Shown piece after piece: positions 1 through 64,000 of a stretch of 64,000 nt of DNA (positions are counted from its first letter, which is position 1; the number at the start of each line of letters is the position of its first letter). Origin of the DNA: Halalkalicoccus sp. CGA53 (GTDB lineage: Archaea > Halobacteriota > Halobacteria > Halobacteriales > Halalkalicoccaceae); the NCBI RefSeq assembly GCF_036429475.1, contig NZ_CP144125.1, positions 186,001-250,000 on the forward strand, in the 5' to 3' direction. The notes below the pieces were generated by a model. It was given only the letters and a program-made list of their open reading frames with translations, did not search any database and was not told the origin of the DNA. The position numbers and the translations under genes are program-made.

Positions 1-129
1 TGTAGGTACCGCCGGTCACGGGGGCCGGTTCGTCCCGTCGGTCGGTGAAGCTCCCGGTTCTCGCCCCCGTGTGGGTCGACCCGCCACCTCCCACCGTGGG
101 GTCGGCTCGTCGCCCCGGGACCTCGCGGT

Positions 130-152
130 CGGTTCCCGGTCGGTGGGAACCG
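130..152. promoter_or_regulatory. Small perfect inverted repeat upstream of the UspA remnant
   Basis: The arms CGGTTCCC and GGGAACCG (8 bp each) flank a 7-base loop about 40 bases before the UspA start codon. It could be an operator or the terminator hairpin of a gene that ends left of the window. A short GC-rich palindrome can arise by chance in this DNA, so the functional reading is weak. I see no gene between base 1 and 191. Confidence 0.3.
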
Positions 153-191
153 GGGCGACGCTCATCCCCTGCCGGTGCCTCCGTTGACCCG

Positions 192-630
192 ATGTACGAC
201 GACGTCCTCGTTCCGATCGACGGAAGCGCCGCCGCCGAGGCCGCGCTGGTCGCGGCGACCGACCTCGCAGACGGCCGTATCCACGCGCTCTCGGTCGTCG
301 ACGACCGTGCGTTTCTCCTCCTCGACGACGACCTGGTCGAGGAGGTCAGAGCCGAACTCGGGGCCGGGAGCGACCGGGCGCTCGCCGCGGCGACCGACCT
401 CGACCCGACGGTCGAACCCGTCCGCCGGGAGGGCGATCCCGTCGAGGAGATCCTCGCGTACGCCGACGATGAGGCCGTCGACGCGATCGTCCTCGGCGTC
501 GGCGACCCCGGCTATCGAGGAGCGCCTGCTCGGGCGCGTCTCCGAACGGGTGGTCGCTTCGGCGCCGGTGCCGGTGCTCACGGTCCCGGCGGACGAGGAG
601 TCAGGTGGTTTGAAGGGCGCTCGACGATGA
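192..630 (+). pseudogene. UspA-type universal stress protein, frameshifted
   Basis: The start reads MYDDVLVPIDGSAAAEAAL, the classic UspA opening (strand 1 followed by the DGS turn), and continues through DAIVLGVG, where an ATP-binding G-rich loop is expected. The expected C-terminal part (IEERLLGRVSERVVASAPVP, then VLTVPA) lies in a different frame and ends at the TGA at 628-630. The break is between about 503 and 516. Without it the protein would be a normal UspA of about 145 residues. It is either a recent pseudogene or an assembly indel. An intact paralogue lies at 11303-11740. The open frame from 45 is not evidence of a longer protein. Confidence 0.75.
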
Positions 631-640
631 TCCCCGGACG

Positions 641-1018
641 ATGGTGCGGGATCCGCGCGGTAGGGACGACGAGCCGGACCTCCAGGTGGTCCTCGAGACG
701 CTCGAGGACCGCGCCTGTCGGACGATGATCTCCTCGATGGACGAGCCGGTCACCGCGAACGAGCTCTCCGAACGGTGTGAGATCCCCCTCTCGACGACGT
801 ACCGAAAGCTCGACGTGATGACCGACTCGACGCTGATAGAGGAGATGACGGAGATCCGCTCGGACGGCAGACACACCACGCGATACCGGATCGGCTTCGA
901 GGAGGTGCTGCTCGCGCTCGACGACGACCGCGAGTTCGGGCTCTCGATCGCACGACCTAGCCGAACCGCCGACGAACGCCTCGCCTACCTCTGGTCAGAG
1001 GTCAAGAGGGAGGTCTGA
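641..1018 (+). CDS. Winged helix-turn-helix transcriptional regulator
   Basis: A 125-residue acidic protein. Residues about 15-90 form a DNA-binding winged helix: LEDRACRTMISSMDEPVTAN, then a recognition helix in IPLSTTYRKLDVMTDSTLIE, then a wing (EIRSDGRHTTRYRI). The type resembles ArsR/MarR-like haloarchaeal single-domain regulators. No metal-binding cysteines are present, so metal sensing is unlikely. The gene directly precedes and almost touches a small membrane-protein gene at 1020, a pairing suggesting one transcription unit in which the regulator controls its neighbour. The target and signal are unknown. Confidence 0.75.
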   Translation: MVRDPRGRDDEPDLQVVLETLEDRACRTMISSMDEPVTANELSERCEIPLSTTYRKLDVMTDSTLIEEMTEIRSDGRHTTRYRIGFEEVLLALDDDREFGLSIARPSRTADERLAYLWSEVKREV

Positions 1019-1019
1019 G

Positions 1020-1310
1020 ATGGTCCACGAAACCGCAGGTTCCGGGGTCGTCTCACTGATGGTCGTCGTGAAGACGCTCATCTTGCTGGTGGGGAGCCTC
1101 GTCACCTACTACGCCTACAAGGCCTACCGGCGCACCGGGGACCGATCGCTCGGACTCCTGACCGCCGGTTTCGCCTCGATCACGTTCGGCGCCTTCCTCG
1201 GTGGGACGCTCTACGAACTGCTCGGTACGCCGCTCGCGCTCGGGGTGGCGATCGAGGGGGTCTTCGTCCTCGTCGGGCTCGCGCTGGTCGCCGCCTCGCT
1301 CCGGACCTGA
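1020..1310 (+). CDS. Small membrane protein in operon with HTH regulator
   Basis: A 96-residue protein with three hydrophobic segments: about residues 10-30 (SLMVVVKTLILLVGSLVTYY), 45-65 (LGLLTAGFASITFGAFLGG) and 72-93 (LALGVAIEGVFVLVGLALVA). The loop AYKAYRRTGDRSL is positively charged and probably cytoplasmic. The ATG follows the stop of the upstream regulator by one base, so the two genes are very likely co-transcribed. It resembles small haloarchaeal three-helix proteins often paired with such regulators; the biochemical role is unknown. Confidence 0.7.
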   Translation: MVHETAGSGVVSLMVVVKTLILLVGSLVTYYAYKAYRRTGDRSLGLLTAGFASITFGAFLGGTLYELLGTPLALGVAIEGVFVLVGLALVAASLRT

Positions 1311-1351
1311 GGGTCGATGGGCCTTTCTCTCTCCCCGAGAGAAGGTCGACC

Positions 1352-4096
1352 ATGACGGCGAGCGAGGGCGACCGACGAGCCGTACTCCTCGTCGGTCCGG
1401 AGGGGAGCCACGGCGACCTCCGCGAGGCGCTCCCCGGCTGGCGAGTCGGGACGACGGACGAGCCCGGAGCGGCCGAGGTCGACGCGGACGCCGCGGTCTG
1501 CGTCCACGATCCGCCCGAAGCCGACGCTCCGTCCGCCACCGAATCGCTCCGGGATCGAGAGCCGACGCTGCCGGTCGTCGTCTGTACACGGACACCCTCG
1601 GGGTCGCTCGTCCGTGCGGCGACCGCCGCAGGCGCCTCGGCGACCATCGACTGGGACGGGCTCGAGGCGCTGTCGGGAACGCTTACGGCGGCAGCCGAAC
1701 GGGCCGAAGCCGAGAGGGGACGCCGCGAGCGTGCGGTCCTGGCGGAGGTCACCTTCGAGGACGCGACGCCGCGGTGGGTCTGTTCGTGGGACGGAGGGAT
1801 CGGCCGGACGAACCGAGCGGCGGCGGCCGCCGTCGACCGTGAGCCCGAGTCGCTCTCGGGCGAACTGCTCTGGGACGGCCCCTGGTGGACCGCCGGCGAC
1901 GAACAGGAGCTCCGCTCGGTCGTCGAACGCGCTCGCGAGGGTGGCGAGGCCACCGTGGAGACGACGGCCGTCGTCGAACCGGGCCGGAGGGGGACGGTGG
2001 AGGTGACCGCCCGGTCGTTCGGCGAGGACCGGCTGCTCGTGACCGCGGTCGACGTGAGCGAGCGCGCGAAGCTCGCCGAGCGGCTCCGGCGCTCGGAGGA
2101 GCTCCACCGAGTGACGCTCAACAACATGACCGACACCGTGTTGCTCACCGACAGCGAGGGCCGCTTCGAGTACATCTGTCCGAACGTCCACTTCATCTTC
2201 GGCTACACCGTCGCCGAGATCGAGGCGATGGGGACGATCGACGCCCTGCTCGGCGATGGGCTCTACGACCCCGAGGAGCTCAGCGAGCGGGGTGTGCTGA
2301 CGAACGTCGAATGTACGACGACGGACAAGGCGGGCGAGGAGCACACGCTCCTGGTCAACGTGAAGGAGGTCTCGATCCAGGGCGGGACGACGCTCTACAG
2401 CTGTCGCGACGTCACGGCGCGGAAACAGCGCGAACGGGCGCTCTCGGCGCTCCATCACACCACCCGCGAGCTGCTGTACGCGGAGACCGACGCCGAGATC
2501 GCCTCGCTCGTCGTCGAGGACGCGGCGACGGTCCTCTCGCGGGAGGGGGTCGCGCTCTACCGCTACGACGCCGAGGCGAACCTGCTGCGACCGGCGGCGA
2601 CGACGAGCGCGATCGAGCGACGACACGGCCCGCTGCACCCGGTGGAGCCCGGGACGGAGGGGATCGGCCGCGTCTTCCTCGACGGCGAGTCCGGCGAGGT
2701 CCGGATCGGCGGGGACGTCGCCGGGGGAAGGGGGCTCTGCGTCCCGATCGGCGATCACGGCGTGCTGGCGGTCGCCTCGAAGACGACCGACGACCTACTG
2801 CGAGAGATCACAGAACTCGTCGCCGCGACGGCCGAGGCGGCCCTCGACCGGGTCGAACGCGAGGCCGCACTCAGAGAGCGCGACCGGCGTCTCCGCGAGC
2901 AGAACCGCGACCTCGAGCGGGCCAACCGGATCAACGATCTCATCCGCGAGGTCGACCGCGCGATCGTTCGCGCGGAGACGCGCGAGGAGATCGAGCGGGC
3001 GGTCTGTGAGCGGCTCGTCGGCGCCGACGGGTTCGCCTTCGCGTGGATCGGCGAGCACCGCGTCGGCGGCGACACGATCAGGCCGCGGCTGCGGGCGGGC
3101 AGTGATCGCGGCTACCTCGACCGGGCAGTCGTCGGAGCGGACGACGGGGACGAGCCGGCGGCCGTCGCGGGTCGGACGGGAGAGACCGTGACGGTCGGGA
3201 ACGTCGCGGAGAACCCGCGGGCGGCCCCCTGGCGAAAGGCGGCGCTCGGCTCCGGCTTCCAGTCGGTCACCAGCGTACCGCTCGCCGCGGAGGGCGCACG
3301 ACACGGCGTCCTGACCGTCTACGGCGAGCGGCCGGGCGCGTTCGACGAGGTCACCCTGACCGTGCTCGGAGAGCTCGGCGAGACGGTCGCTTCGGCGATC
3401 GACGCGGTCGCGCGGAAGGACGCCCTCCTGGGCGAGACGGTGACCGACCTCGAGTACGAGGTCGAGGAACCGACCGGGCCGCTCGCGAGCCTGGCGAGAC
3501 GCGCCGGGGCGACGCTCACGCTCGACGGGGCGATCCGACAGGGCGACGGGCGGCTCGCGTTCGTCACGGTCGACGGTGCTCCGGCGAGCCACGTCGCGGA
3601 GTCGGTCGACGGCTCGACGATCACCGACGCGAGGGTGATCGCGGAGGACGGGACGGGCGGCGTCATCCAGCTCCGCGTCACGGGTCCGCTGCTCGTCGGT
3701 GCGCTCGCCGACCACGGCGCCGTGGTCCGCACGCTCCGCGTCGGCCCCGAGCGGGCCGACCTCCTCGTCTCGATCCCGCCCTCCGTCGCCCCCAGGACCG
3801 TCGACGCGGTCGTCACCGACCGGCAGCCGACGGCGACGCTCGTCGCCCAGCGCGATCGGAGTCGGTCGGGGGCGGATCGTCGCCCCTGGCTCGCCGAGCG
3901 CCTCACCGATCGCCAGCTCGAGGTCGTCCGGACCGCGTACCACGCGGGCTACTTCGCCTCCCCGCGCGAGAGTACCGGACAGGAGGTCGCGGCGTCGCTC
4001 GGCATCTCCCCCCAGGCGTTCTACGAACACGTCCGAACCGCACAGCGCGCGCTGTTCGAGGCGACGATCGGCGAGACCCCGTCGATGGTTGAATAG
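1352..4096 (+). CDS. Multidomain PAS/GAF sensor with Bat-type HTH_10 output
   Basis: A 914-residue cytoplasmic sensor-regulator. Residues 1-120 look like a degenerate receiver domain (VVVCTRTPSGSLVRAA), and about 240-355 is a PAS domain (NMTDTVLLTDSEGRFEYICP). Two GAF domains follow at about 365-500 and 545-690, joined by a charged coiled coil (RLREQNRDLERANRINDLI). Then come a Bat-type regulatory domain and a C-terminal HTH_10 at about 852-905 (LTDRQLEVVRTAYHAGYFAS, then SLGISPQAFYEHVRTAQRAL). There is no histidine-kinase core, so it most likely reads redox, light or small-molecule signals directly and acts on DNA, as bacterio-opsin activator does in Halobacterium. The ligand cannot be told from sequence. 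A paralogue of similar layout is at 7820-10258. Confidence 0.88.
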   Translation: MTASEGDRRAVLLVGPEGSHGDLREALPGWRVGTTDEPGAAEVDADAAVCVHDPPEADAPSATESLRDREPTLPVVVCTRTPSGSLVRAATAAGASATIDWDGLEALSGTLTAAAERAEAERGRRERAVLAEVTFEDATPRWVCSWDGGIGRTNRAAAAAVDREPESLSGELLWDGPWWTAGDEQELRSVVERAREGGEATVETTAVVEPGRRGTVEVTARSFGEDRLLVTAVDVSERAKLAERLRRSEELHRVTLNNMTDTVLLTDSEGRFEYICPNVHFIFGYTVAEIEAMGTIDALLGDGLYDPEELSERGVLTNVECTTTDKAGEEHTLLVNVKEVSIQGGTTLYSCRDVTARKQRERALSALHHTTRELLYAETDAEIASLVVEDAATVLSREGVALYRYDAEANLLRPAATTSAIERRHGPLHPVEPGTEGIGRVFLDGESGEVRIGGDVAGGRGLCVPIGDHGVLAVASKTTDDLLREITELVAATAEAALDRVEREAALRERDRRLREQNRDLERANRINDLIREVDRAIVRAETREEIERAVCERLVGADGFAFAWIGEHRVGGDTIRPRLRAGSDRGYLDRAVVGADDGDEPAAVAGRTGETVTVGNVAENPRAAPWRKAALGSGFQSVTSVPLAAEGARHGVLTVYGERPGAFDEVTLTVLGELGETVASAIDAVARKDALLGETVTDLEYEVEEPTGPLASLARRAGATLTLDGAIRQGDGRLAFVTVDGAPASHVAESVDGSTITDARVIAEDGTGGVIQLRVTGPLLVGALADHGAVVRTLRVGPERADLLVSIPPSVAPRTVDAVVTDRQPTATLVAQRDRSRSGADRRPWLAERLTDRQLEVVRTAYHAGYFASPRESTGQEVAASLGISPQAFYEHVRTAQRALFEATIGETPSMVE

Positions 4097-4169
4097 TAAA
4101 CCCCCAGACACGGCCGGAGTTGGGTAGTCAACCCTCCTCGCTTAGTCCGTGGGGCAAATATTGCGCGCC

Positions 4170-4355
4170 ATGGCAACGGAGCGACGCGGCGACGGCGCGA
4201 GTACGACCCGGACCTGGGACTGTGGATACGAGCCGGACCGACGGGCGGAGTACGAGTGTCTCGACTGTGGTGAGGTGCTCCGCACGCGAGGACACCCCGG
4301 GGGCTGTCCCGGCTGCGGATCGGTACTCAGAAACCGTACGATGCCGATCGAGTGA
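4170..4355 (+). CDS. Small zinc-ribbon protein, DUF7129-like
   Basis: A 61-residue protein starting [12 protein letters not shown] treble-cysteine ribbon ([10 protein letters not shown], then [10 protein letters not shown]) predicts one bound zinc. Such rubrerythrin-domain-like mini-proteins are common in haloarchaea and generally of unknown function. An upstream in-frame ATG at 4149 would add seven residues; I prefer 4170 because the extra residues (MGQILRA) look like read-through of promoter DNA. The stop codon overlaps a possible GTG start of the glutamate dehydrogenase gene, so the two are probably co-transcribed. Confidence 0.7.
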
Positions 4356-4357
4356 CC

Positions 4358-5647
4358 ATGGCCTCTTCGACCACCGCAGCCGAACAGGACGCGAAGCCGA
4401 GCGCCGAATCCGAGTCGGCGCTCGAGACCGCCCGTCGACAGCTCTCCCGGGCGGCCGAGATCATCGACCTCGACGAGGACATCCACACCCGACTCGAACA
4501 CCCGACGCGCGTCCAGCGCGTCTCGCTCCCGCTGCGCCGCGACGACGGCCGCGTCGAGGTGCTCACCGGCTATCGAGCCCAGCACGACAGCGTCCGCGGG
4601 CCGTACAAGGGCGGGATCCGCTATCACCCGGACGTGACCGAGGACGAGTGCATCGGGCTGGCCATGTGGATGACCTGGAAGACCGCGGTGATGGACCTGC
4701 CCCTCGGCGGTGCGAAGGGAGGCGTGATCGTCGACCCGAAGTCGCTCAGCGACGGCGAGAAGGAACGACTCACCCGGCGGCTCGCCCAGGAGCTCCGCGA
4801 CATCGTCGGTCCGATGCACGACGTCCCGGCCCCGGACATGGGTACCGACGCCCAGACGATGGCGTGGTTCATGGACGCCTACAGCGTCCAGGAGGGCGAG
4901 ACGACGCCCGGAGTCGTCACCGGCAAGCCGCCGGCGATCGGCGGGAGCTACGGCCGCGAGGAGGCCCCCGGGAGGAGCGTCGCGATCTGCGCGCGCGAGG
5001 CGTGTGCCTACCACGACCTCCCGCTCTCGGAGGCGACCGTCGCGGTCCAGGGCTTCGGCAGCGTCGGCGCGAACGCCGCTCGCCTGCTCGACGACTGGGG
5101 CGCGACCGTCGTCGCCGTCAGCGACGTCACCGGCGCGGCGTACGACCCCGCAGGCCTCGACACCCGGGCGATCCCCTCCCACGAGGAGGAGCCCGAGGCG
5201 GTCGCGAGCCACTCCGAGCGAGTGCTCCCGAACGAGGAGCTGCTCACCCTCGACGTCGACGTGGTCATCCCCGCGGCGGTGGGCAACGTCATCCGGACGG
5301 AGAACGCCGAGGACGTACGGGCGTCGATCGTCGTCGAGGGGGCGAACGGCCCGACGACGACCGGCGCCGACGCGATCCTCGACGAGCGGGGCGTGACGGT
5401 GATCCCCGACATCCTCGCGAACGCGGGCGGGGTGACCGTGAGCTACTTCGAGTGGCTCCAGGACATCAACCGGCGGGCGTGGTCGCTCTCCCGGGTGAAC
5501 GAGGAACTCGAACGGGAGATGCTCTCCGCCTGGGAGGCGGTCCAGACGGAGGTCGACACGAGAGACGTCACCTGGCGCGACGCCGCCTACGTGGTCGCAC
5601 TCACCAGGATCGCGGCCGCCCACGACGCACGCGGGCTCTGGCCGTAG
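4358..5647 (+). CDS. gdhA: Glutamate dehydrogenase (Glu/Leu/Phe/Val family)
   Basis: A 429-residue protein for reversible oxidative deamination of glutamate to 2-oxoglutarate and ammonium. The N-terminal dimerisation and substrate domain contains [11 protein letters not shown] and the catalytic-lysine region [13 protein letters not shown]. The Rossmann NAD(P) domain has [17 protein letters not shown] near residue 230. The C-terminal part contains [18 protein letters not shown]. The length fits the family. A GTG at 4352 is a possible alternative start; the ATG at 4358 begins [10 protein letters not shown]. It follows the zinc-ribbon gene without a gap. Coenzyme preference and physiological direction cannot be read from sequence. 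Confidence 0.95.
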
Positions 5648-5775
5648 CGGGCACCGACCTCCATGAATCGGGCGGCAGACACCGCGATCCCGTTACACGG
5701 CCTGCTGTACCCGTTTACCGCACGGACCGATACCCGTCGCTCGGTCTGAGCGGCACGGGCGTCCAGCAGTCCGTA

Positions 5776-6381
5776 TCACTCCTCGTCGTTTCGGAACAGC
5801 AGCGCCGCGAACGCGAGCGGCGAGAGCAGCGCGAGCACGATCGCCGAGGCGATCAGGCCGAGGACTAACGTCTCACCGGCGTCGTCAGCCGCTCCCGTGC
5901 CCGCGACCTCGACGTCGCCGACGGCGACCGCGCCGATCATCCCCTGGGCCTCGTGGGGCGTACAGACGTACTCGGTGATCCCCTCGTCCTCGAAGGTGAA
6001 CTCGAAGGTGAAGCCCGCCTCGTCGGTCGTCTCGCTCTCGAAATCGCCCGGACCACCGGTCGCCACGACGTTGTGCGCGCCGCCCTCGCCGGTCCACTCC
6101 CAGACGACCTCCGTTCCGGGCTCGATCCAGACCGCTGGCGGCTCGAAGGTGAGTCCCTGGTCGCCCGCGCCGACCTCGATCACGACCTCCTCCTCGCCGC
6201 GGAGGTCCTCGGTCTCCTCGTAGTTCTCCGCGTCGTCGAGGAAGCCGCCGTACTCCGGTTCCTCCGCGAGGGCGGTCCCGACGCCCCCCGTGCCGACCGC
6301 CGCGACGGCCGCCCCCCCACCCACGAGACGGAGCGCCTCGCGCCGACTCGCCGACCGATCGTCGGACCTCGATCCGTTCAT
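5776..6381 (-). CDS. Halocyanin: Tat-exported, membrane-anchored blue copper protein
   Basis: A 201-residue protein. The start MNGSRSDDRSASRREALRL carries a twin-arginine motif followed by a hydrophobic, alanine-rich segment. A plastocyanin/amicyanin-like domain follows, with type-1 copper ligands visible as His in GGAHNVVATGG and the C-x-x-x-x-H-M-like cluster VCTPHEAQGM. A C-terminal helix (LVLGLIASAIVLALLSPLAF) should anchor it on the outer face. Halocyanins carry electrons between membrane respiratory or photosensory partners. The reading frame stays open far upstream, but the Tat motif fixes the start at 6381. Confidence 0.88.
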   Translation of the reverse strand: MNGSRSDDRSASRREALRLVGGGAAVAAVGTGGVGTALAEEPEYGGFLDDAENYEETEDLRGEEEVVIEVGAGDQGLTFEPPAVWIEPGTEVVWEWTGEGGAHNVVATGGPGDFESETTDEAGFTFEFTFEDEGITEYVCTPHEAQGMIGAVAVGDVEVAGTGAADDAGETLVLGLIASAIVLALLSPLAFAALLFRNDEE

Positions 6382-6427
6382 ACCTGCACTACGTTGGGCA
6401 CGCGGCAAAGCCGTTACGTGATCCGTC

Positions 6428-6541
6428 TCAGTCGTAGCGGTGACAGGCACAGCGCCGACCGTCGCTCCGAACGCGGAGTTCGGGGTCGACCTCCTCGCAG
6501 ACGGTGGCGAACTCCGAGGCGAGGAGGTCGTTCGCCTGGCC
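6428..6541 (-). pseudogene. C-terminal scrap of an oligopeptide/dipeptide ABC ATPase
   Basis: The minus strand reads EFATVCEEVDPELR, a short linker, then CACHRYD and a stop at 6428-6430. This matches the C-terminal extension of DppD/DppF/OppD-type ATPases, which end in a cysteine-rich segment and CH-x-Y. The Walker motifs and all upstream sequence are missing; homology stops near 6541. At exactly that point a tail of the partner permease begins on the opposite strand. The piece is a relic, not a functional gene. Confidence 0.6.
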
Positions 6542-6695
6542 GGGGATGGGTCGGCTGCTCGTGAACGCCGTCCTCCAGCGCGATTACCCCGTGGTACAGG
6601 GGACGATCCTCGTCTACTCGGTGATCGTGCTCGTCTCGAACCTGCTCGTCGACGTCGCCTACACCTACTTCGACCCGCGGATCCGGTACGACTGA
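6531..6695 (+). pseudogene. C-terminal scrap of a DppB/OppB-type ABC permease
   Basis: The plus strand reads FAWPGMGRLLVNAVLQRDYP, VVQGTILVYSVIVLVSNLL, then DVAYTYFDPRIRYD and a stop. This is the highly conserved end of DppB-type permeases: the EAA-like loop, the last transmembrane helix and the terminal DPR-x-R-Y. About 250 N-terminal residues are missing, and there is no credible start codon; an open frame from 6504 enters through unrelated bases. Its truncation point abuts that of the ATPase tail on the other strand, as if a deletion with inversion removed the middle of a peptide transporter operon. Confidence 0.7.
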
Positions 6696-6770
6696 TCGCC
6701 CTCCGCCTGCCGAACGTGGGAGCCGGAGACGGGCGCCCGGTTCGCGAGGTCGATCGACGGGAAACGGCGA

Positions 6771-7448
6771 CTAGTCCCGCACGACCCGCCAGAGCGGCTT
6801 CGCGAGTAGGAGCAGGCCGAGTGCGGTCAGGAGCACGACCGGCAGTACACCGGGGGTCGAGAGGTCGGCGGCGGTCAGCGAGTTCGCGCCGGCACCGACG
6901 GCGACGAACGCCGCGATCCACGGGATCTCCCCGAGGAACGTACCGAGCACGTAGGGACGGGGCCGGACCCGCGCGACGCCCGCGCCGTAGGAGACGAGGT
7001 CGATCGGCAGCGGCGTCAGCCGGGCGGCGACGACGGCGCGGAGGCTCCCCGTTCCCTCCGCGAACCGCCGACCGCGTTCGCCCACGCGACCGAACTGACC
7101 GGAGTCGGTCCCGAGCCAGCAACCGATCAGGTACGGCGGGAGAGCGGTGAGCACCGCACCCGCGAGCGCGACGACGGTTCCGAGGGTCACGCCGAGGAGG
7201 AAGCCGACGGCGAGCGGGAACGGGCTGTGCGGCCAGCCGAGCAGCGGGCGGACGAGGTAGAGCGCGAACAGCGAGGGGAGGAGCCACGGGCTCTCGGCGG
7301 CCACGGTGAGCGCCGCCACCGCCCGGTCGGGACCGACGACGAGGGCGGCCGAGACGATGGCGAGGAGGAGTCCCACCCCGATGACGGTCCGGACGGAGGG
7401 ACGAAAGCCCTCGGAGAGCACGCTCGAAAGCCGCCGTCTCGGGCGCAT
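6771..7448 (-). CDS. TVP38/TMEM64-family (DedA-like) membrane protein
   Basis: A 225-residue integral membrane protein with about six hydrophobic segments. The re-entrant-loop signature of the VTT/SNARE-associated family lies near the middle: PFPLAVGFLLGVTLGTVVAL, then LTPLPIDLVSYGAGVARV and FLGEIPWIAAFVAVGAGA. Bacterial relatives act in membrane homeostasis and lipid scrambling; the archaeal role is unproven. The ATG at 7448 (MRPRRRLSS) puts a positively charged N-terminus on the cytoplasmic side. A GTG at 7499 would add 17 residues. It is transcribed away from the Bat-like gene at 7820. Confidence 0.8.
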   Translation of the reverse strand: MRPRRRLSSVLSEGFRPSVRTVIGVGLLLAIVSAALVVGPDRAVAALTVAAESPWLLPSLFALYLVRPLLGWPHSPFPLAVGFLLGVTLGTVVALAGAVLTALPPYLIGCWLGTDSGQFGRVGERGRRFAEGTGSLRAVVAARLTPLPIDLVSYGAGVARVRPRPYVLGTFLGEIPWIAAFVAVGAGANSLTAADLSTPGVLPVVLLTALGLLLLAKPLWRVVRD

Positions 7449-7499
7449 CGGACCGGCTACGGTCGCGAGGGCCAAGACGGTACTGGCGGTGTCTCTCAC

Positions 7500-7770
7500 G
7501 GACTATCGAGGAATCCGACCGGGTCGGAGCGGTCGACGACGCCCTCGCGCCGGGACAGCACGATGCGCTCCGTACTGCGCTCGAGGCCGTCTCCAGGGGG
7601 CCGCCGCGGTACGAACGCGCTGCTCTCGACGCTCGGTGAGGGGGAAAACGGCGTATGGGTGTACGCGAGTGTGGGGTGACGCCCCCGGTCGCCCGCCCAC
7701 GGAGTGCCTCTGATCCCCGCTTCACCCGCGGGGCACTCGTGGGTTCGACAAGACGTGAAAAAGTCATGTC
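7500..7770. other. Gap of about 270 bases with no supported gene
   Basis: A short plus-strand frame from 7502 to the TGA at 7637-7639 reads EESDRVGAVDDALAPGQHDA and on to AALDAR. This looks like the C-terminus of an acidic protein without a start, and may be another gene relic. Promoter elements for the minus-strand gene at 7448 should lie at the left edge. Nothing else is recognisable. Confidence 0.3.
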
Positions 7771-7818
7771 GTACAACTGTTGGTATACACGTCGTCCCGC
7801 CAATACGAACAGTTGTAC
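7771..7818. terminator. Long imperfect inverted repeat just past a stop codon
   Basis: The left arm GTACAACTGTTGGTAT (7771-7786) and the right arm ATACGAACAGTTGTAC (7803-7818) pair at 15 of 16 positions around a 16-base loop. The structure begins two bases beyond the stop codon (7820-7822) of the minus-strand sensor gene, so a transcript hairpin or terminator is the simplest reading. The outer 11 bp pair perfectly. It has no U-tract, so it is not a bacterial-type terminator. An operator, or the end of a lost mobile element, remains possible. Confidence 0.5.
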
Positions 7819-7819
7819 T

Positions 7820-10258
7820 CTAGTCGAGCAGCGCGTCGAACACCGAGCGCTGGGCGGTTCGGATCGTCCGGTGGAACGTCGACTGGTCGATGCCGAGCTG
7901 TTCGGCGATCTCCGTGCCGGTGTGCCTGCGTGGGGAGTCGAAGAAGCCCGCGTGGTAGGCAGCCTGGAGGATCTCGAACTGGCGGTCGGTGAGGTCGCCG
8001 ACGGGTTCGGACCGACGCGAGGAACGGGAACGAAGCCCGGTCTCGAGGTCGCGCCGTCCGAGGAGCTCCGCCGAGGGGTGGCGCTCGACGAACGTGTCGG
8101 CGAACGCCCGTACGTCGCTCCCGGTCGGGAGTTCGATGGTGAGCGTTCCGCGTCCCCCCTCGGCCGAGAACGACCGAACCCGGCCCCCGTGGTCGGTCAC
8201 CTGGTGGACGAACGAGCGCTCGACCGAGAGCTCCACCAGGAGCTCCTCGCCGTCGTCGGCGATGATCCGCACGCTCTCGACGGCCGGATCCGACTCGAGG
8301 GCCGACCGGAGACGATCGCCGTCGACACCGGAGACGGTCACGAACAGCAGATCGGTCCCGTCCGACCTGACGACGGTCCCCCGGTGGTCGATCCGGCCGC
8401 GGGTCTCGGTCGCGAGCCTGACGTAGAGCAGCGAGGGGTCCGAGACGCCGAAGACGACCTCCGTCCGGCTGTCACTCACCAGCGCGAGGCGGGTCGTGAT
8501 CGCGTCGAGCGCGTAGCCGACGGTCTCGCCGAGTTCGGTGAGCACCGCCCGCTCGCGCGCGCCCATCGTCGGCCCGCGGGCGTAGACGACGAGCACGCCG
8601 TACCGATGGTCGCGGTGGGTGATCGGCACCGCGGCGATCGTCCGGTAGCCGAGAGAGAGGGCCTCCGACCGCCGCGAGCCGTAGCGCCGCTCCTCGAGCA
8701 GGTCGTCGACCACCCGTGTCTCGCCCCGGCGGACCGCCTCGGTCGCAGGCGTGGGCGGTCCGTCACCGCCGACGTCGATCGACGGGGCCGGGGGGTCGCC
8801 CACGCCGTCCCAGCCCCGGAGCTCGATCGTCTCCGTCGTCGGGTCGTACTCCCCGATCCACGCCGCGCGGTACGGCTCGGCCGCCGCGAGCCGGTCGCAA
8901 ACCGCGTCGATCACCCCCTCGCGCGTGCTCGCCCCGACGAGCGCACTCGTCACCTCGCGGATGATCCCCGTGAGGTGGGTCAGCCGTTCGAGTTCGGCGT
9001 TCGCCCGGCGGAGCTCTCGCTCGCGCTCTCTGAGTTCGAGTTCGCGGTCGGCGCGCTCCAGAGCGGCCTCGGTGTTCGCCGCGAGCACCTGCGCGAGCCG
9101 AACGTCCTCCTCGCCGAACGCGGCGACCTCCGGCGAGCCGGTGATGAGGATCCCGTGCGTGCCGATCGGGACGACCAGCTGGCTCCGGACCGGGAGCTCG
9201 TTCGACACCTCCTTGATCGCCCTGATGTCGTCGTAGACCGCGAGTTCGCCCTCGACGAACGCGTCCCACGCGAGCGAGTCGTCGCCGCGGAAGACCGGGA
9301 TCCGCTCGAACGTCTCCGGGACGTCCGAGGAGACAGCCCGGGGGATCAGCGCGTACTCCTCTTCGTCGAACCGGTAGACGCCGACGAGCGAGAAGCCGAG
9401 GATCTCGGTCGCGGCGTCGGTCACCACCTCGGCGACCTCGTCGGGGGTCTCGGCGCGCATCATCCACTGGGTCGCCTCGTGGAGCGCGACGAGCGTCCGT
9501 TCGCGCTGTCTTCGCTTCGTGACGTCCTCGAACGCGTAGACCGCACCGGTCGTCTCCTCGCCGTCGTGGAGCGTGGCGGCGTTCACCTGAACGAGCCGTC
9601 GCCGGCCGTCGGGGCGCTCTAACTCCCGTTCGAACCGCCGGACCCGTTCGCGGTCACCGGCGTCGTCGGACCACAGCGCCGGGAAGAGCTCCTCGACCCG
9701 GTCCTCGGGCGTCTCGCCGAGCACCTCGCTCGCGCGGTCGTTCGCGTAGGTGATCTCGCCGCCGTCGACGACGACGATACCGACGGGGGTGGTCTCGATG
9801 ATCCGTTCGTTCAGCTCGTGTTCGGCACGCAGCGCCCGTTCGACCGTCCGCTGGTCGGTGATATCGGTCGCGAGCCCGACGGCGTGGGTCACCTCGCCCG
9901 CGTCGTCGGTGATCGGCGCCGCCCGGTCGCGGATCCACCGCGTCTCGCCGTCCGGCCGGACGATCCGGTACTCCACGTCGAACTCGGGGCTCTCGTGGAT
10001 CGCCTCCCGGAGCCCCTCCCTGTCGCGTGGGTGGACCGCCTCCAGGTACGCGGTCGGGTCGGCGTAGAGCTCCTCGCGGGAGCGGTCCCAGACCTCCTCG
10101 TAGGCCGGGTTGACGTAGAGGATCTCCCGTTTCGGGAAGTCGGTCATCCAGAGGACCTCCCCAATGGTCTCGGCGAACTGGTAGAAACGGTCCCCGAGGT
10201 GGTCGCGGCTCGCCACCGAGCCGCCGTCTCCCGCCACCCTCCGCCCCGGTCCGCGCAT
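7820..10258 (-). CDS. PAS-PAS-GAF-GAF sensor with Bat-type HTH_10 output
   Basis: An 812-residue soluble regulator. PAS 1 (about 22-145) contains VLWMTDFPKREILYVNPAYE and a PAC end ITDDAGEVTHAVGLATDIT. PAS 2 (about 150-265) contains GIVVVDGGEITYANDRASEV. Two GAF domains occupy roughly 285-420 and 450-600. A Bat-type domain and C-terminal HTH_10 follow (LTDRQFEILQAAYHAGFFDS, EQLGIDQSTFHRTIRTAQRS). There are no kinase motifs. The layout parallels the 914-residue protein at 1352-4096, and the HTH_10 parts are clearly related. It probably directly controls transcription in response to a small molecule or redox state. The inverted repeat at 7771-7818 sits immediately after its stop. Confidence 0.88.
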   Translation of the reverse strand: MRGPGRRVAGDGGSVASRDHLGDRFYQFAETIGEVLWMTDFPKREILYVNPAYEEVWDRSREELYADPTAYLEAVHPRDREGLREAIHESPEFDVEYRIVRPDGETRWIRDRAAPITDDAGEVTHAVGLATDITDQRTVERALRAEHELNERIIETTPVGIVVVDGGEITYANDRASEVLGETPEDRVEELFPALWSDDAGDRERVRRFERELERPDGRRRLVQVNAATLHDGEETTGAVYAFEDVTKRRQRERTLVALHEATQWMMRAETPDEVAEVVTDAATEILGFSLVGVYRFDEEEYALIPRAVSSDVPETFERIPVFRGDDSLAWDAFVEGELAVYDDIRAIKEVSNELPVRSQLVVPIGTHGILITGSPEVAAFGEEDVRLAQVLAANTEAALERADRELELRERERELRRANAELERLTHLTGIIREVTSALVGASTREGVIDAVCDRLAAAEPYRAAWIGEYDPTTETIELRGWDGVGDPPAPSIDVGGDGPPTPATEAVRRGETRVVDDLLEERRYGSRRSEALSLGYRTIAAVPITHRDHRYGVLVVYARGPTMGARERAVLTELGETVGYALDAITTRLALVSDSRTEVVFGVSDPSLLYVRLATETRGRIDHRGTVVRSDGTDLLFVTVSGVDGDRLRSALESDPAVESVRIIADDGEELLVELSVERSFVHQVTDHGGRVRSFSAEGGRGTLTIELPTGSDVRAFADTFVERHPSAELLGRRDLETGLRSRSSRRSEPVGDLTDRQFEILQAAYHAGFFDSPRRHTGTEIAEQLGIDQSTFHRTIRTAQRSVFDALLD

Positions 10259-10288
10259 ACCGCTACCTACGGAGCACGCGTTATCAAG

Positions 10289-11032
10289 CTACCCCGTTCG
10301 GTCGGCGAGTCGCTCCTCCCACTCCTCGGCGGGGAGCGACTCGCCGGTGATCCCGTCGGGCGGCTGGGCGGCGAGCAGGACCGCCGCGTCGTCCATCACG
10401 TCCGCGGAGAGCACGTCCCCTCGCTCCTCGTCCGGCAGGTGGTCCCAGAACGCCGTCTCGACGCGGCCGCCGGGATCCAGCCCGTTGACGGTGAGTCGGT
10501 CCTCGCACTCCATCGCGAGCGTCCGGGTGAACCCCTCGAGCCCCCACTTCGAGGTGACGTACGGCCCCCAGCCCGGCAGCGCCCGCCGGCCGAGACCGGA
10601 TGAGACGTTGATCACACTCCCCCGTCCCGCCTCGAGCATCGGCGGGAGCGCGTGTTTCGAACAGAGGAAGACGCCCGTCAGGTTCACGTCGAGGATCGCA
10701 CGCCAGTCCGCTTCCTCGACGTCGACCGTCTCCCTGAGTTCGTCGTGGAGCGTCAGCTGGCCGATCCCCGCGTTGTTCACGAGACAGGTCAGCTCGCCGT
10801 GGGTGTCGAGCACCGTCCCGACCGCGTCCTCCACCTCGCTCCCGTCGGTGACGTCGGTCGGGACGACGAGCGTCTCTCCGTCCGCGACGTCGGCGACCGC
10901 CTCCAGGTCCTCGCGGCCGCGCGCGAGCAGCGCGACGTTCGCGCCCTCCCTCGCGAACCGAAGCGACATCGACCGCCCGAGTCCGCGGCTCGCACCGGTC
11001 ACCATCACCGTCTCCCCGTCGAGTTCTCCCAT
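10289..11032 (-). CDS. Short-chain dehydrogenase/reductase
   Basis: A 247-residue classical SDR. The cofactor loop TGASRGLG is at residues 12-19, LVNNAG at about 83-88, and the catalytic YVTSK near residue 163 after the catalytic serine of NVSSGLG. ARGREDLEAV after the second strand suggests NADP preference through the Arg, but this is inference. The substrate is not identifiable. The gene starts shortly after the small membrane-protein gene at 11077-11220 on the same strand. Confidence 0.88.
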   Translation of the reverse strand: MGELDGETVMVTGASRGLGRSMSLRFAREGANVALLARGREDLEAVADVADGETLVVPTDVTDGSEVEDAVGTVLDTHGELTCLVNNAGIGQLTLHDELRETVDVEEADWRAILDVNLTGVFLCSKHALPPMLEAGRGSVINVSSGLGRRALPGWGPYVTSKWGLEGFTRTLAMECEDRLTVNGLDPGGRVETAFWDHLPDEERGDVLSADVMDDAAVLLAAQPPDGITGESLPAEEWEERLADRTG

Positions 11033-11076
11033 GGGCGTACGAGAGGGCTCCGGACCGAGTAGCTGTCGGATCCCTG

Positions 11077-11220
11077 CTACAGCCCGAGCAGCCGGGCCAG
11101 GAGACCACAGAGTAAGCCGACCAGGCCGATCGCGAGGCCGACGAACGGGGGCAGGACCGGGATCGGAACGACGATCAGCACGAGCGAAACGGCGATCACG
11201 ACGGTCGAGGGACGAACCAT
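11077..11220 (-). CDS. Very small membrane protein (47 residues)
   Basis: It starts MVRPSTVVIAVSLVLIVVPI and carries two hydrophobic stretches (about 6-22 and 24-42) broken by PVLPPF, so it should form a two-helix hairpin. It ends LCGLLARLLGL. No family is recognised; similar tiny hydrophobic proteins are common in haloarchaea. It starts divergently from the UspA gene at 11303, so the 80-base gap must hold both promoters. A longer frame upstream is rejected because it would run into the divergent promoter. Confidence 0.55.
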   Translation of the reverse strand: MVRPSTVVIAVSLVLIVVPIPVLPPFVGLAIGLVGLLCGLLARLLGL

Positions 11221-11302
11221 ACGTGTGGAACGAGCGGGCGATCCAAAGCGTCTCGCCCGGCGAGCGGGAGCAACTTTAGTGACCGGATCGCGTAGCCCAG
11301 CC

Positions 11303-11740
11303 ATGGCGCTCTACGAACGGATACTGGTCCCGACCGACGGGAGCGAGGCGACGACGGCGACGCTGGCACACGCGCTCTCGATCGCGGCCGATCACGACGC
11401 CGAGGTCCACGCGCTCTCGGTGATCGACACCCGGATCACCCGATCGGCCCCCGACGAGGGCCGCGAGGGCGTCGAACGCGCCCTCGAGACCGAAGCGGAG
11501 TCGGCCGTCGGTTCGGTGAGGGACGAGGCGACGGCGGCGGGCCTGGAGGCGACGACGGAGGTCAGACGGGGCCGACCGGACCGGGAGATACTCGCCGTCG
11601 CGGAGGAGATCGGAGCCGATCTGATCGTGATCGGAGCTCACGGAAAGACCCCCCGGGAGAAGCTCGCGACGATGGGGAGCGTCTCCGAACGGGTCGTCGA
11701 CGGCGCGGACCGTCCGGTGCTCGTCGTCAGAGGCGAGTAG
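11303..11740 (+). CDS. UspA-type universal stress protein
   Basis: A 145-residue single UspA domain. The N-terminus MALYERILVPTDGSEATTAT gives strand 1 and the first nucleotide-contact Asp. The C-terminal half has IGADLIVIGAHGKTPREK and the G-x-x-G-type loop leading to GSVSERVVDGADRPVLVV, consistent with ATP binding. It is presumably cytosolic and dimeric. It is the intact counterpart of the broken copy at 192-630. The ATG at 11303 is chosen because upstream codons do not match the family. Confidence 0.9.
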   Translation: MALYERILVPTDGSEATTATLAHALSIAADHDAEVHALSVIDTRITRSAPDEGREGVERALETEAESAVGSVRDEATAAGLEATTEVRRGRPDREILAVAEEIGADLIVIGAHGKTPREKLATMGSVSERVVDGADRPVLVVRGE

Positions 11741-12568
11741 GGCGAAACGTCCCCCCGGGGGCGGGACCGGTCGACGCAGCGGGACGGCTCACCCTCCCCG
11801 ATCCTCCCGAGAGAGGACGGCGAGTACGGAACTCGTATCAGATACACCTGCGTCGTCGTTCGAAGGGGTTCAGCCCACCCCGGATCACGTGCAGAGAGAG
11901 ATCCGTCGGCCGAGAGCTCCGTGGGTGGTGCTGAAACGGCCGGTCCGATCCACGTGTTTTGAGTATCCGAGTAAACATCCACACCTATACACGAGGGCTG
12001 TGTGGGTACGATCACCCTACCGAGGGTACTGTGCTACGCGGGGAGGATCGAAGGATCGACGATTGTGCCTCGGACGTCCTTCGGAGCGTGAGACGAAGAG
12101 GTCTCGTGTGCCTCCCTCGCACGGTCCGATCGCACGACCGAAACGTGCTCCTACACCGTCGGCTACAACTGTGTGAGGATTCTCCCGACCCCGTGGCGGT
12201 GAGAATCCGTCACGACGTACAGCCGACCGTGTATCACCCAGAAAATCACACCTCAAAAGCTCTCTCTCCAACTGGAACGGCACCGCCGCACGCTCTCACC
12301 GGGCGGGTGCGACGTCACCTCTCCAGCCCAGTCGCTCCACTCTGCGGGCCTCGGACACCGCGGAGACCCGCTCGGACAGTGGCTCACCGGACACACTCGG
12401 GTCGCGACCTCGATCGAGCGACCGCCCGGTCGGACCGAGTGGCGCGGGGAGGTGGATAGTTGGGATCCGGTCCAGACCCCACACCACCGGTCGCTTCGGG
12501 ATACTCCCGTATATCTTTGCTGTGATCATTTGGGTTAACGACATACGGACGGGGCGCCTCGGGGAGGT
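11741..12568. other. Gap of about 830 bases without a convincing gene
   Basis: Open frames here are arginine-rich or cysteine-rich shadows without family resemblance. An 8-bp perfect inverted repeat (GGATTCTC at 12177-12184, GAGAATCC at 12201-12208) sits in the middle. Such GC-rich hairpins flanked by conserved bases occur at the 3' ends of haloarchaeal IS200/IS605-type elements, but no TnpA or TnpB coding sequence is left, so this is only a suggestion. The last 100 bases must contain the promoter of the Lrp gene at 12569. Confidence 0.35.
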
Positions 12569-13042
12569 ATGGTCAGGGAGTTAGACGACGTCGACAGGGG
12601 CATCCTGCACATGCTCCAGCTCGAAGCACGGGAGACGACGGCCCAGGAGATCGCCGACACGGTCGGCGTCTCGCCCAGCACGATCAGAAACCGGATCGAC
12701 CAGCTCGAAACCGACGGCGTGATCAGGGGCTATCACCCGGAGATCGACTACGAGGAGGCGAACCTTCCCCTCCAGATACTGTTCATCTGTAGCGCGCCCG
12801 CGACCGAACGCTCGGAGCTGGCCGAGGACGTGATGGAGGTCCACGGGGTGGTCGATCTCCGCGAGCTGATGACCGGACGGCGAAACCTGCACATCGATGT
12901 CGTCGGGACGAGTACGAAAGACATCACCCGGATCACCAACGCGATCCACGAACTCGGCCTCCAGATCGAGAGCTCGGAGTTCCTCCAGCAGCGACGGAGA
13001 CAGCCGTTCAACCACTTCCATTTCGTGGGAGACGATTCGTAG
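12569..13042 (+). CDS. Lrp/AsnC-family transcriptional regulator
   Basis: A 157-residue protein starting MVRELDDVDRGILHMLQ. The HTH spans about residues 5-55, with recognition segment VGVSPSTIRNRIDQLETDGV followed by IRGYHPEIDYE. The C-terminal half has an alpha-beta fold like the RAM/ligand-binding domain (LPLQILFICSAPATERSELA, ELMTGRRNLHIDVVGTSTKD). It ends in a basic and histidine-containing tail (QRRRQPFNHFHFVGDDS). It probably senses an amino acid or other metabolite. It lies upstream of the TrmB-like gene, separated by an AT-rich intergenic region of about 290 bases. Confidence 0.88.
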   Translation: MVRELDDVDRGILHMLQLEARETTAQEIADTVGVSPSTIRNRIDQLETDGVIRGYHPEIDYEEANLPLQILFICSAPATERSELAEDVMEVHGVVDLRELMTGRRNLHIDVVGTSTKDITRITNAIHELGLQIESSEFLQQRRRQPFNHFHFVGDDS

Positions 13043-13331
13043 ATGCAGAGGTTAATTTCTTTTTTAAAATGTTAAACTAACACTATAAAATTGTATATTT
13101 CTCTAATTCGCCTTTCCTCCTCTGGTAGGAAATTTATTCTATTCATAAATTGCGGAATGAACAGTTATGATAGATATCGGTCAGAGCGTTTCATGTAGCT
13201 ATCTCTCGTAGAGGGGGGTATGGATACGACTTACAGAGTACGTGTTACCACGAACGAAGGAGAACGGATTTCCGAGAGAGCGTACAACAACAGGGACGGC
13301 ACCGGAGCGGCCGGTGAAGTGGTTGGGACCC
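13043..13331. promoter_or_regulatory. AT-rich intergenic region upstream of the TrmB-like gene
   Basis: The stretch 13055-13160 is markedly AT-rich within GC-rich surroundings (TTTCTTTTTTAAAATG, then TATAAAATTGTATATTTC). It has T-runs suitable for termination of the Lrp gene and several TATA-like boxes. I see no gene in it. The promoter of the gene at 13332 should lie in its right part. Confidence 0.4.
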
Positions 13332-14168
13332 ATGAATGAACGATCTACACAGCAACAGGCGGTCGAGCTACTGCAGGAACTCGGACTCAAACAGTACGAA
13401 GCGGCCTGCTTCGTGGCGCTCTCGCGGCTCCCGAGCGGTACGGCGAAGCAGATCAGCGAGATCTCGGAGGTGCCCCGGACCCGGATCTACGACGCGATCA
13501 GGGTCCTCGAGGGGAAGGGGCTCGTCGAGGTCCAGCGCTCGAATCCACAGCGGTTCCGCGCCGTTCCGATCGCCGAGGCGGCCGAGACGCTCCGCAACGA
13601 GTACGAAGACCGCTCGAACCGGCTCGCGGAGACGCTCGCGGACCTCGATTCGGCCGTCCCCGACGAGGGCAATCCCGAGCTGACGCACGACGTCTGGGCG
13701 CTCTCCGGCGAGAGCTCGATCGCCAACCGGACGATCCAGCTCGTCGACGGCGCCGACAGCGAGATCGTCCTGGTCGTCGGCCACGAGGACGTCCTCACGC
13801 CGGAGCTGGTGGATCTCCTCCAACACGCTCGACAGCGGGGGCTCTCCGTGTTCATCGGGACGGCCACCGAGGAGCTCCGCGACCTGGTTCGATCCGAGAT
13901 CCCCGAGGCGGAGGTGTTCGTCTCGGGACTCGACTGGTTGCGCAGCTCCCCCATCGACAGCCAGGACACGACGACGATCAGCCGGCTCGTGCTGATCGAT
14001 CGGGAGGCGATCCTCGTGAGTTCGATGAGCGGGACGAACGGCGGCGGCGCGGTGACCGAGAAAGCGGTGTTCGGGGACGGCTTCGACAACGGGATCGTGG
14101 TGATCGCCCGGCGACTCATGGCGACGGGGCTGGGGCCGGACGGCAAACTCGGCAGGTTTCCCACCTAG
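13332..14168 (+). CDS. TrmB-like transcriptional regulator
   Basis: A 278-residue protein. The N-terminal winged helix (about 8-75) has LGLKQYEAACFVALSRLPSG, EVPRTRIYDAIRVLEGKGLV and the wing VEVQRSNPQRFRAVPI, typical of the TrmB family. A short coiled coil follows (EYEDRSNRLAETLADLDSAV). The C-terminal part (about 115-278) is an HKD-like alpha/beta domain (IVLVVGHEDVLTPELVDLLQ), as in many haloarchaeal TrmB proteins. Family members control sugar or central-carbon genes. The start ATG at 13332 gives MNERSTQQQAVELLQEL; an upstream frame to 13242 lacks resemblance to the family. Confidence 0.88.
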   Translation: MNERSTQQQAVELLQELGLKQYEAACFVALSRLPSGTAKQISEISEVPRTRIYDAIRVLEGKGLVEVQRSNPQRFRAVPIAEAAETLRNEYEDRSNRLAETLADLDSAVPDEGNPELTHDVWALSGESSIANRTIQLVDGADSEIVLVVGHEDVLTPELVDLLQHARQRGLSVFIGTATEELRDLVRSEIPEAEVFVSGLDWLRSSPIDSQDTTTISRLVLIDREAILVSSMSGTNGGGAVTEKAVFGDGFDNGIVVIARRLMATGLGPDGKLGRFPT

Positions 14169-14320
14169 CAACCGAGCGACGACCCGGGGCCGTTCCCAGT
14201 CGAGACCGGGGATACCCACGGCGTCGGCAGGATCGGTCTTCCCCGTCACCCGGGTCGTCTCGGTAGACCTGTGTCGGTGTGGTCACGACGCGCGGCGGGG
14301 CTCCGAGAGAGAAAGCCCGG

Positions 14321-14350
14321 ATCGGATCGTATCGGATCGTATCGTATCGT
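14321..14350. repeat. 10-bp tandem repeat, three units
   Basis: The bases read ATCGGATCGT, ATCGGATCGT, ATCGTATCGT: two exact units and one with a single change. It lies in the 270-base gap between two convergently transcribed genes (TrmB-like and C45 peptidase), where slippage repeats are tolerated. No function is apparent. Confidence 0.6.
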
Positions 14351-14438
14351 CACCCACCCCGACCACCCATCCCCATCGGGCCGTGTCAGAGACCTTCTCG
14401 ACCTATTCTCGTCCACACCTGATCGAGGATCGCCCGTC

Positions 14439-15551
14439 TCAGAGCTTGTACTCGCGGTATTCCCCCTCACAGGGTGGGCCCCGCACCGCGAGGATCCGGC
14501 GCTCTCCGAGGTCCAGGATCAGGCTCGCGTTCGTCTGGCCGTACTCCTCCTCGGGGAGGTCCGTATCGACGTGCTTGCAGATGCTCGCCGGGTACGAGAA
14601 GTGATCGCGGAGCGCCTCGCCGATCTCCTCCTCGCCGAGCGCCCCGTCGCTCTCGGAAAGCAGCCGACGCAGCCGAGCGGCCCGGTAGAGCGTGCTCGGC
14701 CCCCGGCGTTCGTTGACGCTCTCGGCGACGCCGGAGACGAAGTGGTTCGAGTGGGTGAGCACCCCCTCCTCCGGGTAGAGCGGGCCGACCCGGCTCGGGG
14801 CTGCCTCCAGGTCGATGATCTCGCCCGCCGCGTGGCCGAGCAGCACGTTCGCCGAACAGACCCGATCGGTCTCGACGACCGGCCTGAGCGCGTCGTCGAA
14901 CCGATCCGCGTCGAGCACCTCGCGGAACCGGACGTGGTACGGCCTCTCGAACTCGTTTCTCCCGTCTTCGGTCGAGATCAGTCCGTTCACCGCCAGCCCG
15001 ATCCCGTGTTCGTTCAGCCCGACCTTCCCCCCGACGATCCCCGCCTCCGTCATGTAGAGCGCGTCGGGGGCGTCCTCGCGCCGGAGTTCGACGAGGAAGA
15101 TCGTCTCCGCGATCGGCGAGAGCCAGTCCCAGTTCTGACCGACGTAACACGCGTCGTCTGCGGTCGCCGGTGCCCGAACCCCGAAGCTGGTACAGCCGTC
15201 GACCGGTGGCTCCGTCGCTCCGTACGTCGCGTCCGTTCCCTCGATCCCCTCCTTCCACGCGGGGTAGAGCACCTCCCAGCGGACGTTCAGCGTCGCGACG
15301 TCGGTGAGCGAAACCCCGCTTCCCTCCGCGATCCCGCGCATCTCCGCCGCGTACGAGGGGTTCTCGCGCTCTATCTGCCCGACGTACCGCTCCGCGCCGT
15401 CGCGGAGGGTCTCGAGGTCGACTCCCTCGTGATCGAAGCGCTGCGTGTACGTCTCGACGTTCGCCGCGACCGCCCCGGAGAGGCGCTCGCCGTGCTCGTA
15501 GCCGCGGTCGTAGGGCTCGCCGCGGAGGACGATCCGCTCGAACTCGGTCAT
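14439..15551 (-). CDS. C45-family peptidase / acyltransferase (AAT-like Ntn hydrolase)
   Basis: A 370-residue protein similar to acyl-CoA:6-aminopenicillanic-acid acyltransferases. These are N-terminal-nucleophile hydrolases that self-cleave before a cysteine. The predicted site is Gly119-Cys120 in PVDGCTSFGVRAP, followed by the conserved VGQNWDWL. Other family parts are GIVGGKVGLNEHGIGLAVN and LTHSNHFVSGVAESVN. In archaea the substrate is unknown; amide-bond hydrolysis or acyl transfer is likely. It is convergent with the TrmB-like gene and divergent from the SRPBCC gene at 15660. Confidence 0.85.
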   Translation of the reverse strand: MTEFERIVLRGEPYDRGYEHGERLSGAVAANVETYTQRFDHEGVDLETLRDGAERYVGQIERENPSYAAEMRGIAEGSGVSLTDVATLNVRWEVLYPAWKEGIEGTDATYGATEPPVDGCTSFGVRAPATADDACYVGQNWDWLSPIAETIFLVELRREDAPDALYMTEAGIVGGKVGLNEHGIGLAVNGLISTEDGRNEFERPYHVRFREVLDADRFDDALRPVVETDRVCSANVLLGHAAGEIIDLEAAPSRVGPLYPEEGVLTHSNHFVSGVAESVNERRGPSTLYRAARLRRLLSESDGALGEEEIGEALRDHFSYPASICKHVDTDLPEEEYGQTNASLILDLGERRILAVRGPPCEGEYREYKL

Positions 15552-15659
15552 GTCTCTCGCTCACACAGCGGGGGCAAAAGTCTCCCCCTCGGGGCCGGGG
15601 TCCCGTCTCTCGCCGCCGGAGCCGATGGTATATACACGCTTCGGCCCTCTGTCGAGACG

Positions 15660-16106
15660 ATGAGAACCGTCGAAGCAACCGTCCTCCTCGAGGTCCCCCG
15701 TACCGAGGTCGAACGGGCGCTGTCGCCGGCGTCGATCGTCGAGTACGCGGGCACCTACGACGTGACCGATGTGACGGAGTCGGACGGAACGACGGTCGTG
15801 ACCGCGACGGGCGAGAACGTCGCCACGACACTCGAGTTCCGGGAACTGAAGAACGGCTACAGCTACACGCAGGTCGAGGGCGAGGGCCCCTTCGAGGAGA
15901 TGCACACCCGGATCACGGTGCGCGAGAACGGGAACACGCGCGTCTCGGTACGCTCCGAGTTCACCTTCGGCGGTGCGTTCTCGTTCCTGAAGGACTGGCT
16001 CGGGAAGGACCTCAGGAAGACCGAACTGCAACGGCTGCTCACGAACCTCGCGCTCGACCTGGAGAACGGCTCGGAACGAGAGAGCCCGGAACGGGGCGAG
16101 GAGTGA
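15660..16106 (+). CDS. SRPBCC / polyketide-cyclase-like protein
   Basis: A 148-residue protein with the START-like pattern: strand 1 (MRTVEATVLLEVPRTEVERA), a short helix pair, then a curved sheet (YDVTDVTESDGTTVVTAT, then ITVRENGNTRVSVRSEFTFG). It ends in a long C-terminal helix (FSFLKDWLGKDLRKTELQRL) and an acidic tail. Such domains hold a hydrophobic ligand. The ligand is unknown. It starts divergently from the C45 peptidase gene with about 110 bases between them. A much longer frame entering from 14271 is a shadow of the peptidase gene. Confidence 0.8.
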   Translation: MRTVEATVLLEVPRTEVERALSPASIVEYAGTYDVTDVTESDGTTVVTATGENVATTLEFRELKNGYSYTQVEGEGPFEEMHTRITVRENGNTRVSVRSEFTFGGAFSFLKDWLGKDLRKTELQRLLTNLALDLENGSERESPERGEE

Positions 16107-16227
16107 GTCCGGGCAGTTCGTGATCCTTCGAGTTCGCGGTCGAACCGGTCACGGTCGTCGCGGCCCGTCCCGCCCATCCACCGGCCGAGGGGTTGATTAC
16201 GGACCCCCTCGAAGACGGATCGATCGT

Positions 16228-16494
16228 ATGGCGCCCGCATCGACCGTCGAGAACCGCATCGTCTTCGAGTACGCCTTCGGGGTCGCGTTCGTGGTCATCC
16301 TCTTCACCGGATTCCTCTCAAGGGCGTTCCCGGGCCCGCACGTCGTCGATGGGCTCGGGACGGCAGTAGTCGTGGCGCTCGGACCGGTCCTCCTCTCGGC
16401 GGTCTTCGCGGCCCTCGTTGGTCTCGGTGTGGACAGGCTACTCTTCGAAACGTGGCCCCGTTTTCCACGGACTGACGATCGGCGAACCCGATAG
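16228..16494 (+). CDS. Small two-helix membrane protein
   Basis: An 88-residue protein with hydrophobic segments at about 15-30 (FGVAFVVILFTGFLSRAF) and 43-68 (GTAVVVALGPVLLSAVFAAL). It has an N-terminal MAPASTVENRIVFEY and a basic C-terminus (WPRFPRTDDRRTR), so both ends are probably cytoplasmic. No named family is recognised. The gap 16495-16691 to its right holds nothing I can identify. Confidence 0.55.
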   Translation: MAPASTVENRIVFEYAFGVAFVVILFTGFLSRAFPGPHVVDGLGTAVVVALGPVLLSAVFAALVGLGVDRLLFETWPRFPRTDDRRTR

Positions 16495-16691
16495 AGAACG
16501 GCCGGCGATCGAGCCGCTCTCGAGTGATCGGGGTACTGGTTCGTGCGGACCTGAACGGCGAAGCGAGCGATCGGATAGTGCTCTGAGTCTCGCCCGTCGT
16601 GGTCCTCCGATCGATCTCTCGCAGTCACCGACTGAACCGTCTCGAGCCATCTGGAACACACACCGCCCTACGATCCGGTATCGGATCGCGG

Positions 16692-17035
16692 TCACCGATC
16701 GGGTTTGGTGCGAACGCCGAGATAGCTCGCGAGTGTACCGACCGCGTCGTCGACCACCCGTTCGTCCAGCCGACCCAGCTCCCGGCCGATGTCCTCGGGA
16801 TCGATCGACCCCCCATGTGAGGATCGAACTCTCCTCCGGACCCGCCCGCGAGCAGGTCGTCGTCCGCGATCGGGAGCCGTTCGTCGTACCAGGTTCGCGT
16901 CGAGAGCGCGAGCACGACGTACTGCTCGCCGTGAAACGGTATCTCGGGAATGTTGACGATCACCCACGGGCGTCCCGCGTCACCCTCTTCGAACGGATCG
17001 TCTACGCCGACGATCCGTTCGCGTGGAGCGCTCAT
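16692..17035 (-). pseudogene. PemK/MazF-like toxin gene with frameshift(s)
   Basis: From the ATG at 17035 the frame reads MSAPRERIVGVDDPFEEGD, then GRPWVIVNIPEIPFHGEQYV and VLALSTRTWYDERLPI. This fits the RP-x-VVV strand and the ALST-like strand of PemK/MazF mRNA interferases. After LLAGGSGG (about 16830-16845) the frame goes wrong. The natural end, SIDPEDIGRELGRLDERVVD then ASYLGV, lies in another frame down to 16692. The middle (ESSILTWGV) fits a third frame, so two small indels near 16835 and 16815 are likely. The ATG overlaps the stop of the upstream winged-helix gene by ATGA, the usual translational coupling of toxin-antitoxin pairs. It is probably inactive, or mis-assembled. Confidence 0.6.
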
Positions 17036-17382
17036 TCGGTCGCTCGATCGCTCGCCTCTACCCACTCGTCACGGTCTTCCTCGCCGTACAGTTCGTCGAA
17101 GAGCTGGGTCACCCTGTGGAGGTCGTAGGCACGTCGGAGCCGGTCGGTGTCGTCGGTGATCGCCCAGTAGGGCCCTTTGTGCCTGACGAGACCGCGCTCT
17201 TCGAGTCGCGAGAGGACGGGGTGGATCGAGTTCTCGTTGACCCCCGTTCGCCGGACGATCTCCGTCGCCTTCCAGGCGCGATCCTCGTTCTCGAAGAGGA
17301 ACGCGATCACTCGCTCCGGATTGCTCACCTCTTCCAGTTCCTCTGGATCGCCCTCTTCGAAGCGATCGATATCGATGGACAT
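17032..17382 (-). CDS. Winged-helix partner (probable antitoxin) of PemK-like toxin
   Basis: A 116-residue protein starting MSIDIDRFEEGDPEELEEVS. A MarR/HTH-type winged helix spans about 20-85 (NPERVIAFLFENEDRAWKAT, VNENSIHPVLSRLEERGLVR, KGPYWAITDD), then an acidic helical tail. The stop overlaps the start of the toxin remnant by four bases. Position and size suggest an autoregulatory antitoxin; the family itself does not prove it. It is intact although the toxin is broken, which would be tolerable for the cell. The Mrr-like remnant begins right beside its 5' end on the other strand. Confidence 0.65.
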   Translation of the reverse strand: MSIDIDRFEEGDPEELEEVSNPERVIAFLFENEDRAWKATEIVRRTGVNENSIHPVLSRLEERGLVRHKGPYWAITDDTDRLRRAYDLHRVTQLFDELYGEEDRDEWVEASDRATE

Positions 17383-17410
17383 GTTCGAATGTCTGTCCGA
17401 CGTCCACGAT

Positions 17411-17755
17411 ATGGGCGTCGACGTCATCGCTCACCCCGACGCGCTCGGCTTCGACGAGCTGTTCGTCAAAGTCCAAGTTAAACGCTAGCAGTCGAAAGTG
17501 GGCGGCCACGACATGCGCTCGTTCACCGGAACGCTCGTGGGTGCCGAGAAAGAGCTGTTCGTCTCGACGGGTGGGTTTACCAGTGACGCAGAAATGGCGG
17601 CGAAGAGTTCGAGCCAGCGCGTGACGCTCGTCGACCGCGACGGCTTCATCGAGCTGTTGATCCATCACTACGAAGATCTCGAATCGGAGTACAAGGCAAA
17701 GGTCCCGCTAAAGAGGGTGTATATCCCGGCACAGGACCCTCCGATCGAGGGGTAG
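17411..17755 (+). pseudogene. Mrr-type restriction endonuclease fragment with in-frame stop
   Basis: The frame reads MGVDVIAHPDALGFDELFVK, then VQVKR, an in-frame TAG at 17486-17488, then QSKVGGHDMRSFTGTL, STGGFTSDAEMAAKSSSQRV, DRDGFIELLIHHYEDL and LKRVYIP. This is the catalytic core (G-V-D...-Q-V-K-R, the D...QxK motif) and the C-terminus of an Mrr-like PD-(D/E)XK restriction enzyme. The first half (about 150-200 residues) is missing, and homology begins at the edge of the antitoxin-like gene. It is truncated and stopped, so it is a relic of a methyl-directed restriction gene. Confidence 0.75.
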
Positions 17756-18059
17756 GGTTGTCAGTCTGTTACCGAATTCTCCTCTCGTCGGGGATGTCGA
17801 TCCGAACCCGATCTCCTTTCTCGAACCCCATCGTACCGATTTCCCACCTCACCTCTAATCGGTTGCGACGCTCTCCGAAGTCCTCCATCGAAATCGGTTC
17901 ACCGGTACGATTATATCGCACTGAAGACAACTAGCTGTAGCGAATCGCACGATGACGCCGGCCCCCGTTCGGAACCGGAACGGACTCGAATTCGCGGCCA
18001 AAGGTCCGTTTATAAGCAACCCGACGCAGTCTGTCGAATCGGATCCGACAGTATTTCGA
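17756..18059. other. Host-side flank of the left attachment site, no gene seen
   Basis: About 300 bases without a credible frame. The palindrome TCGGATCCGA and the arms CTGTCG (18031-18036) and CGACAG (18046-18051) lie just before the repeat at 18060. Bases 18006-18059 resemble 59350-59403 without gaps (I count 34 of 54 identical), starting with CCGTTTATA in both. The similarity of this flank to the far end of the island is described in the findings. Confidence 0.5.
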
Positions 18060-18076
18060 ACGGGCGTGACGGGATT
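18060..18076. repeat. Left attachment site (attL), 17-bp direct repeat
   Basis: The sequence ACGGGCGTGACGGGATT is identical to 59404-59420, where it forms the 3' end of the tRNA-Arg(CCG) gene. The tyrosine integrase gene starts 95 bases to its right. This is the standard arrangement for archaeal elements that integrate at the 3' end of a tRNA gene and restore it. Confidence 0.88.
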
Positions 18077-18171
18077 GCGTCATAGCGTGTGACGAAGTAG
18101 ATTACGCCGCCGCTCCGTCTATCGATTTCGGGGGTACCGTGGCATGAGGTTCACTCACCGCAGGAACAACA

Positions 18172-19185
18172 ATGTCACTCGAACCGATCACCCCGGACGA
18201 AGCCGTCGAGTTGTATCTCACTGACAAGCAAGCCGAATTAGCTCAATCGACGCTCTATTCGCACAGTTCTCGATTAGGCCACTTTACTCGCTGGTGCGCC
18301 GAAGAAGAGATCCGGAATTTGAACGACCTAAGCGGTCGAGATCTGCACCGGTACCGACTCTGGCGTCGGGTCGAAGGCGATCTCGCACCAGCCAGCGAGA
18401 AAGGGCAGATGGACACGCTGCGGGTGTTCATTCGGTGGTGCGAGTCCCTCGACGCCGTTCCGGTCGACCTCTCGGTCAAGGTCGTCTCACCGACGCTGTC
18501 GGACAAGGAGAAATCGCGAGATGAGATGCTCGACGCTGATGTCGCCGAGATGATTCTGGAGAAACTCTCGTTGTACGAGTTCGCCTCGCCTCGACATGTC
18601 TGCTTCGTACTGATGTGGCACTGCTTACTTCGGCGCGGGGCTGTTCGAGCACTGGACTTCGAGGATTACGATTCCGGTGAGATGGCACTCGAAGTCAGAC
18701 ATCGTGCTGAGACGGGCACGCCGATCAAGAACAAGCACCGAGGAGAACGCTACGTAGCGCTCTCGCCTGAAGTGTGTACTGTCCTCGATGCGTGGCTCGC
18801 CGACCGACGCCCAGAGGCGACCGATGAGTACGAGCGAGTGCCATTTTTATCGACTGTCCACGGGAGAGCCCATCTCACTACGATTCAATCGTACGCGTAT
18901 TCGCTTACCCGGCCCTGCGAGTATACGAACGAGTGTCCCCATCATCGCTCGATTTCGAGCTGCGACGCAGCGCAGATGCGGAGTGCAGCCCATGGGTGTC
19001 CTTCCTCTGTCTCGCCCCACTGTATCCGTCGGGGCGCGATCACGCACTGGCTCTCATCCGATGTGCCTGATTCGGTCGTCAGTGAACGAGCGAACGTCTC
19101 GATTGGCGTCATCGAGGACCACTACGACAGGCGGACCGAACGGAAGAAAATGGAGCAGCGGCGGCGATACCTCTCTCAAGTATAG
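18172..19185 (+). CDS. Tyrosine integrase of the island
   Basis: A 337-residue protein. The N-terminal SAM-like arm/core-binding domain covers about 1-105 (ELAQSTLYSHSSRLGHFTRW). The catalytic domain shows the first Arg in CLLRRGAVRALDFEDY, the H-x-x-R box PHCIRRG (His about 283, Arg about 286) and the nucleophile Tyr318 in EDHYDRRTE. An insert with several cysteines and histidines (CEYTNECPHHRSISSCDAAQ) before the H-x-x-R box is typical of haloarchaeal integrases and may bind zinc. It sits next to attL and is the natural candidate for catalysing integration into the tRNA. A paralogue with the same insert type is at 50412. Confidence 0.92.
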   Translation: MSLEPITPDEAVELYLTDKQAELAQSTLYSHSSRLGHFTRWCAEEEIRNLNDLSGRDLHRYRLWRRVEGDLAPASEKGQMDTLRVFIRWCESLDAVPVDLSVKVVSPTLSDKEKSRDEMLDADVAEMILEKLSLYEFASPRHVCFVLMWHCLLRRGAVRALDFEDYDSGEMALEVRHRAETGTPIKNKHRGERYVALSPEVCTVLDAWLADRRPEATDEYERVPFLSTVHGRAHLTTIQSYAYSLTRPCEYTNECPHHRSISSCDAAQMRSAAHGCPSSVSPHCIRRGAITHWLSSDVPDSVVSERANVSIGVIEDHYDRRTERKKMEQRRRYLSQV

Positions 19186-19293
19186 AATTACACTTCTCTT
19201 CTATTGTGATAGACGCTGACCGGTCGGCGTCAGACGAGTCCACATACACTTGCAGCACCTCGCCTAACCGCTCACCCCAGGATTGTCGACTAT

Positions 19294-19575
19294 TCACTCA
19301 GTGTCCGTATCGAGAGCGTCTGCAATCGCTTGTAACTCAATTTTTGAGAACGACGATCCATCAGCCGACCCCAGCGACTCACTCAGCCCGACCCGCCATC
19401 TGATACCCGAACGCATCACGTGTTTCGGCGGACGTCCCTCGCTTTCAGGAGAGAACCCCACGGCATCAGCGATAGCTGCAAGCTCTTCTTTCGTGAATGC
19501 AGTGTTCACCTCGCGCTCGAATCGACCCACAGATAGACGGATAGCGTTCCGCAGTTCGGAGACTGTCGGACTCAT
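19294..19575 (-). CDS. Small protein with an internal repeat, unknown function
   Basis: A 93-residue protein. Two similar stretches, FTKEELAAIADAVGFSPE and FSKIELQAIADALDTDTE, lie near residues 27 and 77 and suggest duplication of a short helix-turn-helix-like unit. The start MSPTVSELRNAIRLSVGRFE looks natural. Genes of this kind are frequent in haloarchaea, but I cannot name the family. It lies between the integrase and the alpha/beta hydrolase on the opposite strand. Confidence 0.5.
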   Translation of the reverse strand: MSPTVSELRNAIRLSVGRFEREVNTAFTKEELAAIADAVGFSPESEGRPPKHVMRSGIRWRVGLSESLGSADGSSFSKIELQAIADALDTDTE

Positions 19576-19663
19576 ACCAACAGAGACGACGAACCTGTCC
19601 GTATAGCTTCTGTTGTATTCTCTACGGCGAGTTCATCTCGCGTGGGGATGTACCTACGCTTAT

Positions 19664-20521
19664 ATGCAAACCGTTCAGACCAACGATATCGAGACGTACT
19701 ACGTCAGCCATGGCGACGGGCCACCGGTCGTTTTCATCCACGGGATGGTCATGAGCACCACCATGTGGGAGCACCAGATGGAGGCTCTCAGCGACGCGTA
19801 CACCACCATCGCTTACGACGTTCGAGGCCACGGACACACCGGCAGTTCCGACGCAAAGACATACTCTATCAACCTCTTCGCAGCTGATCTCGACGCACTG
19901 TTGACCGCGCTCGACATCGACCGGGCGGTCATCTGTGGCGTTTCGATGGGCGGCGCCGTCGCTCAAGCGTTCGCCGCAGCTCACCCGGAGAAGGTGGCTG
20001 GACTCGTCCTCGTCGATACCTTTCCGACCGGTCCGATGCCGTTGACCGGGCGGATCGCATTGGCGAACATCCGGGTGCTCAGTCGGCTGGACCGACTCGT
20101 CAATTACAAAACCCTGAACCGGTGGCAGCTTCGGGTCGGTCAACGACTCGTCCCAGGAATCTCGGGCGACGAGGAGACCGTCCAGCGTCTCGTTGAGCAA
20201 GCGCCGACGATACCCCATAAGGAGTTCGTCAAGATCGCTGACGCGACCGCACGGTTTCCGAAGGCCGACCTCGATCTTTCTCCACTTACAGTGCCGACGC
20301 TCAGTCTACACGGCGAACACCTCCCGTCGGCCTTCGATGTCATCACCGAGCGATTAATTAACCATCTTTCGAATACGGATCCCATCGTTTACGTTGTGCC
20401 CGGTGGCGGACACGCATCGAATCTCGACGATCCCGAGTTCGTCACATCGGCGATACGTGAGTTCCTCACTGGGCACGTCTACAGCGACTTAGCGAGGAAT
20501 GTGACCCACCTGGAGGGGTAG
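19664..20521 (+). CDS. Alpha/beta-fold hydrolase
   Basis: A 285-residue protein with the complete catalytic pattern. The oxyanion HG motif is in PPVVFIHGMVMSTTMW, the nucleophile elbow GVSMGG has the serine near residue 99, and the late histidine is in VPGGGHASNLDDP. DVRGHGHTGSSD is the common loop after strand 4. Relatives are esterases, haloperoxidase-like enzymes or enol-lactone hydrolases; the substrate is unknown. The ATG at 19664 (MQTVQTNDIETYYVSHGDG) is chosen since the upstream codons are promoter-like (GCTTATATG). Confidence 0.88.
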   Translation: MQTVQTNDIETYYVSHGDGPPVVFIHGMVMSTTMWEHQMEALSDAYTTIAYDVRGHGHTGSSDAKTYSINLFAADLDALLTALDIDRAVICGVSMGGAVAQAFAAAHPEKVAGLVLVDTFPTGPMPLTGRIALANIRVLSRLDRLVNYKTLNRWQLRVGQRLVPGISGDEETVQRLVEQAPTIPHKEFVKIADATARFPKADLDLSPLTVPTLSLHGEHLPSAFDVITERLINHLSNTDPIVYVVPGGGHASNLDDPEFVTSAIREFLTGHVYSDLARNVTHLEG

Positions 20522-21037
20522 AGAGATTGGCCTGACGCACTCATTTTCTGGCAATGCACCATGCTGAATGTATTTCCTACCACTTCACTACTAGGTAGTG
20601 GCATCATATGACGTGGAGTACCCGCATCCGGGAATTCATCACACCTGCTCCTGGAGGATCAGTAAATTAATGAGGCTAACTGTTGCCTGAGATACGATTA
20701 ACGAGGTGGTGAAAGACTGGGGTCTGGAAACCGACCCCCCACTCATTGTCAATCTATGCGCTTTAATTGACACGAGACCAGGAAAGCACCACTGTCATGG
20801 GGTGTTGCAATCCGGTCATAGTTTACTAGTTGCCACCCCGTTATAATCCTTGTCGAAGTGAATAGTCCATTGGTCAAATGTTAACGAGATCGGCAAGGTA
20901 ACGTCGTGACACAAACACGATCCTTGGAGACTCCCGGCTCACGTTCATTTTCGTCTCCTCTCATACCTTAATCATTCAAGACGGGGGGAATGATAGTACG
21001 AAGACCTATTGAGTTGCAGTACCAAGGTCAAGAACCT
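20522..21037. other. Gap of about 500 bases, no gene recognised
   Basis: Many stop codons occur in all frames. A small inverted repeat (CACTAC and GTAGTG around TAG) lies near 20587-20600. The right end contains the promoter of the zinc-ribbon gene (ATACCTTAATCATTC near 20965). It is probably decayed accessory DNA. Confidence 0.4.
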
Positions 21038-21187
21038 ATGTCACTTGCCGCCACTGTGCGGCGGTGGTTGGATGAAGATGAGGATCTCATCCACGAGTGT
21101 CGCAACTGCGGGGCGATGCTCAGACCCAACGAGCGGATGTGCCCAGACTGTGGATCGACGGAGATCGCAGAGTTCGACGTCTTATAA
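21038..21187 (+). CDS. Small zinc-ribbon protein (49 residues)
   Basis: It starts MSLAATVRRWLDEDEDLIHE, followed by a ribbon with two CxxC knuckles (ECRNCGAMLRPNERMCPDCG), then STEIAEFDVL. It probably binds one zinc. Similar mini-proteins are widespread in haloarchaea, with roles unknown. The in-frame ATG at 20990 is less likely because the added residues (MIVRRPIELQYQGQEP) do not fit. Confidence 0.6.
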   Translation: MSLAATVRRWLDEDEDLIHECRNCGAMLRPNERMCPDCGSTEIAEFDVL

Positions 21188-21535
21188 CCCTCTATCGACA
21201 ACCCCGTTCGCTCATCTCGAGCAACAGCGTTGAGTGATACCACGTTCGGTTCCGAAGAACTCACGTCACTATCGGCCGGTTTCACCCGAGAACAACCGTA
21301 ATCTTGCTTTAGGTGTCCCAGTTGTGAGCTACGTTTCCTCTCGGAAAGCACTATGTTGGGAGGACTGCTGTCTACCGGTTTCGAGATTGGATTCGGAGCA
21401 GACCCGGCGTGTCAAACGATGTCCTTACCGGCCAACACAGTGTTTTCATCACCCGCTCTCGAATCCACAGAGTATCTACCACCAATCTCCTATACAAGAG
21501 CGCCGAAAAAGGACAATGTACCGAATTTAGGGATA

Positions 21536-22538
21536 CGCTCATGGGAAGCACGTTGTTGGTGAATCAGAGTACAGTTCGAACGACCTCTTCGAGAGCTTCT
21601 TGACCGGGTTTTCGTAAGATTCTTCGGCGAAGCTGGAACGCTCTGAGATACGGTGTGAGCTTGTCTTTTGAGACGCCCCGATGGGGCGAGAGCCACCGTC
21701 GCAGAAGCGACGCGTGGCTCTCGCAGGTGTTCACGTGTGCGTCTCCATCGACATATTCGCCCTCGCTATGAATCACGGCTTCTCGCTGGTAGTTCTCGTC
21801 CTCTTCGAGTGGATCGTATGCTCGAAATCCGTCAGTGTAGACAGTGAGCGACTCCTCCTCGCAGTCGCCGAGGAGGAGTCGAACGGTCGATTCATCAGCG
21901 GATTTCGCTGGGACGACGTATCGCTGGTCGCTACCACGATCAACGAGTGTGAACACTGGTGGCTTGTCCTGAGCATAGCTTCCGCGACCACGTTTCGAGA
22001 GCCCACGCGAGCGCGACCGGGAGTCGCGCTCGCGGCCTTTCAACCCCGCAGTCACGTAGACTTCGTCGATTTCGACGGGCCCCACGAGATCGATGGCTGG
22101 CGCGTCGAGCGTTCTGGCGAACTGCTCGACGCGCCGCCGAAGCGACCGATACGACACGTCAAGTTCAGCGTCAAGTTGGCGGATACTCGTGTTGAACCGG
22201 AGCAACAAGTAGAACGCGAACAAGAGCTTATCGAGGCCGATCTTCGCGTGCGCGAAGATCGTGCCGGTCTTTGGGTTGAACGTGCGGTCGCAATCCTTAC
22301 AGAGATACCGCTGATACTCTCGAAAGCTGCCGTGTTTGATCACCGACTCAGACTGGCAGCGCGGGCAGTAGAGGCCGTCACGCCAGCGAACCTGCTGTAG
22401 CAGGTTCGCGGCGCTCGCCTCTGAGCTAAGCAATTCAAATGGGAACATTGCATTCGGGTGACGCGGCAGCGTCACCCTTGCCCGCTACGCTTCTCCAGCG
22501 CCAGCTCTACTCGACCAACAACCTGCTTCCGAAGAGCG
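21536..22538 (-). mobile_element. Intact IS1595-family insertion sequence (about 1003 bp)
   Basis: The left end CGCTCATGGGAAGCACGTTG and the inverted right end (CGCTCTTCGGAAGCAGGTTG when read on the minus strand) match at most positions. The copies are flanked by the direct repeat TTAGGGATA (21527-21535 and 22539-22547), consistent with the 8-bp duplication typical of this family plus one chance base. The element holds one complete transposase gene. A perfect hairpin (GGGTGACGC at 22456-22464, GCGTCACCC at 22469-22477) lies just upstream of the gene. A damaged second copy is spread over 41339-42787. Confidence 0.85.
21564..22448 (-). CDS. IS1595-family transposase
   Basis: A 294-residue protein. 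An N-terminal zinc ribbon (about 24-60) contains YCPRCQSES and YLCKDCDRTF. A DDE/RNase-H-like ISXO2 domain follows, with the catalytic Asp region in PVEIDEVYVTAG, SLTVYTDGFRAYDP and the terminal HVNTCESHASLLRRWLSPHR. An asparagine or Glu third residue is usual in this group. The ATG at 22448 (MFPFELLSSEASA) agrees with the second copy; a GTG at 22475 would read through the hairpin. Confidence 0.9.
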   Translation of the reverse strand: MFPFELLSSEASAANLLQQVRWRDGLYCPRCQSESVIKHGSFREYQRYLCKDCDRTFNPKTGTIFAHAKIGLDKLLFAFYLLLRFNTSIRQLDAELDVSYRSLRRRVEQFARTLDAPAIDLVGPVEIDEVYVTAGLKGRERDSRSRSRGLSKRGRGSYAQDKPPVFTLVDRGSDQRYVVPAKSADESTVRLLLGDCEEESLTVYTDGFRAYDPLEEDENYQREAVIHSEGEYVDGDAHVNTCESHASLLRRWLSPHRGVSKDKLTPYLRAFQLRRRILRKPGQEALEEVVRTVL

Positions 22539-22559
22539 TTAGGGATAAATCCCAAGCAG

Positions 22560-23216
22560 TCACTCGAACTCACCAAGAAGGACGGTGTTGACGTTCAGTG
22601 TCTTCTCTGCCCGACGCAGTCGCTCTGAAAGCGACTGATGCGTACTCTCGAATTCCTCTGCGAGTTCCTCCAGTGTGACCTCCCGTGGAACGTCGTAGTA
22701 GCCACGCTCGGTCGCGAGTTCCAGCAGCTCGTACTGGGAGTCGCTCAGACCGAAGCGCCCCTCGTGTTCGTCGTCCATCGAATAGGTCGTGATGACCTCG
22801 AGGTGGGCATCCAGCTCCTCTGCGGATTCAGCCACTCGAGAGAGTGCCTCGCGTTCTGGAAACAGCACTCGAAAGTGCCACTCCCCCTCAGAGGCGACCG
22901 CCGAGAGGATCGCACTATTCCGCTCGGTCATGATCTGGATAAGGAGTTCGATCCGCTCCCCCCAGCCCATCCGGTAGAGCCTCGTATCGCTGTCCGTCGT
23001 GGAGAGCAACTCGAACGAATCGATTGAGGAATCTGCCTCGAGGAGCCGGTTCATTCGGTCGAAATCCTCGGCGGTGAGCCACGAGTACGACATCACGTAG
23101 TCTGAGCCGTGAGCCGCGACGCGCTCGACCTCGATCTCCGCGATTGATCCCTCCTGAATCGTCTCGTCCAGTACGAACCCATCAACCGGGAGCGTGAACT
23201 CCGCGATAGTCGCCAT
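22560..23216 (-). CDS. Bat-type HTH_10 transcriptional regulator
   Basis: A 218-residue protein. The N-terminal domain (1-150; MATIAEFTLPVDGFVLDETI) is the sensor-like beta-rich fold common to short haloarchaeal Bat homologues. The C-terminus has HTH_10: GRFGLSDSQYELLELATERG, YYDVPREVTLEELAEEFEST, then HQSLSERLRRAEKTLNVNTV. It probably binds DNA in response to an unidentified ligand. A decayed relative lies at 31889-32465 inside the same island, suggesting both were acquired with it. Confidence 0.85.
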   Translation of the reverse strand: MATIAEFTLPVDGFVLDETIQEGSIAEIEVERVAAHGSDYVMSYSWLTAEDFDRMNRLLEADSSIDSFELLSTTDSDTRLYRMGWGERIELLIQIMTERNSAILSAVASEGEWHFRVLFPEREALSRVAESAEELDAHLEVITTYSMDDEHEGRFGLSDSQYELLELATERGYYDVPREVTLEELAEEFESTHQSLSERLRRAEKTLNVNTVLLGEFE

Positions 23217-23527
23217 AGAATGTCTCAATTTTATCGTAGCATAGCTATTGCCAAACCGGAATGTTTCAGAGAGGCATACAGTAGAGAAAGCCTTCAGTAG
23301 CGTGAATAGAGACGTCTCAAAGACCCCGTTGAGGTTCGCGTGTGTCGGTCCTTGCTAGTGCAGGAAATCAAATCCCCCACGCATGAAATGGATCGCCCAG
23401 ATACGCCAGCCGTTCACTCGGCGCTGTCCGACGTCGGAAGGCGAAGTACTTCGAGCAGTACGCCCGACGGGGACCAAGATAGAGGAAGGGTGTAGATGTG
23501 CCTCTGACAGTCTAAGACGCTGAGACG
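23217..23527. other. Gap of about 310 bases, no gene recognised
   Basis: The left part is the promoter region of the HTH_10 gene (AATTTTATCGTAGCATAGC near 23228). The right part is GC-richer, with short broken frames that could be a worn IS fragment, but no family is recognisable. Confidence 0.35.
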
Positions 23528-24049
23528 ATGGAGTTCAAAGTCGTCGATGAGTCGATGTTCGAGGATATCAGTGGTCGGTTGGAGTGGTCTATCCTCGGAG
23601 GCAAGAACGTCGTATTATCTGCCGAAGGGGAACTCACGAACATCGAGGGTCCGCCACTGGATGTCCCGTCGAGTGTGTCGTTCGGTCAGGTGGTCGCCGG
23701 GGATCTCCGAACGAGAACGCTGTCCATCGAGAACAACACTGGTTCCACCGTTGTCCTCTCGATTCCCACCTCTCCTGACCCGCCAACTGGACTTGGTGCC
23801 CCAGGGATTCCGACGTTTTCCTGGGCACCGACAGGGAGCCGGCTTCTCAGGCGCGGTGACGAACTTCGGATCCAAGTGACGTTCGCACCGGGAGCCAATG
23901 AACAGGCCCAAATGACTCTGACGATCACCGGGAACGATTCCGGAAGTCCACACTCGGTCACCCTTCGAGGAACTGGGATCGGGGGACCAGGGAACGGTGG
24001 GGGCAATGGAGGAGGTCCCGGTAATGGTGGGATAATCCACCCGCCGTAG
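23528..24049 (+). CDS. ASH/HYDIN-like immunoglobulin-fold protein with Gly-rich tail
   Basis: A 173-residue protein. Residues about 48-152 form a choice-of-anchor or ASPM-SPD2-Hydin-type Ig domain: VSFGQVVAGDLRTRTLSIEN, then RLLRRGDELRIQVTFAPGAN and ITGNDSGSPHSVTLRGTG. The tail is a glycine-asparagine run ending GIIHPP. There is no signal peptide or transmembrane segment, so it is either cytoplasmic or a fragment of a larger surface protein whose 5' part was lost. Such domains usually mediate protein-protein contacts. The neighbours give no functional hint. Confidence 0.65.
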   Translation: MEFKVVDESMFEDISGRLEWSILGGKNVVLSAEGELTNIEGPPLDVPSSVSFGQVVAGDLRTRTLSIENNTGSTVVLSIPTSPDPPTGLGAPGIPTFSWAPTGSRLLRRGDELRIQVTFAPGANEQAQMTLTITGNDSGSPHSVTLRGTGIGGPGNGGGNGGGPGNGGIIHPP

Positions 24050-24115
24050 TTTTGGTTGACAGGCCCATCGGACTGGGCAAGAAGTAAATAGCCATAGCCA
24101 AATTGGGAAAAAGCA

Positions 24116-24916
24116 ATGGAAGGTTCGTTTTCCCTCGAAGATCTAAATGGAATAATCATCGATATTGACGGGACGGTTTGTCGTGGTGATCAACCGATCC
24201 AAGGAGCGAGCGATGCAATAAGCATCATACAAAATCGTGGTATTGATACATATTTTGTGACAAATAATGCTAGTAAAAGGCGTCAGTATCACGCTCAGAA
24301 ACTAAAGAAAGCAGGAATTAACGCTGAGGTGGAATCTATCATTACGTCAGGATGGATAGCGATTGAGTTCTTGAAATCCAGATTTAAGGGGAAGTCAATT
24401 TTGCTAATAGGTGAGGACCCATTCAAGAAGGATATCGTCTCAAACCATCTTCCTCTTACTACAGATCCATTGGAAGCCGATATTCTTCTGGTGGGATTAG
24501 ATACCAGTTTTGATTATCCGAAACTTTCCGACGCTCTTCAAGCCCTTTCCAATGGTGCAACATATGTCGCAACGAATACAGACGCTTCTCGTCCATCAGC
24601 GAATCGTCGGGTACCGAGCACTGGGGCACTCTTAGCTGCAATTAATACAGCAAGTGGTACCGAACCTGATTATATTACGGGGAAGCCATCTTTGATAGCG
24701 ATAGAGACCTGTATGGAAGTTCTTGGTATTGATGATCCATCTAAATGGTGTGTTGTTGGTGATCGGCTTGAGACAGATGTGACATTTGGTAAAGAAGCAG
24801 GAATGTTTTCAGTTTTAGTGCTAACAGGTGTTCACTCTCGAAAAAGTATAGAAGAGACAGGGATTAAACCGAACCGCGTTCTCCAATCGCTCTCTGAAAT
24901 CACTGACAGTTGTTAG
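24116..24916 (+). CDS. HAD-superfamily hydrolase, NagD-like (subclass IIA)
   Basis: A 266-residue protein. Motif I is IIIDIDGTVCRG (nucleophile and acid Asp pair), motif II is YFVTNNASKRRQ, and motif III/IV is WCVVGDRLETDVTFGKEAG. The C2-type cap lies between. Family members dephosphorylate nucleotides, phosphoglycolate or 4-nitrophenylphosphate. The gene is AT-rich, converges on phnC and probably belongs to the phosphorus-acquisition block. It is not the phosphonatase (PhnX) type, which has a different cap and a Schiff-base lysine. Confidence 0.82.
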   Translation: MEGSFSLEDLNGIIIDIDGTVCRGDQPIQGASDAISIIQNRGIDTYFVTNNASKRRQYHAQKLKKAGINAEVESIITSGWIAIEFLKSRFKGKSILLIGEDPFKKDIVSNHLPLTTDPLEADILLVGLDTSFDYPKLSDALQALSNGATYVATNTDASRPSANRRVPSTGALLAAINTASGTEPDYITGKPSLIAIETCMEVLGIDDPSKWCVVGDRLETDVTFGKEAGMFSVLVLTGVHSRKSIEETGIKPNRVLQSLSEITDSC

Positions 24917-25005
24917 TACATAACGGATTGATGCCTTCCATTCGGTGCTTGTTCTCGATTACTAGATGGTATCTCTCGCTTGGTGTAGAGAAATGATTCT
25001 GGATG

Positions 25006-25839
25006 TTAGCCGTCGTGAGTTTCAATCCCCTCTACAACGTCCCCGCCGGCTTGAGTTGTGGTAACTTCTTCCTCTGATTCAGTTTCGCCAGGCTTTGGTG
25101 GATCCTCAGAGCGGTAGATGGTATCTTTCACATCATCAGTTAAGTCTTTGACCGGCCCTTCGAATACTATTTGACCATCTGTCAGGCCTACAATGCGGTC
25201 AGAGAATTCCTCAGCGAGATGTACCTCGTGGATATTGATCAATACCGGAATATTTGATTCATCGGCGATCTCCGTGAGTAGGTCCATCACCGCATGGGAG
25301 GTCTCCGGGTCAAGACTGCTAGTTGGTTCGTCCACCAGCATGAGTTTTGGCCGTTGGATTACAGCACGGGCGATCCCCACCCGCTGGCGTTGCCCCCCAG
25401 ATAATTCATCAACGCGTTTATCCTCAAATCCCCCTAGTCCGACCCGTTCAAGAACATCGTAAGCGTGTCGAACGTCTTCCGAGGGGTATTTTCTTCGAAA
25501 CGATTTCAAAAAACTTACATATCCAAGCCTGCCAGAAAGGACGTTTTCCATTACCGTTAATCGCTCTACGAGGCCATACTCCTGAAATACCATCCCAATA
25601 TCACGTCGTTCTTTCCGAAGTTCAGATTTCGATAGCGAAGTCAATTCTACTTCGTCAAGCCATACTTCACCACTTGTCGGTTCGACCAATCGATTTATAC
25701 ACCTTATCAGAGTGCTCTTGCCAGCTCCACTGGGTCCGATAACTGCTACTGTGTTATTCCCCTCGACCGAGAGTGAAACTCCATCTAATGCCTGGTCTCC
25801 TGTCGGGTAAATCTTTGTAAGGTCTTTTACTTCGAGCAT
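25006..25839 (-). CDS. phnC: Phosphonate/phosphite ABC transporter, ATP-binding subunit
   Basis: A 277-residue ABC ATPase. Walker A is GPSGAGKST (about residues 35-43), the Q-loop follows in [20 protein letters not shown], the signature is [15 protein letters not shown], and Walker B is [15 protein letters not shown], with the switch His in [16 protein letters not shown] and the order with PhnE and PhnD identify the PhnC group. The C-terminal acidic tail ([15 protein letters not shown]) is a haloarchaeal extension. It is the third gene of a phnD-phnE-phnC unit. The imported ligand may be phosphonate, phosphite or an organophosphate. Confidence 0.9.
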
Positions 25840-25941
25840 GGTATCACGTTGTATTTGCTTGATCGACCATCTGTATGTGGTTGTGTAACATTCGTAGTGT
25901 TGTAGTTCGTTCGGTTTTAAACAGGACTAGTGGATTCATCG

Positions 25942-27588
25942 CTACATCACCTTCTTTCTGAGGTACGCCGAGACTACCTCACTGAAGAGGACGACGCTTA
26001 AGATCGCACCTAAGATGACGACGGCTTCAGCCCAGCGGAATGTGTTGATTGTGTCCATCAATAGAACTCCGATTCCACCACCACCGACGAATCCGACTAC
26101 GGTGGAAGCGCGAACATTTGAGTCCCATCGGTATGTAGCTATGCCGATGAATGCGGGCATTACCTGAGGAACAATAGCGTAAACGAACGTTTTGGCTGTC
26201 CCAGCTCCAGTGGCTTTCATCGCTTCAACCTGGGTCATATCGATTTCTTCTATCGCTTCATTCAGAAGCTTTCCAATGAAACCGACGGATCGGACCGAAA
26301 GTGCAAGGACACCCGCGAGCGCACCAGGCCCAAACATAACGACAAATAACAGAGTCCAAATAATTTCGTGAACCGATCTACTGACAGTGATGATGACTTT
26401 TCCTAAGCCGTAGGTATATCGGTTCGGAGATGTTTTGTCCGCTGCTATAAACGCCACTGGAACTGATAGCACGATTGAAAATACAGTTCCAAGTATTGCA
26501 ATGTGGATTGATGTAAGCAATGGACCAACCATCTCAGGAATAATAACGGGATTCGGTGGGAACATCCGACTGAAAAGATCACCGAGTGCTGCCGGACCAG
26601 TCCATATATATTCCAGTGACATATTAAGATAGAACCACGATGCAACGAATATAGCAAAACTAAATCCGACAAATCCATATCGTGTAAACTGTTGTTTCGA
26701 TGTAAAGCGATCCCAGGTATCTCTGTCAGCGGTTAGCTCTCGGTCAATTTCCTTGACGCCTCGACCACCGCTCTTCTCGATACGCTTTCTAGCAACCGCG
26801 CTAACAACCTCACCGAAAAGAACGAGTGCGATGATAACAAGCAAGATTGCAAGACCGAAGTCGTATTCGAACCTATTGAAGGAGCTGAGTAGCAGTTGAC
26901 CAATTCCTCCCGCTCCAACGATACCGATGATTGCACTTGATCTGAGATTTATATCCCATCGGTAGATCGTCAAAGCTACAAACCGTTGGGATACCTGTGG
27001 TAGGACCCCGTAGACAAGAACTTGGGGTGCGCTGGCACCTGTAGCTTTCACCGCTTCGAACTGTACAGGATCGATATCTTCAATTTCTTCCGCAAGGAGC
27101 TTCGCGAAGAATCCAATTGTCTTGATTGACATCGTGATGATGCCCGCTAACGGTCCGAAACCAACAGCCATGACAGCGATGATCGCGATAATGAGCACGT
27201 GGAACGCACGAGAGCATGCAACAATCGTACGTCCTATCCAAAAAACAGGCTCAGGAACTAGATTCCTGGACGCCATAATAGCAACTGGAACGCTCATTGC
27301 AATTCCAAAAACAGTCGCGACTATCGCCATCGCTACCGTTTCCCAGGTATCAGCCCAGATCTGCTCACGTCTTCCAGGCCCGAAATCTGGAGGGAAACCG
27401 CGGTCAACGATGTGTGCACCCTGCTCTATACCATAGACAAACCGTTCAAGGGAAATCTGTATCTCCCATACACTCCATAAGAAGAATGCGACAATTATAG
27501 TATAAACAAGCCACTTCACGTATTCGTTATAGAAGACTGTTGGCTTCTCCCACGTTGATTTATCCTGAGTTCGTTCTGCTGTTGTCAT
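25942..27588 (-). CDS. phnE: Tandem-fused phosphonate-type ABC permease
   Basis: A 548-residue protein made of two PhnE-like permease units in one chain. Each unit carries an EAA-type loop: EEIEDIDPVQFEAVKATGAS in the first half and EAIEEIDMTQVEAMKATGAG in the second, both followed by a conserved YRWD segment and a G-rich end (GIVGAGGIGQLL, GFVGGGGIGVLL). Usual PhnE is about 260-280 residues and works as a dimer, so the fusion supplies both halves of the channel and allows them to diverge. About twelve hydrophobic helices are expected. It lies between phnD and phnC, with gaps of about 95-100 bases. Confidence 0.9.
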   Translation of the reverse strand: MTTAERTQDKSTWEKPTVFYNEYVKWLVYTIIVAFFLWSVWEIQISLERFVYGIEQGAHIVDRGFPPDFGPGRREQIWADTWETVAMAIVATVFGIAMSVPVAIMASRNLVPEPVFWIGRTIVACSRAFHVLIIAIIAVMAVGFGPLAGIITMSIKTIGFFAKLLAEEIEDIDPVQFEAVKATGASAPQVLVYGVLPQVSQRFVALTIYRWDINLRSSAIIGIVGAGGIGQLLLSSFNRFEYDFGLAILLVIIALVLFGEVVSAVARKRIEKSGGRGVKEIDRELTADRDTWDRFTSKQQFTRYGFVGFSFAIFVASWFYLNMSLEYIWTGPAALGDLFSRMFPPNPVIIPEMVGPLLTSIHIAILGTVFSIVLSVPVAFIAADKTSPNRYTYGLGKVIITVSRSVHEIIWTLLFVVMFGPGALAGVLALSVRSVGFIGKLLNEAIEEIDMTQVEAMKATGAGTAKTFVYAIVPQVMPAFIGIATYRWDSNVRASTVVGFVGGGGIGVLLMDTINTFRWAEAVVILGAILSVVLFSEVVSAYLRKKVM

Positions 27589-27682
27589 AGGTCCACACTT
27601 GAATGTCGTATTGTTAGCTGAACTTTCTCGCCCATCATATCAACTATCACAGTAAAAGGAACCAGTAAGTGATTATTCCTCG

Positions 27683-28810
27683 CTATAGATCTCCAACCTC
27701 ATACTCGATACCAAGTTCGGCATGCACTTGGAGGATAGGATGATGGTGTGTCGCGTAATCGAATTCAATGAATGTCTGTTCCCCTAGCTCTTCTTCAATC
27801 GATGTCCCGCTATAGTCATAATCAAAATGCGCTGCTTGTATGCCTTCGACTATTTCCGGCTCAAGATTGTAACGGTACCCGGTAGGGAGTGAAGGGAATG
27901 GATCACTCATCCATATCACCCGGAAGTCCTCCGGATCAATTTCTCCAGCAGAATACATGTTTCCAAAGATACTGCTCGCTACTTGTCCGACCTCGTAGTC
28001 ACCGGCCTCTATTCCTCTAAGACTCATTTCATGGCCGTCCGAATAGACCACCTCATAATCCTCGTCGGGAGTTATTCCTTCCTCATCAGGAAGAAGCCCA
28101 CGTGGAGCCAGATTTCCAGACATTGAAGTCTCAGTAGTATGAGCTACTTCCTGTCCTACGAGATCGTCAATACTTCTGAAGTTATCATTATCAACGGCAG
28201 CGGTCGTCCACAATCGGTAGCCAAACGTTCCTTCGTCCACCAGCATGGTGAACGGAACTGACCCACCGATATTCACGATATATGGGGTAGTCCCTGCACC
28301 TACAGAACTCACGTGCAATCGCTCGGCGCGCATTGCTTCCACAACCGCAGTGGGGTCGTCTAAAGTAAGAAATTCGCAATCACGTCCAGTTTCCTCTTCG
28401 ATGTTTTCGATCAGTGGATCAAACGCATCTTGGTAGATGTCAACTGCATCTTCACCTTGGCCATACGCGTAGTAGATAGTATCTGGGTCGATATAATCCT
28501 CCCCAGTTTCTTCCACATCAAGAGGAGCATTTCCATGTACTGGCTCATCTCGCTCTTCGAATTCTTGAAGTACCTCCTCACTACCTTCATTGAAACCGTT
28601 ATCAAACAGTGTTTGTGCTGTTTGGGGCAATGAACCGTGTGGATTTTCTGGGTCGAATTCGTCGAAATAATCTCCGTCTGTGTCGTCGTCATCTGCAGCA
28701 ACATCATCGTCTCCGGAATCTTCGCCCAGACATCCTGCGAAAGCAGTTCCTACTACTGCCATACCACTCGTTTTGATGAACTTCCGTCGGTTCGTGTTAT
28801 CTAATGGCAT
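27683..28810 (-). CDS. phnD: Phosphonate-type substrate-binding lipoprotein
   Basis: A 375-residue protein. The N-terminus MPLDNTNRRKFIKTSGMAVV has a twin-arginine motif, and the lipobox VGTAFAGC puts the lipid anchor on Cys26. An acidic linker (GEDSGDDDVAADDDDTDGD) follows. The mature domain shows the PhnD/SsuA-like pattern: DDPTAVVEAMRAERLHVSSV, PFTMLVDEGTFGYRLWTTA, SIDDLVGQEVAHTTETSMSG and FRVIWMSDPFPSLPTGYRY. It is first in the phnDEC unit and should deliver ligand to the fused permease. The specificity residues cannot be judged by eye. Confidence 0.88.
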   Translation of the reverse strand: MPLDNTNRRKFIKTSGMAVVGTAFAGCLGEDSGDDDVAADDDDTDGDYFDEFDPENPHGSLPQTAQTLFDNGFNEGSEEVLQEFEERDEPVHGNAPLDVEETGEDYIDPDTIYYAYGQGEDAVDIYQDAFDPLIENIEEETGRDCEFLTLDDPTAVVEAMRAERLHVSSVGAGTTPYIVNIGGSVPFTMLVDEGTFGYRLWTTAAVDNDNFRSIDDLVGQEVAHTTETSMSGNLAPRGLLPDEEGITPDEDYEVVYSDGHEMSLRGIEAGDYEVGQVASSIFGNMYSAGEIDPEDFRVIWMSDPFPSLPTGYRYNLEPEIVEGIQAAHFDYDYSGTSIEEELGEQTFIEFDYATHHHPILQVHAELGIEYEVGDL

Positions 28811-29178
28811 TCAGAATAGTCAATTCGTGTATGGGTAATAAAACTTTGTGTCATCTATATTTTATAGATTGTTAGATAGACCTAAATAGGTCTAAATTGT
28901 AGTTGGTAATGTTAATGTGAAGTATCATCTTAGTAGTGGCAATATCCCCGAAATTCTATGGATTGGGCACGTTTACTTACCCCTTCCGAATGTAGATTCG
29001 ATACAACATTATAGAAATTTGATTGATAAATAACTAGCTTATTAGTAAATCCACTGTTGAGTTCGATGACTCCTTTAATCTGAATTTCTCAATGTGACAA
29101 ATATAGTCATGCCCGTGACTACCAAAAGCAATATATCTTACTTGGCCCTCTCGTCTAGCAGTTGGGGATTATGATAAA
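28811..29178. promoter_or_regulatory. Divergent promoter region of phnD and the MgtC-like gene, with palindromes
   Basis: There is no gene in these roughly 370 AT-rich bases. Two perfect palindromes stand out: ATCTATA-TTT-TATAGAT at 28853-28869 and TAGACCTA-AA-TAGGTCTA at 28877-28894. They lie upstream of the likely phnD TATA box (TTTTATTACC, about 26-33 bases before its ATG on the minus strand). This is the right place for activator or repressor binding sites, possibly responding to phosphorus supply. On the other side AAGCAATATATCTTACTT near 29125-29140 could be the promoter of the gene at 29179. Confidence 0.5.
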
Positions 29179-30444
29179 ATGATTGAACTCTCACTTGCTA
29201 CCTTCGAAGTCCCAGAAATGCTGTTACAGGTAGTCATTGCCATTGCAATCGGCGGGTTAATCGGATTAGAACGAGAGAAAGAGTCATCTGATAAGTATGC
29301 TGGCCTTCGAACACTTGCACTTCTTTGTGGATCTGGTCCGGTTATGGTCCACTATGCGGAGATTGTCGAATATCCTGTACTTGTGGTGATTTATTTGGGA
29401 CTAGCGTTAGCTATCGCTTTATCAATAATTTATATTAGATATACTGTAGCGCTGGAGGATCTGGGATTCACAACATCCGTTACTGTTTTTCTTGTGGCAC
29501 TGCTTGGGATTCTGGTTGGATATGGGCAGTACATCGAAGCATCCTCAATTGCTATCATTACTGCCTTTTTACTCGCCGAAAAACACCGAATGTCGAGCTA
29601 TGTTGATAGCCTAACATATACAGAGTTGACGGACACATTAAAACTTGGTGCGCTAGTATTTATACTATATCCAATCCTTCCTGCAGAACCAATTGATCCA
29701 TATGGCGTAGTAAGTCTACGGGAGGTTCTAGTATTTGCTATATTTGTCCTCTTGATAGAGTTCTCTGGATACATCTCAATGCGTCAGTTCGGGGGCTCTA
29801 AAGGACTTCAGCTAACCGGAATCCTAGCGGGAATGGCGAATTCGTTCGCGACGGCTGCGGTTATGGCTCGAATGGCGAATCAATCCCGGGACGCCCTTGA
29901 TGCCGCTTCATCGGGTATTATGTTGTCCGTGGTCTCAATGATCATTCGTAATGTTGGTCTCGCTTCAGTTCTCGCCTTCGCGATCTTTTGGACAATATGG
30001 CAGCCCGCTGCTGCAATGATTGGATTAGCTCTCCTCATTGCTTACGTATTAGTGAAAACTGGAGATTATTACGAAGAGTTCAATATCGACATTGATTCAC
30101 CATTTTCATTTAAATCAGCCGCGAAATTCGCCATCATCTATGTTGCAATTACTATCATGTCCGTCGCTTCTCAGAATGTATTAGGTGATATGGGGCTCTT
30201 TATGACGGCTTATACAGGAGGTCTTGTCTCCTCAGCTGCAGTCGCGGTGTCGGCTGCCACAGTATACAATCAGGGGACAGTAAGTGTTGAGGCAGCTGGA
30301 GGAATGGTCATGTTAGGTATCATGGCAAGTTTAACATCGAAAATCGTTTTAATTGAATTGATTAACGGACAAATGCGATTGAAAGCAATGGTACCGATGA
30401 TTGTGATTGGTGTTTTAGGTCTTAGTATTTACTTTTTCATATAA
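29179..30444 (+). CDS. MgtC/SapB and DUF4010 membrane protein
   Basis: A 421-residue polytopic membrane protein. The N-terminal MgtC/SapB region (about 12-145) has IGGLIGLEREKESSDKYAGL followed by RTLALLCGSGP and the second repeat-like part TTSVTVFLVALLGILVGYGQ. The C-terminal DUF4010 region (about 180-410) contains LTGILAGMANSFATAAVMAR and AYTGGLVSSAAVAVSAATVY. About twelve helices are predicted. The function of this fusion is unknown; MgtC proteins influence Mg, phosphate and ATP-synthase physiology. Its placement beside the phn cluster and a histidine phosphatase fits phosphorus metabolism, by inference only. Confidence 0.82.
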   Translation: MIELSLATFEVPEMLLQVVIAIAIGGLIGLEREKESSDKYAGLRTLALLCGSGPVMVHYAEIVEYPVLVVIYLGLALAIALSIIYIRYTVALEDLGFTTSVTVFLVALLGILVGYGQYIEASSIAIITAFLLAEKHRMSSYVDSLTYTELTDTLKLGALVFILYPILPAEPIDPYGVVSLREVLVFAIFVLLIEFSGYISMRQFGGSKGLQLTGILAGMANSFATAAVMARMANQSRDALDAASSGIMLSVVSMIIRNVGLASVLAFAIFWTIWQPAAAMIGLALLIAYVLVKTGDYYEEFNIDIDSPFSFKSAAKFAIIYVAITIMSVASQNVLGDMGLFMTAYTGGLVSSAAVAVSAATVYNQGTVSVEAAGGMVMLGIMASLTSKIVLIELINGQMRLKAMVPMIVIGVLGLSIYFFI

Positions 30445-30531
30445 TGTCACAAAGAACGTACTCTAGCGCGATCATCTCCGAAACATCCATTTATCCCTTG
30501 GAGTGAATTCTATAGAGAAGAAGACCACTAC

Positions 30532-31155
30532 ATGACTATCCCATCGGTCGTCGATACGACTCGTTTGCTGCTAATCCGACATGGGCAAACTGCACACAAT
30601 AGGAAAGGAATCACTCAGGGTCATGCAAATATTCCGCTGGAAGAAAAGGGAATCAAGCAAGCGAAAGCACTCCGAAATCGATTAGAAAACGAATCAATAG
30701 ATCAGATTTATGCCAGTGATTTGGACCGAGCAAGTCAAACGGCTACAATTGTAGCTGAACCTCATGATTTGACAGTCAACACGGCTACTGAACTCAGAGA
30801 ACGAAGCTTCGGAATTTACGAAGGTCGATCCAAGAACGACCTAATCGAGGTCGCAGAAGCAGCAGATGAACCATATAGTACTTTTCGTCCCTGCGAAGGT
30901 GAAAACGTAGATGACGCTGTAACTCGAAGTCTCCCTAAGATAGAGAAAATTCTTCAATCTTCAATTGGGGAGACCATTCTTATTGTAGCTCATGGTAGTC
31001 TGAACCGAGCGATTATCTCTTCAATGCTGTGTGGAGACTGTTCTCTCGCAGACAGGTTTTCCCAAGAAAATACTGCCATAAACGAAATAAGCTATAATGG
31101 TGATTGGAATATCAAACGGGTGAACGATTCAGCACATCTAGATTTTCCTATTTGA
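30532..31155 (+). CDS. Histidine phosphatase (phosphoglycerate-mutase-like)
   Basis: A 207-residue protein. The catalytic RHG box is in LLIRHGQTAHNRKGITQGHA with the phospho-accepting His. YASDLDRASQTA carries the second Arg, ELRERSFGIYEGRS the catalytic Glu, and LIVAHGSLNRAIIS the second His. These residues define the branch-1 histidine phosphatase family (cofactor-dependent mutases, CobC, phosphoesterases). Substrate unknown. It follows the MgtC-like gene by about 90 bases on the same strand and may share its transcript. Confidence 0.88.
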   Translation: MTIPSVVDTTRLLLIRHGQTAHNRKGITQGHANIPLEEKGIKQAKALRNRLENESIDQIYASDLDRASQTATIVAEPHDLTVNTATELRERSFGIYEGRSKNDLIEVAEAADEPYSTFRPCEGENVDDAVTRSLPKIEKILQSSIGETILIVAHGSLNRAIISSMLCGDCSLADRFSQENTAINEISYNGDWNIKRVNDSAHLDFPI

Positions 31156-31213
31156 TGATGGAGAAATATCTGCCTGCCGTGACAAACAAGTATGGGGTTG
31201 CACGCAATCCATT

Positions 31214-31360
31214 ATGTCGAAGGTTTGGTTGAGGACCATATCATCAGTAAGTATCAACGAAGACCTCGGTCTTGACGAAGCACCACTCAATCCGGAAACC
31301 ATAGAGTACAAGATCGTCGTTCAGTCCAAATTCGAAGATATTAACGGTCGGATCGTGTGA
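31214..31360 (+). other. Short open frame of doubtful status
   Basis: The frame reads MSKVWLRTISSVSINEDLGL, then DEAPLNPETIEYKIVVQSKF and EDINGRIV (48 residues). The composition is protein-like, but I recognise no family, and it may be a leftover of a disrupted gene. It lies in the 290-base gap before the TRAM gene. A TATA-like TTATTTATAAG about 25-30 bases before the ATG at 31448 belongs to that gene and suggests a leaderless mRNA. Confidence 0.25.
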
Positions 31361-31447
31361 TCCATCTATTATGAAGGAATCGAGATCTATGAGTGAGTAG
31401 TGACGTGTCGTGCGGTTATTTATAAGATCACTGCATAAAGCCACGTC

Positions 31448-31870
31448 ATGCCTGAGATACCAGATACTCTTCGCCTGCTCTTTACAGCGGATCTCCAACA
31501 GCGAGAGGAGAAACACATCATCGAACTACCAGCGGATCAGGTCGGTAGCCCGGATTCAGCGATCACACCCGGAGAACAGTACCGTGTCGCGATCATAGAA
31601 TTTCACAGAGCTACTGAGCAAACATCCGAGTCCGGGGAACGTTCAACCCGAGAACCCCCTGAGAATGCTCAGAACCCTCCGGTGGCAGAGGACGAGGTTC
31701 GCACAGTCACTATTGAAGCCCTTGGAGACCAGGGCGATGGCATCGCAAAAGTGGAGCGGGGCTACGTTCTGATCGTCCCCGGTGGAGAACCTGGTGATGA
31801 ACTAACCGTCCGAATCGACGAGGTACGGGAGACCGTCGGATTCGCGCAGATGATCAGCGGAGAGAAATAG
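31448..31870 (+). CDS. TRAM-domain RNA-binding protein
   Basis: A 140-residue protein. The C-terminal half (about 85-138) is a TRAM domain: VRTVTIEALGDQGDGIAKVE, RGYVLIVPGGEPGDELTVRI and RETVGFAQMI. It forms a small beta barrel that binds RNA. The N-terminal part (MPEIPDTLRLLFTADLQQRE) is seen in haloarchaeal TRAM proteins. Small archaeal TRAM proteins act as RNA chaperones, cold-shock-like proteins in some methanogens. Here it lies on the island, next to a decayed HTH_10 gene on the other strand. Confidence 0.85.
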   Translation: MPEIPDTLRLLFTADLQQREEKHIIELPADQVGSPDSAITPGEQYRVAIIEFHRATEQTSESGERSTREPPENAQNPPVAEDEVRTVTIEALGDQGDGIAKVERGYVLIVPGGEPGDELTVRIDEVRETVGFAQMISGEK

Positions 31871-31888
31871 CGCTTTTCTATCCAGCCA

Positions 31889-32465
31889 TCACAAAAAAGA
31901 CTCACTTGCTTCGAGAGCTCCGCCGACTCCTCCGGTTCGGACCGCACGAGAACCGTGTTTATATTGAGCGTGTACTGTGCTCGTCGAAGCCGCTCGGAGA
32001 GCAACTGGTGAGAGATGCCGAGTTCGGTAGAGAGGTCCTGGAGATCGATCTCCCGTGGTACCACGAAGAAGCCACGTTCGGTCGCGAGCGTGAGTGCCTC
32101 CGTTTGCTCCTCGGTCAGCCCGAACTGACCGGAGCGGTCGTCGTTCATCTCGTAGATCGCGGTCAACGTGAGCGACATACCGTTCTCGCTCGATTAGTCG
32201 TAAGTCTTCGAAACACAATCGTGTGTCGGAAAGAGTGCCGAATGCACCATCCATTCGAGACAGCAGTCGCCAAGAGGACCGCTCCCTCGTACTCAAGGAG
32301 GAGTTTCGTCAGGAAGTGGATGTTCTCCGCCCAGTTCATCCGGTAGAGGGTCCACTGGTCGTTCTCGCAGATCCGCTCTGCCTCCTCGATACTCTGGTTC
32401 TCCTTGAGTGCCTGATCGAAGACCACAAAAGATCCACCAGCAACGACCGATCTTACAAGAGACAC
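31889..32465 (-). pseudogene. Decayed Bat-type HTH_10 regulator
   Basis: The right part encodes the sensor domain end (SIEEAERICENDQWTLYRMN, WAENIHFLTKLLLEYEGAV). The left part, in another frame, encodes HTH_10 (GQFGLTEEQTEALTLATERG, FFVVPREIDLQDLSTELGIS, HQLLSERLRRAQYTLNINTV). The frame breaks near 32180. The beginning is missing too, and the HTH frame runs on past its normal end towards the TRAM gene. It is a relative of the intact regulator at 22560-23216. Confidence 0.7.
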
Positions 32466-32648
32466 TCGCTACGGCTACTCATACAGTCGGTGGCGAATAC
32501 GTGAACCACCGATCATAGGAAACAACGTCTGAGGCCCTCAACAAAGGGTGTCCAGTAGCAGTGGTCCACGTACTTTTGGCGGTCAGTATCAACCGAGGTG
32601 TGAGTCTTATCTAAAAACGAATGCAGAGCACACTATTCTATATCCTGA

Positions 32649-33404
32649 TTAAACAAGACCAACTTCATATTCACTTTCTATCTTTTTCACGGCATCTTCG
32701 AAATGGCTTAAATAGTTGCCTATATCTTCCTTATAGATAGGATGACCATGACTTGGGGCAATAATCTCAGGATCATATTTTTCAATGTCTTGTTTGATTC
32801 GTTCACATATTCTATCTGCTTCTGCATAATTCAACCACTTGAATGTGTCCCTATTAAAGTTCAATATATGGTTGAAATTTAACCCTTCGTCTAAATCATC
32901 AGATGTTAAGTCACATTGGTTCTGTGTATGATAACAACCAAAGGCGTCTGCCGAGTACAAGGTGTCTGTTGTGAAATCAAACATCCAGGAGGTATGTGGC
33001 CGATCAACAAGAGGCGCAGGGATAAATTCAATTTGATGACCGGCAATATTCATTTTTTGATCGAGGATACCTCGATGGACATCAATATGCTCGAATCCCT
33101 GCATTTCAGGATTGGTTGAGGTAAACCATAGTTCTGTTGTACCCCACTCTTCAAGGAAATGGGGGACATTTCCTGAATGGGGTAAATCAGCGTGTGTAAG
33201 AACAACAGCATCTAGATCGCGTCCGTTTAGTTGATTATTGATCTCTGCCTTTATTTTTTCACGGTGGTTCCACGGGCCTGAATCAATTAAAAATGTTCCA
33301 TCTGATGATTCGACCAAATATAAATTCAAATGCTGATGAAAGCCCTCATCCGATTTGAAACAATCCTTGATCCATGTGACCTTATCTGTTAACCGTACGC
33401 TCAT
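32649..33404 (-). CDS. Metallo-beta-lactamase-fold protein, flavodiiron/ODP-like
   Basis: A 251-residue protein. The metal-binding motif reads VVLTHADLPHSGNVPHFL, an H-x-D-x-x-H-x-G arrangement closer to the diiron ODP family than to classic H-x-H-x-D-H hydrolases. LYSADAFGCYH supplies the bridging Asp, and IIAPSHGHPIYKED gives a further His. It lacks a flavodoxin domain. Oxygen-binding or hydrolytic activity are both possible. It is the second gene of a pair with the protein at 33462-34388, separated by 57 bases. It is strongly AT-rich. Confidence 0.8.
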   Translation of the reverse strand: MSVRLTDKVTWIKDCFKSDEGFHQHLNLYLVESSDGTFLIDSGPWNHREKIKAEINNQLNGRDLDAVVLTHADLPHSGNVPHFLEEWGTTELWFTSTNPEMQGFEHIDVHRGILDQKMNIAGHQIEFIPAPLVDRPHTSWMFDFTTDTLYSADAFGCYHTQNQCDLTSDDLDEGLNFNHILNFNRDTFKWLNYAEADRICERIKQDIEKYDPEIIAPSHGHPIYKEDIGNYLSHFEDAVKKIESEYEVGLV

Positions 33405-33461
33405 TGTATAATACCTCTTTTAGCTTTGGTTTGTAGTGATTGTCGCTTGTTGTCAGTAATA

Positions 33462-34388
33462 CTACACATATCCCCAGGTACCTCCTTTTTGATTAATTGA
33501 ATCCACTACTTCTTTCTCCATCTCTAGATACTTAATTGGATCATTTTTCATCACGAGCCCATGCGAGGGACCTACGATGGAAGGCTCATGTTTCTTTATA
33601 ATATAATCAATTTCATCTTTGAGCTTTTCAGGATCGGCCCAGGCCATCCAATAATGTGCACGAGCCTCAGTCTCAGTGAATCTCGAAACATCAAGGTCTT
33701 CTCCGTATTCTACTTCCAATTCATCGACAAATTTTCCTAATTCTTCTCTAGTATGGAAAAACCCATGCCAATCAACCGTAAAGAGGCAATCAGTTTTTTC
33801 CTCAGACATCCATATACTCATGGGGGCATCTACAAACTTCGCATCGTGGAATTTGACAATACGACCACCCAGATCAATTTCGTCACCGTCACCGACTTTC
33901 ATACTATTTTCAAGGTGATATAGCTCGTGATTATCACCTACATCTGGAGCGATTAATTTAGCATTGGGGTATTTTCTTAGAACAGGAACCGTATTACCAG
34001 CATGAGGAACATCGGGATGAGAGACGGCTAAATAATCTAATTCTCTATCTCCCAGAGTCACATCCAACATCTCTAAAATCGTATCCGTGAAGTTTGGAGG
34101 GAGTGAGTCAAACAATAGCGTCTTCTCATCACCTATGACAAGCCATGCATTAACAGTGATCATAATGTCTTTATCAGGATCATACCAGTCTGGCACTTCC
34201 TGACGCATTTCCATTTGCTCTTCGAAATATTGCTGTAGGATATCGAACCCCTGAGCAATGCTCAACCAATATACACCATCTTCAATTTTCCTCACATATC
34301 CTCCTGCTAATCCTTTTTCTGGACTTTCTGCTGTTATTCTATACGGTGACTCAAAGTCATTAGTCTCCTCCTTGACTCTACTTGCCAT
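33462..34388 (-). CDS. Metallo-beta-lactamase-fold protein, flavodiiron/ODP-like (upstream partner)
   Basis: A 308-residue protein. The motif LDYLAVSHPDVPHAGNTVPV corresponds to THADLPHSGN of its neighbour, CLFTVDWHGFFHTRE to the bridging-Asp strand, and IVGPSHGLVMKNDP to the last His. A 40-residue N-terminal extension (MASRVKEETNDFESPYRITA) precedes the fold. The two proteins are clearly related in layout but only moderately similar, so they could form a heterodimer or act in sequence. No cofactor partner gene is adjacent. It is probably the first gene of the two-gene transcript. Confidence 0.8.
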   Translation of the reverse strand: MASRVKEETNDFESPYRITAESPEKGLAGGYVRKIEDGVYWLSIAQGFDILQQYFEEQMEMRQEVPDWYDPDKDIMITVNAWLVIGDEKTLLFDSLPPNFTDTILEMLDVTLGDRELDYLAVSHPDVPHAGNTVPVLRKYPNAKLIAPDVGDNHELYHLENSMKVGDGDEIDLGGRIVKFHDAKFVDAPMSIWMSEEKTDCLFTVDWHGFFHTREELGKFVDELEVEYGEDLDVSRFTETEARAHYWMAWADPEKLKDEIDYIIKKHEPSIVGPSHGLVMKNDPIKYLEMEKEVVDSINQKGGTWGYV

Positions 34389-34643
34389 GCAAATAGGACG
34401 TAGAGGTTAAGCTATTTATAATTATCGACGCTTAATGAGGTACCGTTAACATAAGCAATTGTTCCAGAATGAGCTAAACTGACTCAGCCAATAGTTCGTC
34501 GTCACAGCTTGCCCTAAATACGACTTTTAGAATGCATCAATTGGGAATTTCGACTCTTGAAGCTATAACTCTATCCAATTCTGATCCAATTCGGCATTAT
34601 CACCTGGCGAACACGGAGCCGTCAGAAGAATCCCTAAGAGGAC

Positions 34644-34952
34644 TTATCTATAATATGACTTTTTAAATCTAAACTCGACTTGGCAATTCTTTCCTACGCT
34701 CGCTGACCAGTCAGCAAGCAGTGGAAACGAATCGAACAGCGGTTCCCTGTACACTCGCAACACAGCACCATCGTACTCGGTTTCACTCGTCTTGAGTCGT
34801 GGTTTGTACACGTGTTCGAACAGTTCGATTTGGCCTTCCTGGATAGCCGTAACTTCGAGTCCTTCACCGTGCTCCTGAGCGCGGTGATTATGGCCAACGG
34901 CTAGTGGACTCACTCGAGGGATTTCGCGTCCGGACGCGAAATCCGACCGCAC
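34644..34952 (-). pseudogene. Unrecognised protein fragment beside the IS cluster
   Basis: The frame reads GLEVTAIQEGQIELFEHVYK, PRLKTSETEYDGAVLRVYRE, then PLFDSFPLLADWSASVGKN. It looks like true protein sequence, but neither end looks natural and I cannot assign a family. It may be part of a gene cut by the adjacent IS insertions. Bases 34389-34643 to its left hold no gene. Confidence 0.35.
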
Positions 34953-34999
34953 CTATCGCTACTTTCTCAGTGGAGCCGACTGATCAGCCACCGACCTTG

Positions 35000-35195
35000 C
35001 TCACCAGCAGGCTGCGTACGTCTTTGAGCAACTCGACGTCGATATGAATGACGAAGTGATCCTCCAAATAAACCGGCGACGCCACCGAGTGGTCGGCACA
35101 ACGTTTGAACACATCGTCGACGTGAACGGGATCGGCGATATGAGGAGGACCGGTTTTCAGAGCTGTGACATACAAAGGTTACGCCAATCACTCGG
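35000..35195 (-). pseudogene. IS5-family transposase remnant (copy A)
   Basis: Read on the minus strand, a stretch beginning GATTGGCGTAACCTTTG continues with codons for TALKTGPPHIADPVHVDDVF and KRCADHS. It aligns with the plus-strand remnant at about 37265-37375 (DPGLVDNVFNRCADHS). Only this small central piece remains, without start or end. Confidence 0.5.
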
Positions 35196-35461
35196 ATGGC
35201 GTCGCCGAATTGTACAATCCAGCCGAAGGCGAACTCAAGCAGAGGAACGGGTTCGTCACCACTTGCATCCAAGTCGGCGACGCATTCGTCTTTAGCTAAG
35301 ACTCACACCTCGGTTGAGTAGCGGTGGCGAGCGTCTCTTGTAAGACCGGTTGTTGTTTGTAGATCTTCTGTGCGTCCTCGATCAGCCGTTCCAATAGCGG
35401 CGGTGGCGAGTAGCCGAGATACACACCGAGTTCGTGGAGGATGAGCTGGGCGTGCGACCGG

Positions 35462-36620
35462 TAGTGATTAGCGAATCTTATTGAGGAATCCGTCGAAGTG
35501 ATTGTCAATCCAGGAGGCAGCGAAGCTGAGTTTCTCGGTCAGTTGCTCGAACAGCTCGTCGAGCAGTGCTCGGTATTCGTCTTCGCCGTCAACGATCAGC
35601 GGCGAAGACTTCCACTTGAGACTTTTCCAGACTGGTTCAATTGGATTGAGGTCCGGTGAACCAACCGGGAGGAACACGAGATCGATCCCGAGTTCGTGGG
35701 CCCGCTTGCGCGTGTACTTGCAGACGTGAGAGGAGAAGTTATCCAACACGAGCAGAATCCGCGTGCCGGGATTCTGCTCGCGAATCTCCTTGAAACACTC
35801 ACAGATCTCTTCTTTCGCTTGATTCGGTGGAAACGACAGCACGCTCTCACCGTTGAGCGCATAGAACCCGGCCGCTGGTGTGTCGATTTTCACTAGCGGC
35901 CGGGTAATGTGAGGCTCATCGACCGTGTACAACCGCTGAGAGTTGTCCCACGGTTGTGGGTGCGACACATCGAAAAACCCCCACTACGAGCCCACCATCA
36001 GTGCAAAGATCGTCGTCGGTGTCCCACTCTTCGTCGTCTTCGTCGTCCTCGCGCTTGTTGTGGGGATGATCGTCGTCTTCCTCGTCGAACGCATACTCGA
36101 CGCGTTCGTCGAGGATTGCTTCGGCGTTGTCTGGGCGGTCAGGACGTTTGGTGCGAGGAATCGCGTACGAGAGGCCAAGTTCGTCCAGAATCGTTGGGAG
36201 GTAGTGAGGGTGATATTTGACATCAAATTCCTCACTAAGGAGATGCTGAATCTCTTGTTTCTTCCAGGGCTGACCTTCACGGAGGCGGTCGATCAGTTCT
36301 TGTTGCTTGGTTTCGTCGAGCTTCGGGGGCCTGCCGCCCCCGAAGTTCGGCGTGAGCTTGCCCAGTCCTCCTTCATTCCAGCGTTCAACCCAGTTGCTGG
36401 CTGTCCCCTCTGATTTCCCGACATCATCAGCGGCTTCAATGAGCGTCGCTCCTTTGTACAGCCGCTTGATGAACACGAGTCGCTTGTACACTTTCACATC
36501 GTCAACTTCGTTGAGTAATCGATCCAGATCTTCCTCGCTCAAATGACGAAGAATCTCTTTCTCCTGACCCGTCACTACTTGAGGAAAACGCTTTTCCTCA
36601 ATAATTTCCCCGAATCACTA
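35462..36620 (-). mobile_element. IS630-family element, copy A (about 1.16 kb)
   Basis: The two ends, read inwards, are TAGTGATTAGCGAATCTTAT (left) and TAGTGATTCGGGGAAATTAT (right strand), both continuing TGAGGAA. They include the TA target duplication of Tc1/IS630 elements. It is inserted into the IS4 remnant. It contains a transposase with one frameshift. Confidence 0.8.
35468..36575 (-). pseudogene. IS630-family transposase with one frameshift (copy A)
   Basis: The first frame (36575 down to 35916) encodes the HTH part (MTGQEKEILRHLSEEDLDRL, GGGRPPKLDETKQQELIDRL, YHPHYLPTILDELGLSYAIP) and an acidic linker. The second frame (35968 down to 35468) encodes the DDE part (MSHPQPWDNSQRLYTVDEPH, ILLVLDNFSSHVCKYTRKRA, GSPDLNPIEPVWKSLKW), with the second Asp and final Glu. 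The frames overlap around a run of five G and five T (35980-35990 region). One extra base separates VVGVF from the VGFFDVSHPQ expected by comparison with copy B. It may be a mutation or a programmed slip site. Confidence 0.75.
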
Positions 36621-36957
36621 CGGCGAAGCCGAACACGAACGCCCAGACGAACGCCGGGATCTGGAGCTTGCGGTAGCGTTCGACCACGCCGAGTTCCTCG
36701 GCGTGCTCTTCGAGGAACTCGGAGGGAAACAGTGTAGTGAGCCGACGCATAATTCGAGATGAGGAGGCTTCGGTGTACACACTCGTCGCCTCCTCATTCC
36801 TCTCGAAAAGATGCCTCGATAAGCCGCCGCCGTCACGCGGTTCGTCTGTTAACTAAAGACGGATGGTCGGCGACGTTTACATTCCCTACCGTGCGCACGT
36901 GTTCACTGATTGGATCTCGCCCCAGAGTTCAAGCAGCCGTTCAAGAAATAAACCGAG

Positions 36958-37137
36958 ATGGCCGTCAAGGACATCGTGACGCCGCTCCAGCTCCCGGCTG
37001 GAGCGGCTCTCACCGTCGTGTTCGATTCTGCTTATTACGTCGGCGAGCTTGTCGTGGCGATCCAAGAAGAGGACTACGACGTGGTCTGTCGCTACGGATC
37101 TATTGAATCCACAGAAGGCGTTGGGATAGTCCGTTAG
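36958..37137 (+). pseudogene. DDE transposase fragment of unassigned family
   Basis: The frame reads MAVKDIVTPLQLPAGAALTV, VFDSAYYVGELVVAIQEEDY, then DVVCRYGSIESTEG and a stop. VFDSAYY holds the catalytic Asp of a DDE transposase and DVVCRY the following strand, as in IS4/IS1634-like enzymes. Sequence before it (TGGATCTCGCCCCAGAGTTC) continues the same protein in another frame. It is a remnant without ends. Confidence 0.5.
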
Positions 37138-37141
37138 AATA

Positions 37142-37638
37142 TTGGAATTAAAGCGGAAGAAGCCAGTTGTGCAAAAAGTCCTCTTCCGCTTCGTCAAACA
37201 GGCTGTCTCGGTCGCACGAAAACTTACTGATGCAGCGCTGATGCAAATCAACCATCCTGCCGGCAACGGGAGTGATTGGCGTAACCTTTGAACTTCCCAG
37301 ATCTGCAAACTGCGTCCTCTCATACCGTCGATCCCGGTCTCGTCGACAACGTATTCAACCGTTGCGCAGACCACTCAACGCCGGGCGACCTCCTCGGCCT
37401 CACTGCTGACCGAGGCTATGACGCGAAAGCCTTCCGCGACGAACTCCGTGAAAACGGCGTTTGTCCTCTGATCAAACACCGGATCTTCACTCTGCTCGAT
37501 CACGCTCACAACGCCCACATCGACAATGATCGGTATAACCAGCGCACGATGGAAACAGTCTTCTCAAGCATCAAGCGCACTCTCTTGGTGGCGCTGCCGC
37601 GCTTGCGCGAACTTGGTGGCTGGAGTTCCGCGAGATGA
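37142..37638 (+). pseudogene. IS5-family transposase remnant (copy B)
   Basis: The first piece reads KKPVVQKVLFRFVKQAVSVA then RKLTDAALMQINHPAGNGSD. After frame changes DPGLVDNVFNRCADHSTPGD, LLGLTADRGYDAKAFRDELR, CPLIKHRIFTLLDHAHNAHI and NQRTMETVFSSIKRTL follow. These are the final DDE part and the typical C-terminal Y-N-Q-R-x-x-E-T-V-F signature of haloarchaeal IS5 elements. It has several frameshifts and is inactive. Related remnants lie at 35000 (copy A) and 46030 (copy C). Confidence 0.7.
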
Positions 37639-37689
37639 TTCTCAAAGCAACCGTCTATAACATCCGGCGGAGCGTCCAATATCCATGAA

Positions 37690-38013
37690 ATTCAGCGCCG
37701 TGTACCGAAACTACAGAGCGCATAAGTTTTACCATCGCACGATTCTCATTGACGGTCGTTTTCATCTCGGGATATAATATTGCCATTATAAACTAACTAT
37801 ATTTAATCTTTAAGAGTATATTATTTAATAAATTATTGCTATGATTATAGGTATTTCCTTCTTCCTTGATTAACGACTCAATTATTTGATAACCGACGGA
37901 TCATCGGCGATCAACAGGTCGATATTTGGTCGCAGTCCTACTATAGAATTCGCCTATGGAGAACATCCAATCCAAAAATATATAATTGAATTTGTCTCGA
38001 GTTAAATTTTTGT
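37690..38013. other. AT-rich gap upstream of the IclR gene, no gene seen
   Basis: All frames are closed. It contains several TATA-like runs (ATATTATTTAATAAATTATT near 37829). It marks the change from IS debris to the AT-rich regulator gene. It carries the IclR promoter at its right end. Confidence 0.4.
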
Positions 38014-38040
38014 TTGTGTACAAATTGGAATTCGGGAGGG
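37989..38040 (+). promoter_or_regulatory. Inverted repeat and Shine-Dalgarno upstream of IclR
   Basis: AATTTGT (37989-37995) and ACAAATT (38020-38026) are perfect inverted arms in the promoter region, a possible autoregulatory operator. TTCGGGAGGG (38031-38040) then supplies a strong Shine-Dalgarno sequence six bases before the ATG at 38047. This is the main reason for choosing that start over the ATG at 38014. Confidence 0.4.
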
Positions 38041-38046
38041 TTTATT

Positions 38047-38838
38047 ATGATTGGGTTGGAAAAGCATAGCATGGTTAGAGAAAACAGATCAAATGACATA
38101 GTAAAATCCGACGAGACACTGTTCGCCATTATCGAAATACTTCAGCATCATGATCAAGCCGGTGTTACAATGCTGGCAAACTCTCTTGGGATGGCTAAAA
38201 GCTCTGTTCATAAACATTTAAAAACGCTTGAAAAAAATGGATATGTTATCAATAAAAGTGGGAAATACCAATTGGGATTTAAGTTATTATCGATTGGAGG
38301 AGCAATTCGAGACAGTGACAGATTCTGTAACCTTGCACGTGAATCTGTTCAGAAATTAGTAGAAGATACCAATCAGATGGTGATTTTCTCTTATCGGGAA
38401 GGACTGGACGGAGTAGTTGTATTTGTCAGAAATGATCGATATGGGCTTCGGAATGAAGTGCCTCTCGGTAATAGATTCTCGCTTCATATGAACGCTGCCG
38501 GAAAAGCCATTCTAGCAAAATTAGCAGACCCTGAGATAGAAGAATTCCTACGAAAAATAGACCTTATTCCGGCAACACCCAACACGATAACAAGTAAAAA
38601 TGAATTGTGGGACGAGATAGAACGTGTACGAGAGAAGGGCTATGCTATAAGTAAAGAGGAGCGTGTAAAAGGTGTTCAATCAATTGCCGGTGCAGTTGAA
38701 AGTGGAGGAGAAGTAGGGGCAATCTCAATATCATTACCTGCTGACTATTCAACTACAGCACAAATTCATACTCGGTTCTCGGAAATAATAGTAGAAACAG
38801 CAAACGAGCTGGAGTTACGTGCTCGCTATAAAATATAA
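38047..38838 (+). CDS. IclR-family transcriptional regulator
   Basis: A 263-residue protein. The N-terminal winged helix (about 25-80) contains LFAIIEILQHHDQAGVTMLA, LGMAKSSVHKHLKTLEKNGY and the wing VINKSGKYQLGFKLL. The C-terminal effector domain includes ARESVQKLVEDTNQMVIFSY, PLGNRFSLHMNAAGKAILAK and AISKEERVKGVQSIAGAVES. IclR proteins usually control catabolic genes in response to a carboxylic or aromatic effector. The best nearby candidate target is the TRAP operon at 43129-46025, now separated by IS elements. The gene is AT-rich. Confidence 0.9.
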   Translation: MIGLEKHSMVRENRSNDIVKSDETLFAIIEILQHHDQAGVTMLANSLGMAKSSVHKHLKTLEKNGYVINKSGKYQLGFKLLSIGGAIRDSDRFCNLARESVQKLVEDTNQMVIFSYREGLDGVVVFVRNDRYGLRNEVPLGNRFSLHMNAAGKAILAKLADPEIEEFLRKIDLIPATPNTITSKNELWDEIERVREKGYAISKEERVKGVQSIAGAVESGGEVGAISISLPADYSTTAQIHTRFSEIIVETANELELRARYKI

Positions 38839-39051
38839 TTAGCAGATATGGCGAAGAGTCAGAAATTTTTGCTACAGGAGGGGAGTGACTTCCTAATCTA
38901 AAAATGGTTTTGAGACAGTAAAATTACAAACATACTGTTGTAATTAGACTCTAATTGAAATTGCTGATAAGGATTGTTTATAATCATCTTGCCATTACTT
39001 TCTCGGCCGGGGTTTGGTTGTCGGGTGCCAGGCTTGGCTGTTGGCTGTTAT

Positions 39052-39198
39052 CAGGGTGTCATAGAATACGTCTCACACCCCTATCTGGTACTTATACGGG
39101 CTTCAGTTCATACCTCACTCCCTGAGGCACTCATCTTTAGATTCGTTCAGAAAATGTGGTCTGAAATGTTCGGTATGAGAACTATTGTATGACACCCT
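39052..39198. mobile_element. MITE of 147 bp with 7-bp target duplication
   Basis: The left end CAGGGTGTCATAGAATACG, running to GTCTCA, is mirrored at the right. The complementary strand of the right end reads AGGGTGTCATACAATAGTT then CTCA. Exact copies of CTGTTAT (39045-39051 and 39199-39205) flank the unit. No coding sequence is inside. It is a non-autonomous transposable unit whose partner transposase is not obvious in this window. Confidence 0.72.
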
Positions 39199-39205
39199 CT
39201 GTTAT

Positions 39206-39890
39206 AGTAAAAGTCGAAGGTGATGAAAAAGCGCTGGGTGCTGGCGCGTCTGCCAATCCACGTTTGATGGAACCGCTCGATCCGCATCGCGAGTATCTGA
39301 AACCACTTTTCGATCAGAATCCATTCGACGTAATATAGCCGACCGGTCAGATCACATCCACAAGAGCGGTTAGGGAGCCTATGCCGTGGACGAAAAACGT
39401 CACCTCCAAGAGGTTCTGTTTCTCGGCTGACTGGCCAAGAAAACCGGCTGGTAGATCCGTCTCTCGATGAGGAGAGATCATCAAATCGAACACGAGCTTT
39501 GTCTCGACATCCATAGCGGCGTTGAGCCAGTGCTGCTGGGGAGCAGTCCTTATCGCAGCATCATCGACAGAGACCCACGATTGCGTGGCCGTCCTCAAAA
39601 ATCGAGGGTTTCTGATGGGCAGCACGAGAGCGAATCTCTCGTGGACCTCGGTGGGTCTGAAGCTTCGGAGGCAACGCGATGAACCCATTGGAACACTGCT
39701 TGATGTGATCGATAGATCTCGAACGTTTCGAAAGCGGCGGCCGTTTCACGAAGTGAAAGTCCTACAGAATAGATCCGTACCGCGAGCGCTCTGAGGGCGT
39801 TCGCGTTGCTCTCTTCAGCACAGCATTGTAGTGGACCAGTTTTGAGAGGGACGATGAGTGGTTCTTGGACTTCCAAGACAGCCGAATTCA
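39206..39890 (-). pseudogene. IS6-family (ISH14/15-like) transposase remnant
   Basis: On the minus strand in sequence: RIYSVGLSLRETAAAFETFE and SHQAVFQWVHRV (HTH part), then SVDDAAIRTAPQQHWLNAAM and DVETKLVFDLMISPHRETDL (first and second catalytic strands), then in another frame GRLYYVEWILIEKWFQILAM, RIERFHQTWIGRRASTQRFF (third catalytic Glu region). There are at least two frameshifts, and the end is fused to other DNA near the MITE. Confidence 0.7.
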
Positions 39891-40230
39891 AGAACTGCTC
39901 GCTCGTTGGCTCGACATTACCTCAGTAAGAGATGTATTGGGTGGTCGATAAAATATCTTAGTCATTATCCGGGAATTCGTTCGCCTAGAACGAACGCATT
40001 CTACCTTTCTACGACTGAAACTCAATTCGCCGGGCAATTGTGTCGAAAAGCTCCTTCAATACAATATTGGACTCTGTAGTTTCGCTAGACGGAGTTGCCG
40101 CGACTGCGTCATTGCCGTAGAAAGCGAAGAGACAGATTGGTATGACATCCGAAATCCATCTCTTCACTTGTGTCACGGTCGCTAAAGCTAAATCAGTTGT
40201 CGCTCACTCCGACGAACCCGCCGACTCCGA
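39891..40230. other. Gap of about 340 bases, no gene recognised
   Basis: It lies between the IS6 remnant and IS630 copy C. All frames are short. The rest of the IS1595 copy into which IS630-C is inserted should have been found here but is missing, so this segment probably marks a deletion endpoint. Confidence 0.35.
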
Positions 40231-41338
40231 TAGGACTTAGCGCAAGCGATTGATGTCGATGAAGGTTTCGAGCCAGTCAGCAGCGAAGCTGAGTCGCTGT
40301 GTCAGTTCGAGGAACGTTGCTTCGACGAGAGCGCGGAACTCGTCCGCGCTCTCGGTCGATATCGGGGAGAGATACCGTTTCAGGCTGTTCCAGACCGGCT
40401 CGATTGGTTGGAGATGCGGCGACGCAACTGGAAGAAACACCAGCGAGATACCGAGTTCTTCGGCCTTCTCACGTGTGTAGGTACACGTGTGCGAGGAGAA
40501 ATTGTCCAGGACGAGCAGAATCCGACCGGTCGGATTCTGCTCGCGGATCGTCTCGAACACCTCGCCGATCCGCTCTTTATGCAACGACTCTAGTGACCGG
40601 AGCACGCTTGTTCCGTTCACGGCGTAGAAGCCAACAGCGGTGGTTTTCACCTGCGGCATCTGTTTGACGAGTCTGGGCGTGCCGAACGCCCAGACTCGAT
40701 GCTTATTGTCCGTCGGTATCGGCCACGACGCGTCGAAAGAAGCCCAAGACAGTCTCTCCGGGATCAGCGGCCTCCTCGAGAGAGTCATCTGCTGTCTCGC
40801 CGAGCGCCTCTTCCAGGTGCTCGGCGAGCAGTTCTTCTGCATTCTCTGGTCGGGACGGCGTCTCTGGACATGGAATCGCGTAAGACATCCGATAGGTGTT
40901 GCGGAGCAGTCGCTGGATTGAGCCAGAATGTTAGCTGATGCCGAACTCGTCTTCGATCAGCTGTCTGATTTCGGCAGTTGTCCAGGGTTGGCCCTCTTGG
41001 AGGAGGCGTTGGAAATTTCTTGCTTGTTGGGGGGAAAGCTTCGGGGGCTGGCCGCCCCCCGAAGCTCGGGATCAATCCATCCTGGGCGTTTTCGTTCCTC
41101 CGTTCAAGTCACTCACTACCGATTCCTCGGGTCGCTCCGCACGCCAGGCAGCCTCTTCGATTGTATCGCCTGCGTAGAGATTCCGCACGAAACAGAGACG
41201 GCGGACGACACGTCGGTCGTCCGCCTTCTTGATCGCGTCGCGCAATTCCTCGTGGGATAGATGCCGCTCGAGGTGTGCGCGCCGATTACTCATGACTTTT
41301 CTGCGCGCTCTACCATCAAAAACTAGCGTTCAACCCTA
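40231..41338 (-). mobile_element. IS630-family element, copy C (degraded, divergent)
   Basis: The ends read inwards TAGGACTTAGCGCAAGCGAT then TGATG (left), and TAGGGTTGAACGCTAGTTTT then TGATG (right strand), with TA at both boundaries. The right boundary lies inside an IS1595 transposase gene. It is a different subgroup from copies A and B, judging by both ends and protein. Confidence 0.7.
40237..41293 (-). pseudogene. IS630-family transposase remnant (copy C)
   Basis: The parts in order are an HTH start (MSNRRAHLERHLSHEELRDA, VRRLCFVRNLYAGDTIEEAA), a broken middle with SYAIPCPETPSRPENAEELL, and a DDE end (VGFYAVNGTSVLRSLESLHK, ILLVLDNFSSHTCTYTREKA, ASPHLQPIEPVWNSLKRYLS). Successive pieces lie in different frames, so at least three frameshifts are present. 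Confidence 0.7.
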
Positions 41339-41537
41339 GCGCGAAGGTCGTGCCGGTCTTTGGGTTGAACGTGCGGTCGCAATCCGTACAGAGATACCGC
41401 TGATACTCTCGATAGCTGCCGTATTTGATCACTGACTCAGACTGGCAGCGCGGGCAGTAGAGGCCGTCACGCCAGCGGACCTGCTCCAGCAGGTTCGCGG
41501 CGCTCGCCTCTGAGCTAAGCAATTCAAATGGGAACAT
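41339..41537 (-). pseudogene. IS1595 transposase, N-terminal fragment
   Basis: It reads MFPFELLSSEASAANLLEQV, RWRDGLYCPRCQSESVIKYG and YLCTDCDRTFNPKTGTTFA, nearly identical to the start of the intact transposase at 21564-22448 (zinc ribbon included). It stops where IS630 copy C is inserted. The following LGLNASF is read-through into that element. Confidence 0.8.
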
Positions 41538-41556
41538 TGCATTCGGGTGACGCGGT

Positions 41557-42717
41557 TAGTGAGTCACGGAAGTTTTAGGTATACGTTGAGATGGGAAGGT
41601 GATGACTGGACGGGAGAAAGGGATCGTCCGACACCTCAGTGAGGACGATCTCGACCGCTTGCTCACACAGACTGATCATGAGAAGGTGAGAAAGCGGCTC
41701 ACCTTCATCAAATGGCTGTACAAAGGTGCAACGCTCGAAGATGCAGCCGACGATGTCGGTATGTCTCAATCAACCAGTAGTTGGTGGGTCAAGCTCTGGA
41801 ATGAGGGCGGACTCGGTCTGCTAACCCCGAACTTCGGGGGCGGTCGGCCCCCGAAGCTCGACGATGAACAACGCGAGCGTCTTCTCGAACTCCTCGAAGA
41901 AAGTGAACCCTGGAAGAAACAGGAGATTCAACACCTCTTGAACACTGAGTTCAATGTCAAGTTCCACCCGAACTATCTTCCACGCTTTCTCTCTAATCTT
42001 GGCCTCTCGTACGCGATTCCGCGTACAGAGGGGCCAGACCGACCAAAGGACGCTAACGAAATTCTCGAAGAACGCGTTGCCGATGCGTTCGTCGAGGATG
42101 AAACTGACGACCCACACAACAAACGGCCTGAGGACGACAGCGACGAGGAATGGACGGTTGATGATGATGTCCGGACAGATGGTGGAACGACGGTCGGATT
42201 CTTCGATATCTCGCACCCACAACCGTGGGACAATTCTCAACGGCTCTACACAGTGAGTGAACCAACGATCACCCGGCCGCTGGTGTATCGATTTTCACCA
42301 GCGGCCGGGTTCTATGCGCTCAACGGTGAGAGTGTCCTCCAGTTTCTCCCGAATCAAGAGAAAGAACAGATTTGCTCGTGTCTCGAAGGGATACGCGAGC
42401 AGAACCCGCTCGTCCGGATTCTCCTCGTCTTGGACACCTTCTCGTCACATTTCCTATGCGCACACGCGTGAACGAGCCCACGAACTCGGGATTGATCTCA
42501 TCTTTCTTTCAGTTGGCTCACCGCGCCTCAACCCAATCGAGCCGGTTTGGAAGAGCCTCAAATGGGAGTCGTCACCCCTGATCGTGGAGGATGCGGGCGA
42601 GTACCGCCCCCTCCTTGATAAGATCTTCACGAAGCTGACCGAACGGTTGAGCTTTGCGAGCGCGTGGATTGAAAATTATCTCGGCGAATAAATCCAAAAG
42701 TTACGTTAACGACTATA
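41557..42717 (+). mobile_element. IS630-family element, copy B (about 1.16 kb)
   Basis: The left end TTAGTGAGTCACGGAAGTTT and the right end, read on the complementary strand as TATAGTCGTTAACGTAACTT then TTGG, are imperfect inverted repeats starting at TA. It is inserted into the hairpin loop upstream of the second IS1595 copy. It belongs to the same subgroup as copy A, by the protein. Confidence 0.75.
41602..42691 (+). pseudogene. IS630-family transposase with one frameshift (copy B)
   Basis: The first frame runs MTGREKGIVRHLSEDDLDRL, GGGRPPKLDDEQRERLLELL, NYLPRFLSNLGLSYAIPRTE, TVGFFDISHPQPWDNSQRLY and ILLVLDTFSSH (second Asp), and ends early at 42471. The continuation AHTRERAHELGIDLIFLSVG, SPRLNPIEPVWKSLKWESSP (final Glu) is in the next frame to 42691. 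The shift is near 42450-42460. Comparison with copy A shows each copy is intact where the other is broken. Confidence 0.78.
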
Positions 42718-42787
42718 GCGTCACCCTTGCCCGCTACGCTTCTACAGCGCCATCCCTACTCGACCACCAACCTGTTTCCGAAGAGCG

Positions 42788-43128
42788 ACAACAAAATTAA
42801 GCAGGTGCTCTCCCTCTAACTCATCGTCTGCTTGGGTAGGTTTCACACCGCATACAAGCAGATGCTTACTCTAAGCCGATGTGATCGACTGAGAGTAGAT
42901 GAACGGCATAGCCGTGCTCGCGACGGTTCGCTTCGGCCGCGAGCTGACTCGCTGCCTCAGACCCAAAACTAATGATCCACTGTATCGAACGGTGATGGAA
43001 TCTCAGCTCGTTCACGAAGCTTCAGGAGGGGTACCGAATTTCAATTTCTCGAATTTGAATACACGGTCAGATTGTTGGAAGAATTCCCATCAATAAATAT
43101 TTATAGTGGTTCCTCATACTATCGTGCC
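42788..43128 (+). promoter_or_regulatory. Gap of about 340 bases with the dctP promoter
   Basis: There is no gene. The right end has AATAAATATTTATAGTGG (43093-43110), a TATA box about 25-30 bases before the ATG at 43129, so dctP is probably translated from a leaderless mRNA. Short inverted arms (ACTCTAAG and CTGAGAGT) flank GATGTGATCGA near 42870-42895 and may be a regulator site. Confidence 0.45.
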
Positions 43129-44151
43129 ATGGGAGATAACATCACCCAAGGCCGTCGTCAATTCGTTAAAGCAACCGTAGCTACTGGGGTTGGTGGGATA
43201 ACAGGAATAACAGGATGTTTGGGTGCAACGGAAGATGAAATTTCATCGATTACAGGAACACCTCTAACTAGAGGACCCGACGACATCTTTGGACAGGCTT
43301 TTCGAGAAGCCGGTGAAATGTTTGAAGAAGAAACAGATGGTGAAGTTGAAGTAGAAATAGTTACCCTTGAGACTGAGGAGGAAGCAATTGATGCAACAGC
43401 TGATGGTTCAATCGACCTTTATCATACTTCGATGGGCGCACTCACGGTGGCATTTGCTCCAGAATTGGACTTCCTTGAAACACCATTCGTAACACGCGAC
43501 TATGATCATTTTCTTTCATTAACCGAGGAATGGGTCCACGATGGGCCACTAAATGAAAGTATGATTGAGGAAGGGAACCAGCGGGTGCTCGATTCAACTT
43601 TTCGTGGACAAAGAGGGACAATTACACAAGAACCTGTTAGTCACGTAGATGATGTCCAAGGAATGCAAATGAGAGTTCCTCAGTTTGATGACTGGGTTCA
43701 GATTTGGGATGCCGTCGGAGTTAATCCTACCCCCGTTGATGCTGCAGAAGTATATCAGGCTCTAGAAACAGGTGTAGTTGAATCAATGGAAGCTCCCGTT
43801 GCACAATACGTGAGTCAGTCTACCTATGAAGTTGCTACGTACTTTACACAAACGGATCATTTGCCCCAAACGTTTAATTATGTGATCAATAATGATACAT
43901 GGGAGTCAATGTCTGATGGCCAACAAGAATTGTTTACCGAAATTCTCAGGGACAGAGCTCAGTGGGCTACGGATCAAGTTGACGAAAATACTGAAGAGTT
44001 GTTCGATATGCTTATAGATGAACATGATGTAACTTTGATCTCGTCTGATGAAGTTGATCGGGATTCTTTCGTTGAATCTGCTGAATCCCGAATTGAAGAA
44101 TTGTTTGATGAGGAGTGGGAAAGCACTTTTGACGAAGTGTTAGACACCTAA
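43129..44151 (+). CDS. dctP: TRAP transporter substrate-binding lipoprotein
   Basis: A 340-residue protein. The start MGDNITQGRRQFVKATVATG has a twin-arginine-like signal, and the lipobox GITGCLGA anchors the mature N-terminus. The solute-binding fold shows FGQAFREAGEMFEEETDGEV, DLYHTSMGALTVAFAPELDF and the family signature GMQMRVPQFDDWVQIWDAVG, with the Arg that holds the substrate carboxylate (MRVP), followed by NPTPVDAAEVYQALETGVVE. The substrate is probably an organic acid. First of three co-oriented genes. Confidence 0.92.
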   Translation: MGDNITQGRRQFVKATVATGVGGITGITGCLGATEDEISSITGTPLTRGPDDIFGQAFREAGEMFEEETDGEVEVEIVTLETEEEAIDATADGSIDLYHTSMGALTVAFAPELDFLETPFVTRDYDHFLSLTEEWVHDGPLNESMIEEGNQRVLDSTFRGQRGTITQEPVSHVDDVQGMQMRVPQFDDWVQIWDAVGVNPTPVDAAEVYQALETGVVESMEAPVAQYVSQSTYEVATYFTQTDHLPQTFNYVINNDTWESMSDGQQELFTEILRDRAQWATDQVDENTEELFDMLIDEHDVTLISSDEVDRDSFVESAESRIEELFDEEWESTFDEVLDT

Positions 44152-44159
44152 TCGATACG

Positions 44160-44711
44160 ATGGCAAAGTTAATTGATTTAGTGCTAGATAAGGCCCATAG
44201 TACATTTGGGCTGATTGGGTTATATGTATTTTTATTTATGAGTGTAATGGCCCTATTACAAATCTTCTTTCGATTCACCTCGGCCTACATCGGATATTCG
44301 GGATATTGGACGGATACATTAGCACGATTTAGTTTAATGATATTAACATTAGCCGGGGTGCCTTACTCAATTCGGAAAAATGACCACATATCAATTAGGC
44401 CACTACTTGAGTATATTCCCAGAAAAATCAAAAAAGTATTATTTATTATTAGTGATATTGCTTCCTTATTATTATGCATTTTTGTTATTATTTCAGCGTT
44501 TGCTATTCTCCCGCGAGCAAGTAACCAGCAATTACAAGGAGCAGGGGGGTTTATTACACTGGGTCATGCTTATGCATTTTTTATAATAGCATTTTTTTTC
44601 GGGGCTGTATATATATTAGAAAGGTTAATAAAGGTGTTATTGGGTAGGGAACCAGATGCGGATGTTCAGCAAGAAGAGGAACTAGATGGAAATGTTCCGG
44701 AGGCGACATAA
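44160..44711 (+). CDS. dctQ: TRAP transporter small membrane subunit
   Basis: A 183-residue protein with four hydrophobic helices (for example FGLIGLYVFLFMSVMALLQI, IIAFFFGAVYILERL) and the conserved DctQ patch WTDTLARFSLMILTLAGVPY then SIRKNDHISI. It ends in an acidic tail (GREPDADVQQEEELDG). It starts eight bases after dctP stops and is followed directly by dctM. Confidence 0.9.
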   Translation: MAKLIDLVLDKAHSTFGLIGLYVFLFMSVMALLQIFFRFTSAYIGYSGYWTDTLARFSLMILTLAGVPYSIRKNDHISIRPLLEYIPRKIKKVLFIISDIASLLLCIFVIISAFAILPRASNQQLQGAGGFITLGHAYAFFIIAFFFGAVYILERLIKVLLGREPDADVQQEEELDGNVPEAT

Positions 44712-46025
44712 ATGGCTGAATTTGGAACGTTATTGGCTCTATTTTTAATAATACTAATTGGATTTTATTTATTGGGGACGCCAATTGCGTTTTCTCTTGG
44801 ACTGACTTCCCTCACAATTATGTTATTACCGGTAGGTCCATCATTCACCTACCAAGTGTTTGCGTCACAAATGTATTCTCAATTGAATAGCTTCACATTG
44901 CTAGCAATTCCGTTTTTCCTATTTGCTGGAAGAATGATGAACGTAATAGGGATGACAGATGACCTTTTCGATTTTGCTACAGAATTAGTTGGATCTTTTC
45001 CCGGCGGTCTTGGACATGTAAACGTAGTAGTTAGTATACTGTTTTCTGGAATGAGTGGATCAGCTGTCGCTGATGCTGCTGGAGTAGGTGTTGTAGAATA
45101 TAAGGCAATGGTTGAGAGAGGGTATTCTGGAAGGTTTGCCGCTGGTATAACAGGTGCATCAGCGACAATTGGTCCTATAATACCACCAAGTATCCCACTG
45201 ATCATATATGGAGTATTTGCTGAAGAGTCAATTGGCGCATTATTTATTGCTGGAATTATTCCAGGATTACTAATGGGGGTTTGTTTAATGATTTTTATTA
45301 CATTATTAGCCCTGCGAGCTGGTGAGAAACTATCGCAGACGCGATTTCCGAATTTAAAAAGGCTAGGTATAACTGGCTTAAAGGCTGTTCCTGGATTCTT
45401 GGCACCAGTGATAATTATCGGAGGGATTTTGTTCGGATTTTTCACACCAACGGAAGCGGCCGCTGTAGCCGGTCTATATACCGTTATAATTGGGTTTGGA
45501 CATTATGGCTTAAAGCTGGAAAATATACTACAGACTTCTAAAAAGACGTTTGAGGATACTGCGGTACTGACTATAATTATTGGATTTGCAAGTGTTTACG
45601 CATTCTTGATTAACATTTCTGGACTCCCATCAATGATTGAAGCCTTTGTTTTAGATTTCCCCTTCGGGGCTACTCTTCTCCTATTTATCATAGTAGCGCT
45701 CTTATTAATACTGGGTACCTTCATGTCGCTACTCGCTATTATCATTGTCACCGTCCCTTTACTAGCTCCTATTCTTCCCGCTCTAGGAATCAATGTCATT
45801 CATTTCGGGATCGTGATGATGATAGCATTGATGATTGGCCTTATCACTCCCCCTCTTGGAATTATATTATTTGTGCTAGAACGAGTGACCCCATTGAGTC
45901 TGGTGGAAATATCGAAAGGTGTTGCGATATTTTACATCCCATTACTCACTGCCTTGATTATTCTCATACTGTTCCCGGAGCTATCGTTATACTTACCGAG
46001 AAGGTTCGGATTAGGTGGGCTCTGA
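44712..46025 (+). CDS. dctM: TRAP transporter large membrane subunit
   Basis: A 437-residue polytopic protein that forms the Na+-coupled transport channel. It shows LLAIPFFLFAGRMMNVIGMT, FSGMSGSAVADAAGVGVVEY, GASATIGPIIPPSIPLIIYG and LLILGTFMSLLAIIIVTVPL, the conserved substrate and sodium-site stretches of DctM. The ATG abuts the dctQ stop. The end LPRRFGLGGL is plausible as natural. IS debris begins a few bases downstream. Confidence 0.93.
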   Translation: MAEFGTLLALFLIILIGFYLLGTPIAFSLGLTSLTIMLLPVGPSFTYQVFASQMYSQLNSFTLLAIPFFLFAGRMMNVIGMTDDLFDFATELVGSFPGGLGHVNVVVSILFSGMSGSAVADAAGVGVVEYKAMVERGYSGRFAAGITGASATIGPIIPPSIPLIIYGVFAEESIGALFIAGIIPGLLMGVCLMIFITLLALRAGEKLSQTRFPNLKRLGITGLKAVPGFLAPVIIIGGILFGFFTPTEAAAVAGLYTVIIGFGHYGLKLENILQTSKKTFEDTAVLTIIIGFASVYAFLINISGLPSMIEAFVLDFPFGATLLLFIIVALLLILGTFMSLLAIIIVTVPLLAPILPALGINVIHFGIVMMIALMIGLITPPLGIILFVLERVTPLSLVEISKGVAIFYIPLLTALIILILFPELSLYLPRRFGLGGL

Positions 46026-46029
46026 TAAC

Positions 46030-46232
46030 CAAGAGATCAAACACCGTTGCATAAGGCTCACAACGCCCGAATGGATGATGATGCCTACAATCAGCGGTCA
46101 ATGAGTGAAATAGGCTTCTCGCAGTTGAAGGAAGACGACGGCGAGAAGCTGCGCTCCCGGAGCTGGCACGGCCAGTTCCGGGAGCTGACTCGGAAGTGCA
46201 TCGTCCATAACCTGACGCAGGCGGCGAGTTAG
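46030..46232 (+). pseudogene. IS5-family transposase C-terminal remnant (copy C)
   Basis: EIKHR appears, then after a shift HKAHNARMDDDAYNQRSMSE, GFSQLKEDDGEKLRSRSWHG and QFRELTRKCIVHNLTQAAS with a stop. This is the last 65 residues of a haloarchaeal IS5 transposase, containing the final Glu region and the W-x-x-Q-F-R-E-L tail. It begins right after dctM. 46233-46513 holds no gene that I recognise. Confidence 0.7.
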
Positions 46233-46513
46233 GGCTCGCCGCCTGCTCCCCTTCTCCGGACGTATCCGGGAGAGGTATCGCCGTCGTCACCGGAACAATG
46301 GAGCAAGATACCATAGTTTTGACCCTTCGATAAACACCGCTAGCGACAGCTATCGCATCTTCTGACTCCAAGAACCGGTCTCTGACGCCGTAAAACCGTG
46401 AATGATCGACCCCACCCCGACGCAGTCTTGCGTTCAACAAGGCAGGAGATTCTCATCTAGACAGTGCTACTAACACTGAATCTATTAGAGAATTGAATCT
46501 GAACGCACAAAGA

Positions 46514-47587
46514 TTACCAATACACAGCTACTGGCCGGATCACGACAAGAGGTTCATTAGCACTAAACGTATTGTCGTCGACCGATATATTATCGGATCC
46601 ATTCATATCCTCCAGCATATTTTCGAAGCTATTGCGAAGCTGCTCCATCTCGCTCTCGCTAAACACGGTTTCCGCGACGCGCAGAAATTCAACGTAATCC
46701 CAATTGCTGTCCTCGTCTTTGTGGGTTTCTACGACGCGGCCGAGCGCAGTGTATCTTTTGGGTCTGAGGAGATCTGTCTTCTCGACCCGCAACTTATCCA
46801 AATTCAATAACATACCGCACTGTGTGTATGTTCCGTCCGAACCCTCGTTCTCTTCCTCAACAAGCTCAAGGATTAAACAGATATCCTCGCCGTACACTAC
46901 TTCCAGAAGCTTTTGCAATTGTTGGTTTTTCTTTTGTTGCTGCTGTTGTTGTATGCCAGAAATAATCGGATTGGTTTCAGGGTTGAATATATCGCTCCAG
47001 ACATTTTCGGAACCCTGTCCTAAGGCATTTTCTGACGCTCCGGATTGTAGTTGGTCCCATCGCTCTTGAGCATGTGGACGACCCGTGAAACCATCTGTAG
47101 AGACGGCGTCGTGGTCATCTTCTGACCCGCATTGTTCATCAAGACTTTCCAATTGTTCAACGGTAATGAGTCTGGACAGCGCCAGTATCGTCCGATACAG
47201 CGGATCAATCTGGCCTTCGCCCGTCACCCGAACGATATCGCCTAATTCCAAATCCTGATTCATTGGCTTGATCTTCTCCTGCTCATCGAGATCTTGTTCA
47301 AGCAAGGTATGCAACCCTTGGTCGATGACACGCCCCGCCGTATCGGACATACGTTCAGCTGTCAGGGCGCCTGAGAGGTCACTCTCGATATTGAGGCGGC
47401 CAAGCATTTCGAGAAACGGAAGAGCTACATCGACGCCAGCACCGGCGGTAGCGTCACCTTGGATATCTGTACGTTCGTGCTCTTCTATGGTGTTCGGAAC
47501 CATGCCGTGCAGGGATGCATACCAGCCGTCTACAGTAACTTCGTCCAGGTAGATATAGTCGCGAATCGTGTCTCCCCTACTTGTCAT
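46514..47587 (-). CDS. DUF6414-like protein, unknown function
   Basis: A 357-residue acidic, soluble protein. The start RDYIYLDEVTVDGWYASLHG and the end EPLVVIRPVAVYW match the pattern of DUF6414-type proteins. In the middle are a possible oligomerisation helix (ERMSDTAGRVIDQGLHTLLE) and a glutamine tract (IQQQQQQKKNQQLQKLLEVV). No catalytic motif is visible. It is transcribed divergently from the helicase at 47737, so the 150-base gap holds both promoters. The assignment comes from memory of the end motifs and is uncertain. Confidence 0.6.
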   Translation of the reverse strand: MTSRGDTIRDYIYLDEVTVDGWYASLHGMVPNTIEEHERTDIQGDATAGAGVDVALPFLEMLGRLNIESDLSGALTAERMSDTAGRVIDQGLHTLLEQDLDEQEKIKPMNQDLELGDIVRVTGEGQIDPLYRTILALSRLITVEQLESLDEQCGSEDDHDAVSTDGFTGRPHAQERWDQLQSGASENALGQGSENVWSDIFNPETNPIISGIQQQQQQKKNQQLQKLLEVVYGEDICLILELVEEENEGSDGTYTQCGMLLNLDKLRVEKTDLLRPKRYTALGRVVETHKDEDSNWDYVEFLRVAETVFSESEMEQLRNSFENMLEDMNGSDNISVDDNTFSANEPLVVIRPVAVYW

Positions 47588-47736
47588 GCGTATAACTGTC
47601 TTGTAGAACTCAAAGATGTTTCGCTGGTAGCGTGTTGCTCTCCGACAAGGGTCAGGAATATGTGATTGTTAGCCTATCAGGAGTTAATTTTATACCACAA
47701 TGCAACACTCAGTACTGGCAGAGAAGTTCTCTATAA

Positions 47737-49743
47737 ATGTCCTTAGATAAGGCGGGAAGAGATCTTGGCAGAATTCGTAACAAAACGAGAAAAATTCTCA
47801 GAGCTGCCAGTAATGTAGATAGACCTGTGCTGATTGAATCTCCGCCTAACAGTGGAAAGACAACTGGATCATACGAACTTGCATTGAAATGTGACGTTCC
47901 AATCACACACTTGACCGCGAGAATCGATCTATACGCTCAAGCGAGAGAGTTCTTTCAAGCAAACAAGGATATCAATTTCGAGATCATACCTAGTCCACAT
48001 CGAACCTGTGAATCATTTAGGCGTGATGATGGAATCGGGACTGAATTACGTCGCCTCTATGACATGGGTTTCTCTGGGCGAGAGCTACACTTTCGGGACA
48101 TAGCGAAGACACCGTGTCAGACTGGGGAGGGATGTGAGTATATCACGAAATTAGAGAAATTAGAAAATGATATAGATGATATTGATTTTCTCATAGGCCA
48201 TTATATTCATGCGCACATTCCGCATTATACGACTAATCGTATCGTAGTGATCGACGAATTTTCACTCTCAAGTTATGTTGAAGAGTATTCCGACAGTCAA
48301 GTAACAAGGCTTGTAGACCGATTCTTAGTGAGGATCAACGACAGTAAAGAACCTTTCCCCAGTGAGATGACTGATACCAATACATTACTGCAAAAAAGAC
48401 GCGATCCGGAAACACGGGACGCTGCTATCGAATGGTTCGAGGCTCATAAGGTTACTAACGATGCAGTACGAGAATTTGATTTTCTAAAGCACTCGGATCC
48501 GTATCGGACTAGAACGTACATTGAAGCTCCATTTTTGACATTCACACTGCTATGTATGGAAACGCTTCAATCGGGGGTTGAAACGGAGGGACGGCATAGC
48601 CCAGAACTCAAGGTGGCACCTCTTCCGGATTCGAAATACACTGAAGTATGGACGAATGCAGGATTGAATCCACATACTCGATGTGTTCAACAAGAAGAGA
48701 GAGTCTATGTTTTTGATCCTCCAGATCTTTCCTCCTCATATCAGATCATAGGGCTTGACGGAACACCTACGACAGAACTATGGGATCTCGTTTTTGCCCC
48801 TGACGCAGGATTTGATCACCGTCCCGTTATTAAGAGGAAGCATTTGGCTGACTACCTATCCTCGGCAATGAATATGTCTCTATTCCAGATCGGGGAAGGA
48901 ATGTATCCATATGCTGGAGGACGAATCAGTAAGAAAGACGGAAGGCGTTTTGAGAAGGTTCAGTCCTTTGAGAACCAGAGATTTGCTCTGATTACTAGTA
49001 AGAAAGCACTCAAGGAATACGAAAAGCACGGGTGGTTGGATTCATTTGTGAAACCAGATCAGCAGGGAGGGTCCGGAGACAAGGGATACAGAGCGACGAA
49101 TTTTGGTCGTGTTTTGAGTTCCAATGACTTCGAAAAAGAGTCGCTGGGGGTAGTTTCTGGAACTCCATTTCCTGGTCACGATGTAATAGAGCGCTGGGCG
49201 GCTTTCTTTGGTGAAAGCGTCGAACCAGTCGGTCGAGGAACTGAGAAGTCGTTTGGCGAGTTCGGGGATCTTATCTATAAACATTTAACGCATGACAGGG
49301 TCATCCAAGCAATCCTTCGATTCGGACGTCACGAATCGGTGATTGAAGAAGGAGGAGCTGTCGTCTACGTCAATACTCAGGCTGTGCCTGGTTGGTTAGA
49401 TTGCCCACCTGCTACTCATCTTCGAGACAAATCGCGCAGATCTTCAAAGGCAGAAATAGTAATTGAAGAGCTGGTCCATTTGACCCGATCAGATGAACAC
49501 TCTGCCCTCCAGTATCAGTCCGTCCCCAGCCTGACTGACCGTTTGAAAGGTGAAGTCACACCAGAGTATGTTCGAAAAATTCTGAACGAACTAGCCGATG
49601 GTGGTTTGGTAGAAGTCCGGAGGAACCATGGATTCCGTGGAGCGGATCTCTATCGATGGGTTGGAGATGACGATCTTGTTCCCGATTCGGAGCGTTGCCA
49701 TCTGGATTTAAATGGTAAAAGATACACTTTGAAGTCTCCCTAA
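47737..49743 (+). CDS. SF2-type helicase with C-terminal winged helix
   Basis: A 668-residue protein. Walker A/motif I is ESPPNSGKTTGSYELA (about residue 33), motif II is RIVVIDEFSLSSYVEEY, motif III-like is IIGLDGTPTTELWDL, then VVSGTPFPGHDVIERWAAFF and a motif VI-like VIQAILRFGRHESVIEEGGA. The last 80 residues form a winged helix (LTDRLKGEVTPEYVRKILNE, LADGGLVEVRRNH). A cysteine pair near TPCQTGEGCEYI may bind metal. The combination suggests a replicative or DNA-processing helicase of an extrachromosomal element. A TATA-like TTAATTTTATACC is 40-50 bases upstream of the ATG. Confidence 0.75.
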   Translation: MSLDKAGRDLGRIRNKTRKILRAASNVDRPVLIESPPNSGKTTGSYELALKCDVPITHLTARIDLYAQAREFFQANKDINFEIIPSPHRTCESFRRDDGIGTELRRLYDMGFSGRELHFRDIAKTPCQTGEGCEYITKLEKLENDIDDIDFLIGHYIHAHIPHYTTNRIVVIDEFSLSSYVEEYSDSQVTRLVDRFLVRINDSKEPFPSEMTDTNTLLQKRRDPETRDAAIEWFEAHKVTNDAVREFDFLKHSDPYRTRTYIEAPFLTFTLLCMETLQSGVETEGRHSPELKVAPLPDSKYTEVWTNAGLNPHTRCVQQEERVYVFDPPDLSSSYQIIGLDGTPTTELWDLVFAPDAGFDHRPVIKRKHLADYLSSAMNMSLFQIGEGMYPYAGGRISKKDGRRFEKVQSFENQRFALITSKKALKEYEKHGWLDSFVKPDQQGGSGDKGYRATNFGRVLSSNDFEKESLGVVSGTPFPGHDVIERWAAFFGESVEPVGRGTEKSFGEFGDLIYKHLTHDRVIQAILRFGRHESVIEEGGAVVYVNTQAVPGWLDCPPATHLRDKSRRSSKAEIVIEELVHLTRSDEHSALQYQSVPSLTDRLKGEVTPEYVRKILNELADGGLVEVRRNHGFRGADLYRWVGDDDLVPDSERCHLDLNGKRYTLKSP

Positions 49744-49750
49744 GTCCACT

Positions 49751-49972
49751 CTATTTATTGAAAACGGGGCCAGTCCACGACGGGTCTATTTGATCTTCAA
49801 ATTCAAACTCGCAGAGATCTATGTATTCCGCAATCCCAATTCTCAGCTGACTTGCTCGTAATTTCTGTGGAGAGGGTTCTCTATCATTGATCCACTCGGA
49901 CAGCGGTGTCGAAATTATCAACCAGTCCTGTTCGTGCCAGGTTTGTGGCTCCTGATATTGTACTGACTCCAT
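49751..49972 (-). CDS. Small acidic protein, unknown function
   Basis: A 73-residue protein, MESVQYQEPQTWHEQDWLII, RIGIAEYIDLCEFEFEDQID then PSWTGPVFNK. It has no recognised motif. GGTTTAAATATCATACTGG lies about 30 bases before the ATG on the minus strand, which fits an archaeal TATA box with a leaderless transcript. It is convergent with the helicase gene, with seven bases between the stop codons. Confidence 0.5.
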   Translation of the reverse strand: MESVQYQEPQTWHEQDWLIISTPLSEWINDREPSPQKLRASQLRIGIAEYIDLCEFEFEDQIDPSWTGPVFNK

Positions 49973-50044
49973 CTCCTTTGCTGAGCCAGTATGATATTTA
50001 AACCTTCCAATCCATGCTAATTGCTAACATTTCAGATGTAGTGA

Positions 50045-50411
50045 ACTGGCTCCTACTAGTATAATAGAAATCTTTGATTAATGAGCCGCATGATTTCATT
50101 CACGTCTAGTAGTAATAAAGTTCCGCGGTAGCGCTTGTACCGCATCCGCGGCTCCCTCCACGGGGTGTCGGGTAATCGTTCAGTCTGCCTACGGCAGACA
50201 CCGCTCGCAAGCTCGCTTGAACGAATACTCCGAACCCCGCTACAGTCGCAGGTGCACCGTCCGCGACACCTGGTCGGGGATGTGTAGCGAACAATCACAC
50301 ATCAAACAGACGAGAGTCCGTTCGGACTCATATCAAATAGTATAGCAATCAGAGTTCCTGATTCAGAGCATCATCGATCTCTGAATCCTGTAAACAAAAA
50401 CCAGAAAATAA
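50045..50411. other. Gap with a GC-rich, palindrome-rich noncoding block
   Basis: About 50130-50300 is clearly richer in G and C than the surrounding DNA and has hairpins: GTCTGCC-TAC-GGCAGAC near 50190-50206, GCTCGCAAGCTCGC just after, and CGGTGCACCTGCGAC on the complementary strand. The minus-strand frame through it (for example RYKRYRGTLLLLDVNEIM) has cysteine- and arginine-rich parts and no family match. A structured RNA or the end of a lost IS200/IS605-type element are both possible. The integrase promoter lies at the right end (ATATCAAATAGTATAGCAAT). Confidence 0.4.
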
Positions 50412-51599
50412 ATGAGCGACAAAGCGACCCGAAGAGCGGATAGCAACGAAAACGAGCAGGAAAACGAGGTTCCACTCAACCAAGAAGATGTCGAGAAAGA
50501 AATCGCCAAACTTCTTATTGAACATAATGATCTCTATGAGGCCAAGCAGCTTGAGAGAGTATCTATCCGCTGGGGAATTGAGAGGTACTCAGCTGACCGA
50601 GAACGCGAATTAGCCAATTCGACATTAGAAGCAATCGAAAAGCGTTGCGGAAGACTCGAGGAATGGTGTGAAGAAAACGGAATCGAGGCATTTTCAGACC
50701 TCGATAAGCGTGATCTCATCGACTACTTTGACTGGCTCGTCAACGAGGCACCAACAGAAGTCACCGAGTATGCGAAAGCAACAGAAAAGGCGCATAGAGA
50801 CACAATCAGGTGTCTACTAAGACATCTATCAAATTACGGCTACGTCAAGCCCAATCTCCATGAGAGTATCAAACCGATCCAACTGAACCAGGAAGAGGCC
50901 GCCCGTGATGCGACAGTTGACCCGGAAGTCGCGAAAGCTGCGAAAGCACACTTAGAAAGATACAAATTTGGATCGACACCCCATGTAGTAATCTCTGCAT
51001 TGGTAAATACTGGGTGCAGAACTAGTACTCTCCGAGCTATTGATCGTGATGACTGCAAGCTTGATGCTGAGATCCCTCATATCGAGATTCGTCATCGGCC
51101 TGAGTCCGGAACTCCATTAAAAAATGGAAAGTCCGGAGAACGAAACATTAGTCTAAGTGAGGAGTTCTGCGAGCTGATAGTCGACTATCTATCCCGTCAA
51201 CCGGTAAGCGAAGATGAGTTCGGACGTGAACCACTCTTCACAGCCGGATTTGGTCGTCTCTCGGCCTCAACGATTAGAAAATACACATATACCTACACAC
51301 GTCCCTGCGCAATCGGGCGAGACTGTCCCGAAGGACGAGATCCTGAGGACTGCGAAGCAGAGAAGCCAAGCTCTGCTTCCAAATGTCCTTACAGCAAATC
51401 ACCTCATGCATTCCGCCGTGGTTACATCACAGAGAATCTCAAATCGATTGAGCCTGGAATCATCAGCGAGGTCTGTGACGTCTCCCTAGACGTTCTCTAT
51501 AAGCACTACGACGCTCGTGATGAGTTCGATAAGATGGCTGCTCGACTGAAGCTCTTGGAAAAGAGTGGAGACAGCCTTCACGGGTATGGAGGTGAGTAA
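50412..51599 (+). CDS. Tyrosine recombinase (second integrase)
   Basis: A 395-residue protein. The charged N-terminus (MSDKATRRADSNENEQENEV) is followed by a core-binding domain (STLEAIEKRCGRLEEWCEEN). The catalytic domain has VNTGCRTSTLRAIDRDDC (first Arg), SPHAFRRGYITENL (H-x-x-R, His about 332) and the nucleophile Tyr366 in LYKHYDARDEF. It shares with the left-end integrase a cysteine-rich insert (IGRDCPEGRDPEDCEAEKPS, KCPYSK). Its stop is immediately followed by the serine recombinase gene. It could be the integrase of a separate element that entered the same island. Confidence 0.9.
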   Translation: MSDKATRRADSNENEQENEVPLNQEDVEKEIAKLLIEHNDLYEAKQLERVSIRWGIERYSADRERELANSTLEAIEKRCGRLEEWCEENGIEAFSDLDKRDLIDYFDWLVNEAPTEVTEYAKATEKAHRDTIRCLLRHLSNYGYVKPNLHESIKPIQLNQEEAARDATVDPEVAKAAKAHLERYKFGSTPHVVISALVNTGCRTSTLRAIDRDDCKLDAEIPHIEIRHRPESGTPLKNGKSGERNISLSEEFCELIVDYLSRQPVSEDEFGREPLFTAGFGRLSASTIRKYTYTYTRPCAIGRDCPEGRDPEDCEAEKPSSASKCPYSKSPHAFRRGYITENLKSIEPGIISEVCDVSLDVLYKHYDARDEFDKMAARLKLLEKSGDSLHGYGGE

Positions 51600-51600
51600 G

Positions 51601-53004
51601 ATGTTTAATTCTCAGAGCTATGAGTTGGAGCCAATAGACGATATTGTCTACATGGCCAATTTACTTAAAAATGGGTTGATTCGCGCTGGGATGGGAACCC
51701 GAATCAACCCTAGCCCTAAATCTTCTGTACAGGGTACAAAAAAGAAGGCTTCCCGTACCACTTCGATTAGGCGTTCCACACAGACCACATTGAAAGGAGA
51801 GGTTTGTGAGGACTCGAGTGAACTTGACGAATACTCGGAAAACTCGTGGACAATATCGGAAGAAGAACTAAACGAATTAGTAGACGAGGGAATTCCTCTT
51901 TGCGCGGATTATCGACGAGTGAGTACTCTAAAACAGACAAAGGGAAAAAGTATGGAAAACCAAAAAGAAAACAATGAGTATATCGCCGATCACAACGGTC
52001 TTCGGTTGGTGTATCGTGCAAAAGATGATGGGCGATCTGGACAGTCAATGGCTCGACCAGGTTTACAGAATCTATACTTCGTATTGCTGGAATACGATAT
52101 CGATTATTTGATTGTAGACGACTTTACCCGGCTTGGCAGACTAAGTGTCGAAACCCACCAATTGATTTATAAATTGGCTGAAGAAGGGGACGTTAAACTG
52201 ATAGCTGATGGAGTGGTGATTGATGCGAGCGATGAACTCGGAAAAATAATTTCCTATGTTATGGCGTGGAGTGCTGAAGTAGAAGTTCAAGCTCAAGGTC
52301 GGAAAGCTAAGGAATCGAGAACGGCCAACTTCGTCAATAACGACAATTGGGGTGTTGGTTTTCGCTCTATTCCGCTTGGATACAAACAACTCGACACTGG
52401 AGAAGATTCTGACGGTTACTGGATCTCTCAAATAAATAACTTCGGGCCGGTAATCGAAGAGGTGTATGAGAGGTTTATTCAGGCGGACATATCTAGATCT
52501 TACGCTGAAACGGCAGCCACTGTCAGTATGCAATACCCCGAAATCCTACCAAAGCCATTAGATAGCGACGATGTAAAGGCGATCGTCACCAATCCTGTAT
52601 ACATTGGCAAACCAACATTCAGTTACGAAAAGGGAACAGGAGTTCCAGAAAACCATTCGGGAACGAACACAGATGAGGATCTGAAGTTTGTCAGTGATGA
52701 GATGTTCAATAAAGCAACTGAAAAATACCTTCAGTCAAAGAAACGGCATTCTCAGCCGACCGATTTGGTATATAATATAGAGGGGATGGCACGTGAGTTC
52801 GGTATTCCCTCAATGTTAGATGTGGTTTCGGCTGTAGTTGTCAAGTGTGAGAAATGTGAGGATGAAAATGGTGATTTGGTGCAAATGACAAAGAGCGGAA
52901 CTAAGTCAATTAGAGGGATTAAGTGCCAACGGATGAAATGTCCAAGCGGCCATATAAGGAATCTTCCGTATCAGCACGAGTTGGATCGCCTACGAATCAA
53001 CTGA
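51601..53004 (+). CDS. Large serine recombinase with N-terminal extension
   Basis: A 467-residue protein. The resolvase-type catalytic domain starts only near residue 100: LCADYRRVSTLKQTKGKSME with the nucleophile Ser in RVST, then RAKDDGRSGQSMARPGLQNL and LIVDDFTRLGRLSVETHQL. A recombinase domain (GVGFRSIPLGYKQLDTGEDS) follows, then a C-terminal zinc ribbon (VVVKCEKCEDENGDLVQMTK, CQRMKCPSGH). The first 100 residues have no recognised fold. The ATG at 51601 is one base past the integrase stop; an ATG at 51565 would overlap it. Large serine recombinases integrate or invert DNA between short att sites. Confidence 0.88.
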   Translation: MFNSQSYELEPIDDIVYMANLLKNGLIRAGMGTRINPSPKSSVQGTKKKASRTTSIRRSTQTTLKGEVCEDSSELDEYSENSWTISEEELNELVDEGIPLCADYRRVSTLKQTKGKSMENQKENNEYIADHNGLRLVYRAKDDGRSGQSMARPGLQNLYFVLLEYDIDYLIVDDFTRLGRLSVETHQLIYKLAEEGDVKLIADGVVIDASDELGKIISYVMAWSAEVEVQAQGRKAKESRTANFVNNDNWGVGFRSIPLGYKQLDTGEDSDGYWISQINNFGPVIEEVYERFIQADISRSYAETAATVSMQYPEILPKPLDSDDVKAIVTNPVYIGKPTFSYEKGTGVPENHSGTNTDEDLKFVSDEMFNKATEKYLQSKKRHSQPTDLVYNIEGMAREFGIPSMLDVVSAVVVKCEKCEDENGDLVQMTKSGTKSIRGIKCQRMKCPSGHIRNLPYQHELDRLRIN

Positions 53005-53067
53005 TCATATAGGACGAAACGCCCATAGTGGCAACACTGATGGTTGATTTTGCTGTCCTCCAATTAA

Positions 53068-54021
53068 TCAGTCTATCGTACGGAGCAACTCCTGATACTG
53101 ATTAAATATTTCCGATATCTCTTTCTGTTTCCTGTTCCCATTCATTTCATCGCGTACCTGAGCATTGTCAACGAATCTTCTCCGGATTTTTCGAGCGGTA
53201 TAGAAGAGATCATTATCAATTAATCTATATTCCTCAAAATAATGCTCAGATTCACCTACCGAATACTCGCCGATATAGAGGCGGTTCCGTAAGATTTCGC
53301 TAATTGACCTCGGTCTCCACTTCCCCCCGTTTCTTGTGCCGATTTCTCGTTCTTGTAGACCATTGACGACTGCGGGCATTGACCGTTTTTCAATACATTT
53401 CGTGAAGATCCACTTAACCAGCTTTTTTTCTTCGACATCGACAGATAGCCTGCCATCCTCCCCTACGTGGTATCCTAATGGAGGCGAATTATTTGGCCAA
53501 CGACCCTCAGCAGCCATTGCTTCGATTCCCATTTTAGTTCGCTGTTGAATCAGATCTCGCTCAAACTCAGCAGCACTGGCGATATTTCGAAAATTAAAAC
53601 GACCAGCTGGCATTGTCGTGTCTAATTGCTCGGTGATACTATGCAATGATACGTTCATCTCCCGAAATTCCTCCTCAAGCTGCACAGCGTGTATAAGGCT
53701 TCTAGAGAGCCGATCTAGTTTCCAGAATACTATTACGTCAAACTTTTTTTGTTCAGCCTCAAGTCTCATTCTGCGAAACATCGGACGATCTGTATCCTTT
53801 CCACTCTCTGCCTCATCGCGAAACACATAGGCAACATCCCAGTTCCGCAGTTCACATCGTTCGACGCATAAACGGACCTGCTCACTAAGCGAATAACCCT
53901 GTGACTGCTTCAGGGATGATGTCCTGGCATAGACCGCAGCGCGTATGGTTCGAGATTCACTACCATCACCCGGATCCAATGTTTGATACCAATGATCTAC
54001 TTGTGCCATTCTATCGTTCAT
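53068..54021 (-). CDS. Serine recombinase (resolvase/invertase type)
   Basis: A 317-residue protein. The catalytic domain contains RAAVYARTSSLKQSQGYSLS (nucleophile Ser in ARTSS), DEAESGKDTDRPMFRRMRLE, FWKLDRLSRSLIHAVQL and the E-helix FNFRNIASAAEFERDLIQQR. A recombinase domain follows (SPPLGYHVGEDGRLSVDVEE, IRNRLYIGEYSVGESEHY type). There is no zinc ribbon, so it is shorter than the partner at 51601. Its ATG overlaps the end of the TFB gene by 11 bases; a second ATG at 54009 would avoid the overlap. It is last in a three-gene minus-strand operon. Confidence 0.9.
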   Translation of the reverse strand: MNDRMAQVDHWYQTLDPGDGSESRTIRAAVYARTSSLKQSQGYSLSEQVRLCVERCELRNWDVAYVFRDEAESGKDTDRPMFRRMRLEAEQKKFDVIVFWKLDRLSRSLIHAVQLEEEFREMNVSLHSITEQLDTTMPAGRFNFRNIASAAEFERDLIQQRTKMGIEAMAAEGRWPNNSPPLGYHVGEDGRLSVDVEEKKLVKWIFTKCIEKRSMPAVVNGLQEREIGTRNGGKWRPRSISEILRNRLYIGEYSVGESEHYFEEYRLIDNDLFYTARKIRRRFVDNAQVRDEMNGNRKQKEISEIFNQYQELLRTID

Positions 54022-54781
54022 TCCATCTTCGAATTTCTAAGAGCCGAACCCGAATCGTCTCCTTCGTTACCCCGCACGCCTCGGCGATTTCCCGTTGGGT
54101 GACTCCCTCACTCGAAACGCTATACAATGCCGCTCCAGCCCATGCTGCAGGATTCGTACCTGAAATATTCGTTGATCCCTGTACCTCTATTAGAAGATCC
54201 TCTGTCTCCTCCAGAGTACTCTCGTCGGAAGGGAGAAATTGGCCGAGATAGGTGAGGTAATCTTCGGGTCTGGGTACTACCGGATCGATCTCCAGACCAT
54301 CTCGTATGAGCCGTACGTGATCTATGACCGAATCTTCCGAGATGGAATCGGGTCCGGCGATGAATTTCAGCGGTCTTGCCTTCCCTAATTCTTGCGTCGC
54401 GAGGAACACACAACTCGCGATGATCTGGGTTTTCTTTCGCCCAACGGTGATTCGCTCCTCGAGCGCACCAGCGTAAATTTCGGCTGCCCGCTCCCTTTCA
54501 CTCGTTGAGAGACCAATCTCGTCGGCGATCTGCTCCAAGAACCCCAGGCCGTCTGCAACTTGCTTTTGAGTGCCGTTCTCGACAGTGACAAACTCACTCC
54601 ACTCCTGGTCTATCTCCTCGTCATCTGACCCCTTGTTTTCCAGTGCAGGCGTCTCGCATTCCACGGCCTTCGAGATATCGTGAACAACGTATCCGCACGT
54701 CTCACAAAGAGAATCGAATAACTCGATCTCCCCATCGAGATCCGACGAACCGCACTGGGGGCAGATTGGTTCACTCGTCAT
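54011..54781 (-). CDS. Element-encoded transcription initiation factor B (TFB)
   Basis: A 256-residue protein. The zinc ribbon (about 6-40) contains ICPQCGSSDLDGEIELFDSL then CETCGYVVHD. The two cyclin-like repeats are represented by LGLSTSERERAAEIYAGALE-like sequence, GRKKTQIIASCVFLATQELG and GTNPAAWAGAALYSVSSEGV. It ends in TQREIAEACGVTKETIRVRL. Chromosomal TFBs are about 300-320 residues; this one has a short linker and looks divergent. It recruits RNA polymerase to promoters together with TBP. The start at 54781 overlaps the nuclease gene by 11 bases. Confidence 0.85.
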   Translation of the reverse strand: MTSEPICPQCGSSDLDGEIELFDSLCETCGYVVHDISKAVECETPALENKGSDDEEIDQEWSEFVTVENGTQKQVADGLGFLEQIADEIGLSTSERERAAEIYAGALEERITVGRKKTQIIASCVFLATQELGKARPLKFIAGPDSISEDSVIDHVRLIRDGLEIDPVVPRPEDYLTYLGQFLPSDESTLEETEDLLIEVQGSTNISGTNPAAWAGAALYSVSSEGVTQREIAEACGVTKETIRVRLLEIRRWNER

Positions 54782-55913
54782 TCTCCATCTGATATGCCTG
54801 GGATGGTTTCTCATCTGGCATCGGACCATGAAGGGGCGAGGGTACTTTCTCACTCAAACAGGCCTTGCACACAGGAGGATCGGACGTATCTCGGTCCCAC
54901 TCGATAACATCCCAATCGTATTTCCGGGTACAGCTATCGCAGCGCCATTTACCCACGGTATTCGTTTCAGCCAACTCCGGATACCTATGGGCAAGTGTCG
55001 GCGTCAGCACAGCCTCAGGATCCGACTCGAGATAATCAACGACCTTCTTTCTCGGGTAATCTGCAAACAGAGGTAGAAACCCTCTGACGTCCTCGTCCTG
55101 ATGAACCGTCTCCCCCCTGCCACAGCGTTCTCTATACGAGCAGAACCCGCACTCCCAATCGAATTCCGGGTCTGCTTGAGGGAGCTGCTCATTGATTCTG
55201 GACCTAGTATGTGCCACCGCCCATTGTAGAACAACAGTCCTCCAGAATACGGGATCGAACTCTACGTGAAATGCACTCGCCTCAAACGTATCTCGACTTC
55301 CATAGAGAATGATTGCATCAGTCACGTTCTGCTCATGCTGCTGTGAGAGCCCGTACAGGTACGGATGGATCTGTGCTCTGTGATGTCGATTCGGAGCTTC
55401 AAGATTTGAGATCGAGGATTTCGTTTTGACTTCGACCAAGATCAGCGGTTGACCGTCCTCCGCAACGATGACCGGATCGGTTTCGCCTCTAAACTGGAGC
55501 TCGCCTATCTCGGTTTCGACGGTAAAGTCGACCCAATACGAGTTGCCCACGTACACTCGGTCAGGGACCACATCCTCAAGATAGGAAAGGACGAATTCCT
55601 CTTCAAACTTGGACCCCAGCCAGAAGATACCATGGGGGTCTTCGTTCTCTTCGGGTGCGTTGAGTTGTCGATAGTAGAGCTTCCGTGAGCACTGGAGAAG
55701 TGAGCTTGGTGAGTGTCGTTTCGGATCGGGAACTGAGGAGGGCTCGTTGTAGTACGGTTTTCCGTTTTTCAGATTGTCCTTCGCTTTCTTTTCTTCGTAC
55801 CATCCTTGGAAATCTCCACTCAAGATCGACTCGATTACCTTACTCACATCCTCTTCGTCCTCCTTTGGGTCGTCTTCTTTACCATTGGTTGTTCTGCTGC
55901 TTATCCTGGACAT
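54771..55913 (-). CDS. Cas4-like PD-(D/E)XK nuclease
   Basis: A 380-residue protein. The N-terminal Cys of a Cas4-type iron-sulfur cluster is in SPSSLLQCSRKLYYRQLNAP. The nuclease core has FRGETDPVIVAEDGQPLILV then EVKTKSS (Asp and E-x-K), and the Gln/His helix is NRHHRAQIHPYLYGLSQQHE. The C-terminal cysteines are in WECGFCSYRERCGRG. A second metal ribbon (CDSCTRKYDW, VCKACL) is added at the end and is unusual for Cas4. There is no CRISPR array or other cas gene in the window, so it is probably a DNA-processing enzyme of the element. It is the first gene of the operon with TFB and the serine recombinase. Confidence 0.82.
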   Translation of the reverse strand: MSRISSRTTNGKEDDPKEDEEDVSKVIESILSGDFQGWYEEKKAKDNLKNGKPYYNEPSSVPDPKRHSPSSLLQCSRKLYYRQLNAPEENEDPHGIFWLGSKFEEEFVLSYLEDVVPDRVYVGNSYWVDFTVETEIGELQFRGETDPVIVAEDGQPLILVEVKTKSSISNLEAPNRHHRAQIHPYLYGLSQQHEQNVTDAIILYGSRDTFEASAFHVEFDPVFWRTVVLQWAVAHTRSRINEQLPQADPEFDWECGFCSYRERCGRGETVHQDEDVRGFLPLFADYPRKKVVDYLESDPEAVLTPTLAHRYPELAETNTVGKWRCDSCTRKYDWDVIEWDRDTSDPPVCKACLSEKVPSPLHGPMPDEKPSQAYQMENDE

Positions 55914-56066
55914 GGAATCTCCTGTTGGGATCGATCAGTTGATGCCAAAACCTTCCACGGTAGGAAGTATTAGTTATTTACCTGCTACTATTCTCCGATC
56001 CTCTGATTATTTTTTCCCTCCATGGAAGAGACTGTTTTAGTATATCCTACACACTCCTGAGAACGA

Positions 56067-56303
56067 ATGTCTGATGAACGCCGAGGGCGCAAGCCACGCG
56101 TCTCCGATGAGGAAATTCTCGATGTATTTCGAAACTCCGCAGACCCAGTGCTTATCGCATCTGAAATCGCTGAACACGTCGACATTAGCCGTCGAGCCGT
56201 TAACTACCGGCTCACAAATTTGGAGGATGAAGGGATCCTGCGGTCAAAACAGGTGGGTGGCAGAAGCACTGTCTGGTGGCTACCAGGATACACGAAAACT
56301 TGA
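56067..56303 (+). CDS. Small winged-helix DNA-binding protein
   Basis: A 78-residue protein, MSDERRGRKPRVSDEEILDV, then a winged helix (VLIASEIAEHVDISRRAVNY, RLTNLEDEGILRSKQVGGRS) and WWLPGYTKT. It is typical of small haloarchaeal regulators on plasmids. It is divergent from the nuclease operon with a 150-base gap between the start codons, so it may regulate that operon, itself or both. Confidence 0.75.
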   Translation: MSDERRGRKPRVSDEEILDVFRNSADPVLIASEIAEHVDISRRAVNYRLTNLEDEGILRSKQVGGRSTVWWLPGYTKT

Positions 56304-56373
56304 ATTACTCACGTCACCCGCTATCCCTGGAAAATTCAAAAAATGTTAAACACATGTCCCCATATTCAAGCGC

Positions 56374-56883
56374 ATGACATCCCTACAGGTCACACTCCTA
56401 ATAATTGGCTTTCAGCTACCAGATTCCACAGCAGTTGGCATAATCGTAACATTTCTATCTGCAATCTTATTGTACTTTGTTAAGCAAGAGTGGGAAAAGA
56501 GAAAAATGAGGAAGGCACTATTGATTGAAGTAAAAAATATGAAAGGACTTGCGCAGTGTGCTGATTCAATGGATCGCATTAATAAACCTCCTGGCTATAC
56601 GATCAAACCAAAAGACGTCCCAGCACCGGGGACAATTCCAACGATTGTTTACGAAGCAAATGCTGGCGAGCTCGGTGTATTTCAATGGTTTAGCAATCAG
56701 GAGCTATCTACAATAATGCAGTTCTATAGCGACGTGATGGTATACAAATCAATCATTCATGAAATCAAATCGAACGGAACTGTATCGGATTCCGATCAAG
56801 GGGACCTATATAACCACATTAGAGGTGTTTCTGATCAAAGAGACCAAATTATGGAATCCTCTCAGTTTAAGCTGGAAAATTAG
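56374..56883 (+). CDS. Membrane-anchored protein of unknown function
   Basis: A 169-residue protein. One or two N-terminal hydrophobic stretches (MTSLQVTLLIIGFQLPDSTA, VGIIVTFLSAILLYFVKQEW) are followed by a basic stop-transfer region (EKRKMRKALL) and a soluble helical part (NAGELGVFQWFSNQELSTIM, QFYSDVMVYKSIIHEIKSNG). Similar bundles of small membrane proteins occur in viral and plasmid islands. No function can be assigned. Confidence 0.6.
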   Translation: MTSLQVTLLIIGFQLPDSTAVGIIVTFLSAILLYFVKQEWEKRKMRKALLIEVKNMKGLAQCADSMDRINKPPGYTIKPKDVPAPGTIPTIVYEANAGELGVFQWFSNQELSTIMQFYSDVMVYKSIIHEIKSNGTVSDSDQGDLYNHIRGVSDQRDQIMESSQFKLEN

Positions 56884-56986
56884 CGCAAGAATTTTCTCGG
56901 GGTACAACAAGTTAGAGGTATGCAAGTGAGAGCGATCCCGATAACCCTTAGCAATATTGGCGAGGGATTCATTATGAAGGAATACA

Positions 56987-58078
56987 ATGATTGAATCTAA
57001 TGACTATTTAAATGCTCAGAATAAAGATTTTGAATCAATAAATTCATTTATAGACTATTTGGAATTGGACTACAAAGTAGGAGACTCTCCCGGTGATTTC
57101 AACATAATTGCTTCCATTAATAACCTTCCCTCAAAGAGCGAATTTTCCCAAAATATTGAGCGAAACTTCAATATTGTGTTCCAGAATGATGACTTGGTTC
57201 TTTTCAAGGCTAAGGTCGATAAGGAGATTGTTTGCCACTATGTGTACTTAGACGATGAGTTCCCAATCTTCTTTACAAAAGCTAATAAAACCGATCAAAT
57301 TCCCCCTACTATCGAATCATTCCTCCAAAACACCGCTGATGTCGGGAGATTGCAGCTTTCTAGACGTCGAATAGATCAAATAAGGACTGAGCTCGTACGG
57401 AAGTATGAGGATGAAATAATAATTCCGTTTTTCAGTGCCAGACGTCCGGTTGATGCAAGTATCTCTGCCAAACGTCGCTCGCAGTTTCAAAGATCGATAC
57501 AGTACCGTGCGTCTGACGGACTAGAAACCTACCGGGAAATGAAATTTAATTATGGGGTCCTCCCGAAAATAATGGACTTTGAAGTAGCTAATCAGTTCAA
57601 ATTCCGTGTTAAGCAGGACGGAATTTTAGTTCTATATTCTGGGAGCATATTGGAGCTTTGGGAAAGATTGCAGCAGGAGGTTTCTCGAGCAAAACAGATT
57701 AAGGATTCTTCCAATACGGCAGCATATGGAAAGGTTGGCAGTTCGTTTTATCCAAATGATGGAATGACCGTCAGCTCACCTTGGGGGATTGAGGTAAAAT
57801 CGGGAATCAAGGAAGAGTACTTAGAGAGTTTGCCAACTCATCTTGAGGAAAAATTCTGGGAGTTCGGACTGTCCGAATACCATCCAATGCCGGAGATTCC
57901 TGGTTTCACGGCAGAATTAATCGATGAAACTCATTATGAGCGTACAGTACTCAAAACTAAGGGGAACACGGTCAGGGTATTTCCTCGTAAACTCACAGAT
58001 ATTGATCAGACAGTTAGGATTTTCAACTTTGTGAGTGACCATTTTGACTCTGAGTGTGAAGCACAACCTGTTTTATGA
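56987..58078 (+). CDS. Unknown protein, first gene of a three-gene operon
   Basis: A 363-residue soluble protein, MIESNDYLNAQNKDFESINS at the start, with a beta-rich middle (NIVFQNDDLVLFKAKVDKEI, VCHYVYLDDEFPIFF). A basic helix (LSRRRIDQIRTELVRKYEDE) and FSARRPVDASISAKRRSQFQ follow. The end is FPRKLTDIDQTVRIFNFVSD. No family or catalytic motif is recognised. AAGGA lies about seven bases before the ATG at 56987, in GAAGGAATACAATG. The stop overlaps the next start in ATGA (58075-58078), so translation is coupled. Strong AT content and lysine/asparagine richness mark it as foreign. Confidence 0.65.
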   Translation: MIESNDYLNAQNKDFESINSFIDYLELDYKVGDSPGDFNIIASINNLPSKSEFSQNIERNFNIVFQNDDLVLFKAKVDKEIVCHYVYLDDEFPIFFTKANKTDQIPPTIESFLQNTADVGRLQLSRRRIDQIRTELVRKYEDEIIIPFFSARRPVDASISAKRRSQFQRSIQYRASDGLETYREMKFNYGVLPKIMDFEVANQFKFRVKQDGILVLYSGSILELWERLQQEVSRAKQIKDSSNTAAYGKVGSSFYPNDGMTVSSPWGIEVKSGIKEEYLESLPTHLEEKFWEFGLSEYHPMPEIPGFTAELIDETHYERTVLKTKGNTVRVFPRKLTDIDQTVRIFNFVSDHFDSECEAQPVL

Positions 58079-58932
58079 CTGACCCCATATCGTTTGACAA
58101 TGAGGGTTGGATTGAGGCCAATGTCCCAAAGCCCCAACTATCTAAATTCAATGATATATTTAATAAGAAATACAACGCTCTTGATTATGAACGTGCTGAA
58201 AAAAGCCTGCTGAATAAGATAGAAGCATCTGAAGAACATCATCGATTATTCAAGGCGATAGTCGATGGATTCTCGCCTCGTCATGGAAATGCGGTTACTA
58301 AGAGTGATTTTGAACTAGTATTAGTTGACCCGATCTACGAACTATCCGTCAACAGCGCAGAAATATTGCTGGCTATCAAACAGGTACAAAGCATTCATCT
58401 ATGCTTTGTATATTGTGAAATTGGGGGGGAAAATTACATGGAGTGGGTTAAAAGAATCAACACCACGAATAATGTATATGAGCGGATTTACACCCAGAAA
58501 AAGATAAAAGAGCACATTGGGTGTACAGGTCTTGAAATTAGATCAGTCCAGTTCATAACTTTGTGTAGGGAAATAGACTTAATTGAGGTAGATAGCGACA
58601 TCGTCCGTAATGGTACCGAACCTGATAGCTATGCAATATGGGCGTTAGGAGACGGAGAATCACCTAATGAAGGATCCGGCTCTTCAGCATCAGGGGGTCA
58701 AAGCCGACAAATAACTCATCAAGAAGGGCACATTGAGCATCCTGATCTACGTAATATTGCTACTGAAGGAATCGATTTCGTACTGACTGATAATGACGAT
58801 GTCAAATATTCTATTGGAACCCATCCCATTATTATTCTGGGAGAGGTATTTCAACAACTGTTTCTTGATCAACACGGTACCACCGATTATCCAGACGAAT
58901 TTGACAAAGCTGACTTTTTACCACTTTTGTAG
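58075..58932 (+). CDS. Unknown protein, second gene of the three-gene operon
   Basis: A 285-residue protein, MTDPISFDNEGWIEANVPKP. The central part FELVLVDPIYELSVNSAEIL then LAIKQVQSIHLCFVYCEIGG has a spaced Asp, Glu and Lys on strands, which recalls nuclease cores but is not diagnostic. A Ser/Gly-rich linker (NEGSGSSASGGQSRQ) joins it to a C-terminal part (GIDFVLTDNDDVKYSIGTHP). No family is recognised. It overlaps the preceding gene by four bases and is followed after 11 bases by the third gene. Confidence 0.65.
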   Translation: MTDPISFDNEGWIEANVPKPQLSKFNDIFNKKYNALDYERAEKSLLNKIEASEEHHRLFKAIVDGFSPRHGNAVTKSDFELVLVDPIYELSVNSAEILLAIKQVQSIHLCFVYCEIGGENYMEWVKRINTTNNVYERIYTQKKIKEHIGCTGLEIRSVQFITLCREIDLIEVDSDIVRNGTEPDSYAIWALGDGESPNEGSGSSASGGQSRQITHQEGHIEHPDLRNIATEGIDFVLTDNDDVKYSIGTHPIIILGEVFQQLFLDQHGTTDYPDEFDKADFLPLL

Positions 58933-58943
58933 CAAAATTGAAA

Positions 58944-59225
58944 ATGGGATATAATAGGACGGGTTACGAAAATGCCTTAGAAATTAAAACAGATGATTTA
59001 CTTTCAATTGGGGCTGATTCTGGTATGATATACAACGATGAAGATGAGATTGAAACAGATCGAGACTATCGTCTCGTGTGGGATAGCAATAGTCCATCCG
59101 ACATCAAACCAATGGTAAAGCGCAAATATATATCAAATCAAATTCCAAAAGAACTCGGTCGCTTGGCCCTTGAACGAGCAAAGGACGAATTTACTTCTGA
59201 ATATCTGTCACTGACTGATTTTTAG
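58944..59225 (+). CDS. Small unknown protein, third gene of the operon
   Basis: A 93-residue acidic protein, MGYNRTGYENALEIKTDDLL, then SGMIYNDEDEIETDRDYRLV and IPKELGRLALERAKDEFTSE. It has no recognised motif. A TTG at 58938 (TTGAAAATG) could add two residues; the ATG at 58944 is preferred. It ends 180 bases left of the attachment site and is the last gene of the island. Confidence 0.6.
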   Translation: MGYNRTGYENALEIKTDDLLSIGADSGMIYNDEDEIETDRDYRLVWDSNSPSDIKPMVKRKYISNQIPKELGRLALERAKDEFTSEYLSLTDF

Positions 59226-59403
59226 AGCTACGTAGCATCAAAAACATTAAGATTGTTTTTTGGTCGCTGCCACATTGAATCCTTTGATCCGCATGCCAGC
59301 GGCGACCCCCGAGATGATTCGTGACGGAATCACTCGCACGAAGCCCCAGCCGTTTATATACGACTGGACGCCGTCTGTGGAATCTGAATCGTCACGGAGA
59401 ATG

Positions 59404-59420
59404 ACGGGCGTGACGGGATT
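59404..59420. repeat. Right attachment site (attR) inside the tRNA gene
   Basis: ACGGGCGTGACGGGATT, identical to 18060-18076. Its last 15 bases are the 3' terminal acceptor and T-stem of tRNA-Arg (minus strand). The element lies to its left, i.e. downstream of the tRNA. Confidence 0.88.
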
Positions 59421-59477
59421 TGAACCCGCGACATCTTGGTCCGGAACCAAGGACTCTGTCCACTGAGCTACACGCCC
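59406..59477 (-). tRNA. tRNA-Arg (anticodon CCG)
   Basis: 72 nt. On the minus strand the acceptor stem GGGCGTG pairs with CACGCCC, the D arm is GCTC-AGTGGACA-GAGT, the anticodon arm is CTTGG-TTCCGGA-CCAAG with CCG at positions 34-36, and the T arm is GCGGG-TTCAAAT-CCCGT. It decodes CGG. No CCA is encoded. No intron is seen. The 3' end is the insertion site of the island. Confidence 0.93.
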
Positions 59478-59514
59478 TCGCCACACCGTACCGGACGACG
59501 GGACATAACGGTTC

Positions 59515-61008
59515 TCACTCCTCCCCGCTGACTGGATCGACCTCGCTTCCCTCGACCCGTTCGTCGTCCACGATCGACTCCCGCCAGGTCCCTCGCAGGA
59601 ACCAGCCTCCGGCGACTACCGCACCGACGATGTGCCCGAGGCTCATCCCGACCCAGATGCCCGTCGCGCCCCAGCCGGCGACGAACGCCAGCAGGAAGAC
59701 CGCCGGCACGCGTACCCCCCAGAGGTTGAGCCACGAGAGCGCCATCGCGGTCTTCGTGTTGCCGGCGCCGCGAAACCCCCCGAGGACGACCTGCATCACG
59801 CCGATGAACGCGAACTCCACGGACCGGATCCGGAGGTACTCGGTCGCGAGCGAGACCGTCTCGGCGGCACCCTCGGTCTCGGCGCCGATGAAGACGGCGT
59901 TGATCGGTCGGGCGAGGACGACGGCGACGACGGCGACGAGCAGCAACACACCTCCGGCGGCGGTCGCGGAGAGCCCCACGGCTCGGCCGGCCCGATCCGG
60001 CCTCCCGGCTCCGAGGTTCTGACCGACGATCGTCTCGGTCGCCCGGGAGAGCCCGAGCGCCGGGAGGAAGACCAGCGAGATCAGCCGGTTTCCGAGGCCG
60101 TAGGCGGCGACGACGGGCGGGGCGAACGAGACGACCATCGCGGTGAGCACGACCAGCGCGAGCGCGTTCGCCGACTGTTCGAGCGAGGTCGGCACCCCCA
60201 ACCGAGTGATCTCCCAGACGTTCTCGGGGTCGAGACGGAGATGCGAGAGCGCCACGTCGGGACCCAGATCGGTGCCGAAGAGCACGTAGAACGCGAGCGC
60301 ACTCGCGACCCCGCGCGAGAAGACGGTGGCGATCGCAGCCCCCTCGATGCCGTAGCCCGAGAAGTCGGTCGCGGCGAACAGCGTCGCCTCGAGGTCCGTG
60401 AGCGAGAGCCAGACGAACAGCGGGTTCTCGTCGAAGCCGAAGATGAGAAACGGGTCGATGGCGACGTTGATGACGACGCTCACGAGCATCAGCCGCATCG
60501 GGAGCTGCGTGTTCCCGTAGCCGCGCATCAGCGCCTCGAAGACGTAGAACCCGAAGAGGAAGGGCAACCCGAGGAAGAAGATCCGCATGTAGTCCGCCGC
60601 GAGCGGGATGACGCGTTCCTCGGTGACGGCGTCGCTCGGGAGCAGCGCGAGTGCGGGTTCGGTGTAGAAGTAGCCGACGATCCCCAGCACGCAGGCGAGG
60701 ATGCCGACGAACGCGATGGTCTGGCCGGCGAACAGCCCCGCGGAGGCGTCGCTCTTCGCGCCGGTGTACTGAGCGACGAGGATGCTCCCGGCGGTCGTGA
60801 AGCCGCCGGCGATCGCGATCAGGAGGAAGACGAGCGGGAAGGCGAGGCTGATCGCGCCGACCGCGTCCGCAGAGAGCTGGCCGAGCCAGAGCGTGTCGGC
60901 GAGGTTGTAGGTGACCTGGAGCAGCTGAAAGACGACGATCGGCCACGCGAGCCGCAGCATCGGCCGGATCAACGAGCCGTCGGTCAACGATCGCTCGGAG
61001 CTGTCCAC
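59515..61008 (-). CDS. MATE-family multidrug/Na+ efflux transporter
   Basis: A 497-residue protein with two MATE repeats, about twelve helices. Typical stretches are LADTLWLGQLSADAVGAISL, FTTAGSILVAQYTGAKSDAS and GLGNRLISLVFLPALGLSRA, then TETIVGQNLGAGRPDRAGRA. It ends with an acidic cytoplasmic tail (ESIVDDERVEGSEVDPVSGE). MatE pumps export cationic compounds against Na+ or H+. The substrate is unknown. It is host DNA, starting 37 bases left of the tRNA's 5' side. Confidence 0.93.
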   Translation of the reverse strand: MDSSERSLTDGSLIRPMLRLAWPIVVFQLLQVTYNLADTLWLGQLSADAVGAISLAFPLVFLLIAIAGGFTTAGSILVAQYTGAKSDASAGLFAGQTIAFVGILACVLGIVGYFYTEPALALLPSDAVTEERVIPLAADYMRIFFLGLPFLFGFYVFEALMRGYGNTQLPMRLMLVSVVINVAIDPFLIFGFDENPLFVWLSLTDLEATLFAATDFSGYGIEGAAIATVFSRGVASALAFYVLFGTDLGPDVALSHLRLDPENVWEITRLGVPTSLEQSANALALVVLTAMVVSFAPPVVAAYGLGNRLISLVFLPALGLSRATETIVGQNLGAGRPDRAGRAVGLSATAAGGVLLLVAVVAVVLARPINAVFIGAETEGAAETVSLATEYLRIRSVEFAFIGVMQVVLGGFRGAGNTKTAMALSWLNLWGVRVPAVFLLAFVAGWGATGIWVGMSLGHIVGAVVAGGWFLRGTWRESIVDDERVEGSEVDPVSGEE

Positions 61009-61127
61009 TACGAACCGAAACGGTGTGTCGCGTGATCAACGCTCTGTTTCGACGCTCGCGGGTCACCGGAAAACGGCCGCTGGTCCGGCGGGAGGCGGGA
61101 AAACGGAACGATGGGCTCGCCCCGCGG

Positions 61128-61709
61128 TCAGGGAGTCTCTCTCGTCTCGAGGGTGAAGTCGGCTTTCGGGTAGGCGACGCAGGTGAGCACGTAGCCGTCC
61201 TCGAGTTCGGGCTCCTCGAGCATCTGCTGGTTGTCGTGGACGACGTACTCGCGGGAGTCGCCGTCGGCGACGCGTCCGCCACAGGAGACGCACTGGCCCT
61301 CCCGACAGGCGTAGGGAAGGTCCCAGCCCTCGTCCTCGCCGGCCTCGAGCAGCGTCTCGTTGTTCGCGACCTCGACCGTCGTGCCCTCCTTGGTGTACTC
61401 GATCTCGAAGTACTCGACCTCGTCCTCAGGGATATCCGCCGGCGAGGGTTCTTCCTCCACCTCCTCGCCGCCTTCGAGTTCGCCCTCCGCGTCCGCGCCG
61501 CCGGCGATCGCGCCCGCGGCGGCGCCGCCACCGATCGAGCGGTTCATCGGCTCGGGGAACTCCGTCTCCCGGACGGTCGCCGCCCGGTGTTCGAGCACGT
61601 CGTCGGCGATGTCGTCGGGGATCACGCGTTCGGTCCCCCGCGCGAAGTGGAAGACCACGACGACGAGGGTGAGAAAGACCCCGGCCGAGAGTGCGAGCAG
61701 ATCTACCAT
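61128..61709 (-). CDS. Membrane-anchored 2Fe-2S ferredoxin
   Basis: A 193-residue protein. The N-terminal helix (MVDLLALSAGVFLTLVVVVF) anchors it in the membrane, an acidic linker follows (ELEGGEEVEEEPSPADIPED), and then comes a plant-type ferredoxin domain with CREGQCVSCGG and the last cysteine in YVLTCVAYP (C-x4-C-x2-C...C). It should carry single electrons to a membrane or peripheral partner. Haloarchaea have several such ferredoxins; the partner is unknown. Confidence 0.88.
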   Translation of the reverse strand: MVDLLALSAGVFLTLVVVVFHFARGTERVIPDDIADDVLEHRAATVRETEFPEPMNRSIGGGAAAGAIAGGADAEGELEGGEEVEEEPSPADIPEDEVEYFEIEYTKEGTTVEVANNETLLEAGEDEGWDLPYACREGQCVSCGGRVADGDSREYVVHDNQQMLEEPELEDGYVLTCVAYPKADFTLETRETP

Positions 61710-61821
61710 GCGCGGGGCTTCGGAGCGGGGGAATAAGGTTATTGTGGATTGCGGTCCGGCGACGTGAGCGGTTCGGGTTCGCGATCGGCGCGGTCATGAC
61801 GTCGGCGGGCGAAGGGGCGTC

Positions 61822-62436
61822 ATGGACACGACGGTCGCAATCGTCCTCTACGAGGGCTTCGACGAACTGGACGCGATCGGCCCGTACGAGGTCGTCGAGA
61901 CAGCGCGCGCCTTCGGCGGCGAGATCCGGGCGACGCTCGGAACGCTCGATCCGGTCGAGACGGTGACCGCGAGCCACGGCCTCCGGGTCGCGGTCGACGG
62001 GACCCTCTCGGAGACCGAGTTCGACGTCCTGCTCGTCCCCGGTGGGGGCTGGTCGAGCCGTCCAGAACACGGCGCCTGGGGCGAGGCCGAACGCGGTGAC
62101 CTCCCCCAGAGGATCGCTGTAGCGCACGAGGAGGGCGCGACGGTCGCCTCGGTCTGTACCGGTGGAATGCTCCTCTCGCGTGCGGGCGTCCTCGACGGCA
62201 GGCCGGCGACGACCCACGCGAGCGCGCTCGCCGACCTCCGGGAGACGGACGCCGAGGTCGTGGAGGCACGCGTCGTCGACGACGGCGACGTGCTCACCGC
62301 GGGCGGGGTCACCTCGGGGCTCGACCTCGCCCTTCACCTCGTCGAACGCGAGTGCGGAGCGGAGCTCGCCGAGCGAGTGGCGACGGAACTGGAGTACGAC
62401 CGGCGCGAGGTCTACTCGTCGCGGACGACCTCGTGA
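61822..62436 (+). CDS. DJ-1/PfpI-family protein
   Basis: A 204-residue protein. The fold starts MDTTVAIVLYEGFDELDAIG, the acid Glu sits in GPYEVVETARAFGG, and the nucleophile elbow ASVCTGGMLLSRAG puts the reactive Cys at residue 112. Relatives are isonitrile hydratases, glyoxalase-like enzymes and chaperone-like hydrolases; which of these is unknown. It converges with the phosphogluconate dehydrogenase gene and the two coding ends overlap by 25 bases. Confidence 0.87.
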   Translation: MDTTVAIVLYEGFDELDAIGPYEVVETARAFGGEIRATLGTLDPVETVTASHGLRVAVDGTLSETEFDVLLVPGGGWSSRPEHGAWGEAERGDLPQRIAVAHEEGATVASVCTGGMLLSRAGVLDGRPATTHASALADLRETDAEVVEARVVDDGDVLTAGGVTSGLDLALHLVERECGAELAERVATELEYDRREVYSSRTTS

Positions 62437-63308
62437 CGGCCGAAGCCGTACCGGAGCCTGTTGCAGAGCCGACGCGAGAACCGGCCCTCGTTGCGCGAGT
62501 CGAAGCGCTCGGCGAGCGCCGCGTAGATCAGCGGGACCGGCACCTCCTGGGCCAGTGCCTCCTCGACGGTCCACGTCCCGGTCGAGCCGCCCTCGATCCG
62601 GTCGGCGACGGTCCCGAGGTCGCTCCCCTCCTCGGCGAACGCCTCCTCGCAGAGTTCGAGGAGCCACGATCGAATCACCGCGCCGTTGTTCCAGGTGCGC
62701 GCGACAGACTCGAGGTCGAGGTCGTACCGACCCTCGGCGAGCAGTTCGAACCCCTCGCCGTACGCTCCCATGAGCGCGTACTCGACGCCGTTGTGGACCA
62801 TCTTCACGTAGTGGCCAGCACCGCTCTCCCCCATCCGGGCGTGTCCCTCGGGACCGGTCGCGACGGCGTCGAAGACGGGGACGCACTCCTCGTAGGCCCA
62901 TTCGGGGCCACCGATCATGAGCGAGAACCCCTCCTCGGCGCTCGCCGGCCCGCCGGAGGTCCCGCAGTCGAGGTAGGTCCCCGAACAGGCCGCCGCGCGC
63001 TCGACCGAGCGCTCGAAGTGAGAGTTCCCGCCGTCGACGACCACGTCCGACTCCTCGAGGTGTGGATCGAGGTCCGCGAGGGTGGCGTCGACGGCGTCGC
63101 CCGCCGGGACCATCAGCCAGATCCGTTTCTCCTCGCCGAGGGCAGCACAGAGCTCCTCGATCGAGGATGCAGGTATCGCGCCCGCCTCCCCGACGGCCTC
63201 GACCGCCGCGTCCGAGAGGTCGTAGGCGACGACCTCGTGGCCGGCGGCGAGCGTTCTGTCGACGACGATCCGACCCATCCGCCCCAGTCCGGTGACGCCC
63301 AGTTGCAT
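62412..63308 (-). CDS. gnd: 6-phosphogluconate dehydrogenase (decarboxylating), short form
   Basis: A 298-residue protein, the short type of archaea and some bacteria (classic Gnd is about 470). Cofactor site: MQLGVTGLGRMGRIVVDRTL (G-x-G-x-x-G). Substrate and catalytic parts are GTSGGPASAEEGFSLMIGG, GAGHYVKMVHNGVEYALMGA with the catalytic Lys, and GSTGTWTVEEAL. It converts 6-phosphogluconate to ribulose 5-phosphate with CO2 release. The ATG at 63308 is chosen because the G-x-G-x-x-G loop must begin within the first ten residues. It gives pentose phosphates or NAD(P)H; NAD or NADP use cannot be decided here. Confidence 0.9.
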   Translation of the reverse strand: MQLGVTGLGRMGRIVVDRTLAAGHEVVAYDLSDAAVEAVGEAGAIPASSIEELCAALGEEKRIWLMVPAGDAVDATLADLDPHLEESDVVVDGGNSHFERSVERAAACSGTYLDCGTSGGPASAEEGFSLMIGGPEWAYEECVPVFDAVATGPEGHARMGESGAGHYVKMVHNGVEYALMGAYGEGFELLAEGRYDLDLESVARTWNNGAVIRSWLLELCEEAFAEEGSDLGTVADRIEGGSTGTWTVEEALAQEVPVPLIYAALAERFDSRNEGRFSRRLCNRLRYGFGRHEVVRDE

Positions 63309-63400
63309 ACCGGGTGGTATCGGGGGGTCGGCGTAGTGATTCCGGTCCGTCGCGGCGGAGCGGGCCACTTATTTTCACGTGTTCCCAACCGATCGATGAG

Positions 63401-64000
63401 ATGCCACACGACAGTGACGGCCGGTCGATACGGTACTCGCGACGAGGCGTCCTGCTCACGGGATCGGCGGTCAGCGCCACGGCGCTCGCCGGCTGTCTCG
63501 ACGACGATCAGGAGGAGACCGAACCGGACGACGGGACGGAGACGGACGCCGACGGCGCTGACGACGAGGACGACGGAGAGGTATCCGATGACGACGCGGA
63601 GGACGAGGAGGCAGACGACGACTACGACGTCGCCGACCAGCCGGAGGACGCGAGCGTCTCGTTCGTCGAGCCGGGCGACGGCGACACCGTCGAGACGCCG
63701 GTGCACTTTGAGTTCGAGACCGAGGGCTTCGAGCTCGCCTCCGTCGATGAGGACCCGGCGGTCGGCGAGGGCCACCTGCACGTCCTCGGCGAGGACGACT
63801 GTTATCCCGACGGCGAGGTCATCCCCGGACCGGCCGACGACCTGGAGGAGGACAACGAGGTATGGCACCTGAGCGACGGCTCGGACACCGCGGAGATCGA
63901 GATGGACCCCGGCGAGTACGACGTCTGCGTGCAGATCGGGGACACCCTCCACCGGGCGTTCGGCGAGACCGACGAGATCTCGATCACCGTCGTCGACGAG
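63401..64000 (+). CDS. Tat lipoprotein with DUF4399-like domain, 3' end beyond window
   Basis: The start MPHDSDGRSIRYSRRGVLLT has a twin-arginine motif, and the lipobox TALAGC directs lipidation at Cys32. A long Asp/Glu-rich linker (about 35-85) follows. The domain GHLHVLGEDDCYPDGEVIPG then NEVWHLSDGSDTAEIEMDPG, EYDVCVQIGDTLHRAFGETD matches the DUF4399 type (small extracellular beta domain). No stop is seen before base 64000, so the gene is incomplete here. Function unknown. Confidence 0.8.
   Translation, partial: MPHDSDGRSIRYSRRGVLLTGSAVSATALAGCLDDDQEETEPDDGTETDADGADDEDDGEVSDDDAEDEEADDDYDVADQPEDASVSFVEPGDGDTVETPVHFEFETEGFELASVDEDPAVGEGHLHVLGEDDCYPDGEVIPGPADDLEEDNEVWHLSDGSDTAEIEMDPGEYDVCVQIGDTLHRAFGETDEISITVVDE

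Follow-up and report, generated by a model that had tools for sequence, protein, structure and literature searches.

A MITE with ISH11-type ends inside an old IS6-type insertion sequence of Halalkalicoccus sp. CGA53, and its family across haloarchaea

The genome of Halalkalicoccus sp. CGA53 consists of two contigs, C1 and C2, and the window analysed here is the 64,000-nucleotide stretch C2:186001-250000, to which all positions given without a contig refer. The window is about 70% G+C at both ends; at 36000-42700, within a stretch of low G+C, degenerate transposase genes of several types are clustered beside a gene for an IclR-type regulator (38014-38838). Within this cluster lies a short non-coding element with inverted ends, flanked by a direct repeat and placed near one end of a degenerate insertion sequence (IS), with the following features:

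38993-39921 (borders approximate), minus strand: the target, a degenerate IS6-type (IS240 DDE) IS split by the MITE near its end, as judged from flank matches and joined flanks
39046-39051, no strand: left copy of the target duplication TGTTAT (CTGTTAT from 39045 in a 7-bp reading)
39052-39199, plus strand: MITE, with a length of 148 bp when bounded by CA...TC as in the family (ending at 39198 if one assigns the last C to the duplication)
39053-39079, plus strand: left terminal inverted repeat (L end), with ACGTCTCACACC, matching the family L end
39080-39171, plus strand: non-coding interior, homologous to family interiors by profile score, with no open frame and no Rfam match
39172-39198, minus strand: right terminal inverted repeat (R end), with AGTTCTCATACC read inward, 24 of 26 bases identical to the R ends of own-genome ISH11-type copies and of ISHla6
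39200-39205, no strand: right copy of the target duplication TGTTAT (CTGTTAT from 39199 in a 7-bp reading)

The inverted ends are as the preliminary description of this DNA had them: read inward they are GGGTGTCATAGAATACGTCTCA (left) and GGGTGTCATACAATAGTTCTCA (right), 27 nt each and complementary at 23 of 27 positions (85%). When inverted pairs were required to have 27-nt arms with at least 23 pairs and a distance of 60-400 nt between arms, this was the single such pair in the whole window, and it is flanked besides by a repeat 6 bp long or longer; no pair of this quality arose in 40 first-order Markov simulations of the window. The flanking direct repeat is CTGTTAT (39045-39051 and 39199-39205), from which the preliminary description had derived a 147-bp MITE with a perfect 7-bp duplication. 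Both the direct repeat and the MITE stand, but the length and boundary shift by one base when relatives are considered. Across 67 family sites, CA precedes the left GGG/GCG in 55 and TC follows the right CCC/CGC in 63, and since the window element is likewise bounded by CA and TC, the family boundary places it at 39052-39199, with a length of 148 bp and a 6-bp duplication, TGTTAT. The C at 39199 is ambiguous, and at the level of sequence 147 bp with 7 bp is equivalent to 148 bp with 6 bp.

The element is short, has terminal inverted repeats and a target-site duplication and lacks a transposase gene; its body occurs once in its own genome, and the repeated, dispersed copies that also characterise MITEs are found in other genomes. 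The genome collection holds 57 stretches with the exact 20-mer of the left end, each bearing a haloarchaeal title, and a sequence-only profile matches the MITE in 67 of the order's 392 genomes, among them that of the window (C2:225055-225196, E 1.1e-21, with this member itself part of the model). The identification as a MITE, against which the preliminary description would have counted the lack of a second copy and of any IS with matching ends in any haloarchaeon, is thus supported by relatives in dozens of haloarchaeal genomes and by ISH11-group ISs whose ends match (see below). At least eight copies are present in each of three other genomes, with up to eight candidates scored per genome.

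For counts of lengths and sites we accepted left ends with at most two mismatches, dropped those less than 600 bases from a locus end, and took the nearest acceptable right end, which was absent for 6 of 83 left ends. On this basis, which favours short lengths, 54 of the 63 distinct elements with this left end measure 143-148 bp (33 of 146 bp and 13 of 147 bp); of the others, one is 135 bp long and eight range from 258 to 1144 bp. Pairs of members that diverge by more than 30% differ on average by 59 substitutions and about one gap. Perfect duplications of 5-9 bp flank 40 of 67 family sites, compared with 11 of 4422 combinations in which flanks of different sites were paired, and at 27 of the 67 sites a perfect duplication of at least 4 bp is lacking. 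The family is an order-wide haloarchaeal one with a core of about 146 bp and an inherited interior of its own. In alignment A1 its consensus has two TTATAC motifs, one towards either end and both facing the same way; the window element keeps the left one only. Carriage by viruses was considered and rejected: the MITE found no match in phage records, and the exact 24-base left end is absent from viral contigs.

Identical copies at different places point to recent movement in other species. Natrinema pellirubrum (genome G153) has, among the matches listed, 147-bp copies at eight places, all identical in sequence. Perfect duplications of 6-9 bp flank five of them; in two of the remaining three, the right flank is that of a copy with a perfect duplication. 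At three N. pellirubrum loci (L215, L217 and L219) identical copies agree in the right flank and differ in the left one, a pattern suggestive of recombination among them. This genome also contains open ISH11-type transposase frames. With their many identical copies, the elements of N. pellirubrum and Natronococcus jeotgali look recently active. On plasmid pNATPE02 of N. pellirubrum (L250, 1275-5646), a copy interrupts pglX of a BREX-5 phage-defence locus, leaving frames of 833 and 580 aa that correspond to residues 1-835 and 832-1412 of a single PglX profile; this split gene is a clear consequence of MITE insertion.

Sites from which the element is missing are available for a relative and, by reconstruction, for the window element itself. 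A search with 72 joined sites returned five alignments across the junction, one of which was inspected as clean: L129 is the empty site of the copy at L127, in a metagenome-assembled haloarchaeon, with a duplication of about 5 bp. When the window element and one TGTTAT are removed from the window, three out of four IS6-type homologues align with the restored site by BLAST over the junction (L246, L247 and L249), the first of which carries a DDE_Tnp_IS240 domain; with the fourth (L248), the BLAST piece begins 3 bases left of the junction, and further left a gapped alignment was needed. These alignments indicate that the MITE jumped into an older IS6-type sequence.

In agreement with the earlier remark that the element has no coding capacity, its 144-bp core holds no open frame, with at least one stop in every frame, and a coding reading of the family was rejected because no frame is open in more than 1 of 54 members. 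Against a profile built from the other members, the interior of the window element scores 18.2 bits, and the best of 2000 shuffles 6.9, so that its kinship with the family extends beyond the ends. All 131 interior hits were accompanied by ends, a figure biased by the fact that most of these loci had been fetched through their ends. A gene for a structured RNA, or a regulatory hairpin, with inverted repeats at its ends by chance would fit the nearly fixed length and the partly conserved interior, and the ends are able to pair as a stem. We nevertheless regard it as extremely improbable: a structural alignment of 28 of the 43 distinct elements, from which a 135-bp member and near-duplicates above 85% were excluded, yields on both strands a consensus fold made up of the terminal repeats alone, in which the interior forms no helix and one pair shows compensatory change; an Rfam search with the MITE gave no match; and the family bears the marks of a mobile element, namely duplications beside the insertions, empty sites and identical copies at separate places.

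ISs of the ISH11 group carry ends that match those of the MITE. Comparing L with L and R with R over the first 26 bases, 46 of 52 positions are shared with ISHla6 and as many with an IS of genome G099, and 44 of 52 with an ISH11-type copy in the window's own genome, whereas crossed pairing of the ends gives 40-41 for these three. Over 24 IS end pairs the matched pairing is better in 16 and the crossed pairing in 8, so a partner IS is not clearly singled out. The transposase of the group is present in 136 of the 392 genomes of the order, namely in 45 of the 67 with the MITE and in 91 of the 325 without it (Fisher test, which ignores kinship among genomes). Passages of PMC10264941 that treat ISH11 give duplications of 6, 8 and 9 bp for it, which the 5-9 bp of the MITE resemble.

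From these observations, rather than from observed transposition, we infer that an ISH11-group transposase is the probable mover of the MITE. That a transposase outside this group moves it would accommodate the 22 of 67 MITE genomes in which no ISH11 transposase was hit at E 1e-20; given the identity of the ends, the similar duplication lengths and the co-occurrence with the ISH11 transposase, we consider this improbable. Internal deletion of an IS is a common origin of MITEs, and that background, together with the match of both ends to ISH11-type ISs, would favour seeing the element as a recently shrunken ISH11-type IS and not as a separate lineage. The interior argues otherwise, since a profile of it finds nothing in 11 loci with ISH11-group ISs and the interior of the window element is homologous to those of MITEs in other genera, and there is accordingly little chance that such a deletion derivative is what we see. 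An element with ISH11-group ends and an interior of its own, moved by the transposase of that group, remains the preferred reading.

A search of the whole genome for further copies of the ends, as the preliminary description had proposed, recovered them in ISH11-type elements on contig C1, but returned no second copy of the body. The C1 sequences concerned are:

C1:83094-84158: ISH11-type element
C1:85862-85876: ISH11-type end beside another interrupted copy
C1:194479-195541: ISH11-type element

The first ten bases of these ISs are the same as those of the MITE, and one of them has GGGTGTCATAGAACG at its left and GGGTGTCATAGAAGA at its right end. Their transposase is 80-85% identical to those annotated for ISH11, ISHma6 and ISNpe17. 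The longest copy holds an in-frame TAG and the remaining copies are fragments; an intact partner transposase is therefore absent from the assembly. All nine ISH11 transposase hits in the genome fall outside C2:186001-250000, so the earlier observation that the parent transposase does not lie in the window is correct. Because the ISH11-type copies are broken, the window element now looks stranded, and is presumably immobile in its present genome. The interval C1:83094-85877 (L011, 2095-4878) contains two ISH11-type remnants, and an unrelated transposase-like frame adjoins the end of the second.

Elsewhere on C2, at about 3423112-3423798 (L013, 5113-5799), lies a 687-bp element with the same ends and a perfect 7-bp duplication, TAGAGTA. 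Without its outer bases it measures 683 bp (3423114-3423796), and it encodes a 157-aa DUF6653 gene and no transposase. Whether it is one of a widespread class of DUF6653 carriers was considered and rejected: paired ISH11-type ends surround the gene in none of the 7 plasmid homologues examined (12 were found).

We assign a probability of roughly 0.9 to the reading that the window element is a MITE with ISH11-group ends, moved by the transposase of that group, which inserted into an old IS6-type IS and belongs to an order-wide family. Part of what this reading draws on can be read from the DNA itself: the ends, the duplication, the empty site, the relatives, the recent multiplication in other species and the ends in common with ISH11-type ISs. 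Mechanistically, the transposase would recognise both ends, slightly different as L and R, and would excise or copy the element, the cutting chemistry being presumed; the element would then be joined to a staggered cut in the target, in this case within the old IS6-type sequence, and joining at such a cut would duplicate 5-9 bp of target.

The window element is an ordinary kind of mobile element. A search of the literature for a 146-bp MITE with ISH11 ends did not find the family, which does not in itself prove its absence from print. The analysis defines a haloarchaeal MITE family that spans the order and for which a candidate partner, the ISH11 group, can be named. The single feature of interest to the specialist is the near-fixed length despite strong divergence, which makes it testable whether end spacing limits transposition. 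The excess of substitutions over gaps in divergent pairs, in a family with neither a gene nor an RNA fold, leads us to the tentative suggestion, somewhat doubtful at present, that the family might be an ancient lineage with an inheritance of its own, in which selection acts on length and interior, and not a decaying relic of an IS. If so, the interior would be a spacing or binding module that brings together the two ends of so short a DNA, and the family would offer a natural length standard for end pairing by an IS5-type transposase.

Among known systems, the ISH11 group of IS5-type ISs (ISH11, ISHma6, ISNpe17, ISHla6 and ISNpe2) shares with the MITE terminal GGGTGTCATA / GCGTGTCATA and subterminal similarity. 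These ISs are about 1064 bp long and encode a 330-aa transposase, whereas the MITE, at about 146 bp, has no gene and an unrelated interior. Like the window MITE, ISH2 (a MITE of ISH8 in Halobacterium), MITEHsal1 and MITEHsal2 are haloarchaeal elements without a transposase; the sizes of ISH2 (531 bp) and MITEHsal2 (411-413 bp) are unlike that of the present element. Passages of PMC10264941 describe ISH2 as mobilised in trans by the ISH8 transposase and give duplications of 6 and 8 bp for MITEHsal2. The HqIRS families of Haloquadratum walsbyi are alike by description: sections of PMC3119063 present them as short MITEs with target duplications and with ends related to a resident transposon, one of them in a genome where the partner transposase survives in broken copies only.

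Follow-up and report, generated by a model that had tools for sequence, protein, structure and literature searches.

SCC elements combine serine recombinase genes in tandem, ccrA and ccrB, with variable defence cargo, and their chromosomal target is rlmH. Both TFB genes and Cas4 are already known on mobile elements: thaumarchaeal integrative-conjugative elements encode TFIIB (PMC6563490), and solo or mobile-element (solo/MGE) Cas4 nucleases occur outside CRISPR loci (PMC5704561). In Sulfolobus, the non-canonical TFB paralogue TFB3 works as a trans-acting activator together with TFB1 (PMC7289017), and haloarchaeal elements with tyrosine integrases are found integrated at tRNA genes (PMC8371274). 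In the open-access papers searched, no description was found of the combination reported here, of its reader-less TFB family or of its conservation across archaeal classes.

The operon and its products

The stretch analysed, referred to as the window, comprises 64,000 nucleotides of the chromosome of Halalkalicoccus sp. CGA53. It contains an operon encoding a Cas4-like nuclease, a TFB and a serine recombinase, SerA, with a second serine recombinase, SerB, facing SerA (Table 1). The preliminary description had reported three overlapping minus-strand genes, and these overlaps are real when first ATGs are used; with an alternative SerA start at 54009 the overlap between TFB and SerA is gone. Its assignment of the three products to the nuclease, TFB and recombinase families was borne out by Pfam and, for Cas4, by PADLOC. 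The 668-aa protein next to Tyr2 has a homologue in the equivalent position in two other loci carrying the module (L060 and L076).

Table 1. Features of the operon, its neighbours and the island boundaries in the window
Feature	Positions	Strand	Remarks
Distal att copy	18060-18076		17 bp identical
Tyrosine integrase	18172-19185	+	directly inside distal att
668-aa protein of unknown function	47737-49743	+	adjoins Tyr2; optional companion
Tyr2, tyrosine recombinase	50412-51599	+	precedes and overlaps SerB
SerB, larger serine recombinase	51565-53004	+	convergent with SerA; 63-bp spacer
SerA, serine recombinase	53068-54021	-	317 aa; Pfam Resolvase 3e-37, Recombinase 5e-15
TFB/SerA overlap	54011-54021	-	11 bp, given first ATG
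Reader-less TFB	54011-54781	-	256 aa from ATG (MTSEPICPQC...); Pfam TFIIB repeats 4.5e-15
Nuclease/TFB overlap	54771-54781	-	11 bp
Cas4-like PD-(D/E)XK nuclease	54771-55913	-	380 aa; first gene of operon; Pfam PDDEXK_1 1.5e-7, PADLOC Cas4 4e-13
Palindrome TTCCN6GGAA	55953-55966		putative operator in shared promoter region
Second palindrome TTCCN6GGAA	56014-56027		putative operator
Divergent winged-helix regulator	56067-56303	+	homologues upstream of nuclease in many module loci
att copy	59404-59420		overlaps tRNA 3' end
tRNA-Arg(ccg)	59405-59477	-	island target

In the nuclease, the catalytic PD-(D/E)XK residues (D146, E161, K163, Q181, Y185) are invariant among 17 relatives. So are all eight cysteines of the Cas4-type set and extra zinc ribbon noted earlier, namely the four Fe-S-type cysteines C75, C255, C258 and C264 and the C-terminal ribbon cysteines C325, C328, C349 and C352. 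The protein gives a profile match to Sulfolobus Cas4 SSO0001 (6.5e-7), with which a structure model of moderate confidence agrees, and its best PDB match is 4ic1. No Cas1 was found among 30 island proteins scanned in Pfam, a scan that covered Cas2-sized small ORFs in part. An initial genome scan using the nuclease as single query returned no match. In 14 other loci, on plasmids and islands, the same Cas4-like nuclease follows a Cdc6/Orc1 gene at a distance of at most 2 kb, in each case without TFB or SerA (L007, L008, L010-L012, L070, L075, L077, L080, L082, L083, L086, L089 and L092). This linkage hints at a replication-linked role for the nuclease.

SerA matches the TP901-1 integrase as well as resolvases, and its catalytic residues (Y31, R33, S35, R79, D103, R104 and R107) are invariant in every row of the alignment. 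The protein contains PF07508 and ends at residue 317, with no match to PF13408 and no zinc domain detected at the C-terminus. Most SerB proteins carry at least one CxxC pair, and the Y-x-R-V-S pattern is found in most of them. No recombination site for SerA or SerB was found; the spacers between the convergent genes are unconserved, and overlaps of 21-36 bp are frequent. In two loci the interval between SerA and SerB holds cargo, including type I restriction and cytosine methylase-like genes among others (L129, 10882-18927; L124, 10996-18989). Direct repeats flanking cargo inserted at this point were looked for and none was found.

Recurrence of the block and its islands

The Cas4-like protein was detected in 54 of 394 Halobacteria genomes, and SerA in 30 of the 394, representing 24 of 86 genera. 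A Haloarcula marina plasmid and 23 other genome loci have nuclease, TFB and SerA together, and in all of these except L087 the three genes are co-directional, with SerB usually opposite. An inversion was suspected in L087 and ruled out, as gene order there is normal and a different Cas4-like gene lies beside the block. A tyrosine recombinase of the same family is present in 14 of 25 module loci, the window counted. When named genomes were scanned with a SerA profile, a TFB adjoined SerA in 22 of 22 haloarchaeal loci and a Cas4-like gene was present in 16 of them; nearly all had a convergent SerB, and tyrosine recombinase and divergent winged-helix genes were each present in many. As genomes hold about 5-10 TFB genes, the odds of finding SerA next to TFB in every locus by chance are estimated to be negligible. 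Among viral contigs there were no close relatives of the module, only distant recombinases, and no TFB match.

Outside the haloarchaea, a nuclease-like gene of another family followed by SerA and TFB occurs in MAGs of Bathyarchaeota and in one labelled Poribacteria. Two of these MAGs encode a DUF2130 protein at this place, and in two the protein has an E-V-K motif. A convergent SerB is present as well in two of the Bathyarchaeota MAGs, which also have a tyrosine integrase next to tRNA-Pro. The contig labelled Candidatus Poribacteria, a bacterium (L125), may be misbinned archaeal DNA. An Archaeoglobi MAG has a nuclease-like gene, SerA, SerB and a tyrosine recombinase with no TFB, and a Hadesarchaea MAG has SerA and SerB, again with no TFB; the TFB is therefore usual, but neither universal nor essential to the recombinases. 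The nuclease is an exchangeable part of the block. The trio proposed in the preliminary description thus does recur in archaeal genomes and plasmids, on mobile islands, and is conserved as a group, but the real unit is larger, taking in SerB and the tyrosine recombinase, and the nuclease within it is not fixed.

The island in the window is 41.3 kb long, with the block 3.5 kb inside, and across it G+C drops from about 70% to 40-55%. Its cargo consists of a transporter and other genes, among them unrelated metabolic genes. Three relatives from the same family have no island at the orthologous tRNA, and two relatives carry islands there that lack the module and have a related tyrosine integrase. 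The block is therefore unnecessary for integration at the tRNA, and the site is an island hotspot. On the same evidence the module was rejected as a necessary tRNA integrase; integration is probably carried out by the separate tyrosine integrase. Two stretches sharing direct repeats (22259-22468 and 41348-42717), about 19-20 kb apart, lie near transposase-like ORFs in the window. At island left ends (window 59200-59404, and the G268, G246 and G363 islands) the tRNA is followed by roughly 150 bp containing a TATA-like sequence, and in the window this stretch is also seen past the distal att. At the island end, only the tRNA reached the Rfam gathering score in the search for RNA genes.

Four further module islands have the same layout, with a repeat of the tRNA 3' end at the far side. 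Two of them, of 27 kb and about 30 kb, are at tRNA-Arg(ccg); the others are a 51-kb island at tRNA-Glu and a 37-kb island at tRNA-Arg(tcg). The far-side repeats of the four span 15-42 bp, of which the 15-bp repeat is weak. In 5 of 5 islands the block starts at most 4 kb from the tRNA end. Clustering of their ORFs placed nuclease, TFB, SerA and SerB in all five and tyrosine recombinases in four of the five, along with regulators. Beyond the block, tyrosine recombinases and a regulator, only the 668-aa family was common, in two islands. The five were picked for carrying the block, so that its sharing is by design; the result lies in how little else they have in common. Pbe phosphorothioate-type and type I restriction genes are among the cargo near the block in other loci. 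The Haloplanus ruber island (L177) has a second, TFB-like gene of 301 aa that lies some 9 kb from the block. At the right end of the G363 island (L181-L182), a second element begins directly past the distal att copy, with 1.3 kb 94% identical to the left end, and two islands seem to stand in tandem at this one tRNA.

The TFB and control of the operon

The module TFBs (24 haloarchaeal and three non-haloarchaeal) were compared with 33 ordinary TFBs, drawn from this genome (five), from other haloarchaea (27) and from a Thermococcus plasmid (one). The zinc ribbon cysteines C7, C10, C26 and C29 are invariant in 26 module TFBs. B-reader motifs (PEWR or [RH]xGAP) are absent from all 27 module TFBs, whereas 32 of the 33 ordinary TFBs have them, and the median linker is 39 residues as compared to 80 (ranges 34-62 and 74-80). 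In ordinary TFBs the second repeat has a recognition helix of the form V-T-[IV]-R-N-R-Y, with the valine present in 31 of 33. This BRE-recognition valine is replaced by glutamate in 24 of 24 haloarchaeal module TFBs, and the conserved asparagine and tyrosine are also lost. Loss of the B-reader together with a changed BRE-recognition helix fits a specialised factor.

The window TFB gives a profile match of 5.5e-42 to 1d3u, the Pyrococcus TBP/TFB/BRE complex. In its AlphaFold2 model (mean pLDDT 87.6), a zinc ribbon and two five-helix folds are separated by a disordered linker of 20 aa; the stretch 41-58 is disordered. The modelled cyclin folds superpose on those of 1d3u with an rmsd of 2.0 Å, and the model suggests that the window TFB retains two cyclin folds of the type that binds TBP and BRE DNA. 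In a tree confined to the cyclin repeats, the 24 haloarchaeal module TFBs fall together (SH-aLRT 98) and away from chromosomal TFBs, contrary to the grouping that would have counted against the preliminary description. The three non-haloarchaeal ones form another group (SH-aLRT 99). Several module branches are long, and fine placement is unsure. The gene orders TFB-SerA and SerA-TFB correspond to two TFB subgroups in the tree, and the identity of SerA to the window SerA splits in parallel with gene order (42-44% vs 46-54%). These matching splits indicate that TFB and SerA are inherited together.

In many loci the operon is immediately preceded by a 20-bp motif with a palindromic core, CAATnnnCGATTGAGYAAGT. 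Around 70 matches of at least 15 bits were counted in 1.88 Mb, in a set in which some loci overlap, as compared to 10 in shuffled sequence. The motif is present in 23 of 29 loci with a DUF7344 gene and in 5 of 35 without (Fisher p 1.7e-7), and it also precedes Cas4-like genes that have no TFB nearby. It is therefore most likely the operator of the DUF7344 regulator, and its reading as a private TFB promoter was rejected. The window and similar loci have the TTCCN6GGAA palindromes in its place. No promoter motif tracking the TFB was found upstream of module operons. Shared promoter motifs had been anticipated upstream of island genes as a mark of the TFB; the promoter-proximal motifs found follow the linked DUF7344 or winged-helix regulator instead. 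The operator-like motif was also observed near island ends, pointing to the tyrosine integrase, at three places (L181:1058, L182:17971 and L111:7320); the integrase may therefore be expressed across attP, in the excised circle alone.

Possible roles of the block and comparison with known systems

Taken at a probability of about 0.5, our preferred reading is a conserved mobility-and-control block of archaeal integrative islands, whose TFB would be an element-specific, TFB3-like regulatory initiation factor governing the recombination and nuclease genes. The sequences suggest that such islands carry a modified initiation factor of their own. In the proposed mechanism, the winged-helix or DUF7344 regulator of the island would keep the operon silent, and its release would allow nuclease, TFB and SerA to be made together. 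The TFB would bind TBP and an altered promoter element and, having no reader, would act with a host TFB in the manner of TFB3, raising transcription of the island's recombination genes. Island DNA could then be rearranged or resolved by SerA and SerB, with the nuclease trimming ends. A mobile-element control unit had been proposed before, and its core is retained here in that the trio sits on mobile islands and the TFB is specialised; the promoter-proximal motifs, in contrast, follow the regulator and not the TFB.

The same protein could be imagined as a silencer that holds TBP-bound promoters of the island, or of a rival, unopened and keeps the recombinases off until needed. Loss of reader and linker with zinc ribbon and cyclin folds intact is what would be expected of a dominant-negative TFB, and the gene lies beside those it would autoregulate. 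The loci, however, already own winged-helix or DUF7344 regulators with operator-like sites, and we consider silencing rather unlikely. Simple hitchhiking of unrelated island neighbours with no joint function might be expected in gene-rich mosaics, and the window cargo does consist of unrelated metabolic genes. Yet the TFB is at SerA's side in all the haloarchaeal loci scanned, the orientation of SerB is kept, the two gene orders match two TFB subclades, and the five islands have almost nothing else in common. Chance adjacency is already refuted by these loci, and this explanation is very improbable.

The Pol III factor TFIIIB attracts the Ty3 integrase. By a comparable route, promoter-bound TBP-TFB might bend DNA and bring SerA and SerB to their sites. 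In a wider form of this reading, a general initiation factor would have been turned, across archaeal classes, into a dedicated partner of site-specific recombination that, with TBP, marks or shapes SerA/SerB sites instead of initiating transcription. TFB and SerA are strictly adjacent whichever of the two comes first, and in more than one archaeal class, which is in keeping with such a role, as is a reader loss that strips the initiation-specific part and keeps the part that binds DNA and TBP. Two MAGs nevertheless have the recombinases with no TFB, and the att sites of the islands at the tRNA 3' end are explained by the tyrosine integrase. We regard both the accessory role and this wider conversion as doubtful, at long odds. 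If the preferred reading of a TFB3-like regulatory factor is true, archaeal elements that keep their own altered initiation factor beside their recombinases would illustrate how genes of an element may be run independently of the host. The reader-less family with its changed BRE-recognition helix is a natural set for testing the role of the B-reader, and it makes the meaning of multiple haloarchaeal TFBs directly testable.

The module resembles SCC elements in having two serine recombinases and variable defence cargo, but its recombinases are convergent, its target is a tRNA used with a tyrosine integrase, and its block includes a TFB and a nuclease. Its nuclease resembles solo/MGE Cas4 as a Cas4-type PD-(D/E)XK enzyme away from CRISPR and differs by the extra C-terminal zinc ribbon; a text search of PMC5704561 found no association of Cas4 with TFB, serine recombinases or Cdc6. 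Like the haloarchaeal tRNA elements (PMC8371274), the window island has a tyrosine integrase and a tRNA target, to which it adds the module block. Thaumarchaeal elements likewise have a TFB from an integrated mobile element. In the passages of PMC6563490 consulted, serine recombinases are mentioned for IS607-type insertion sequences only, and no block of nuclease, SerA-TFB and SerB is reported. By analogy with Sulfolobus TFB3 (PMC7289017), a TFB paralogue unable to replace the standard TFB, the module TFB may be a regulatory factor. Unlike Sulfolobus TFB3, which is induced by UV and DNA damage, the module TFBs lie in mobile islands beside recombinases and keep both cyclin folds and the C-terminal HTH.
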